Positions 1 to 29,401 of a stretch of DNA of 29,401 bases are shown one piece after another. The stretch is from the IMG/VR virus record IMGVR_UViG_3300010885_066742, positions 1-29,401 of that record. The stretch is one strand, 5' to 3'. This DNA is from a virus. The notes beneath the pieces are model-generated. The model was given only the letters and a program-made list of their open reading frames with translations, was not told the DNA's origin and did no database searches. Every line of letters begins with the position of its first letter. The stretch's first letter is position 1. A program made the translations under genes and the position numbers.

Positions 1-3000
1 AGGATTTTATAAACACCGGGATTCAAGATCATTTCATCAGTGATCATTTTGTAATCAAACAATCCTGAGTAACTGTTGTTTAAACTCACGGTGTCCAAGT
101 CTACTGGCTTTGTCACCTTGTTTGTAAGATCCAACACATAATTTCTATAACTTTCATCATAACTTCTGGTCAGGATGTAGGTGTCGATCAGGTTGGTCAC
201 AGCAGGATCAGTACGGCGAGTGTTTTCTGCGTTGTGCTGATATTCGAATATCAAACTCTGCCTGCCAGCATAAGCCAAATAGTTTTCGCTACCAGTGATG
301 CCAGTGACATCTACCACAGTGTTTACACCATCAATGGTCTGTATTTGAAAAAACTTTCTGTCTGTGGTAGCATAGAAAATAGTACCTACAATAAAATTAT
401 TTCTCACGTAATTGATACTGTTATAAGTGGTATAAGTGCTTACTACAGTTCCTGACGTCATCAATTGATATCTCACCAGATTGTCGCTATCCAGATATTT
501 TTTAAGGAACACATAGCTGTTGGCTGGCACAGTTTTACTGAAGATTTCCGGATCGCTAGGCACGCCGTTGATGGGACTTTCTGGATATGTGACTTTGACT
601 TTGTTACTGTCCAGATATCCATCAGGCATTTTCATGTTCTGATATATCTTTAGATTGATCTCATTATCGAAATTCTTGTTGACATTCAACATTCTGATGT
701 TATCATCAACTACAGTGTTGTTGCGGCTGTCATAAACCACTTGTGGATTGGTGTTGATGAAGTTGACCTGATCCAGACTGCTGAAAATAAAATCAGTCTG
801 GCGATATGTCACAGTGTACTTGACGCCGTCGGTGTTGAATCTGATGAACCAACTGCTGTCACTGGTTGTGTATTGGCTTGCCAGATTGAAATCTGTGCTG
901 GGATTGACATTGTTATAACTGATGATGGTCCAGGGATCATTGGTGCCACTGGTTTTGGTGTAATCAAATATAAGAGCAAAGTCATTCTTGTTCAACACCA
1001 GACTGGTCAGTGTGTTGATTGTGGTATTTTGTAGTGTGCTGCTCCAAGGGACAAACACGCTGTCTACGATAGCACCAGATGGAATACTTTCACTGATAGT
1101 GATAGCACCTATGCTACGACCAGCGACAATGATGCTGTTTACACCTGTACCTGTGACATTTTGTATGCTTGCCCAGATGAACAGTTTATCAGTATCTAAT
1201 GTGGGTGTGCCATATATCAGATTGTTGGCCACATTGAAATAGTAACCAGTGGGTGCTACAAACTTTACCAGACTGTTTACTTTCAAATACTTTCTGTTGT
1301 TGGTAGCTGAGAAACCAACTGGACTGACCACGCCAGCAGTATCGATAAAATAACCTGTGCTGCTTACGTTATCATTTGTTGTTCTAGCCCAGTAAGTGGG
1401 TGTGGTATTGGTCAAACTGACGCTGCCATAGTTTTCATAATACACATGCTTGCTGGCATAATCGTTCAATATGCCATGTATGCGATTTTGTACCACATCC
1501 ACAACATCGTTACGGTTATTATAATAAAAATCAAAACTCTTTACATAGCTGTTACGATATAAAGCACCGTCTTTGGCGTACAAATCAGTGCTGGTATATT
1601 TGCCTGTGGGATCATTGATGTCCAGTCCACGGCTAACGCCTGATGCATAACGGTTCACGCTTTTTACTTTGACGATATCAGCATAATTGGTGTAGGGCAG
1701 GATGTTGTAATCTTCACCATTTACCATGCGGTTTTGTGTGTAATAGGCCTGTGGTGCTTTGGCTTTGATTTCTGCTGTGAGATCACGGCGGCTGCTGTTG
1801 CTGACAGTGTATTGCAAACCAGCATTGATAGTAAGTGTTTCTGTCTTGCCCACTTTGCTGATGTAAGGCACACTGATGGTGATATTTGTCATGTCAGCTG
1901 GGCTGATACGATATGTTTGTCCATTGCTAACACGGAAATAAGCACGATAGTTGCCCAGTGGAATTTCAGCAAAACTGCCATCACCAAATACCAGATCGAT
2001 CTGGTCATTGATGCGTGTGTTCACACTATAAAGTGTGCGAATTCCACGAGCAGTGCTGTTGTAAATGGCATTGCTGCCAGCAGTGCTGGGAACCTGGGTC
2101 CATTCAGTGCTGATTTGTCCGTTGCTGAGTTCATACATCCACACGTCAGTGTTGTTGACGTTCTGATTGTTGATGCTGAACACACGGTTGGCCACTTTTT
2201 CAGTGATGCTGAAATCCAGACTGTTCAGTGTACCCTGTTTGAAATACAGGAAGAAACCTGTGTTGGCACTGGCATTACCACGGCTGTCATTCTGATAAAC
2301 GAAACCAAATTGTCCACGTGTGCCAGGATCGGTTTCAGTGATGGTGTCTGTGGTCAATATGTTGGCGCTGATCACTTCCAAATCAGTACTGACATTATTG
2401 ATGATATTGGTAAAGCTGAATACTGGCAGGATGGTGTTGGGCACAGCCACATTGTATTGTTCTGTGTAAATGCCGTTCAGTGTCTTGCTGGCATAGGGCT
2501 TGCCGATCTTCTGTCCACCGCCCATGGCAGCATTTAGTACTTGCGCCATCTGGCTGGACCAGTTGACATTGTTGCTGTCGTTCCATACCACGTTAGCGCG
2601 GCTGAGATTTTGTCCGTTGATGTCTAGCAGTGTTTCAGTAGTGCTGATGCTGCTTACCTTGAGCAAGCCGCTGGCACTCTGGTTGCGATTGGGGTTGTAA
2701 TTTAATTGTTTGACAAGTTTCAAGACGCTGTCACGACGTTGTGCTGTTTCTAGGAAGTTTTCACGTGCATTTAGATCGGCACGGAAAGCCACACTCTGTG
2801 CCTGGAAAGCGATCAGATCCAACAGCGCCACATATTCTGAACTTTCGATGAAGTCATTGAAATCTTCTGCATAATATGTCTTGAGATAATCCACCATGAC
2901 TTTGCGGATGGTTTCGAAATCATATGATTGGAAGTCTGCATCACTGAAAGTGGTATAAATCTTTTTCCAATCTTCAGCAGCAAATATGTTGGACTGTCTA

Positions 3001-3014
3001 GTGTTACTTGTCAT
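1..3014 (-). CDS. gp6: Baseplate wedge protein gp6 (3' end cut off)
   Basis: Homologue of T4 gp6, the protein that forms the ring of the inner baseplate around the hub and links the wedges. The frame opens at the ATG at 3014 and stays open to the window start, so at least 1004 residues are present and the C-terminus is missing. The N-terminal 110 residues are diagnostic: an FETIRK...YY.EDFNDFIESSEYVALLDL stretch, then FRADLNARENFL and a QLNYNPNRN segment, all aligning with T4 gp6 by eye. T4 gp6 has about 660 residues, so this version is far longer, and the extra beta-rich sequence lies after the conserved N-terminus. It is the last gene visible in the leftward block, behind gp25, with a GATAAATA box between the two genes. 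The N-terminal family assignment is secure. The role of the added part is unknown. Confidence 0.9.
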   Translation of the reverse strand, partial: MTSNTRQSNIFAAEDWKKIYTTFSDADFQSYDFETIRKVMVDYLKTYYAEDFNDFIESSEYVALLDLIAFQAQSVAFRADLNARENFLETAQRRDSVLKLVKQLNYNPNRNQSASGLLKVSSISTTETLLDINGQNLSRANVVWNDSNNVNWSSQMAQVLNAAMGGGQKIGKPYASKTLNGIYTEQYNVAVPNTILPVFSFTNIINNVSTDLEVISANILTTDTITETDPGTRGQFGFVYQNDSRGNASANTGFFLYFKQGTLNSLDFSITEKVANRVFSINNQNVNNTDVWMYELSNGQISTEWTQVPSTAGSNAIYNSTARGIRTLYSVNTRINDQIDLVFGDGSFAEIPLGNYRAYFRVSNGQTYRISPADMTNITISVPYISKVGKTETLTINAGLQYTVSNSSRRDLTAEIKAKAPQAYYTQNRMVNGEDYNILPYTNYADIVKVKSVNRYASGVSRGLDINDPTGKYTSTDLYAKDGALYRNSYVKSFDFYYNNRNDVVDVVQNRIHGILNDYASKHVYYENYGSVSLTNTTPTYWARTTNDNVSSTGYFIDTAGVVSPVGFSATNNRKYLKVNSLVKFVAPTGYYFNVANNLIYGTPTLDTDKLFIWASIQNVTGTGVNSIIVAGRSIGAITISESIPSGAIVDSVFVPWSSTLQNTTINTLTSLVLNKNDFALIFDYTKTSGTNDPWTIISYNNVNPSTDFNLASQYTTSDSSWFIRFNTDGVKYTVTYRQTDFIFSSLDQVNFINTNPQVVYDSRNNTVVDDNIRMLNVNKNFDNEINLKIYQNMKMPDGYLDSNKVKVTYPESPINGVPSDPEIFSKTVPANSYVFLKKYLDSDNLVRYQLMTSGTVVSTYTTYNSINYVRNNFIVGTIFYATTDRKFFQIQTIDGVNTVVDVTGITGSENYLAYAGRQSLIFEYQHNAENTRRTDPAVTNLIDTYILTRSYDESYRNYVLDLTNKVTKPVDLDTVSLNNSYSGLFDYKMITDEMILNPGVYKI

Positions 3015-3034
3015 AGTTTACCTACCGTATCGGT

Positions 3035-3042
3035 TATTTATC
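3035..3042 (-). promoter_or_regulatory. Candidate T4-type late promoter for gp6
   Basis: The minus strand reads GATAAATA, 7 of 8 matches to the T4 late -10 box TATAAATA. It lies in the short gap between the gp25 stop and the gp6 ATG, about 20 bases upstream of the gp6 start. A gp55-like late sigma factor is encoded in the window. The box is short and the region is AT-rich, so chance occurrence is possible. Confidence 0.45.
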
Positions 3043-3062
3043 GGTAGAATAATATGCTGTTA

Positions 3063-3449
3063 TTAAAGCACGAATAGTCTATTTGTGTTTTGATCAAATA
3101 ACACTTGCAATGCTGCTTGTTTGTCAGTGTCGTTGAACACCAGACTGAAATTCAATATCAAACCGTTGGCATCTGGTGATTTTTGTATCGTGACCTGATC
3201 CACCACACTGAATCTGGGATCATAATGTATGATCTCATCTATATCTTTCTGTATCTCTGCTTGCAGTGCTGGAGTGAGTGGATCAAACATACGGTTCCAG
3301 ATTATGCATCCAAAGTCGGGATTCATCAGCTTCTCGCCTTTGCGTATGCTCAGGTGATTCAGCAGATCTCTAACTATCAGATCGTTGTCTGATATCTTGT
3401 AGGGTCCAAAATCTCTGTCTACTGTGCTGTAACCGTTGTATAATGTCAT
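3063..3449 (-). CDS. gp25: Baseplate wedge protein gp25 (lysozyme-like fold, TssE family)
   Basis: Product of 128 residues, close to the 132 of T4 gp25. gp25 sits at the inner baseplate core between gp6 and gp53 and nucleates sheath assembly; type VI secretion TssE is its relative. Visible family features are the N-terminal YSTVDRDFGPY segment, an IRDLLNHL-type helix, RKGEKLMNPDFG, and the IWNRMFDPLTP core motif where most members have an Glu-Pro-(Arg) motif. The same frame is open upstream to 3842, but that extension overlaps the 964-residue gene. The ATG at 3449 gives the expected family length and begins 16 bases after the upstream gene's stop. It is followed immediately by gp6, the usual partner. 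The assignment is firm. Confidence 0.92.
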   Translation of the reverse strand: MTLYNGYSTVDRDFGPYKISDNDLIVRDLLNHLSIRKGEKLMNPDFGCIIWNRMFDPLTPALQAEIQKDIDEIIHYDPRFSVVDQVTIQKSPDANGLILNFSLVFNDTDKQAALQVLFDQNTNRLFVL

Positions 3450-3465
3450 GTGTATATTTACCTGT

Positions 3466-6360
3466 TTAACAAGCGCCTTTCTGCTGACCGCTCTGTTGGC
3501 TGCTACCTGGTGTATCACTACCTGTGGTACCACCTTGTCCAGGTTTAGCAACAGCATTGCTGCCTTCATTGGTGACTGGTGCAAAATCAGTTCTGCTATT
3601 AGTGATGGTAAATCCACCGTTGCCAGGAACGTCTCCAGGCACAGTGTAACCACTGGTGCTAAAAGTACCACCACTGAATGCAGTAGGTGCCGGAGCTTCT
3701 GCTTGTGTAGCATAAGCACCTGTGTCTGGACTTTCCACTCCAACACTACCAGCAGAAACAGGTGGAGGGCTGGAATATCCCAAATCTCCAGTGAGATTAG
3801 GCATTGTTTGAGTATTGGTATATCCCAATTGATTACCATCAACGCCGATTGGTGCAGCCAAAGAGCCTCTGGTATCGTTTAACAAATTGTTGGTATCCAC
3901 AGGACCACCACCAAGTGGTATCTGTGTGGGACCGCTTCCGCTCTGCAGGCTAGTAAATCCCACAGGTGTGCTATCAATGGCTTGATTTCCAGGATAATTG
4001 GCTTCTATGGTGGTTTGATTCTGCGGTAGAGGAAAATTATTTTCCACTGTGATTTTATTCAGCGTATCATTGCTCACAGGATAATTGGCTTCGATAACAC
4101 TGGATGCTTTGTCTATCGGCTGTGGTAGATCACCATAGAATATGTATGGTCGACCATTTCCACCTGAAAACTGTAAAGGTACACCAGTGGGCATGTTAAA
4201 TGCGAAATTGGTTTGGATAGGACCGTCAGTGGCTATTGTTGAACTCATGCTACCTAGGCTTATGGCACCATAACCTGCATCCTGATTTTGTGCTGCTGTA
4301 TATTCGTCCAGTGACCGTTGGATACTAGCAGGATTGAAAGCAGGATTGGCTGTATAGCGGACATCGCCAGCCAGTGCCACTTGTTGTGTGAGTGATCCAT
4401 CAGGTCTTGCCACCGGCAATGGTGAATTACTACTGGTGAGATTTAATGGAAATTCATTGCCGCCACCAGCTGTGCTGTATGTAGGGCTAGGAAAAACAAC
4501 TGTGGGATTATTATAAGAACCTAAACCGGTCTGTGCCGTTGGTCCTGTCAATCCAAATGCACTGCTTGATAGCGGTGTTGTGGTAACTCCGTTTAAACCA
4601 GTGTCAGTATATTCTTTTACAGCAGTGACAGTGGGCTGTCCACTGTTGATGCTGAAGGAATTATTGATGGTATTTGTAGCATCATTTATTCCTATACGAG
4701 CAAGCGATGCTGTCTCAGTGTAGGCTTGTAATTGTGCATTAGCATCTGACAAACTAGCTTTGGCTTGGCTCAATTCTGTTTCTGCTGAATATATTTGCAG
4801 TACACTGCCCGTGGGTCCTAAATTTATACCATCTTCTGTGTATTTGTCTGCTATCAAACTATCATACTTGGCCTGAGCAACGTCAACACGAGATTGATAA
4901 ACATTCACCAATTGGCTGTTTTCCGCCACCTTTGCAGCAGCTATATCGTATGTGTCAGTATTGGCTTTTAATTGTGAGGTTGCTAGATAAAAATTGTTTT
5001 GTCCTGATACGATGGATGGAATCAAAGCCTGGTTACTGGCAGCAAAACTATAGGGGTTGCTGAGATCCAACATGCCTTCAGTTGTGGGAGATAATACTTT
5101 TACATCTTCCAGTGCGCTAGTGTATATCGCAGGACTGGTGGTGCTGCCTTCTTTACCAGCCACCAATGTCCAATCTGATGGTGGCCAGCCTTTGTTTGCT
5201 GGATTGACAAAATAACCAGCAGGTGTTATTGTGGCGCCATTCTGATCAAACTTGGGTGCAAGACTGCTATAGGGTGCAACAGTGTTGATGGCAGCAGCAC
5301 TGGTGGGTGATACCAATGCGCTGGTGGTGTTGATGTTGTTCTGTATGGTTGTGTTGGTAGACAGTTCTGCGCTGACATTTTTGCTTCCCGCCACATGTAA
5401 TTGGTTCACACTTTCGTTGGGTCTTCTGGCGGTAAAATAGCTGCTGCCATCTTTGGTAAAACCTGGTGCAGTTGTGTTATTGCCTTTGAAATAATATGTG
5501 GCTTCATAGGTGCCATTGCTGCCATTCCACTGGTTCAATGAGGTAAAACCAGCTACTTGGCCAGGGTCCTGTGCTGTGCCATCAGCATTCAGTGGCAGTT
5601 GGTTTCCTTTACTGTCAATGAATCCTGTAATAACTGTCTGGTGATTATATCCCAGTTGTCCGCCAGGACTGGCAGCCGTACCATAGTTGCCATTTGCTCC
5701 AAATCCTGATGCGATAGCAGTACCTACAGGAATATTTGCTATATTCTGTTGTACATTTAAACCACTGGTGATGTTACTGCTAAGATCTTTAAGATCGGTT
5801 AAACCTTTTACCACACCCACACATTCAGCTGTTCCGCCCAGATGGGGTGCGCCAATAAGGCTGCTTAAAGATGTTTGCGATAGTGGGGTGACGAATGTAG
5901 TGGCCGCTGCACCGTTATTGAGCACACTACCACCGTCAGGGTTTACAACACTTTTAACAGTGTTTGTCACGTAGTTTACACCTGAATTGATCAACTTGCT
6001 GGTACTATCAAGAACATTTTGCACACTGGTAGGCAGTGTGACAGCGGTACTGGGACTGCTACTGAAACTCTTGCTGAAAGATGCCGCGGCACCAGCTAGT
6101 AACAATGCGGTGATGCTACTGCTGCCTTTGATACTCAGCGGTGTGAATGTAGGAGCGGCATATCCGCTAGCACCACTGGTGCCACTGGTTCCTGCACCAG
6201 ATACATCTGTTTTGTCACTGGTTTGCGGAGTGGCATAACTGCTGCTGTTGTCCCAGGGGTTGGGATTTTGTACAATTTCACTGTTGAACAGTATGGGATC
6301 CACATCCAAACTTTCAGCACAACCTGTGACTATTTGTTTGTAACTATAAAGAGTACTCAT
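3466..6360 (-). CDS. Large structural protein with a papain-fold (CHAP/NlpC/BPSL0067-like) segment
   Basis: Product of 964 residues, rich in Ser, Thr, Gly, Asn and Pro, set inside the baseplate operon between gp5-like and gp25, so most likely a virion or baseplate component. Its start overlaps the gp5-like stop by 4 bases (ATGA), which suggests translational coupling. Residues 1-110 are low-complexity. Residues 176-280 resemble BPSL0067/CHAP-type cysteine peptidases: ECVGVVK with Cys180, an IPVGTAIA.GF segment, GYNHQTVI with His240, and LNQWNG at 275-280. Residues 456-555 are Ala/Gln/Leu-rich and probably helical or coiled coil. The C-terminal third is fibrous-looking, with IEANYP repeated at 756 and 785; the matching 15-base DNA repeat lies at 3991-4005 and 4078-4092. 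No T4 counterpart is recognised. The peptidase match is a by-eye pattern, so activity is inferred only. Confidence 0.55.
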   Translation of the reverse strand: MSTLYSYKQIVTGCAESLDVDPILFNSEIVQNPNPWDNSSSYATPQTSDKTDVSGAGTSGTSGASGYAAPTFTPLSIKGSSSITALLLAGAAASFSKSFSSSPSTAVTLPTSVQNVLDSTSKLINSGVNYVTNTVKSVVNPDGGSVLNNGAAATTFVTPLSQTSLSSLIGAPHLGGTAECVGVVKGLTDLKDLSSNITSGLNVQQNIANIPVGTAIASGFGANGNYGTAASPGGQLGYNHQTVITGFIDSKGNQLPLNADGTAQDPGQVAGFTSLNQWNGSNGTYEATYYFKGNNTTAPGFTKDGSSYFTARRPNESVNQLHVAGSKNVSAELSTNTTIQNNINTTSALVSPTSAAAINTVAPYSSLAPKFDQNGATITPAGYFVNPANKGWPPSDWTLVAGKEGSTTSPAIYTSALEDVKVLSPTTEGMLDLSNPYSFAASNQALIPSIVSGQNNFYLATSQLKANTDTYDIAAAKVAENSQLVNVYQSRVDVAQAKYDSLIADKYTEDGINLGPTGSVLQIYSAETELSQAKASLSDANAQLQAYTETASLARIGINDATNTINNSFSINSGQPTVTAVKEYTDTGLNGVTTTPLSSSAFGLTGPTAQTGLGSYNNPTVVFPSPTYSTAGGGNEFPLNLTSSNSPLPVARPDGSLTQQVALAGDVRYTANPAFNPASIQRSLDEYTAAQNQDAGYGAISLGSMSSTIATDGPIQTNFAFNMPTGVPLQFSGGNGRPYIFYGDLPQPIDKASSVIEANYPVSNDTLNKITVENNFPLPQNQTTIEANYPGNQAIDSTPVGFTSLQSGSGPTQIPLGGGPVDTNNLLNDTRGSLAAPIGVDGNQLGYTNTQTMPNLTGDLGYSSPPPVSAGSVGVESPDTGAYATQAEAPAPTAFSGGTFSTSGYTVPGDVPGNGGFTITNSRTDFAPVTNEGSNAVAKPGQGGTTGSDTPGSSQQSGQQKGAC

Positions 6361-8414
6361 ACTCTATTACCTCCCTGGACATAACTTATGAATGCACTGG
6401 CCCATGCCACACGAGTGGTGGGGTCTTTTATGTTTATATAGTCGCCAGGTGCCACGCCTGTGGCGTAGTACATGTATCTGGCTACGCTGATGATGTTATT
6501 ATCTGTTACATTAGATTGGAAATAAGCTGCCAACAGTTGTATCATGGTCAGTGTTTTGTCTGCTAATAAACTGTCGAACAGCAACATCAGTGCAGCAATA
6601 CCATCTTCTGGTGTCTTGTACACACTGAGCCCGTTGGCAAAACCTATGGCATATTTGTCAGTGGGATCATATTGCAGATTGCCTGGATTGTTTTGCAACA
6701 CACCTGCGCTGTAACCTGACCCTACTGCGCTGGCGTTGAACAAGTTGACCACACCACCAGCAGGTGTTACACCCTGTTGACTGATGTTGAAGCCGGCACC
6801 TGAACCAAAGCTGATGTTTTGTAGGCTGCTCACAGTGTGATAACTCTGCGCTGTTGTGCTCATGGTATTCACGTTAGCAGCATTTTGTGCTTCCATGCTG
6901 GCCTGTCCGCCTGTGCCACCCTGTGGCCCAGCATTGTAGATGATGGGCATGATGTCGCTTACCAATCCACCATAACTCTGTTGTATCATACCGCTGCCAA
7001 AATTGTTGACCAAACCGTATGCGCCAGCTGCGCCTGTGGGTAAACCAGCAGCACTGCCATATGTGGGCTGTGCTTTGGGATTGCTGATAGCACCACCTTC
7101 CACAGCATGGTGTCCGCCCCAGGGTTCATGGCTGGGTGCTTTACTTTTGCCACCTAACAGAGCACCGGTTGCTGCTCCTACTAGTGTTCCCAACAATCCA
7201 CCACCACAGCTCTGTGCTGGTGTAGCGGCCACGCTGTTGAGTGTGATACAAGTACCACTCATATCGATGTTACCACCTGAACTGATCTGCAAACACTTGC
7301 TGCCTGTGAGGTAAGCATTGTTACCGCACAGATGCAAGCTATCCCCACCTGAGATTTTGGTGCTGTAGCTGCCACTGATACTGACCATGGGTGCGCTGAT
7401 GCTCACACTTGTCGTACCAGTGATGCTGATACTGCTGCCCATGATGCTGACAGGGCCTTGGCTTGTCAATGTGATGCCCTGTTGTGCGTTTAAATTAAAT
7501 GTGCTCTGGCAATACATGTTGCAATCGCCTTGAGCATTCAACTCTACCCAGGCGGTGCCTTTGCTGTTGATCACGTAGATGAATCCAGCAGTGTCATTCA
7601 TCAATATCATGTGACCAGCACTGGTGCGTAGACGCATCAGCTGACTACCACCATTGATGTCACCGTCATCCATTACAAAGCTGTGTCCGCCTTGACGACC
7701 TCTGACACTGTTTTCTTTTACGCCAGTGTCGGGACTGGCAGGATCTTTGGGTTCACTGGGTTTGTATTCTATGGGACGACCAGGTGTGCTGATACCAAAC
7801 ACGCTACTGGGTGTTTCTCTCAATACAGTGCTGCGACCAGGACCACGATCATGATCGTTCAACAGACCCTGTGCTGACCATACCTGTTGCTGCAACACAT
7901 GTGCTGGCTTACCCAGATTGATAAAATCTGCCAGCGCACTGGGATTTCCACCAGTCTCGTCATATATTTCAGCAACTGGGCTGGGACTGCTGTTGTTGAC
8001 AGGACGACTTAGACCAGGTACCATGTGGATATGTGGCCATTCAGGCACACAGCCGAACCAATAACCACGAGCAGGGTCACCGTTGACAAAAGTACACAGC
8101 ACTTTGATGCCGATGTCAGGAGGAACGAACCACATGCCATAGCTGTGTGGGTTACCAGCATAGTCTTTGCCATCACGTGCATCAGTCACACCATAGAACG
8201 GTGTGCAATAGTTACAGGTACGCCAGCTGGCGTCATCATCAGGATCACCACCCAGTTCTGGAATCCAAACTTGAACACGACCACTACGCAAAGGATCAGT
8301 GTTGGCTTTCACGATGCCAACGAAAGGACCAGGATTGATATTGATACCTGATGCTTGTTTATGATCGCTCCACTTAGGAGCCTTGCTGTGTTCTACATGT
8401 CTAAAATTAGGCAC
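6357..8414 (-). CDS. gp5: gp5-like baseplate hub needle, OB fold plus beta-helix plus C-terminal lysozyme-like domain
   Basis: Central puncturing device at the tail tip. Residues 28-125 form the gp5/VgrG-type OB domain (GPFVGIVKANTDPLRSGRVQVWIPE, then WFVPPDIGIKVLC, then GYWFGC). Residues 245-395 look like the trimeric beta-helix, with short alternating Ser/Ile/Gly repeats such as VSISAPMVSISGS. A Gly/Ala hydrophobic stretch at 403-422 and a HEPWGGHH motif at about 429-436 follow. Residues 572-683 resemble phage muramidase or transglycosylase domains: NNPGNLQYD, FANGLSVYKTPEDGIAALM, then a helix leading to ATGVAPGDYINIKDPTT. T4 gp5 has 575 residues with its lysozyme between the OB fold and the helix. 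Here nothing comparable sits there, and the order appears changed. No catalytic residue was assigned. The hub identity is strong, and the lytic function is inference. Confidence 0.8.
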   Translation of the reverse strand: MPNFRHVEHSKAPKWSDHKQASGININPGPFVGIVKANTDPLRSGRVQVWIPELGGDPDDDASWRTCNYCTPFYGVTDARDGKDYAGNPHSYGMWFVPPDIGIKVLCTFVNGDPARGYWFGCVPEWPHIHMVPGLSRPVNNSSPSPVAEIYDETGGNPSALADFINLGKPAHVLQQQVWSAQGLLNDHDRGPGRSTVLRETPSSVFGISTPGRPIEYKPSEPKDPASPDTGVKENSVRGRQGGHSFVMDDGDINGGSQLMRLRTSAGHMILMNDTAGFIYVINSKGTAWVELNAQGDCNMYCQSTFNLNAQQGITLTSQGPVSIMGSSISITGTTSVSISAPMVSISGSYSTKISGGDSLHLCGNNAYLTGSKCLQISSGGNIDMSGTCITLNSVAATPAQSCGGGLLGTLVGAATGALLGGKSKAPSHEPWGGHHAVEGGAISNPKAQPTYGSAAGLPTGAAGAYGLVNNFGSGMIQQSYGGLVSDIMPIIYNAGPQGGTGGQASMEAQNAANVNTMSTTAQSYHTVSSLQNISFGSGAGFNISQQGVTPAGGVVNLFNASAVGSGYSAGVLQNNPGNLQYDPTDKYAIGFANGLSVYKTPEDGIAALMLLFDSLLADKTLTMIQLLAAYFQSNVTDNNIISVARYMYYATGVAPGDYINIKDPTTRVAWASAFISYVQGGNRV

Positions 8415-8434
8415 TTATGGGTTCCTTAGTATAT

Positions 8435-11185
8435 CTATTTTTTAACAGTGGTCGCTGCATCTTCTGCACTAGTACCTTGCTTGGTACTTGCTGGTGTGAT
8501 TTTGGTTGCAGCAGCCGCGGTCTTAGCAGTCTGTTTTGCCAGCTCAGCTGTACGGTTAGCATTGCTGGGTGCTTCACGTGCGGGACCTTGACTGGCTGGT
8601 TGTTGAGTCCTTACACGATAATTTTCCAACTGTTGTGTGAATTTACCTCCTGCGAAACTGCTTTTAACCCTGACCACATTGTAGATGCCACTGAAAGTGC
8701 TGTATGCACCAGTCTGGTTGAACATGCCGCTCTTGTCATCATAATCACTCACAGGTGTGGCAAAGTAAAAACCAAAATAGGCTTGTCTGGTGAAGTTTAC
8801 ACTGCCATTGCCGATGAAGTTGCTGTTGCCAACTGCTGGTCCAAACAGTGGTACATCCTGACTGATCCAATCAGGATCACCTACTATGGTGATATCCAAT
8901 TTTATCATATCGCCTTCGTTATCGTACAACTGTTCCATGAGATCGCTCACAGCGATTGCTTTGGGTGTGGCAGTAGTAGCACCAGTGTTCTGTCTGTTTG
9001 CTACACCTCGCACATAGTGATATTTGGGACGATAATTACGTTTGTCCTGGCTGCCATCATAAGCAACCACATTTTCCTGGGCAGTGGGTACTTGTCCTGG
9101 ACTGTCTTCGGCACGTTTGGTATAGTTGGCTGGCACGCCGTTCTTCAGTTGGAAAAAAGCCATCTTGTAATCTATTTCTGCACTTATGATGTCTTTATTA
9201 TCCCCACTGTAGATATAGTTATATTGCTTGACACAATCATTGGCTGTGGGTGGTTTTTGTGGAAAACCTGGATGATCACAGCCCAGTATGGTGTTTGCTG
9301 TCACAACAAAGTTCACGGTTCGCTGATAATAATTGGTGCCTGGATCCACATCGCCCCATTTGACCACAGGATTGATCTTCCACCAGTTTAGTGCATTGCC
9401 TTTGTTGGCACCAGCTGCACTATATTGTTTTGTGGTATACGTGCTGACACTTATCACACTATTGATAAAGTCTGTGATCTTGGTTCCAGCTTGGGCACGG
9501 AAACAATGATTTTTCAAATCCAGTGTAAGTGCGCCGGTCTTGCCGTCCACTTGTGACTTGGTATCTTTGCCGCTGACAGGTGCTATGCTGTTGGTTTGGA
9601 ATTCAGCAGGATCCACGATAGTGGCAGCACTGATTGCTGGATCTATGGTAAACTTGTATTCATTGGGTTTGGTTTGCCCAGTTTTTTGTCCTACTTTTTC
9701 TTTTTCAGCATTGTTTAAGGCTTTGTCAAGGCCTTTTATAACTGTCTGATTACCAGTGCTGGTAGTGGCATTGGTTCCTGCTGTATTGCCAGCTGGACTG
9801 CCATCGTCTGCACGAGCTGAATCACTTGTTGTTGGCGGTTTGTACACAACATCTTCAGCTGTAAACAAATCTTTGATGGTATTGGCTTGTACTTCCACGT
9901 GGAAAGGTATGGTGTTATCCAACACAGTTTGCGCCATGGCGCTGGTAGGTATGGCTTTACAACTATAAATGGCGCCGCTGCTGGTGATTTTGAAACTCAT
10001 GTTTACCATGGTAAAAGGAATATACTTGGTTGTATTGGGAATGATCTGAGGGTAACCCTTGTCATTATAACCAAAAAATTCTATACGCATGACAAAGAAA
10101 GTTATTTCCCATCCAGCATTTGCTGGATTTATTTTTTTAGCAGCCACTTGCAATCTGCTGAGGAATGTCACAGTGTAGGGTTCAATGATGTTGAAATCCA
10201 TGCTGATCACATCAGTGCCGCGAGTACGATTGGTTGTACCCACGATGGTATCCAACTGTAATTGGTCAATGGTCAAATCAACTGGAAAATAAGAACTGCG
10301 TTTTTCTGAACCCAAGCCAGCATCACTGCAAACAAATATACCATCTTTGATAATACTACTAGCATCTGATAGACTGCCATCATAAACCTGATTTAATGTG
10401 CTGGGTGGTATCATGAACAAACTGATGCGATAGGTGGTGTTACTGTAATCATGTAACTTGTTGGGTTTGGCGCCACCTGTGGCAGTGGTGGTGTTGCTTC
10501 CGCTAGCAGCAGTGCCAGCACCTGTGGTAGTAGCAGATCCAGTTGCCCCGGTGTTGACTGCTGTGGTTTGTTTAGCTGCATCACTCACTGTGGCAGCACT
10601 ACTGGTGCCGCTGAATAAGCTGGATGCACTAGTTGTGGCGGTGCCAGCAGTTTTTACTGCTCCTGCTGTGCCATCCTCTGCTTTGGCAGTGTTGCTATTT
10701 GTTGTAGTACTGTTGTTTATCACAGTATTGTCTGTGTTTTGTGTAGTAACAGCTGGGTTTGTTCCAGCAGCACTACTAGTGCCTGCTAGTGTTTGACCTT
10801 GATTACTTTCTGTAGCAGTATCTGCTGTTGCGTTGCTTGTTGTAGTAGTGGCTGTTGTAGTAGATACTATTTCACTGCCCGTGTTGGTTGCACTGGCTGG
10901 TGCTTGCACAGGGTTTACCGCATTACTACTGCTGACGTATCCACCATCACCCACAATAAAGAATTGGTTAAACCCTACCGTGACAGCGCCACCGCTGGTT
11001 TCCTGTGTGGTTATCCTGCCGAATGTCAGATCAGGATACTGTCCTGATGCTAAGATCTGATTCATCTTGGCATCACGTTCAGCACCGTTAGGGTAGTAAC
11101 CAGTTTCTGCTGCTACCTGATTTCGCCAGGTTACGAATTCTTTATTTGCTGTCGCTAACTGATCTGTTTTACTCAGTGTGGCCAT
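8435..11185 (-). CDS. Probable baseplate hub protein (gp27-like position), with a long Ser/Thr/Ala-rich insert
   Basis: Product of 916 residues encoded directly upstream of the gp5-like needle, where a hub partner (T4 gp27 type) is expected. Residues 1-90 include a WRNQVAAETGYYPNG segment. Residues 92-240 are almost only Thr, Ser, Ala, Gly and Asn, a flexible linker. A folded part begins near HDYSNTTYRISLF (245-257). The C-terminal part carries YSTFSGIYNVVRVKS and F.GGKFTQQLENYRV, the pattern by which many tail hub proteins end their tube-like domain. The start ATG follows the gp53 stop after one base, so the genes are probably coupled. The sequence is too diverged from T4 gp27 for a firm name. 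A tail-tube-related structural protein is the main alternative. Confidence 0.55.
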   Translation of the reverse strand: MATLSKTDQLATANKEFVTWRNQVAAETGYYPNGAERDAKMNQILASGQYPDLTFGRITTQETSGGAVTVGFNQFFIVGDGGYVSSSNAVNPVQAPASATNTGSEIVSTTTATTTTSNATADTATESNQGQTLAGTSSAAGTNPAVTTQNTDNTVINNSTTTNSNTAKAEDGTAGAVKTAGTATTSASSLFSGTSSAATVSDAAKQTTAVNTGATGSATTTGAGTAASGSNTTTATGGAKPNKLHDYSNTTYRISLFMIPPSTLNQVYDGSLSDASSIIKDGIFVCSDAGLGSEKRSSYFPVDLTIDQLQLDTIVGTTNRTRGTDVISMDFNIIEPYTVTFLSRLQVAAKKINPANAGWEITFFVMRIEFFGYNDKGYPQIIPNTTKYIPFTMVNMSFKITSSGAIYSCKAIPTSAMAQTVLDNTIPFHVEVQANTIKDLFTAEDVVYKPPTTSDSARADDGSPAGNTAGTNATTSTGNQTVIKGLDKALNNAEKEKVGQKTGQTKPNEYKFTIDPAISAATIVDPAEFQTNSIAPVSGKDTKSQVDGKTGALTLDLKNHCFRAQAGTKITDFINSVISVSTYTTKQYSAAGANKGNALNWWKINPVVKWGDVDPGTNYYQRTVNFVVTANTILGCDHPGFPQKPPTANDCVKQYNYIYSGDNKDIISAEIDYKMAFFQLKNGVPANYTKRAEDSPGQVPTAQENVVAYDGSQDKRNYRPKYHYVRGVANRQNTGATTATPKAIAVSDLMEQLYDNEGDMIKLDITIVGDPDWISQDVPLFGPAVGNSNFIGNGSVNFTRQAYFGFYFATPVSDYDDKSGMFNQTGAYSTFSGIYNVVRVKSSFAGGKFTQQLENYRVRTQQPASQGPAREAPSNANRTAELAKQTAKTAAAATKITPASTKQGTSAEDAATTVKK

Positions 11186-11186
11186 A

Positions 11187-11501
11187 TCAAGCGCCTAGTG
11201 CTTTTAATAATGTACCTTTTTGAGGCAAATATATCTGTGTGCCTGCTGTGAAATCCCACAGTGGATCTATTAGTGTATTGGGATTACGTGCAGCAAATAC
11301 CCACCACAGGGCAGATGATCCATAAAGATCATGTGCAAATAGATCTGGTCTCAGATGATAGTTGTTGGGTATTTCTTTCAATAGATCGTCTCCCAGTCTG
11401 GGAATTTCACGGAAGTTTATCACATCCAGAAAACGATCTTCAAATAGCTGGGTGGTAAAATATGGGCTGGGCTGGCCGTAGTCTACTGGTGTAAAACTCA
11501 T
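11187..11501 (-). CDS. gp53: Baseplate wedge protein gp53
   Basis: Short protein of 104 residues, homologous to the core of T4 gp53 (196 residues), which clamps the inner baseplate ring together with gp6, gp7 and gp25. The family pattern is visible: IPNNYHLRPDLFAHDLYGSSALWWVFAARN, matching the T4 stretch with YGNPQLYWVLLMCN, then a C-terminal LysM-like TAGTQIYLP segment. An ATG at 11510 is also in frame, but the ribosome-binding site GGGAGG touches that codon directly. It lies 9 bases before the ATG at 11501, so 11501 is preferred. That ATG overlaps the preceding stop (TAATG). The protein lacks the long C-terminal part of T4 gp53. Confidence 0.8.
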   Translation of the reverse strand: MSFTPVDYGQPSPYFTTQLFEDRFLDVINFREIPRLGDDLLKEIPNNYHLRPDLFAHDLYGSSALWWVFAARNPNTLIDPLWDFTAGTQIYLPQKGTLLKALGA

Positions 11502-12556
11502 TATAACCATCCTCCCACGCTGTCTGCTCCGCCATTCTTATAACCAACAATCAAACTGCCTGCTGCAAATTTGGTTAAACCAAACTGATTGCTGATTCTA
11601 TTTCTGCTGTAAACTGGCAGACAGTTCACAGTGATGCTCAAACTTGTGGGCACACGTTGTTTTTTACCACCGATGCGGCAACTGATATAGTCCACGTCAT
11701 TGGGTAGGCTGTAATCGAATCCAGTTATCACCACTGGAATATGGTCGAATGTGAAAGGTCCATAGGCGTCCAGGAACAACACTGGCGGTGGTGTGCCTGC
11801 CAGACTGTCGGTGCCGTAGAACATCTTGGTAACACTGCGGAAGAAATGCATCATGGCTACCAGATATTCTGCTTCAGCAGGATAGTTAGCGGTAAATTGC
11901 CCGTTGATGCTGATGTTGTCTATCTGGCTGTGCTGATACATGGGTGTGACATAATTGGTGTGTACCAGGCTCTGCATTTCATAACTGGCTTTGTGTCCCA
12001 CAGTGATGGTAGGTGTATAAGGAAACAGTACTCCACCTAGATCTTCCAGAGGAGCCATTATGGGACTGGCACCAATGAAGTAACCGCTCTGGTCATAAAT
12101 GATAACACGATCTTCAGTGTCATCTGCAAATGCAGTGTTACTACTGCCACTGTTAGGTTGCAATAAACCCTGACTGGTTGCTCCAGGCGGTATGCCTGAT
12201 CCACCCAATCTGGCACTGGCTGGATTGGGCAAACGACCAGTATAACCCAAGTTAGGTCCCAGCAGTGCAGTGGCAATATTCTGAGCGGCTGTGTTTATCA
12301 ATGCTGTGGTCAGTGTTTGGGTGCCGTTGGTAGCTGGCTGATTCACACCATAATTGTAATAGCTGGTAGCTGGCAAGCTGTAGCCAGTCAATCCTGGTGT
12401 GGTACTGGTATTACTCAGGTTGACTGCCTGCCCTTGTTGGGCACCGGTAGATGCCATAGTTTGATTTCCAGTATACAATACGTTGGTAAGATCTGGTTGA
12501 TTCACAACCGGAGTTTTAGCGTAATATTGACTGGGTGTTAAAGTGAAATCTACCAT
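11501..12556 (-). CDS. Probable baseplate tail-tube cap/initiator protein (gp48/gp54-like)
   Basis: Product of 351 residues and first gene of the leftward baseplate operon. The N-terminal 130 residues are low-complexity (Asn/Gln/Thr/Gly/Pro). From about residue 185 there is a folded domain: ITVGHKASYEMQSLVHTNYVTPMYQHSQIDNISINGQFT, then MHFFRSVTKMFYG, FTFDHIPVVITGFDYSLPNDVDYI and VPTSLSITVNCLPVYSR. An ITGF...LP pattern followed by a strand ending in a long-tail-fibre-independent C-terminus recalls T4 gp48, whose C-terminus has a similar QSIRF...NLPSTFTLEITM arrangement. The tube-like fold and position next to gp53 support a cap or initiator role on which the tail tube starts. The choice between gp48, gp54 or another tube-fold protein is uncertain. 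Confidence 0.5.
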   Translation of the reverse strand: MVDFTLTPSQYYAKTPVVNQPDLTNVLYTGNQTMASTGAQQGQAVNLSNTSTTPGLTGYSLPATSYYNYGVNQPATNGTQTLTTALINTAAQNIATALLGPNLGYTGRLPNPASARLGGSGIPPGATSQGLLQPNSGSSNTAFADDTEDRVIIYDQSGYFIGASPIMAPLEDLGGVLFPYTPTITVGHKASYEMQSLVHTNYVTPMYQHSQIDNISINGQFTANYPAEAEYLVAMMHFFRSVTKMFYGTDSLAGTPPPVLFLDAYGPFTFDHIPVVITGFDYSLPNDVDYISCRIGGKKQRVPTSLSITVNCLPVYSRNRISNQFGLTKFAAGSLIVGYKNGGADSVGGWL

Positions 12557-12573
12557 TATTAAATACCTTATTA

Positions 12574-12581
12574 TATTTATT
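12574..12581 (-). promoter_or_regulatory. Candidate late promoter for the leftward baseplate operon
   Basis: The minus strand reads AATAAATA, 7 of 8 matches to TATAAATA, about 18 bases before the first gene of the baseplate block. It lies in the 54-base divergent gap in front of gp55. This gap is very AT-rich, so the match alone is weak. Its position at the head of a seven-gene late operon is what supports it. Confidence 0.4.
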
Positions 12582-12610
12582 CTTTAATAATATGGCTATA
12601 TAATGATGAC

Positions 12611-13456
12611 ATGAGCATATCACCAACCCCAACCAAACGCACTCCATATTTAACCAATAAAGAACTACTGAGAGAAATTCACAAGAGCAAGAACAGCTAT
12701 TGCAGCTATCTCACAGCAGATGATCATCAATATGACATCATTCTTCCCAGTTTAAGTAAGATAAATCAGCGTACCACTGCTGAAGCCAAACGCAATCGTG
12801 CAGACCGCATTGCCAAGCTGGCCTGGGAAGCCAAAACCGTCACAGGCGTCAAGAGCCGCCTGGACGATCACAGTATTGACTGGCACAAGATAGCCAAGAC
12901 AGAAGTGATATTCCGTATCATTTGTTGGGATCATATTCCACTAGCACCTGGTCGTAAAAAATCACCCAAAGCTGTGGCTGACCATCACACCAAGGTAAAC
13001 TTTCCACCATTCCAACATTATCGTTATGATGAAAATGATGAACTTGTTTGTGTAGGCAAGAGCCACTGGCAAGGTGGACTACAGAACGGCTGGTTCAACA
13101 AGGATCATGGCAAGATGACACCTGCTCTAGCTCGCATGTTTATCAAGCTGTGCGAGCGTTATGGCAGCAAGGGCAACTGGCGTGGTTACACCTATAATGA
13201 CGAGATGCGTAGCCAAGCCCTGTTACAGTTATCACAAGTGGGGTTACAGTTCGATGAGAGCAAATCTAACAATCCTTTTGCTTATTATACTGCAACTATC
13301 ACTAACAGTTTCACTCGCGTCCTCAACGTGGAAAAACGCAACCAACACCTACGAGATGATATCCTGGAAATGAACGGACTCAATCCATCATACACTCGTC
13401 AGACCGACAATGCTATCAAAGCAGCAGAACCTCCTCCTGGTGGCGAAACAATCTAA
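12611..13456 (+). CDS. gp55: Late-transcription sigma factor gp55 with a large N-terminal insertion
   Basis: Homologue of T4 gp55, the minimal sigma factor that steers host RNA polymerase to late TATAAATA promoters. Residues 12-22 (PYLTNKELLRE) match the T4 YVNNKELLQAI start. Residues 170-245 carry the sigma-2-like core: LARMFIKLCERYGSKGNWRGYTYNDEMRSQALL, FDESKSNNPFAYYTATITNSF and the VEKRNQHLRDD end. The protein has 281 residues against 185 in T4. The excess is mainly residues 28-168, a basic and aromatic-rich segment with WDHIPLAPGRKK and GKSHWQGGLQNGWF, absent from T4. The hydrophobic clamp-binding tail of T4 gp55 is not evident; this protein ends in a Pro/Gly-rich stretch. No clear ribosome-binding site precedes the ATG. 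Confidence 0.87.
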   Translation: MSISPTPTKRTPYLTNKELLREIHKSKNSYCSYLTADDHQYDIILPSLSKINQRTTAEAKRNRADRIAKLAWEAKTVTGVKSRLDDHSIDWHKIAKTEVIFRIICWDHIPLAPGRKKSPKAVADHHTKVNFPPFQHYRYDENDELVCVGKSHWQGGLQNGWFNKDHGKMTPALARMFIKLCERYGSKGNWRGYTYNDEMRSQALLQLSQVGLQFDESKSNNPFAYYTATITNSFTRVLNVEKRNQHLRDDILEMNGLNPSYTRQTDNAIKAAEPPPGGETI

Positions 13457-13493
13457 TATCGACTTTTGTAACAACAAATAGTATAGTGATATC

Positions 13494-14507
13494 ATGGCAA
13501 ACTTGTTTAAACGTGCAGCAATCTTCACTGATCTGCATCTGGGATACAAAAGCAACAGTCAGCAATTTCTCACAGACTGTGAGAATTACATGGACTGGTT
13601 TATCAAATTGGCAAAAACCCAAGAATGTGACCTAGTCCTATTCCTTGGTGACTTTCATCACAATCGTAACAATATCAATATTGCTACCATGGATGTGAGT
13701 ATCCGTTTGCTGGAACGACTGAACACAGAATTTCCACGTGTGATGTTTATTCCTGGTAATCACGACTTGTATCACAAGGATCGCAGAACACTCAACAGTG
13801 TCAGGTATATTGAAAAATTCTCAAATATACAGCTGATCAACGATCAGTATACCGAAGGTGATGTGACATTTGTACCCTGGCTTATCGGCGAGGAATATAA
13901 AAACATGCGTAAGGTTCGTAGCCAATACGTGATGGGTCACTTTGAGTTGCCTCATTTTAAAATGAATGCCATGGTGGAAATGCCGGACCACGGTGAATTA
14001 CAGACAGATGACTTTAATAACTGTGGTATGATTTTTACCGGGCATTTCCACAAGCGTCAGCAAAAAGGCAATGTACATTATATTGGCAATGCTTTTCCCC
14101 ACAACTATGCTGATGCTTGGGACGATGAGCGTGGTGCAGTGATATTGGAATGGGGCCAACAGCCAGTTTATCACAACTGGACTGCTGCACCGCGCTACCG
14201 TACCCTAACGCTGGCACAGATGTTGGACGAGCCTGAAAAACATCTAGATGAGCGGACACATGCCCGTGTGCAGCTGGATATTAGTATCAGTTATGAAGAA
14301 GCCAGTTTTATTCGTACTGAAATGCAAAAATTATACAATGTACGTGAACTCAGTCTCATACCCAACAAAAACGAAGTACTAACCGAATCGGCTATTGGCG
14401 AAGTGGCCTTTGAAAGCGTGGATCAGATAGTACTGAGTCAGATTTCCGGATTGGACACCCAGCATTATGATCAGAGATTGCTGATGGAGATCTATAATAA
14501 TCTATGA
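13494..14507 (+). CDS. gp47: Recombination endonuclease subunit gp47 (Mre11-like nuclease)
   Basis: Mn-dependent metallophosphatase that pairs with gp46 to resect DNA ends for recombination-dependent replication and repair. All phosphodiesterase motifs are present in order: FTDLHLGY (Asp13, His15), LFLGDFHHN (Asp53), FIPGNHDLYH (Asn89, His90), the VMGHFELP motif at about 147-153, and FTGHFHKRQ at 182-189. The length of 337 residues is normal for T4 gp47 (339). The gene overlaps the start of the sulfotransferase gene by 4 bases (ATGA), so gp47, the sulfotransferase and gp46 are probably on one message. The assignment is firm. Confidence 0.95.
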   Translation: MANLFKRAAIFTDLHLGYKSNSQQFLTDCENYMDWFIKLAKTQECDLVLFLGDFHHNRNNINIATMDVSIRLLERLNTEFPRVMFIPGNHDLYHKDRRTLNSVRYIEKFSNIQLINDQYTEGDVTFVPWLIGEEYKNMRKVRSQYVMGHFELPHFKMNAMVEMPDHGELQTDDFNNCGMIFTGHFHKRQQKGNVHYIGNAFPHNYADAWDDERGAVILEWGQQPVYHNWTAAPRYRTLTLAQMLDEPEKHLDERTHARVQLDISISYEEASFIRTEMQKLYNVRELSLIPNKNEVLTESAIGEVAFESVDQIVLSQISGLDTQHYDQRLLMEIYNNL

Positions 14508-15178
14508 AAAAGATACATTATTGTAATATCGGAATACAAAAATCCGGTACAACCTGGTTGTATAGAAAACTTTTGGAACACCCTGAGGTGGATTTTAAAA
14601 GCATAGACGATAAGGAAAATCATTTTTTTTCACAAAAATTTAGTGATAAAAATGATTACTTAAAACTTTATGAAAACTATGATGTGACATTGAATTTCAG
14701 CACCCAATTATATGCTATCCATCCCAATCTGATAGAATACTTGGACGAACATGCCACACATATTAGCATAATACTGAAAAATCCTTTCGATTGGCATCAG
14801 AGTTTTTATTGGTTTTGTCTAGATACAGGTGTTTTTACCAGTGAAACAGATAAAGATTTCGATGTATTTTTTAATACCATAATGGTTAAAAAATTTGTAA
14901 GTTACAATCATTGGATTAGTTTATGGAATAAAAGATTAAAGAATAACAAATTAAAGATTTTTTTATATGATGATCTAGTGAAAGATTATCAAAGTTTTTA
15001 TAATGATGCTACAGATTTTTTAGGATTATCCAGAAGAAAAGCGTATAATAACAGACTATTAGTGACAAAATACAAAGGCAATTATGATTTTAAAGATCAT
15101 GAAATCCGTTTCTTCAATGAAGAAATAGAAAAATTGCAGGAAATTTGTGATTTAGATGTTGAACATTGGAAAAGATAG
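14504..15178 (+). CDS. Sulfotransferase-family protein inserted between gp47 and gp46
   Basis: Product of 224 residues of the P-loop sulfotransferase family, which moves a sulfuryl group from PAPS to a hydroxyl or amine of a sugar, lipid or protein. The 5'-phosphosulfate loop is clear at residues 9-20 (IGIQKSGTTWLY). A family-typical KENHFF follows at 38-42. The 3'-phosphate-binding motif is seen at 91-103 (LKNPFDWHQSFYW), with Ser100 and a Lys-Asn-Pro in place of the usual Arg-Asn-Pro. The gene is clearly more A+T-rich than its neighbours, with many A and T runs, so it may have been gained separately. It overlaps the gp47 stop by 4 bases and ends 6 bases before gp46. The substrate cannot be read from sequence; virion or host-surface glycans are possible. 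Confidence 0.8.
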   Translation: MKKIHYCNIGIQKSGTTWLYRKLLEHPEVDFKSIDDKENHFFSQKFSDKNDYLKLYENYDVTLNFSTQLYAIHPNLIEYLDEHATHISIILKNPFDWHQSFYWFCLDTGVFTSETDKDFDVFFNTIMVKKFVSYNHWISLWNKRLKNNKLKIFLYDDLVKDYQSFYNDATDFLGLSRRKAYNNRLLVTKYKGNYDFKDHEIRFFNEEIEKLQEICDLDVEHWKR

Positions 15179-15184
15179 ATTATA

Positions 15185-16957
15185 ATGTTAGAGCTTAGTA
15201 GTTTGACTGTAAAGAATTTCATGAGCGTGGGCAACAACACCCAGGCCGTGAACTTTGACCGTAGAGACCTGACCTTGGTGTTAGGTGAAAATTTAGATTT
15301 AGGAGGTGATGATACTGGAGCCAGAAATGGCACGGGTAAAACCACAATCATCAACGCCCTGAGTTATGGTCTCTACGGTCAGGCGTTGACTAACATCAAG
15401 AAAGACAATCTGATCAATAAAACAAATGGTCGTAACATGCTTGTGACCGTAGAGTTCAGCATCAACGGCAAACAGTATCGCATCGAGAGAGGTCGCAAGC
15501 CAGCTATCACTAAACTGTATATAGATGGAAATGAGCAGACAGATTACACAGACAGCAGCCAGGGCGACAGTCGTGAAACACAACACGACATCGATCGTCT
15601 GCTGGGCATGAGTGTGGACATGTTCAGGCATATTGTAGCACTGAACACATATACAGAACCTTTCCTCAGCATGAAAGTAAACGATCAACGACAGATTATC
15701 GAGCAGTTATTGGGCATCACTATACTCAGCGAGAAAGCAGATGCACTTAAAGAACAGATCAAACGCACAAAAGATCTGATTGCAGAGGAAAAAATCCGCA
15801 TCAAGGCTGTACAGGATGCCAACGAGCGTATCGCTACCCAGATCGATAATCTAAAAAAACGTCAAAAACTTTGGATCGCCAAGCAGGAAGAAGACTGCAA
15901 CAAGCTGGAACGCAATATCAGAGATCTGGCTGAAGTGGATATTGATGCTGAAATTGCCAATCAAAAATTACTCACAGACTATCATGATCGTATCAAAAGG
16001 AAAGCAGATGCGGAACGGTGGATTAAAAGCATACAGCAAGATCAGGCTAAGGAAGAAAAAACTGCTGCCAAGCTGGAAAAAGAGATCGCTGATCTGGAAA
16101 ACCACACGTGCTATGCTTGTGGCGGTGCGCTCCGCGATGAGAAGCACCAGGAAGTCCTGGCTGCTAAACGAAAACAACGACAAGAGTGCGCCCTACAGCT
16201 TTTGGCATTGAACACTCAAGAGTTAGAACATCAGGCAGTGATCACAGAAGTAGGTGACATTGGCAACATGCCTACGGTGATATATGACACATTAGAACAA
16301 GCATTGAATCATCGCAACACACTGGAACAACTGGTAGATCAATTAAATCGTCGCAGTGAAGAAGCTGATCCTTATTCAGAACAGATCACAGATATGGAAA
16401 CCACTGCGCTGGAAGAAATTACTTGGGATCAGATCAATAATCTCACACTAATACAAGATCATCAGGAGTTTCTGCTCAAGATGCTCACAAGCAAAGACAG
16501 TTTTGTACGCAAGAAGATCATCGATCAGAACCTGGCTTACCTGAATAATCGTTTGGCTGCATATCTGTCAGCTATTGGATTACCTCATGAAGTCAAGTTC
16601 CAGAACGATCTGTCTGTGGAAATCACTGAGCTAGGTCGTGATCTTGACTTCGATAACTTGAGCCGTGGTGAACGTAACCGTCTGATCCTGTCCCTGAGCT
16701 GGGCATTCCGTGATGTATGGGAAAGTTTGTATCAACAGATCAACTTGCTGTTTATCGACGAACTGATCGACTCAGGAATGGATGCATCAGGTGTGGAAAA
16801 CAGTCTAAGTGTGCTTAAACGCATGAGCCGTGAACGCAACAAGAGCATCTTCCTGGTAAGCCATCGTGATGAACTATCTGGTCGTGTCAACAACATCCTC
16901 ACTGTTACGAAAGAAAACGGTTTCACAACCTTTGGGGCTGATGTAGATATTTTATAA
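15185..16957 (+). CDS. gp46: Recombination endonuclease subunit gp46 (Rad50-like ATPase)
   Basis: SMC-type ATPase partner of gp47. The Walker A motif is at residues 48-54 (NGTGKTT), preceded by a glycine- and aspartate-rich loop. Long charged coiled-coil arms run from about 185 to 305 and 325 to 440, with a zinc hook between them (HTCYACG, Cys309 and Cys312). The ABC signature is LSRGERNRL at 492-500. Walker B is LLFIDELID at 521-529, followed by the D-loop SGMDASG and the switch His560. The length of 590 residues is normal (T4: 560). All elements needed for ATP-driven regulation of the nuclease are present. The assignment is firm. Confidence 0.95.
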   Translation: MLELSSLTVKNFMSVGNNTQAVNFDRRDLTLVLGENLDLGGDDTGARNGTGKTTIINALSYGLYGQALTNIKKDNLINKTNGRNMLVTVEFSINGKQYRIERGRKPAITKLYIDGNEQTDYTDSSQGDSRETQHDIDRLLGMSVDMFRHIVALNTYTEPFLSMKVNDQRQIIEQLLGITILSEKADALKEQIKRTKDLIAEEKIRIKAVQDANERIATQIDNLKKRQKLWIAKQEEDCNKLERNIRDLAEVDIDAEIANQKLLTDYHDRIKRKADAERWIKSIQQDQAKEEKTAAKLEKEIADLENHTCYACGGALRDEKHQEVLAAKRKQRQECALQLLALNTQELEHQAVITEVGDIGNMPTVIYDTLEQALNHRNTLEQLVDQLNRRSEEADPYSEQITDMETTALEEITWDQINNLTLIQDHQEFLLKMLTSKDSFVRKKIIDQNLAYLNNRLAAYLSAIGLPHEVKFQNDLSVEITELGRDLDFDNLSRGERNRLILSLSWAFRDVWESLYQQINLLFIDELIDSGMDASGVENSLSVLKRMSRERNKSIFLVSHRDELSGRVNNILTVTKENGFTTFGADVDIL

Positions 16958-16965
16958 TTATTATT

Positions 16966-17481
16966 ATGCCCAGTCCCAGTAAAAACAAAGGCAACGCATG
17001 GGAACGTGACGTAGCCAAACATTTGTCCGAACTCTTTGGAGAAACCTTCATCCGTGCACCAGGATCTGGTGCGTACATCGGTGCAAAAAATGCCCACCGT
17101 AAACAGTTTTTACATGAAGGTCAGATTCGTAGCTTCAAAGGAGACATCATTCCTGGACAAAGTTTTCCCAAGTTCAACGCTGAATGTAAAAGCTACAAAG
17201 ATTTTCCTTTCCACCAACTGTTTTCTGGTAGTGTAAATCAACTGGACACTTGGTTGGATCAACTGATGGCTGTAGCAGATGCAGATGATTTCAGCATATT
17301 GATCATGAAGTTCAATCGCAAAGGGAAATATGTGGCTGTGGAATTTGATAAGGCAAGTGATTTGCCCTTGTTTGTGGAAAATCACTTCCTGTACACTTTC
17401 AAAGACAAACGCTGGGCATTTATGGAGTATGATGCTTTCTGGCGCCTCAATAGTGATTTTGTAAAAATATCGTGTAGTTGA
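16966..17481 (+). CDS. PD-(D/E)XK nuclease, probable Holliday-junction-resolvase-like enzyme
   Basis: Product of 171 residues with the compact restriction-endonuclease-like active site of archaeal Hjc-type resolvases. The order is KGNAWERDVAKHL (Glu13), RAPGSGAYIGA at 30-40, FKGDII (Asp60) and FNAECKSYKD (Glu73, Lys75), the typical E...GD...ExK set. A structure-specific or junction-cleaving role fits its place right after gp46. It could stand in for T4 endonuclease VII (gp49), which is an unrelated fold, but no gp49 can be looked for outside this window. A repair or packaging nuclease is the alternative. The gene starts 9 bases after gp46 and overlaps the next gene by one base (TGATG). Confidence 0.68.
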   Translation: MPSPSKNKGNAWERDVAKHLSELFGETFIRAPGSGAYIGAKNAHRKQFLHEGQIRSFKGDIIPGQSFPKFNAECKSYKDFPFHQLFSGSVNQLDTWLDQLMAVADADDFSILIMKFNRKGKYVAVEFDKASDLPLFVENHFLYTFKDKRWAFMEYDAFWRLNSDFVKISCS

Positions 17482-18698
17482 TGACCCAGATAATCAAGTT
17501 AAAAACCTGGCAGGATTTATGGACGACTCATGCTGGACCACATTACAATGTGGCAGGTAAAAAAGTTTTTAATAAATTGGATGCCATAAGAGAAACTAAA
17601 AAGATAAGCATAGAAACAAATACTCACATCTGGCAGATAATGAGCTGGGATTGTTTCCACGATCAATTAAAAGATTGCAACTTTAATCTGGAATCTGAAA
17701 AAACTTATCAACAGTTGTGCATAGATCGTGCCCGTCAGCTCAGGGAAAAATACAGCTACATCAGATTGTGGTACAGCGGCGGCCCTGACAGTCATACTAC
17801 ATTACGCAGTTTTCATCTGGCTGGTGTTAGTCCAGATGAGGTGGTAAACATTTGCAACAGCACCTGGGGTTACGATCAGGAACCCAATGTGGAATCTTTG
17901 GGATTGGTAAAACCCAACTTGTTTCGTATTAAAAACTGGTTTCCTAACGTAAAAATAAAATTTTTAGATTATATCCACGATGCCAATTTAAAAAACTTTG
18001 ACGGCGAAGATTTCAAAAGCAAGTTGGATAGGAAAGAAATATATGGTCCTTTGACCAGAACCATGTCTGATGGTTTCGATCTGGACAATACCATGATAGA
18101 TCCCTATTATGCAGGCAATGTGTGTGAATTGGTGGGGGAGCCCAAACCTAATCTGGTGAAAAAAAATGGCAAATGGTATGCTTATGTCATGGACAACCAG
18201 ATAGACACTTGTTTATTGCTACCCAATTTGGAAATGTTCCATCTGAGTCCTGATATGCCCGAACTGTTCATAAAGCAGTGCCACATGCTTAAAAGAGCAT
18301 ATCAACAACAGATAATGGAAAATTCCGAAAGTCACAGCATGATATTAAATCGTGATACTATCGGAAAAAACAAATACCTGGAAAGATATAACATGTGGGA
18401 TATCAATTCGTACAGCCTGCGCCAGCAGCAATTTGCTAAAAAATTCACACCAGGTGGTGACACTAACACGCACTATATGATGTACAAGTGGGCCATGGGT
18501 AATCCACATTATAAAAAATATCATGAACAACTAAGAGAATTCCTATTCAAGGAAATTTTTGATGTTTATCCAGAATTTTTCAATACTGGTGAGATTTTTA
18601 AAAACTATGTGGGCATGATGAGCATGTTTTGGTGCTTGGACGAACATGCAAATTGTAACACAGATCAATTATGGCCTCTGGGTTTCGGCACTTACTAA
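17481..18698 (+). CDS. PP-loop (N-type ATP pyrophosphatase) family protein
   Basis: Product of 405 residues with the PP-loop motif YSGGPDSHTTL at about residues 98-108, preceded by a hydrophobic strand (YIRLWYSGG). This is the nucleotide-binding signature of enzymes that adenylate a substrate with ATP, such as PAPS reductase, asparagine synthetase, QueC and tRNA thiolases. Beyond the motif no specific subfamily was recognised. The rest is aromatic-rich, with a conserved-looking IDPYYAGN at about 200 and no CxxC metal site. The ATG at 17481 is preferred; an in-frame TTG lies one codon earlier. It sits between the nuclease genes and the transporter cassette. An adenylating or amide-forming role in modifying a small molecule or macromolecule is possible, but the substrate is unknown. 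Confidence 0.72.
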   Translation: MTQIIKLKTWQDLWTTHAGPHYNVAGKKVFNKLDAIRETKKISIETNTHIWQIMSWDCFHDQLKDCNFNLESEKTYQQLCIDRARQLREKYSYIRLWYSGGPDSHTTLRSFHLAGVSPDEVVNICNSTWGYDQEPNVESLGLVKPNLFRIKNWFPNVKIKFLDYIHDANLKNFDGEDFKSKLDRKEIYGPLTRTMSDGFDLDNTMIDPYYAGNVCELVGEPKPNLVKKNGKWYAYVMDNQIDTCLLLPNLEMFHLSPDMPELFIKQCHMLKRAYQQQIMENSESHSMILNRDTIGKNKYLERYNMWDINSYSLRQQQFAKKFTPGGDTNTHYMMYKWAMGNPHYKKYHEQLREFLFKEIFDVYPEFFNTGEIFKNYVGMMSMFWCLDEHANCNTDQLWPLGFGTY

Positions 18699-18865
18699 AT
18701 ATTTTTGTAGCGCCATTATGACGCCGGAACAAACAGCGACGCGAAGTATATCTTTTATCAGGCCTAGCCCAGAGACGCCGCTCCGTATGCAGATATCCTG
18801 CTAACTCCCCAAAAGTTTATAGACTTGAACACTCAAGCATTGTAAAGTATTACTAAGGAGAAACT
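18699..18865 (+). promoter_or_regulatory. Structured 5' leader of the tctC-tctA genes
   Basis: This 167-base non-coding gap is richer in G+C than the neighbouring intergenic DNA. It contains GACGCCG twice (about 18720 and 18775), a small GCAG...CTGC hairpin near 18790, and a 5-bp hairpin CTTGA-ACAC-TCAAG at 18824-18837, ending 17 bases before the strong ribosome-binding site AAGGAG (18855-18860). Two CTCC tracts (18781-18784 and 18805-18809 region) could pair with that site. No known riboswitch consensus was recognised, and no convincing promoter was found. A leader RNA controlling the transporter is an inference. Confidence 0.35.
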
Positions 18866-19777
18866 ATGAAAATATTTACAAATCTGCTTTTAGCATTAGC
18901 CATCAGCCTTTTACCAGCCATGGCACAAGCACAGACAGCCAAACAACCTGTTATAACTATCGTCCAAGGAGAAAGCCCTGGCGGCGGAGGTGTTGGTTTG
19001 CAAAATCAAATCATGGATGCACTACGCAATCACTATGAACAAGTGAATGTCATCAGCGTGGGCAACTGTGATCGTGCTGCACAAATCTACAATAGTATAA
19101 ACGACACACCAGTGGCTTACATGTATGCTGCTGAATTCTTGTATCTCAAAGACATGGGTATGCACACATGCGGTGTTAAAGTCACACCAGAAAACATCTG
19201 GATGCACGCCGAGATGACCCAGGGATTTTGTACCAAAGGTCCAGGACCAGTGACATTCGAAGACTTTAAAAAGAGCAAGACCTTTGCTAGTATCTTGCCA
19301 CAAAGTCTCACCGACAGCATGGTAGATCAGATCAACAAAGAACTCAAGACTGATATTAAAAAGATACCCTATAATGGTGGTAGCGGTCTTGCACTCCCAG
19401 CTATTTTAAATGGCGAAGTTGATTTTGCGCCTATCGCACTGTTTAGAATCCAAGACATGTTGGAAGACAAACGTGTGGCTTGCTTTGCCAAATACAGCAA
19501 AGGCAATGATAAACTTCCTGGAATCCGCGAGTTTATTCCTGGATTTACACTGGGAAATTATGTTTTCAACAACGTAGGTGTGGCAAAAAACATGAATGCA
19601 GAACAACTTACATTCTTGCGTAACAGTTTCCAGACACAAATCAAGAAAGGTACAGTGCTAAGAACTAACCTGGACAAGGTCATGTGGGAATTGAACGAAG
19701 GCACAAACATGGATCTGTATGCTGCTTGGCAGAATCAGGAAAATATCCTAAAAACAGCTATGAAAGCAGCTAAATGA
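18866..19777 (+). CDS. tctC: Periplasmic solute-binding protein of a tripartite tricarboxylate transporter (TctC/Bug family)
   Basis: Product of 303 residues. An N-terminal signal peptide (MKIFTNLLLALAISLLPAMAQAQ, given here in part: basic start, hydrophobic 5-18, AQA cleavage site at about 20-22) directs export to the periplasm. The mature part resembles TctC/Bug proteins: ITIVQGESPGGGG near the start in the place of the usual PAGGGxD loop, a VAYMYAAEF segment, ILPQSLTD, IPYNGGSGLALPAILNGEVDFA at about 172-193 (the most diagnostic stretch), and NNVGVAKNMN. Four cysteines could form disulfides. Bug proteins bind carboxylates such as citrate and deliver them to TctA/TctB. The ligand is not predictable here. 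A strong AAGGAG lies 5 bases before the ATG. The stop overlaps the tctA start by ATGA. Confidence 0.87.
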   Translation: MKIFTNLLLALAISLLPAMAQAQTAKQPVITIVQGESPGGGGVGLQNQIMDALRNHYEQVNVISVGNCDRAAQIYNSINDTPVAYMYAAEFLYLKDMGMHTCGVKVTPENIWMHAEMTQGFCTKGPGPVTFEDFKKSKTFASILPQSLTDSMVDQINKELKTDIKKIPYNGGSGLALPAILNGEVDFAPIALFRIQDMLEDKRVACFAKYSKGNDKLPGIREFIPGFTLGNYVFNNVGVAKNMNAEQLTFLRNSFQTQIKKGTVLRTNLDKVMWELNEGTNMDLYAAWQNQENILKTAMKAAK

Positions 19778-21126
19778 CCTTTGATTTATTAAACTTGGTA
19801 CCAGTATTACTGGGTATCCTGATAGGTTTAATATCTGGTGTATTGCCAGGTGTAGGAATGATCAGTATCACTGTGATATTCCTGCCCTGGCTTTGGCATC
19901 TCACAAGCATACAAATCATACTGTGGTATGCCACAGTATTGATAACCGAACAATTCATAGGCAGTGTCATAGCTACCTACTATGGTGTACCAGGACAAGA
20001 GAATCACTGGCCAGCAGTGCTGGAAGGTTTTCCCATGTATCAACGTGGTGCAGGACCTGAAGCTATCCAAGCAGCAGCGTTCAGCCATATCATTGCCCTG
20101 TTGCTCAGCATGGCATTATTGCTCATAATAGGCAATTATAGCATGACACTTGCATTGGTTTTCGATACCAAATTGCAATTTGCTATAATCATCATGGTAG
20201 TCCTAGGTGTCTGTGCTTTAAGTAAAGATCCCTGGTACGTTAAAATCATCATGTTGATTGCAGGAACAATTTTAGGTTTCCTAGGAGATCTAAACAGGAT
20301 GTATTTGCATTATGATATAACTGTTACTAATGGTATAAATTTCAACGATGGAATTCCTGTTATACCCTTCTTAGTGGGAATTTTTATTATACCCAATAGT
20401 TTAAAGAATCATGTTACTAATATAAACATCATACAAGTAGAACAAATAAAAGCTAAATTTTCAGATTTTACACACTGGATCACAAGTCTTTTCCACAGTT
20501 TCCTAGGATTTATATTTGGACTGACACCCATGTTGACAGTGGATGTGGCCAGCAATGTCAGTTATAATGTACAAAAATGGTGGAGAGAACGCACTGGGAG
20601 ATATGATAAAGACGGCGATGTTACCTGTTTAGTAGCTAGCGAAAGTGCTACCAATAGCGGTGCTGTCATCAGTCTGATGCCACTATTATTGTTTGGTATT
20701 CCCATCACTGCCAGCGAATCTCTGGTTTACAGCCTACTAAACACCAAAGGTTACAGCTTCAGCATCACTAATTTTGACAAATATCTTTTACCAGAAATAC
20801 TGAGTTTTCTATTACTGGTAGGATTTATCAATTATTTGATCAGCGGCCCGCTCAGTGCATACTTTGCCAAATTATACGAAAAACTCAGTACACATGCTAC
20901 ATTTGTTTTGGTTGCCATAATGGTGGGGAGCGTTTTGTATCAGGGGTATAATTTGTATCTGTTAAAAGAGTACTTGACAGTGCTGATTTTATCATTTATA
21001 ATAGGGTATAGTTTGCGAAAGTATAACTTCTATACACTGATATTCTGCTTTTTGATGGCAAACCACACGTTTGACATCTTTATTCGTACTTGGGCTTTTT
21101 TAAAGATATATACTACAGGCACATAA
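19774..21126 (+). CDS. tctA: Tripartite tricarboxylate transporter permease, large subunit TctA
   Basis: Integral membrane protein of 450 residues with about ten to twelve hydrophobic helices, slightly shorter than usual TctA (about 500). The first conserved motif, GVLPGVG, is in the first helix pair (residues 24-30), followed by YYGVPGQENHWPAVLEGFPMYQRGAGPEA. The second half has the inverted-repeat counterpart ASESATNSGAVISLMPLLLFGIP, matching the family APExxNNA...PLLxLGIP pattern. TctA imports carboxylates using the ion gradient and ligand from TctC. The start overlaps tctC by 4 bases. No tctB (the small four-helix subunit) is present, so the pair may rely on host TctB or work without it. 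Assignment as TctA is firm; its use by a phage is unusual. Confidence 0.93.
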   Translation: MTFDLLNLVPVLLGILIGLISGVLPGVGMISITVIFLPWLWHLTSIQIILWYATVLITEQFIGSVIATYYGVPGQENHWPAVLEGFPMYQRGAGPEAIQAAAFSHIIALLLSMALLLIIGNYSMTLALVFDTKLQFAIIIMVVLGVCALSKDPWYVKIIMLIAGTILGFLGDLNRMYLHYDITVTNGINFNDGIPVIPFLVGIFIIPNSLKNHVTNINIIQVEQIKAKFSDFTHWITSLFHSFLGFIFGLTPMLTVDVASNVSYNVQKWWRERTGRYDKDGDVTCLVASESATNSGAVISLMPLLLFGIPITASESLVYSLLNTKGYSFSITNFDKYLLPEILSFLLLVGFINYLISGPLSAYFAKLYEKLSTHATFVLVAIMVGSVLYQGYNLYLLKEYLTVLILSFIIGYSLRKYNFYTLIFCFLMANHTFDIFIRTWAFLKIYTTGT

Positions 21127-21452
21127 TTCAGGCACCGTTACACAGCTTATTTGGCTTTTTTGGCAGCATAGTCCCCCATATAAACTACCAATCTGAAGGT
21201 TGCTGACACCCCGACATTGTCAGGACAGGGACACCGCATGGCTTGCGATAGGCTAAAGGATGACAGCTCTGAGAAAAAGCAACTGTCGAGTAACTAACTC
21301 AGTCACACTGGGGGAAGGTTGCTTCCGTTGGATCAGCAGGATTAAAGGGGTACCGGCCAACCGCCCCGCTAATATGATAGTTCCGCAGTGTTGATATGAA
21401 TAAGGACTCAACGAAAGGGTTTCTTCATGCTGGTCCTGTGATCAGGATCAGT
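21127..21452 (+). ncRNA. Hairpin-rich, G+C-rich non-coding stretch, possible structured RNA or leader
   Basis: No reliable gene is seen here and stops occur in all plus frames. The stretch is richer in G+C than nearby gaps and holds a chain of hairpins on the plus strand: GACAG/CTGTC (21262-21266 with 21283-21287, with GCT/AGC inside), GAGT-AACTA-ACTC (21288-21300), GGAAG-GTTG-CTTCC (21313-21326), and GGGG-TAC-CGG-CCAA-CCG-CCCC (21347-21367). A 7-bp hairpin GGTCCTG-TGAT-CAGGATC (21432-21449) covers the AGGA in front of the ATG at 21453. No tRNA, tmRNA, RNase P or known riboswitch was recognised. It could be a stable RNA, the 3' end of the tctA message, or a leader for the small ORF. Confidence 0.4.
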
Positions 21453-21584
21453 ATGACTTCAGATCTAACGAAACAGTTCAAGATGAATGATTTAAAAGAA
21501 TTTAAAAAAAAGTTAGCGAACGAAGTGAAGCTAACTGCTTGCTGCCAAGCAAGCATAAAAATGAAGCAGATGATAAATGAATAG
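21453..21584 (+). CDS. Doubtful small protein
   Basis: Possible 43-residue, Lys-rich, mostly helical peptide (TKQFKMNDLKEFKKKLANEV core, two adjacent cysteines, ends MINE). The ATG at 21453 has an AGGA 5 bases upstream. A longer reading from the ATG at 21396 gives 62 residues but has no ribosome-binding site. Against a gene: its last third lies over the minus-strand terminator, so the apparent coding pattern may come from hairpin sequence. No family was recognised. Confidence 0.3.
   Translation: MTSDLTKQFKMNDLKEFKKKLANEVKLTACCQASIKMKQMINE
21504..21536 (-). terminator. Rho-independent terminator of the gp26-gp51 operon
   Basis: Read on the minus strand, a 7-bp stem AGTTAGC/GCTAACT (21530-21536 with 21511-21517, 12-base loop) is followed directly by a run of eight T (21511 down to 21504). 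A second 7-bp hairpin, TGCTTGC/GCAAGCA (21536-21555), stands just before it. The pair begins about 36 bases after the gp51 stop. It would also separate this message from the oncoming tctA transcript. Confidence 0.75.
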
Positions 21585-21590
21585 TTCAGA

Positions 21591-21785
21591 TTAAAAATAT
21601 GGAAGACCTGACTTCTTGGTAGTTTCCATATTATCGCTGACGATCTTACCGATGATGTCTCTTTCTTTCATACTCATGTTCATGGCTTCGGTATATGACA
21701 CACCACCACGCATGTGCCAGACCATCCTGAGTACATTATCTTTTATTTTTTTCACGTCAGCTTCATAACGAGCCACTAGAGCCAT
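21591..21785 (-). CDS. gp51: Hub assembly protein gp51-like (downstream frame of a probable gp26-gp51 frameshift)
   Basis: From its own ATG this is a 64-residue helical protein (MALVARYEADVKKIKDNVLR, then MVWHMRGGVSYTEAMNMS, ending KSGLPYF). It occupies the place of T4 gene 51, whose product is needed for hub assembly, and resembles small tail-assembly chaperone parts. It has no convincing ribosome-binding site. Upstream, its frame stays open without a stop back through the end of gp26, where it lies in the -1 frame relative to gp26 and meets a slippery heptamer at 21824-21830. It may therefore be made mostly as a C-terminal extension of gp26, like lambda gpG-T. Direct initiation at 21785 remains possible. 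The gp51 name rests on position and general similarity. Confidence 0.6.
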   Translation of the reverse strand: MALVARYEADVKKIKDNVLRMVWHMRGGVSYTEAMNMSMKERDIIGKIVSDNMETTKKSGLPYF

Positions 21786-21805
21786 GATCTCAGGTTGATC
21801 GAGCC

Positions 21806-22648
21806 TCAGGATAGTGGAACGAAAAAATTTGCGTAATCGAAGCTGACCTCCACATTATACTGGTGTTCACAAGCATCACATTGAACTCTGGCTGGTGGAA
21901 TGGACATGTCTTTGGCATAATCCTGCAACTGTGATTGTACTGTCTTGATGATGTTGTTGCTGGTATTGTTGTAAAATTCTTCAATATAGTTTTTATCTGT
22001 GACAATATCATTGTTTTCAGTCATGATAAATTCAGTGCTTGCTACCAGAGTGGAAATATTTAATTCAATGATCTTTTTAAGGTGCAAATCAAACTGAGCA
22101 GTTTTTGTGTCAGTAGGCAGATCATCGTTGCTGATAAGATCTATTAATCTCTGTTGTTCGAAATTTATCATGCTATTTTTGTTCTGATTGAAATAACTCA
22201 CAGGTTTTAGTTTGATTTGCAACCCTTCCACATGGATCGTCTTGCTGTAATCAGGACTTTTCAATCTCATCAAGATATCACCCAATCCCAGTGCGTGGCG
22301 ATTTTCGCCCTTGCAAGCAGGACAGTTGGTGTCCATGTCCATCTCATCACCATAGGTGGCGATACGTATGGCTATCAATATGGCATCCACATCTATGCTT
22401 GGTGTGCTCCAGGCATTTTTGATAGCAGGACAGCAGCTCTCGATAACACTTACCACACCTTGGCCGTTCATCAAAGCATCAGGTGTGCGTAACAATATCT
22501 CATCTCTGGCGGTCATGGGCATCACACCTATTTCCCCATTGGCAGGCAAGTCCAGGCTATCTGGTGCCCAATGTTGCCCTTTGCTGGGAAGTTGAAGAAA
22601 AACCGCAGGTTGGCGGAAATGGCCGCTGAGAGGATTAGTTGATTGCAT
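21806..22648 (-). CDS. gp26: Baseplate hub protein gp26-like, probable tape-measure chaperone
   Basis: Product of 280 residues resembling the gp26-type T4 baseplate family: an N-terminal FLQLPSKGQHW segment, VMPMTARDEILLRTPDALMNG, VIESCCPAIKN, and LIAIRIATYGDEM. Two CxxC pairs, CPAC at about 117-120 and CDAC near 259-262 (before the DYANFF end), probably bind zinc. gp26-type proteins belong to the hub and tape-measure assembly pathway, and its closest gene is the divergent tape measure. A GGAAG lies about 9 bases before the ATG, and a perfect late box TATAAATA about 42 bases upstream. The last codons contain A AAT TTT TTC, a candidate -1 frameshift site into gp51. T4 gp26 is shorter (208 residues). 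Confidence 0.73.
   Translation of the reverse strand: MQSTNPLSGHFRQPAVFLQLPSKGQHWAPDSLDLPANGEIGVMPMTARDEILLRTPDALMNGQGVVSVIESCCPAIKNAWSTPSIDVDAILIAIRIATYGDEMDMDTNCPACKGENRHALGLGDILMRLKSPDYSKTIHVEGLQIKLKPVSYFNQNKNSMINFEQQRLIDLISNDDLPTDTKTAQFDLHLKKIIELNISTLVASTEFIMTENNDIVTDKNYIEEFYNNTSNNIIKTVQSQLQDYAKDMSIPPARVQCDACEHQYNVEVSFDYANFFVPLS
21824..21830 (-). promoter_or_regulatory. Candidate -1 ribosomal frameshift slippery heptamer (A AAT TTT)
   Basis: On the minus strand the gp26 frame reads GCA AAT TTT TTC near its end, giving the canonical X XXY YYZ heptamer A AAT TTT. Slippage by -1 moves both tRNAs to AAA and TTT and continues as TTT CGT TCC ACT ATC with no stop, entering gp51 in frame. The gp26 stop follows only five codons after the heptamer. 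No strong downstream hairpin was found by eye, so efficiency cannot be judged. Confidence 0.6.
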
Positions 22649-22661
22649 GATTTTTTGCTTC

Positions 22662-22669
22662 CATAAATA
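22662..22669 (+). promoter_or_regulatory. Candidate late promoter for the tape-measure gene
   Basis: CATAAATA, 7 of 8 matches to TATAAATA, lies about 40 bases before the tape-measure ATG and faces right. It sits 20 bases from the perfect box of opposite orientation that serves gp26. Confidence 0.5.
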
Positions 22670-22689
22670 TATTGATACTTTGTGTATGG

Positions 22690-22697
22690 TATTTATA
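22690..22697 (-). promoter_or_regulatory. T4-type late promoter for gp26-gp51
   Basis: The minus strand reads TATAAATA exactly, about 42 bases upstream of the gp26 ATG at 22648. A perfect consensus box in a divergent intergenic gap, with a gp55 homologue encoded nearby, makes this one of the better promoter calls in the window. Confidence 0.65.
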
Positions 22698-22708
22698 AGT
22701 AGGAATTC

Positions 22709-25045
22709 ATGGCTACAGAATATGACGATCTGAAAAAAACCCTCTCAGCCCCGGAATTGGATGCGTTCAAAGCATCTATCAAAGCTGCATCCGATCGTTT
22801 CGGAGGATTATCTGGTGCGCTTAAAGCATTGGAAGCCAGAGGAAAATTGCTGGATCAGGGAATCATAGCACAAAAAGACAGCATCAGTGCATTAAATCGT
22901 GCTCAACGCGAATATAAGGAAGAAGTACGTCGTGTAAATTCTGATGTAAAAGCAGGCAGATTAACCAGTCTGGAAGCTAGAGTCGAATTAGAAGAACTGG
23001 CAGACAACTTTAAAAAAGCCACTAGTCTCATGGGTCCAGACGCCCAACAAAAGGTGGCAAAATTTGTTGCAAGTCAAAATGCTGCTGCTTCAGCAGCTAA
23101 TGTTTTAACAGAACGATTTGCTAAATTTACCCCTGCTCTAGCTATGACAGGAAATGTGCTTACAGGTTTCGCAAGACATGCTGATGCCATAATGAGCAGC
23201 AGTACCAGTCTGGGATCAGGATTAGCATTAGCTACCGCTAGTGCTGATGCGGCTGGTAGCGGATTGCGAGCGGCAGGTAAAGTGATACAAGCTGCTGCTC
23301 CAGCTATCGGGTTACTGGGTCCGGCAGCACTGCCTTTGATTCCCATAATAGGTATCATCGGAATAGTATTGGAAGGTTTGGGAGAAGGCTTTAAGAAAGT
23401 AGCAGAAACTGCCATACCTCTGCTGAATAAAAATATAGAAATCATGGCCGGCAGTTTCATGCAAGCAAGCAGTGCTGGTGCCTTTTATGCAAATGGCATA
23501 ACAGGACTCATGGATCAAGCAAAAACTGCTGGTGTTGACATGGGAACATTCAGCAAAACACTCAAAGAAAATAGCGAATCTGTGGCACTGTTTGGTGGAG
23601 GTATGATAAATGGTGCACGTAGAATAGCAGACGTAGGAAAAATCATCAATTCCAGCGGTATTAGTTCAAGACTGCAAAATTTAGGATATAGTTTAGAAGA
23701 AATTCCAGGACTTGTGGCTAAAGTCGGCGCAGATATGGCAAGAAGTGGTAAAGGAGCTACCAGCCAACAAGTTGCAGAAGCCACAGAATCATACGCTAGA
23801 AATCTCAGACTTATAGCATCTGTCACTGGTCAAGATGCCAAAACACGTATGGCGGAACAGGAAGCAAAAAGCAGAAGCTTACGTTTTCAACAAGAATTGT
23901 CTAAGATGGATCCGCAACAGGCAGCTTTGGTAAATCAAAATTTAGCTGCATCTGACGATTTAGTGGGCGACATGGTCAGAGACATGGTTAAAAACAAAGG
24001 GCAGATAGTAGATCCAGCTCTTGCTACCACAGGCAGTCTGTTTCCTGCCATGGCAGAACAGGCTAAAGAATTATATGAGCGTATGAAAAGCGGCACTATG
24101 ACCGAAACAACCGGTTTCGAAATTAGACAAAAATACGCAGAGCGTATGAAAACAGAACTTGCTAATGCTGAAGCAGTTGCTCAAGCAGCAGCTTTAGGCG
24201 TGTCTGGTTTAGGTGAACTAAGTGACAAACTGGGTAAAAGTTATGAAGGGGCATTGAAGTTTGCTGATCCTGATGCATTTAAAAAAGCTAAAGAAGCCCA
24301 AGATGCTCAAGCTACTACCACTGATAAAGTGACAAAAAATATAAATGAATTAGCAGTACAAGGTATGGAAGCTAAAACTGCACTTCAGAAACTTACTGTT
24401 GAAGCATTGGGACCTTACACTGAAACGGTAAAAAGATTAAACGAAGAAACTTTAAAAATCATAAGAAAGTTCACAGGCACAGAATCTACTAGTAATGCGG
24501 ATACTGGTGGCCGTGGCACTGTTCAATCTGTAGAAGCAGCAAGGGCTAATCTAGAGGCAGCAAGAGGTGCATCTGTAACAACGAACGATTATGGACAGAT
24601 CACAGCAGATCCAGAAACTCAAGCTAGGATGGATCTCGCTCAAGCTCAAAGAGAACAGCGTATTCGAGAACAAGTTCGTGCTATAAGACAATCAGAAATA
24701 AGATGGGATCAAACAGATGGGGAAGCAAACGGTGGTATTGTTTCAGGCAGTCCAAAAGGATTTTTATCTAAACTGCATGGCACAGAAGCTGTCATCCCAT
24801 TACCAGATGGATTGAAGGGAAATGATTTTTACGAAGCATTGCAAAATAGTTTAAAAAATAACGCCACTTCCACCAATGCTTTTAGCCAGACAGCTGCATT
24901 GCCAGAAGTATTTCAAAAGACAGCTGACAATAGCACAGAATCGAATGATTTGATGCGAAGCCTGGTGGACAAAATGCAAGAGCTTATCGACGTATCCAAG
25001 AATGTGGCTTCTTACACTGAATTAACCAGTGCCAGAGTTTCATAA
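22709..25045 (+). CDS. Tail tape measure protein (gp29 role)
   Basis: Protein of 778 residues that would sit inside the tail tube and set its length. It is mostly Ala/Lys/Glu-rich helix with coiled-coil pattern (residues 1-135 and 330-600). A strongly hydrophobic segment lies at 192-223 (QAAAPAIGLLGPAALPLIPI and onward), as in many tape measures that reach the inner membrane. The C-terminal GGIVSGSPKGFLSKLHGTEA then VIPLPDG motif (675-701) is a hallmark of phage tape measures. T4 gp29 has 590 residues; at roughly 1.5 angstrom per residue this one fits a tail of about 115 nm (inference). AGGA lies 4 bases before the ATG. It is divergent from gp26-gp51, its probable chaperones, and runs toward the portal gene. 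Confidence 0.85.
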   Translation: MATEYDDLKKTLSAPELDAFKASIKAASDRFGGLSGALKALEARGKLLDQGIIAQKDSISALNRAQREYKEEVRRVNSDVKAGRLTSLEARVELEELADNFKKATSLMGPDAQQKVAKFVASQNAAASAANVLTERFAKFTPALAMTGNVLTGFARHADAIMSSSTSLGSGLALATASADAAGSGLRAAGKVIQAAAPAIGLLGPAALPLIPIIGIIGIVLEGLGEGFKKVAETAIPLLNKNIEIMAGSFMQASSAGAFYANGITGLMDQAKTAGVDMGTFSKTLKENSESVALFGGGMINGARRIADVGKIINSSGISSRLQNLGYSLEEIPGLVAKVGADMARSGKGATSQQVAEATESYARNLRLIASVTGQDAKTRMAEQEAKSRSLRFQQELSKMDPQQAALVNQNLAASDDLVGDMVRDMVKNKGQIVDPALATTGSLFPAMAEQAKELYERMKSGTMTETTGFEIRQKYAERMKTELANAEAVAQAAALGVSGLGELSDKLGKSYEGALKFADPDAFKKAKEAQDAQATTTDKVTKNINELAVQGMEAKTALQKLTVEALGPYTETVKRLNEETLKIIRKFTGTESTSNADTGGRGTVQSVEAARANLEAARGASVTTNDYGQITADPETQARMDLAQAQREQRIREQVRAIRQSEIRWDQTDGEANGGIVSGSPKGFLSKLHGTEAVIPLPDGLKGNDFYEALQNSLKNNATSTNAFSQTAALPEVFQKTADNSTESNDLMRSLVDKMQELIDVSKNVASYTELTSARVS

Positions 25046-25048
25046 ATA
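25041..25048 (+). promoter_or_regulatory. Candidate late promoter upstream of the portal gene (distal)
   Basis: CATAAATA overlaps the tape-measure stop codon and lies about 52 bases before the portal GTG start. It is identical to the box in front of the tape-measure gene. Confidence 0.45.
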
Positions 25049-25070
25049 ATTATGTAGGTCGCGGACGGCA

Positions 25071-25078
25071 AATAAATA
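25071..25078 (+). promoter_or_regulatory. Candidate late promoter upstream of the portal gene (proximal)
   Basis: AATAAATA, 7 of 8 matches to TATAAATA, lies about 22 bases before the portal start and just ahead of the AAAGGA ribosome-binding site. It is either an alternative or an addition to the box at 25041. Confidence 0.4.
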
Positions 25079-25099
25079 TATTTTAAAGGATTTGATGCT

Positions 25100-26890
25100 G
25101 TGGCTGGATGGAAGAAACATTTTAGGATAGTAAGTGATGGCGCCTATAGTCCAGTAAATGGCAGCGTGACTGACTACAGCAGTTACAACTATCTGGGAAG
25201 CCAGGCTAATGCAGCCTACAGAAACTATCAGAGCATGTTGCCTGATGTTTATTCAGGTCATCCCAATCGTATCGACAGATACAGCCAATACGAAAACATG
25301 GATCTGGATAGCGAAGTCAACGCTGCGATCGACATCCTAGCCGAGTTTTGCACACAGACGAGTGAAGATACCAACACCGCTTTCGACTTCCATTTCCACG
25401 AAGACGCTACTGAAAACGAGATGATGATCCTGAAAGAACAGCTGAAAAGCTGGTACAGTCTCAATGAATTCGACCAGCGTGTGTTCAAGATATTCCGCAA
25501 CACATTGAAATATGGCGATCAGATCTTTATTCGTGATCCAGAAACCTACAAGTGGTACTGGTCAGAGATGAACCGTGTAAGCAAAGTCATCGTAAACGAA
25601 AGCCAGGGCAAAGTTCCTGAAGTCTATTACATCCGTGACCTAGCACCCAACTTGCAGAACAACACCATCACCAGACCCCCTGGTCCCAACGACACTTATG
25701 CACATGCTCCTTACATGGGCGGCAGTCGCAGCTATACAGCTGGTGGCGAAGTGTTTAGTCCCAACACCAGATTTGGTGCTGGCAACAACGAATTTCCAGT
25801 GGGTGCAGAACATATCGTGCATCTGAGTCTGACAGAAGGGCTGGATGTGAACTGGCCGTTCGGTGTCAGTATATTGGAAAGCATCTTCAAAGTGTTCAAA
25901 CAGAAAGAACTGCTGGAAGATGCTATCCTGATCTATCGTATCAGCCGCGCACCTGAACGTCGCATGTTCAAGATCGATGTGGGCAACATGCCTGCACATC
26001 TAGCCATGCAGTTTGTAGAGCGTGTTAAAAACGAAATCAATCAGCGTCGCATACCCACACAGTCAGGTGGCGGCAGCAACTTGCAAGATGCCAGTTACAG
26101 CCCCATGAGCATGAACGAAGATTTCTTCTTCCCACAGACAGCTGACGGTCGTGGTAGCAGTGTGGAAGTGTTGCCAGGTGGACAGAACCTGGGCGAGATC
26201 GATGACTTGCGCTTCTTTACTAACAAATTATACAGAAGTTTGCGTATTCCGTCAAGTTATTTGCCCACTGGTCCAGAAGATTCAGAACGTCAGTTCAATG
26301 ACGGCAAAGTCACCACAGCACTGATCCAGGAATATCGTTTTAACGAATACTGCAAGCGTTTGCAGAAATACATTGCGCCCAAGTTTGATACTGAATTCAA
26401 GATGTTCCTCAAATGGCGTGGATTCAACCTGGACAACAGCATCTTCGAACTGAGATTCAACGAGCCTCAGAACTTTGCTGCTTATCGTGATGTGGAATTG
26501 AATGTCAGTCGTATCGGTGCTTTTACACAGATACAGGCTACAGAGTTCCTGAGCAAGCGTTTCATGCTCAAGAAGTATCTGGGTCTCACTGACATAGAAA
26601 TGGCAGAAAACGACCAGTTGTGGCACGAAGAACGTGGCACACAAGAATCCAACAATAAGTTGCAGGGCAGTGATCTGCGTAACGTGGGTGTTACTCCTGG
26701 TGCTATCAACACTGATTTGGACACACTGGGTGATATCGAAGCAAATCCTGATATGGGTCCAGAAGGTGGACCAGTGTCAGGACAGGAAGGTCCACAAGGT
26801 GAAGTTGGTGCTGGCGGTGTAGCTGGTACCATGCCTGGTGCTGGTGGCGGTGGTGGCGCTGGCAGTGCCGCTGGTGCAGGTGCTATATAA
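25100..26890 (+). CDS. gp20: Portal vertex protein gp20
   Basis: Dodecameric channel at the head vertex through which DNA is packaged; it also starts prohead assembly and docks the terminase and neck. Its 596 residues are typical (T4 gp20: 524). Family stretches are clear: RIDRYSQYENMDLDSEVNAA at about 54-73, the IDILAEFCTQ continuation, FRNTLKYGDQIFIRD, the EDAILIYRISRAPERR segment and RIPSSYLP. The start is a GTG at 25100 with AAAGGA 9 bases upstream; a nearby ATG is out of frame. The C-terminal 60 residues are Gly/Pro/Ala-rich and end in a poly-glycine tail, longer than in T4. It leads the head-gene cluster. Confidence 0.92.
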   Translation: MAGWKKHFRIVSDGAYSPVNGSVTDYSSYNYLGSQANAAYRNYQSMLPDVYSGHPNRIDRYSQYENMDLDSEVNAAIDILAEFCTQTSEDTNTAFDFHFHEDATENEMMILKEQLKSWYSLNEFDQRVFKIFRNTLKYGDQIFIRDPETYKWYWSEMNRVSKVIVNESQGKVPEVYYIRDLAPNLQNNTITRPPGPNDTYAHAPYMGGSRSYTAGGEVFSPNTRFGAGNNEFPVGAEHIVHLSLTEGLDVNWPFGVSILESIFKVFKQKELLEDAILIYRISRAPERRMFKIDVGNMPAHLAMQFVERVKNEINQRRIPTQSGGGSNLQDASYSPMSMNEDFFFPQTADGRGSSVEVLPGGQNLGEIDDLRFFTNKLYRSLRIPSSYLPTGPEDSERQFNDGKVTTALIQEYRFNEYCKRLQKYIAPKFDTEFKMFLKWRGFNLDNSIFELRFNEPQNFAAYRDVELNVSRIGAFTQIQATEFLSKRFMLKKYLGLTDIEMAENDQLWHEERGTQESNNKLQGSDLRNVGVTPGAINTDLDTLGDIEANPDMGPEGGPVSGQEGPQGEVGAGGVAGTMPGAGGGGGAGSAAGAGAI

Positions 26891-26893
26891 ATA
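26886..26893 (+). promoter_or_regulatory. T4-type late promoter overlapping the portal stop codon
   Basis: A perfect TATAAATA spans the portal TAA stop, 18 bases before the next ATG, so it could give separate late transcription of the prohead core genes. Confidence 0.6.
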
Positions 26894-26911
26894 AGTCTGT
26901 GGAGACCTGCA

Positions 26912-27130
26912 ATGCTACTAACTGAAATGTTTATGGATCAAAACTCAGATTATCAAGATCTGAGCAAAGACAACAGCATCGCTAAACCAGAAGATCTGAG
27001 AAAGACCAAACTTACTCTTGCCCAAATAAATCAGTTACGCAAGATGAATGATCAGCGCACAGTGGAATACACTGAACAACTGGTGAGAATCCAGAAACAA
27101 TATGGAGCACCAGCTGCTCCTCCTGCCTAA
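26912..27130 (+). CDS. Small protein between portal and prohead core genes, unknown function
   Basis: Product of 72 residues with a good ribosome-binding site (GGAG, 7 bases before the ATG). It starts MLLTEMFMDQNSDYQDLS, has a charged helical middle (LTLAQINQLRKMNDQRTVEY) and ends in a Pro/Ala-rich tail. In T4 this gap holds small prohead core genes (67, 68), so a core or portal-associated role is possible, but no family was recognised. A perfect late box stands just upstream and a stem-loop follows the stop. Confidence 0.7.
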   Translation: MLLTEMFMDQNSDYQDLSKDNSIAKPEDLRKTKLTLAQINQLRKMNDQRTVEYTEQLVRIQKQYGAPAAPPA

Positions 27131-27151
27131 TTACAGTTTTATTACAAAATG

Positions 27152-27174
27152 GCTCAAAATCGTGCTATTTGAGC
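27152..27174 (+). terminator. Stem-loop after the small gene, possible weak terminator
   Basis: A 7-bp stem GCTCAAA/TTTGAGC with a 9-base loop stands 22 bases after the stop. Only a short mixed T-rich tract follows, so it may be an attenuator or RNA-processing hairpin rather than a full terminator. Confidence 0.4.
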
Positions 27175-27179
27175 GTGTA

Positions 27180-27187
27180 TTTAAATA
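27180..27187 (+). promoter_or_regulatory. Candidate late promoter for the prohead core gene
   Basis: TTTAAATA, 7 of 8 matches to TATAAATA, lies in the 108-base gap directly after the stem-loop and about 50 bases before the core-gene ATG. The surrounding DNA is AT-rich, so the match is weak. Confidence 0.3.
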
Positions 27188-27238
27188 CATACATTAAATA
27201 TTATCACAGCACAGAACCCCCTAAGGAGATTTTTAATA

Positions 27239-28102
27239 ATGCGTAGTTACGAACAACTAATTGAATACATCATCAATGATGACACCGAAAAAGCAAAAGA
27301 ACTTTTCCATAATCTGGTAGTAGAAAAGAGCCGTGAAATCTACAACGACTTAGTTGCAGAAGAAATGGAAGAAGAAATGGATGAGGCTGCTGAAGAAGAA
27401 GACGATGAAGAAGAAATGGAAGAAAGTTTCGAAATGGAAGCCAGTGGCGACGAAACTGACGACATGATGGGCGACATCGAAGCTGACCATGAAGGCATGG
27501 ACACAGGCGAAGACGATGACATGGGTCATGAAGAATTTGGTCATGATGAACATGATGAATTCGGTGGCATGGATCACGACGAAGGCAGCATGGAAGACCG
27601 TGTGATGGATCTGGAAGATGCATTGGACGAACTGAAAGCAGAATTCGAAGCCCTGATGGCTGACGAAGCTGGTGAACATCATGATATGCCAGAAGAAGGC
27701 GTAGTGCGTGAATATGTTGAAAAGAAAGGCGAAGTTTACAAAGGTGAATTTGTAGGCAAATCACGTGGACAGAACGTTGGTGCAAACACTGGCGATCATG
27801 AAAACACTGGCGAAAAGAACACTAAAAGTGTTGTTGCTGGCAAGAACGACATGGGCGGTACTGCAAAGAACATCGCTCAAAGCGAAATGAACGAAAATCC
27901 AGATGACAAGGCTTACAAAGCCCCATCAAATGAATATGTGAAAGGCCGTGGTAATGTGAAAGGTGCTGGCAGTTACGAAAACGTACCTGGTGCAAAAGCT
28001 GGTAAGGCATTCTCAAACGCTAAAAAGCCTCAGAGCACTGAAGGCAAGTTTGCAACTGGCGGCGGTCCAAACGTAAACAAAAAAGACATTCTACCACGCT
28101 AA
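27239..28102 (+). CDS. gp67: Prohead core protein, gp67-like, with acidic middle and basic tail
   Basis: Product of 287 residues, preceded by a strong AAGGAG (27223-27228). The first 38 residues (SYEQLIEYIINDDTEKAKEL, FHNLVVEKSREIYNDLV) match the T4 gp67 start, which has the same LIEAI...ARKLF...RTIDLI pattern. Residues 40-160 are very acidic, with Glu, Asp, Met and His repeats and EE runs, as in T4 gp67. From about 160 the chain turns basic, Gly/Asn/Lys-rich and probably disordered. T4 gp67 has only 80 residues, so the tail is an addition. It would be an inner scaffold component, probably trimmed by gp21. Position between portal and gp21 supports the name. Confidence 0.68.
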   Translation: MRSYEQLIEYIINDDTEKAKELFHNLVVEKSREIYNDLVAEEMEEEMDEAAEEEDDEEEMEESFEMEASGDETDDMMGDIEADHEGMDTGEDDDMGHEEFGHDEHDEFGGMDHDEGSMEDRVMDLEDALDELKAEFEALMADEAGEHHDMPEEGVVREYVEKKGEVYKGEFVGKSRGQNVGANTGDHENTGEKNTKSVVAGKNDMGGTAKNIAQSEMNENPDDKAYKAPSNEYVKGRGNVKGAGSYENVPGAKAGKAFSNAKKPQSTEGKFATGGGPNVNKKDILPR

Positions 28103-28114
28103 TAGGAATATAAA

Positions 28115-28741
28115 ATGAATAACCTTCTTGTAGAGCATCTAAGTTACGATCAGGCTAGAATGGAAACATATAATGGTCCAGAGGGCAAGGATCTCTACAT
28201 GAAAGGCATCTGCATACAGGGTGGATTGAAAAACGCCAACCAGCGTGTCTATCCTGTAAATGAAATCGGCCGTGCCATAGAAAGTTTGAACAAGCAGATT
28301 CAAACAGGGTATTCTGTGCTAGGAGAGGTGGATCACCCAACCAACCTACGTATTAACCTAGATCGTGTTAGTCACATGATCACAGAAATGTGGTTGGATG
28401 GTCCCAATGGATACGGTAAGATGAAAATTTTACCCACACCTATGGGTAATTTAGTTCGCACCATGTTAGAAAGTGGTGTTAAACTAGGTGTAAGCAGTCG
28501 GGGTTCAGGAAATGTCAATGAGACCGACGGCGCAGTTAGCGATTTTGATATCGTGACTGTTGATATAGTAGCACAACCCAGCGCACCAAATGCCTACCCT
28601 ACAGCAGTTTATGAGGGTCTCATGAACATGAATGGTGGACATCGTGTGCTGGAAATTGCTAGAGACGCTAAAGATAATCAACGAGTTCAGAAGTATCTGA
28701 GAGAAGAGATCTCCAGATTTATATCTGAATTAAAAATTTAA
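28115..28741 (+). CDS. gp21: Prohead core protease gp21
   Basis: Serine protease that sits in the prohead core and, once activated, cleaves scaffold and capsid proteins before DNA packaging. Product of 208 residues (T4: 212). The herpesvirus-protease-like active site is visible: His74 in GYSVLGEVDHP and Ser127/Ser128 in GVKLGVSSRGSG, plus the conserved VDIVAQPSAPNA at about 149-160. YMKGICIQGGLKNANQRVYP in the N-terminal part is also typical. Its ATG follows the core gene by 12 bases with a GGA-type ribosome-binding site. The assignment is firm. Confidence 0.93.
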   Translation: MNNLLVEHLSYDQARMETYNGPEGKDLYMKGICIQGGLKNANQRVYPVNEIGRAIESLNKQIQTGYSVLGEVDHPTNLRINLDRVSHMITEMWLDGPNGYGKMKILPTPMGNLVRTMLESGVKLGVSSRGSGNVNETDGAVSDFDIVTVDIVAQPSAPNAYPTAVYEGLMNMNGGHRVLEIARDAKDNQRVQKYLREEISRFISELKI

Positions 28742-28757
28742 GTTCGGGAGAATATAA

Positions 28758-29401
28758 ATGTTCGAATCTCTAAAACCATTACTAGATAGTGGTATCCTGA
28801 ACGAAGAAACTCGCCAGAGTTTGGAAGAAGCATTCACTGCTAAACTTTCAGAAGCTCGTGAGCAGATCCGTGCAGAAATCCGCGAAGAGATGGCCAGTCG
28901 TTATCAACACGACCGCACCGTCATGGTGGAAGCTCTGGACAAGATGGTTAATGAATCATTGACTGCTGAAATCTCTAAGATTGCAGCTGAACGTGATGCA
29001 CTAACAGAAGATCGTGTGAAGTTCACTAATAAAATGATGAGTAAAGCACAGAATTTTGACAACTATATGGCAGAATCTCTGACAGCAGAAATTTCAGAAC
29101 TACGCAATGATCGTCAGACAATGCAAAAAGCAGTAAAGAAGTTGGAAGCATTTGTTGCTGAAAACCTACGTGCTGAGATTGCAGAGTTTGCAGAAGACAA
29201 GGCTGACCTAGCTCGTACAAAAGTAAAGGTAGTTGAAGAAGGACGCAAGCGTCTGGAATCACTACGAAATAGCTTTGTAGCAAAGAGCAGTGCATTGGTT
29301 GAGTCCACTGTAACAAATCATCTTCGTACAGAACTAAATCAACTAAAAACTGATATTCAGGAAGCAAAAGAAAACAACTTCGGTCGCAAGATTTATGAAG
29401 C
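28758..29401 (+). CDS. gp22: Prohead scaffold protein gp22 (3' end cut off)
   Basis: Main internal scaffold of the prohead, later digested by gp21. The frame runs from the ATG at 28758 (GGGAG 8 bases upstream) to the window end without a stop, giving about 214 residues. It starts MFESLKPLLDSGILNEETRQ, close to the T4 gp22 pattern, and is almost entirely charged coiled coil rich in Glu, Lys, Ala and Arg (for example VMVEALDKMVNESL and ENLRAEIAEFAEDKADLART). It follows gp21 by 16 bases, as in T4. The C-terminus lies outside the window. Confidence 0.88.
   Translation, partial: MFESLKPLLDSGILNEETRQSLEEAFTAKLSEAREQIRAEIREEMASRYQHDRTVMVEALDKMVNESLTAEISKIAAERDALTEDRVKFTNKMMSKAQNFDNYMAESLTAEISELRNDRQTMQKAVKKLEAFVAENLRAEIAEFAEDKADLARTKVKVVEEGRKRLESLRNSFVAKSSALVESTVTNHLRTELNQLKTDIQEAKENNFGRKIYE

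Follow-up and report, generated by a model that had tools for sequence, protein, structure and literature searches.

Frameshifting in the G/T tail-assembly chaperone genes has been described as conserved in long-tailed phages 'except T4' (2016 recoding review, Atkins et al. 2016, PMC5009743). In phage lambda, a short form (G) is accompanied by a minor -1 fusion (G-T), for which ribosomes slip shortly before the upstream frame ends (PMC5009743), and the tape-measure gene lies downstream of G-T in the same transcript. The tail-assembly chaperone genes of T4-like phages were treated by Vladimirov, Gautam & Davidson 2022 (Virology 566:9-15), a study that we cite as it is represented in PMC10885494 and PMC12846349. 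According to these citing papers, T4-like chaperone genes are known to contain poly-T frameshift signals (PMC12846349), and some T4-like phages dispense with frameshifting and have a short gene plus a long, fused one (PMC10885494). Because the citing papers report these results, we treat frameshifting in T4-like phages as a known phenomenon that appears already to be published, and the statement in the first-pass annotation of the DNA studied here, that no T4-like gp26/gp51 example was established, does not hold as far as these citations go. The chaperone gene of phage Adele (Vandenendeviridae / Andersonviridae) likewise uses a -1 frameshift at a poly-T motif (GTTTTT) near the gene end (PMC12846349). 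For jumbo phages of the RaK2 / Atu_ph07 type, a literature search of limited coverage found no paper that describes such frameshifting in the chaperone gene.

A review (PMC3004832) counts both gp26 and gp51 of T4 among the hub assembly chaperones and describes gp51 as required for assembly and not present in the particle. The cyanophage proteins annotated as gp51 have only about 20% of the length of others and resemble the C-terminal region of T4 gp51 (Sullivan et al. 2010, PMC3037559). In the present analysis this cyanophage 'gp51' corresponds to the -1 frame continuation of gp26; frameshifting does not appear in the main text of that paper.

The DNA analyzed here, referred to below as the window, is the whole 29,401-nucleotide stretch of IMG/VR record IMGVR_UViG_3300010885_066742. 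It carries a single gp26-like gene which, judging from its sequence and that of its relatives, very probably yields two proteins, a short and a long form, by -1 programmed ribosomal frameshifting. The features at this locus are as follows.

21806..22648, minus strand: gp26-like gene encoding the short form (280 aa), the zero-frame product, of the T4 baseplate-hub / tail-assembly chaperone family.
21827..21821, minus strand: slippery heptamer T_TTT_TTC, conserved, encoding Phe-Phe (residues 275-276).
21830..21824, minus strand: heptamer A_AAT_TTT, overlapping T_TTT_TTC and one codon upstream of it, found in few relatives.
21591..21821, minus strand: -1 frame extension of 76 codons starting at CGT, followed by TAA at 21593..21591.
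21591..21785, minus strand: 64-aa open reading frame (ORF), an ATG-started fragment within the extension, earlier called gp51; the ATG is absent from relatives.
21773..21817, minus strand: possible stimulatory hairpin CCACTA...TAGTGG, 3 nt past the heptamer.

The short product matches PF12322 (T4_baseplate; E=5.6e-16, above the curated cut-off) and phrog_150 (baseplate hub; E=8e-20), and is the only PF12322 match in the 29.4-kb window record, which is itself a fragment. An AlphaFold2 model of gp26 (pLDDT 86.7) resembles predicted viral proteins of the gp26 family (best TM 0.88-0.89), and comparison with solved structures by sequence, Foldseek or VIA-align gave no significant match. The locus resembles the T4-like chaperone genes of Vladimirov et al. 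2022, as described by the papers that cite it, in having a PF12322 domain, predicted short and long forms, and a poly-T -1 signal. It differs from T4 itself in being one gene with a predicted frameshift rather than two genes, and it belongs to a jumbo-phage group like RaK2 and Atu_ph07.

The 3' end of gp26 reads, codon by codon, GAT TAC GCA AAT TTT TTC GTT CCA CTA TCC TGA, with the stop codon at 21808..21806, and contains two overlapping -1 slip heptamers that are both in phase with the gp26 frame. The first-pass annotation placed a slip site near the gp26 end and named it as A_AAT_TTT; this heptamer is indeed present and in frame, but it is not the conserved one. A_AAT_TTT occurs in few relatives (L002, L003/L004, L005, L012), and because it is present only in some of them, we take T_TTT_TTC, which is the conserved heptamer, as the functional site. 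The -1 frame has a stop codon 49 nt upstream of the gp26 stop and is open thereafter to 21591, running through the 64-aa ORF as had been claimed, such that the predicted long form consists of gp26 residues 1-276 plus 76 residues, 352 aa in all. Among the 8088 codons of the 20 genes listed for the window, heptamers of the form X_XXY_YYZ occur in frame 42 times, and only the two at the gp26 end are followed by a -1 frame of at least 60 codons, which extends 212 nt beyond the gene end.

We surveyed viral contigs and phage genomes for the same arrangement, giving 129 loci from jumbo phages, cyanophages, and environmental contigs. A few contigs were entered twice, and among the 80 marine loci many resemble each other closely; for this reason statistics were computed on 28 representatives with less than 60% identity. 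Across all 25 gp26 sequences, no stretch proved well enough conserved for a profile search of viral contigs. An in-phase T_TTT_TTY lies near the gp26 end in 128/129 loci (T_TTT_TTC in 124 and T_TTT_TTT in four), with the heptamer usually starting 10 nt upstream of the gp26 stop, and in all 128 the -1 frame downstream is open, for 58 to 80 codons (median 62). The expectation that relatives would retain both the heptamer and an open -1 frame thus survived the comparison. The lone exception is a marine 236-kb contig (L096:1501-2390) that has one PF12322 copy, lacks the T run, and carries gp26 joined in frame to the extension; this long-only form is either natural or due to an assembly error. Another apparent exception, L006:63-900, was set aside, as its gp26 ends in an inverted repeat, seemingly an assembly fold-back at the contig end. 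A possible site lies 70 nt before the stop in L029, and no slip site was found in L031, a distant 484-kb phage.

The codon preceding Phe-Phe ends in T in every case, even as the residue it encodes varies among Asn, Ser, Ala, Arg, His, Asp, and Tyr, and from each gene's codon usage the joint probability of a T-ending preceding codon and TTT as the first Phe codon is about 1e-17 for the 28 representatives, a figure that assumes independent lineages where these are partly related. When 15 loci of the window's group are aligned as DNA, at a mean identity of 63%, the sole invariant 8-base run is TTTTTTCG, within which T_TTT_TTC lies.

Conservation of the -1 frame begins with the residues that immediately follow the slip (FFR...). 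With tblastn, the window extension matches the -1 frames of Atu_ph07 and Phosso from the slip site onward (E=5e-9 and 2e-8, respectively). These data bear on an alternative explanation, in which gp26 and a small downstream gene are separate, the latter being initiated at an ATG of its own through gene overlap or translational coupling, with no frameshift. The window does have an ATG at 21785 that could start a 64-aa protein; in the marine group and the cyanophages an ATG often lies three codons past the site, beside the gp26 stop, so that from the sequence there separate initiation is possible; and public annotations show a small hypothetical gene, a truncated gene, or nothing at the extension. 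Against this, in 21 loci, most of them from jumbo-phage relatives, the -1 frame has its first ATG only after 30 codons or more, even though its conservation begins at the slip site, and only frameshifting explains the conservation there. Separate genes would also leave unexplained both the phase and codon choice of T_TTT_TTY and the fusion of the extension onto a gp26 domain in T4 gp51 (see below), and we regard this explanation as very unlikely. The 64-aa ORF is probably no independent gene. Its ribosome-binding site is weak, as had been noticed before, because only GAG directly precedes the ATG. Nor is it a full gp51, as its earlier name implied: T4 gp51 has 249 aa, of which only the C-terminal ~48 residues would correspond to the extension. 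If frameshifting operates as we propose, the long chaperone form is absent or shortened in the annotation of several jumbo phages.

Slippage during transcription rather than translation could also yield a fusion, from mRNAs altered at the T run, and the site is indeed such a run. Six or seven T residues are a short run for slippage of bacterial RNA polymerase, the phase as a tandem-slip heptamer is constant, and enriched RNA structure downstream suits ribosomal frameshifting instead, making a transcriptional origin more doubtful still. This enrichment is seen at the level of the group: for the 60 nt past the site, z averages -1.75 over the 28 representatives and -0.38 over 214 control windows taken from these genes (Mann-Whitney p=3e-5). 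Strong downstream hairpins are predicted in P-SSM2, S-PM2, L010, L012, and L131, and their sequences differ. The window's own hairpin region is modest in a 111-nt RNA fold (z=-2.1) and weak, at a z of -0.5 that is not significant, in the test of 60 nt past the site. Downstream structure may stimulate slippage; we rejected the notion of one common stimulatory hairpin, since structures vary by lineage. A conserved Shine-Dalgarno-like stimulator upstream of the site was likewise rejected as a general feature; GGAGG occurs in some loci (the window, P-SSM2, S-PM2, and L137).

That the heptamer arose by chance, or that an assembly error split one long gene, is a negligible prospect: in-frame heptamers are not rare in the window and L096 has the long form fused in frame, but genomes of isolates from many laboratories and more than 90 environmental contigs show the same stop and heptamer, and no other window heptamer has a comparably long -1 frame.

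T4 gp26 (208 aa) and T4 gp51 (249 aa) both match PF12322 over its full length (E=8.8e-64 and 3.9e-52, respectively), and gp51 consists of the gp26 domain with ~48 extra C-terminal residues; on this sequence evidence the two proteins are paralogs. The extra residues are homologous to the -1 extensions of cyanophages and KVP40. For P-SSM2, the extension hits phrog_634 (baseplate hub assembly catalyst, gp51) with E=2.1e-29, and a profile built from the extensions of cyanophages, HTVC008M, phiM12, phiW-14, KVP40, and Aeh1 scores the T4 gp51 C terminus at 28.8 bits, compared with 12.1 bits for the best of 2000 shuffles, in an alignment that begins at the slip-site F. Extensions of the window's clade show moderate similarity to the T4 gp51 tail (hhalign probability 85.5%, pair E=5.7e-6, over 35 columns).

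T4 and RB43 each carry a short and a long PF12322 gene, neither of which has the slip site, and T4 genes 26 and 51 are mutually divergent. We searched 24 other records for PF12322, which comprised S-PM2, P-SSM2, HTVC008M, phiM12, phiW-14, KVP40, and Aeh1; the jumbo isolates Phosso, Atu_ph07, RaK2, BF, GAP32, PA5oct, Munch, XacN1, and PBECO4; and Vibrio 2.275, RAS14, SCTP-2, and five IMG/VR contigs. Exactly one copy is present in 23/24 of these, and 22 of the 23 have the site, with L096 as the exception; SCTP-2 had no PF12322 match at the threshold used. Both arrangements occur within Straboviridae, with KVP40 (L148) and Aeh1 (L147) having one gene with the slip site T_TTT_TTY, and RB43 (L146) and T4 having two genes without it. 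In a PF12322 domain tree, the 26 and 51 proteins of T4 and RB43 group together with weak support, a topology that is compatible with a duplication inside Straboviridae.

We consider it likely that U_UUU_UUY frameshifting is ancestral across the T4-like supergroup, including the jumbo phages of RaK2 / Atu_ph07 type, and that T4 genes 26 and 51 derive from a duplication within Straboviridae after which each copy kept one product, with KVP40 and Aeh1 representing the ancestral state. That T4's relatives frameshift while T4 uses two genes would be a simple account that fits the data. It would also explain why Aeh1 was reported to be without gp51 (PMC3037559), because Aeh1 keeps one gene with a frameshift site. 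The gp51 protein, which was called essential and of unknown function in a 2010 review, would gain a concrete identity as the long form of gp26, and the two arrangements offer a natural comparison between control of the product ratio by frameshifting and by separate genes.

In the mechanism that we propose, most ribosomes would finish gp26 at its own stop to give the 280-aa short form. A minority, with tRNA-Phe in both the P and A sites on U_UUU_UUC, would re-pair one base back and read 76 more codons, producing the 352-aa long form with its gp26 domain and C-terminal extension. In function, the short form would correspond to T4 gp26 and the long form to T4 gp51. If lambda gpG/gpGT is a guide, both would act jointly as chaperones while the hub and tape-measure complex is assembled, and would depart from it afterwards.

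The likeness to lambda G / G-T, which the first-pass annotation had proposed for gp26 and gp26-51, draws support from the anatomy of the locus, with a short form and a predicted minor -1 fusion made near the end of the upstream frame, and from the short (gp26) and long (gp51) members of the family that T4 carries as separate genes. Taken with the T4 and RB43 gene pairs, which lack the site, the locus would encode a short/long chaperone pair expressed as in lambda G/GT. The heptamer is different from that of lambda, and no sequence or fold link between window gp26 and lambda gpG was found, a missing match that leaves room for kinship. The arrangement of the neighboring genes differs as well.

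22709..25045, plus strand: 778-aa gene, putative tape measure by position, divergent from gp26.
25100..26890, plus strand: large gene in the place of the relatives' portal gene, following the 778-aa gene.

The claim that the tape measure is the next gene needs amending, as the putative tape-measure gene adjoins gp26 but is divergent from it, and is not downstream in the same transcript, unlike the tape-measure gene of lambda; the Adele gene, from another phage group, also lies upstream of its tape-measure gene. Because the neighboring large gene is divergent, we do not file this locus as a member of the lambda G/G-T class, and describe it only as working like one. The same divergent layout with the portal gene beyond is present in Phosso, RaK2, and PA5oct, and in RaK2 the annotation of the gene in the position of the 778-aa gene notes similarity to a tape-measure protein. 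The 778-aa protein has no profile match and no significant similarity to its counterparts in Phosso, RaK2, and PA5oct, so that its putative identity as the tape measure is based on position and synteny together with the RaK2 annotation. It has one hydrophobic segment (residues 202-224).

Several other genes on the plus strand of the window are of note. A 406-aa ORF (17478-18698) has no Pfam match, and a gene pair at 18866-21126 resembles tripartite tricarboxylate transporter components. The 303-aa protein of the pair begins with a signal-peptide-like segment and matches TctC weakly (E=0.03), and the 450-aa protein matches TctA (E=5.6e-54); no TctB-like ORF was noticed. TctC-like proteins were found in none of the phage records, and a TctA-like stretch in only five, at less than 25% identity. 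A sulfotransferase-like gene (14504-15178; PF00685, E=5.5e-10) is adjoined by a putative gp46-like nuclease-subunit ORF at 15185-16957.
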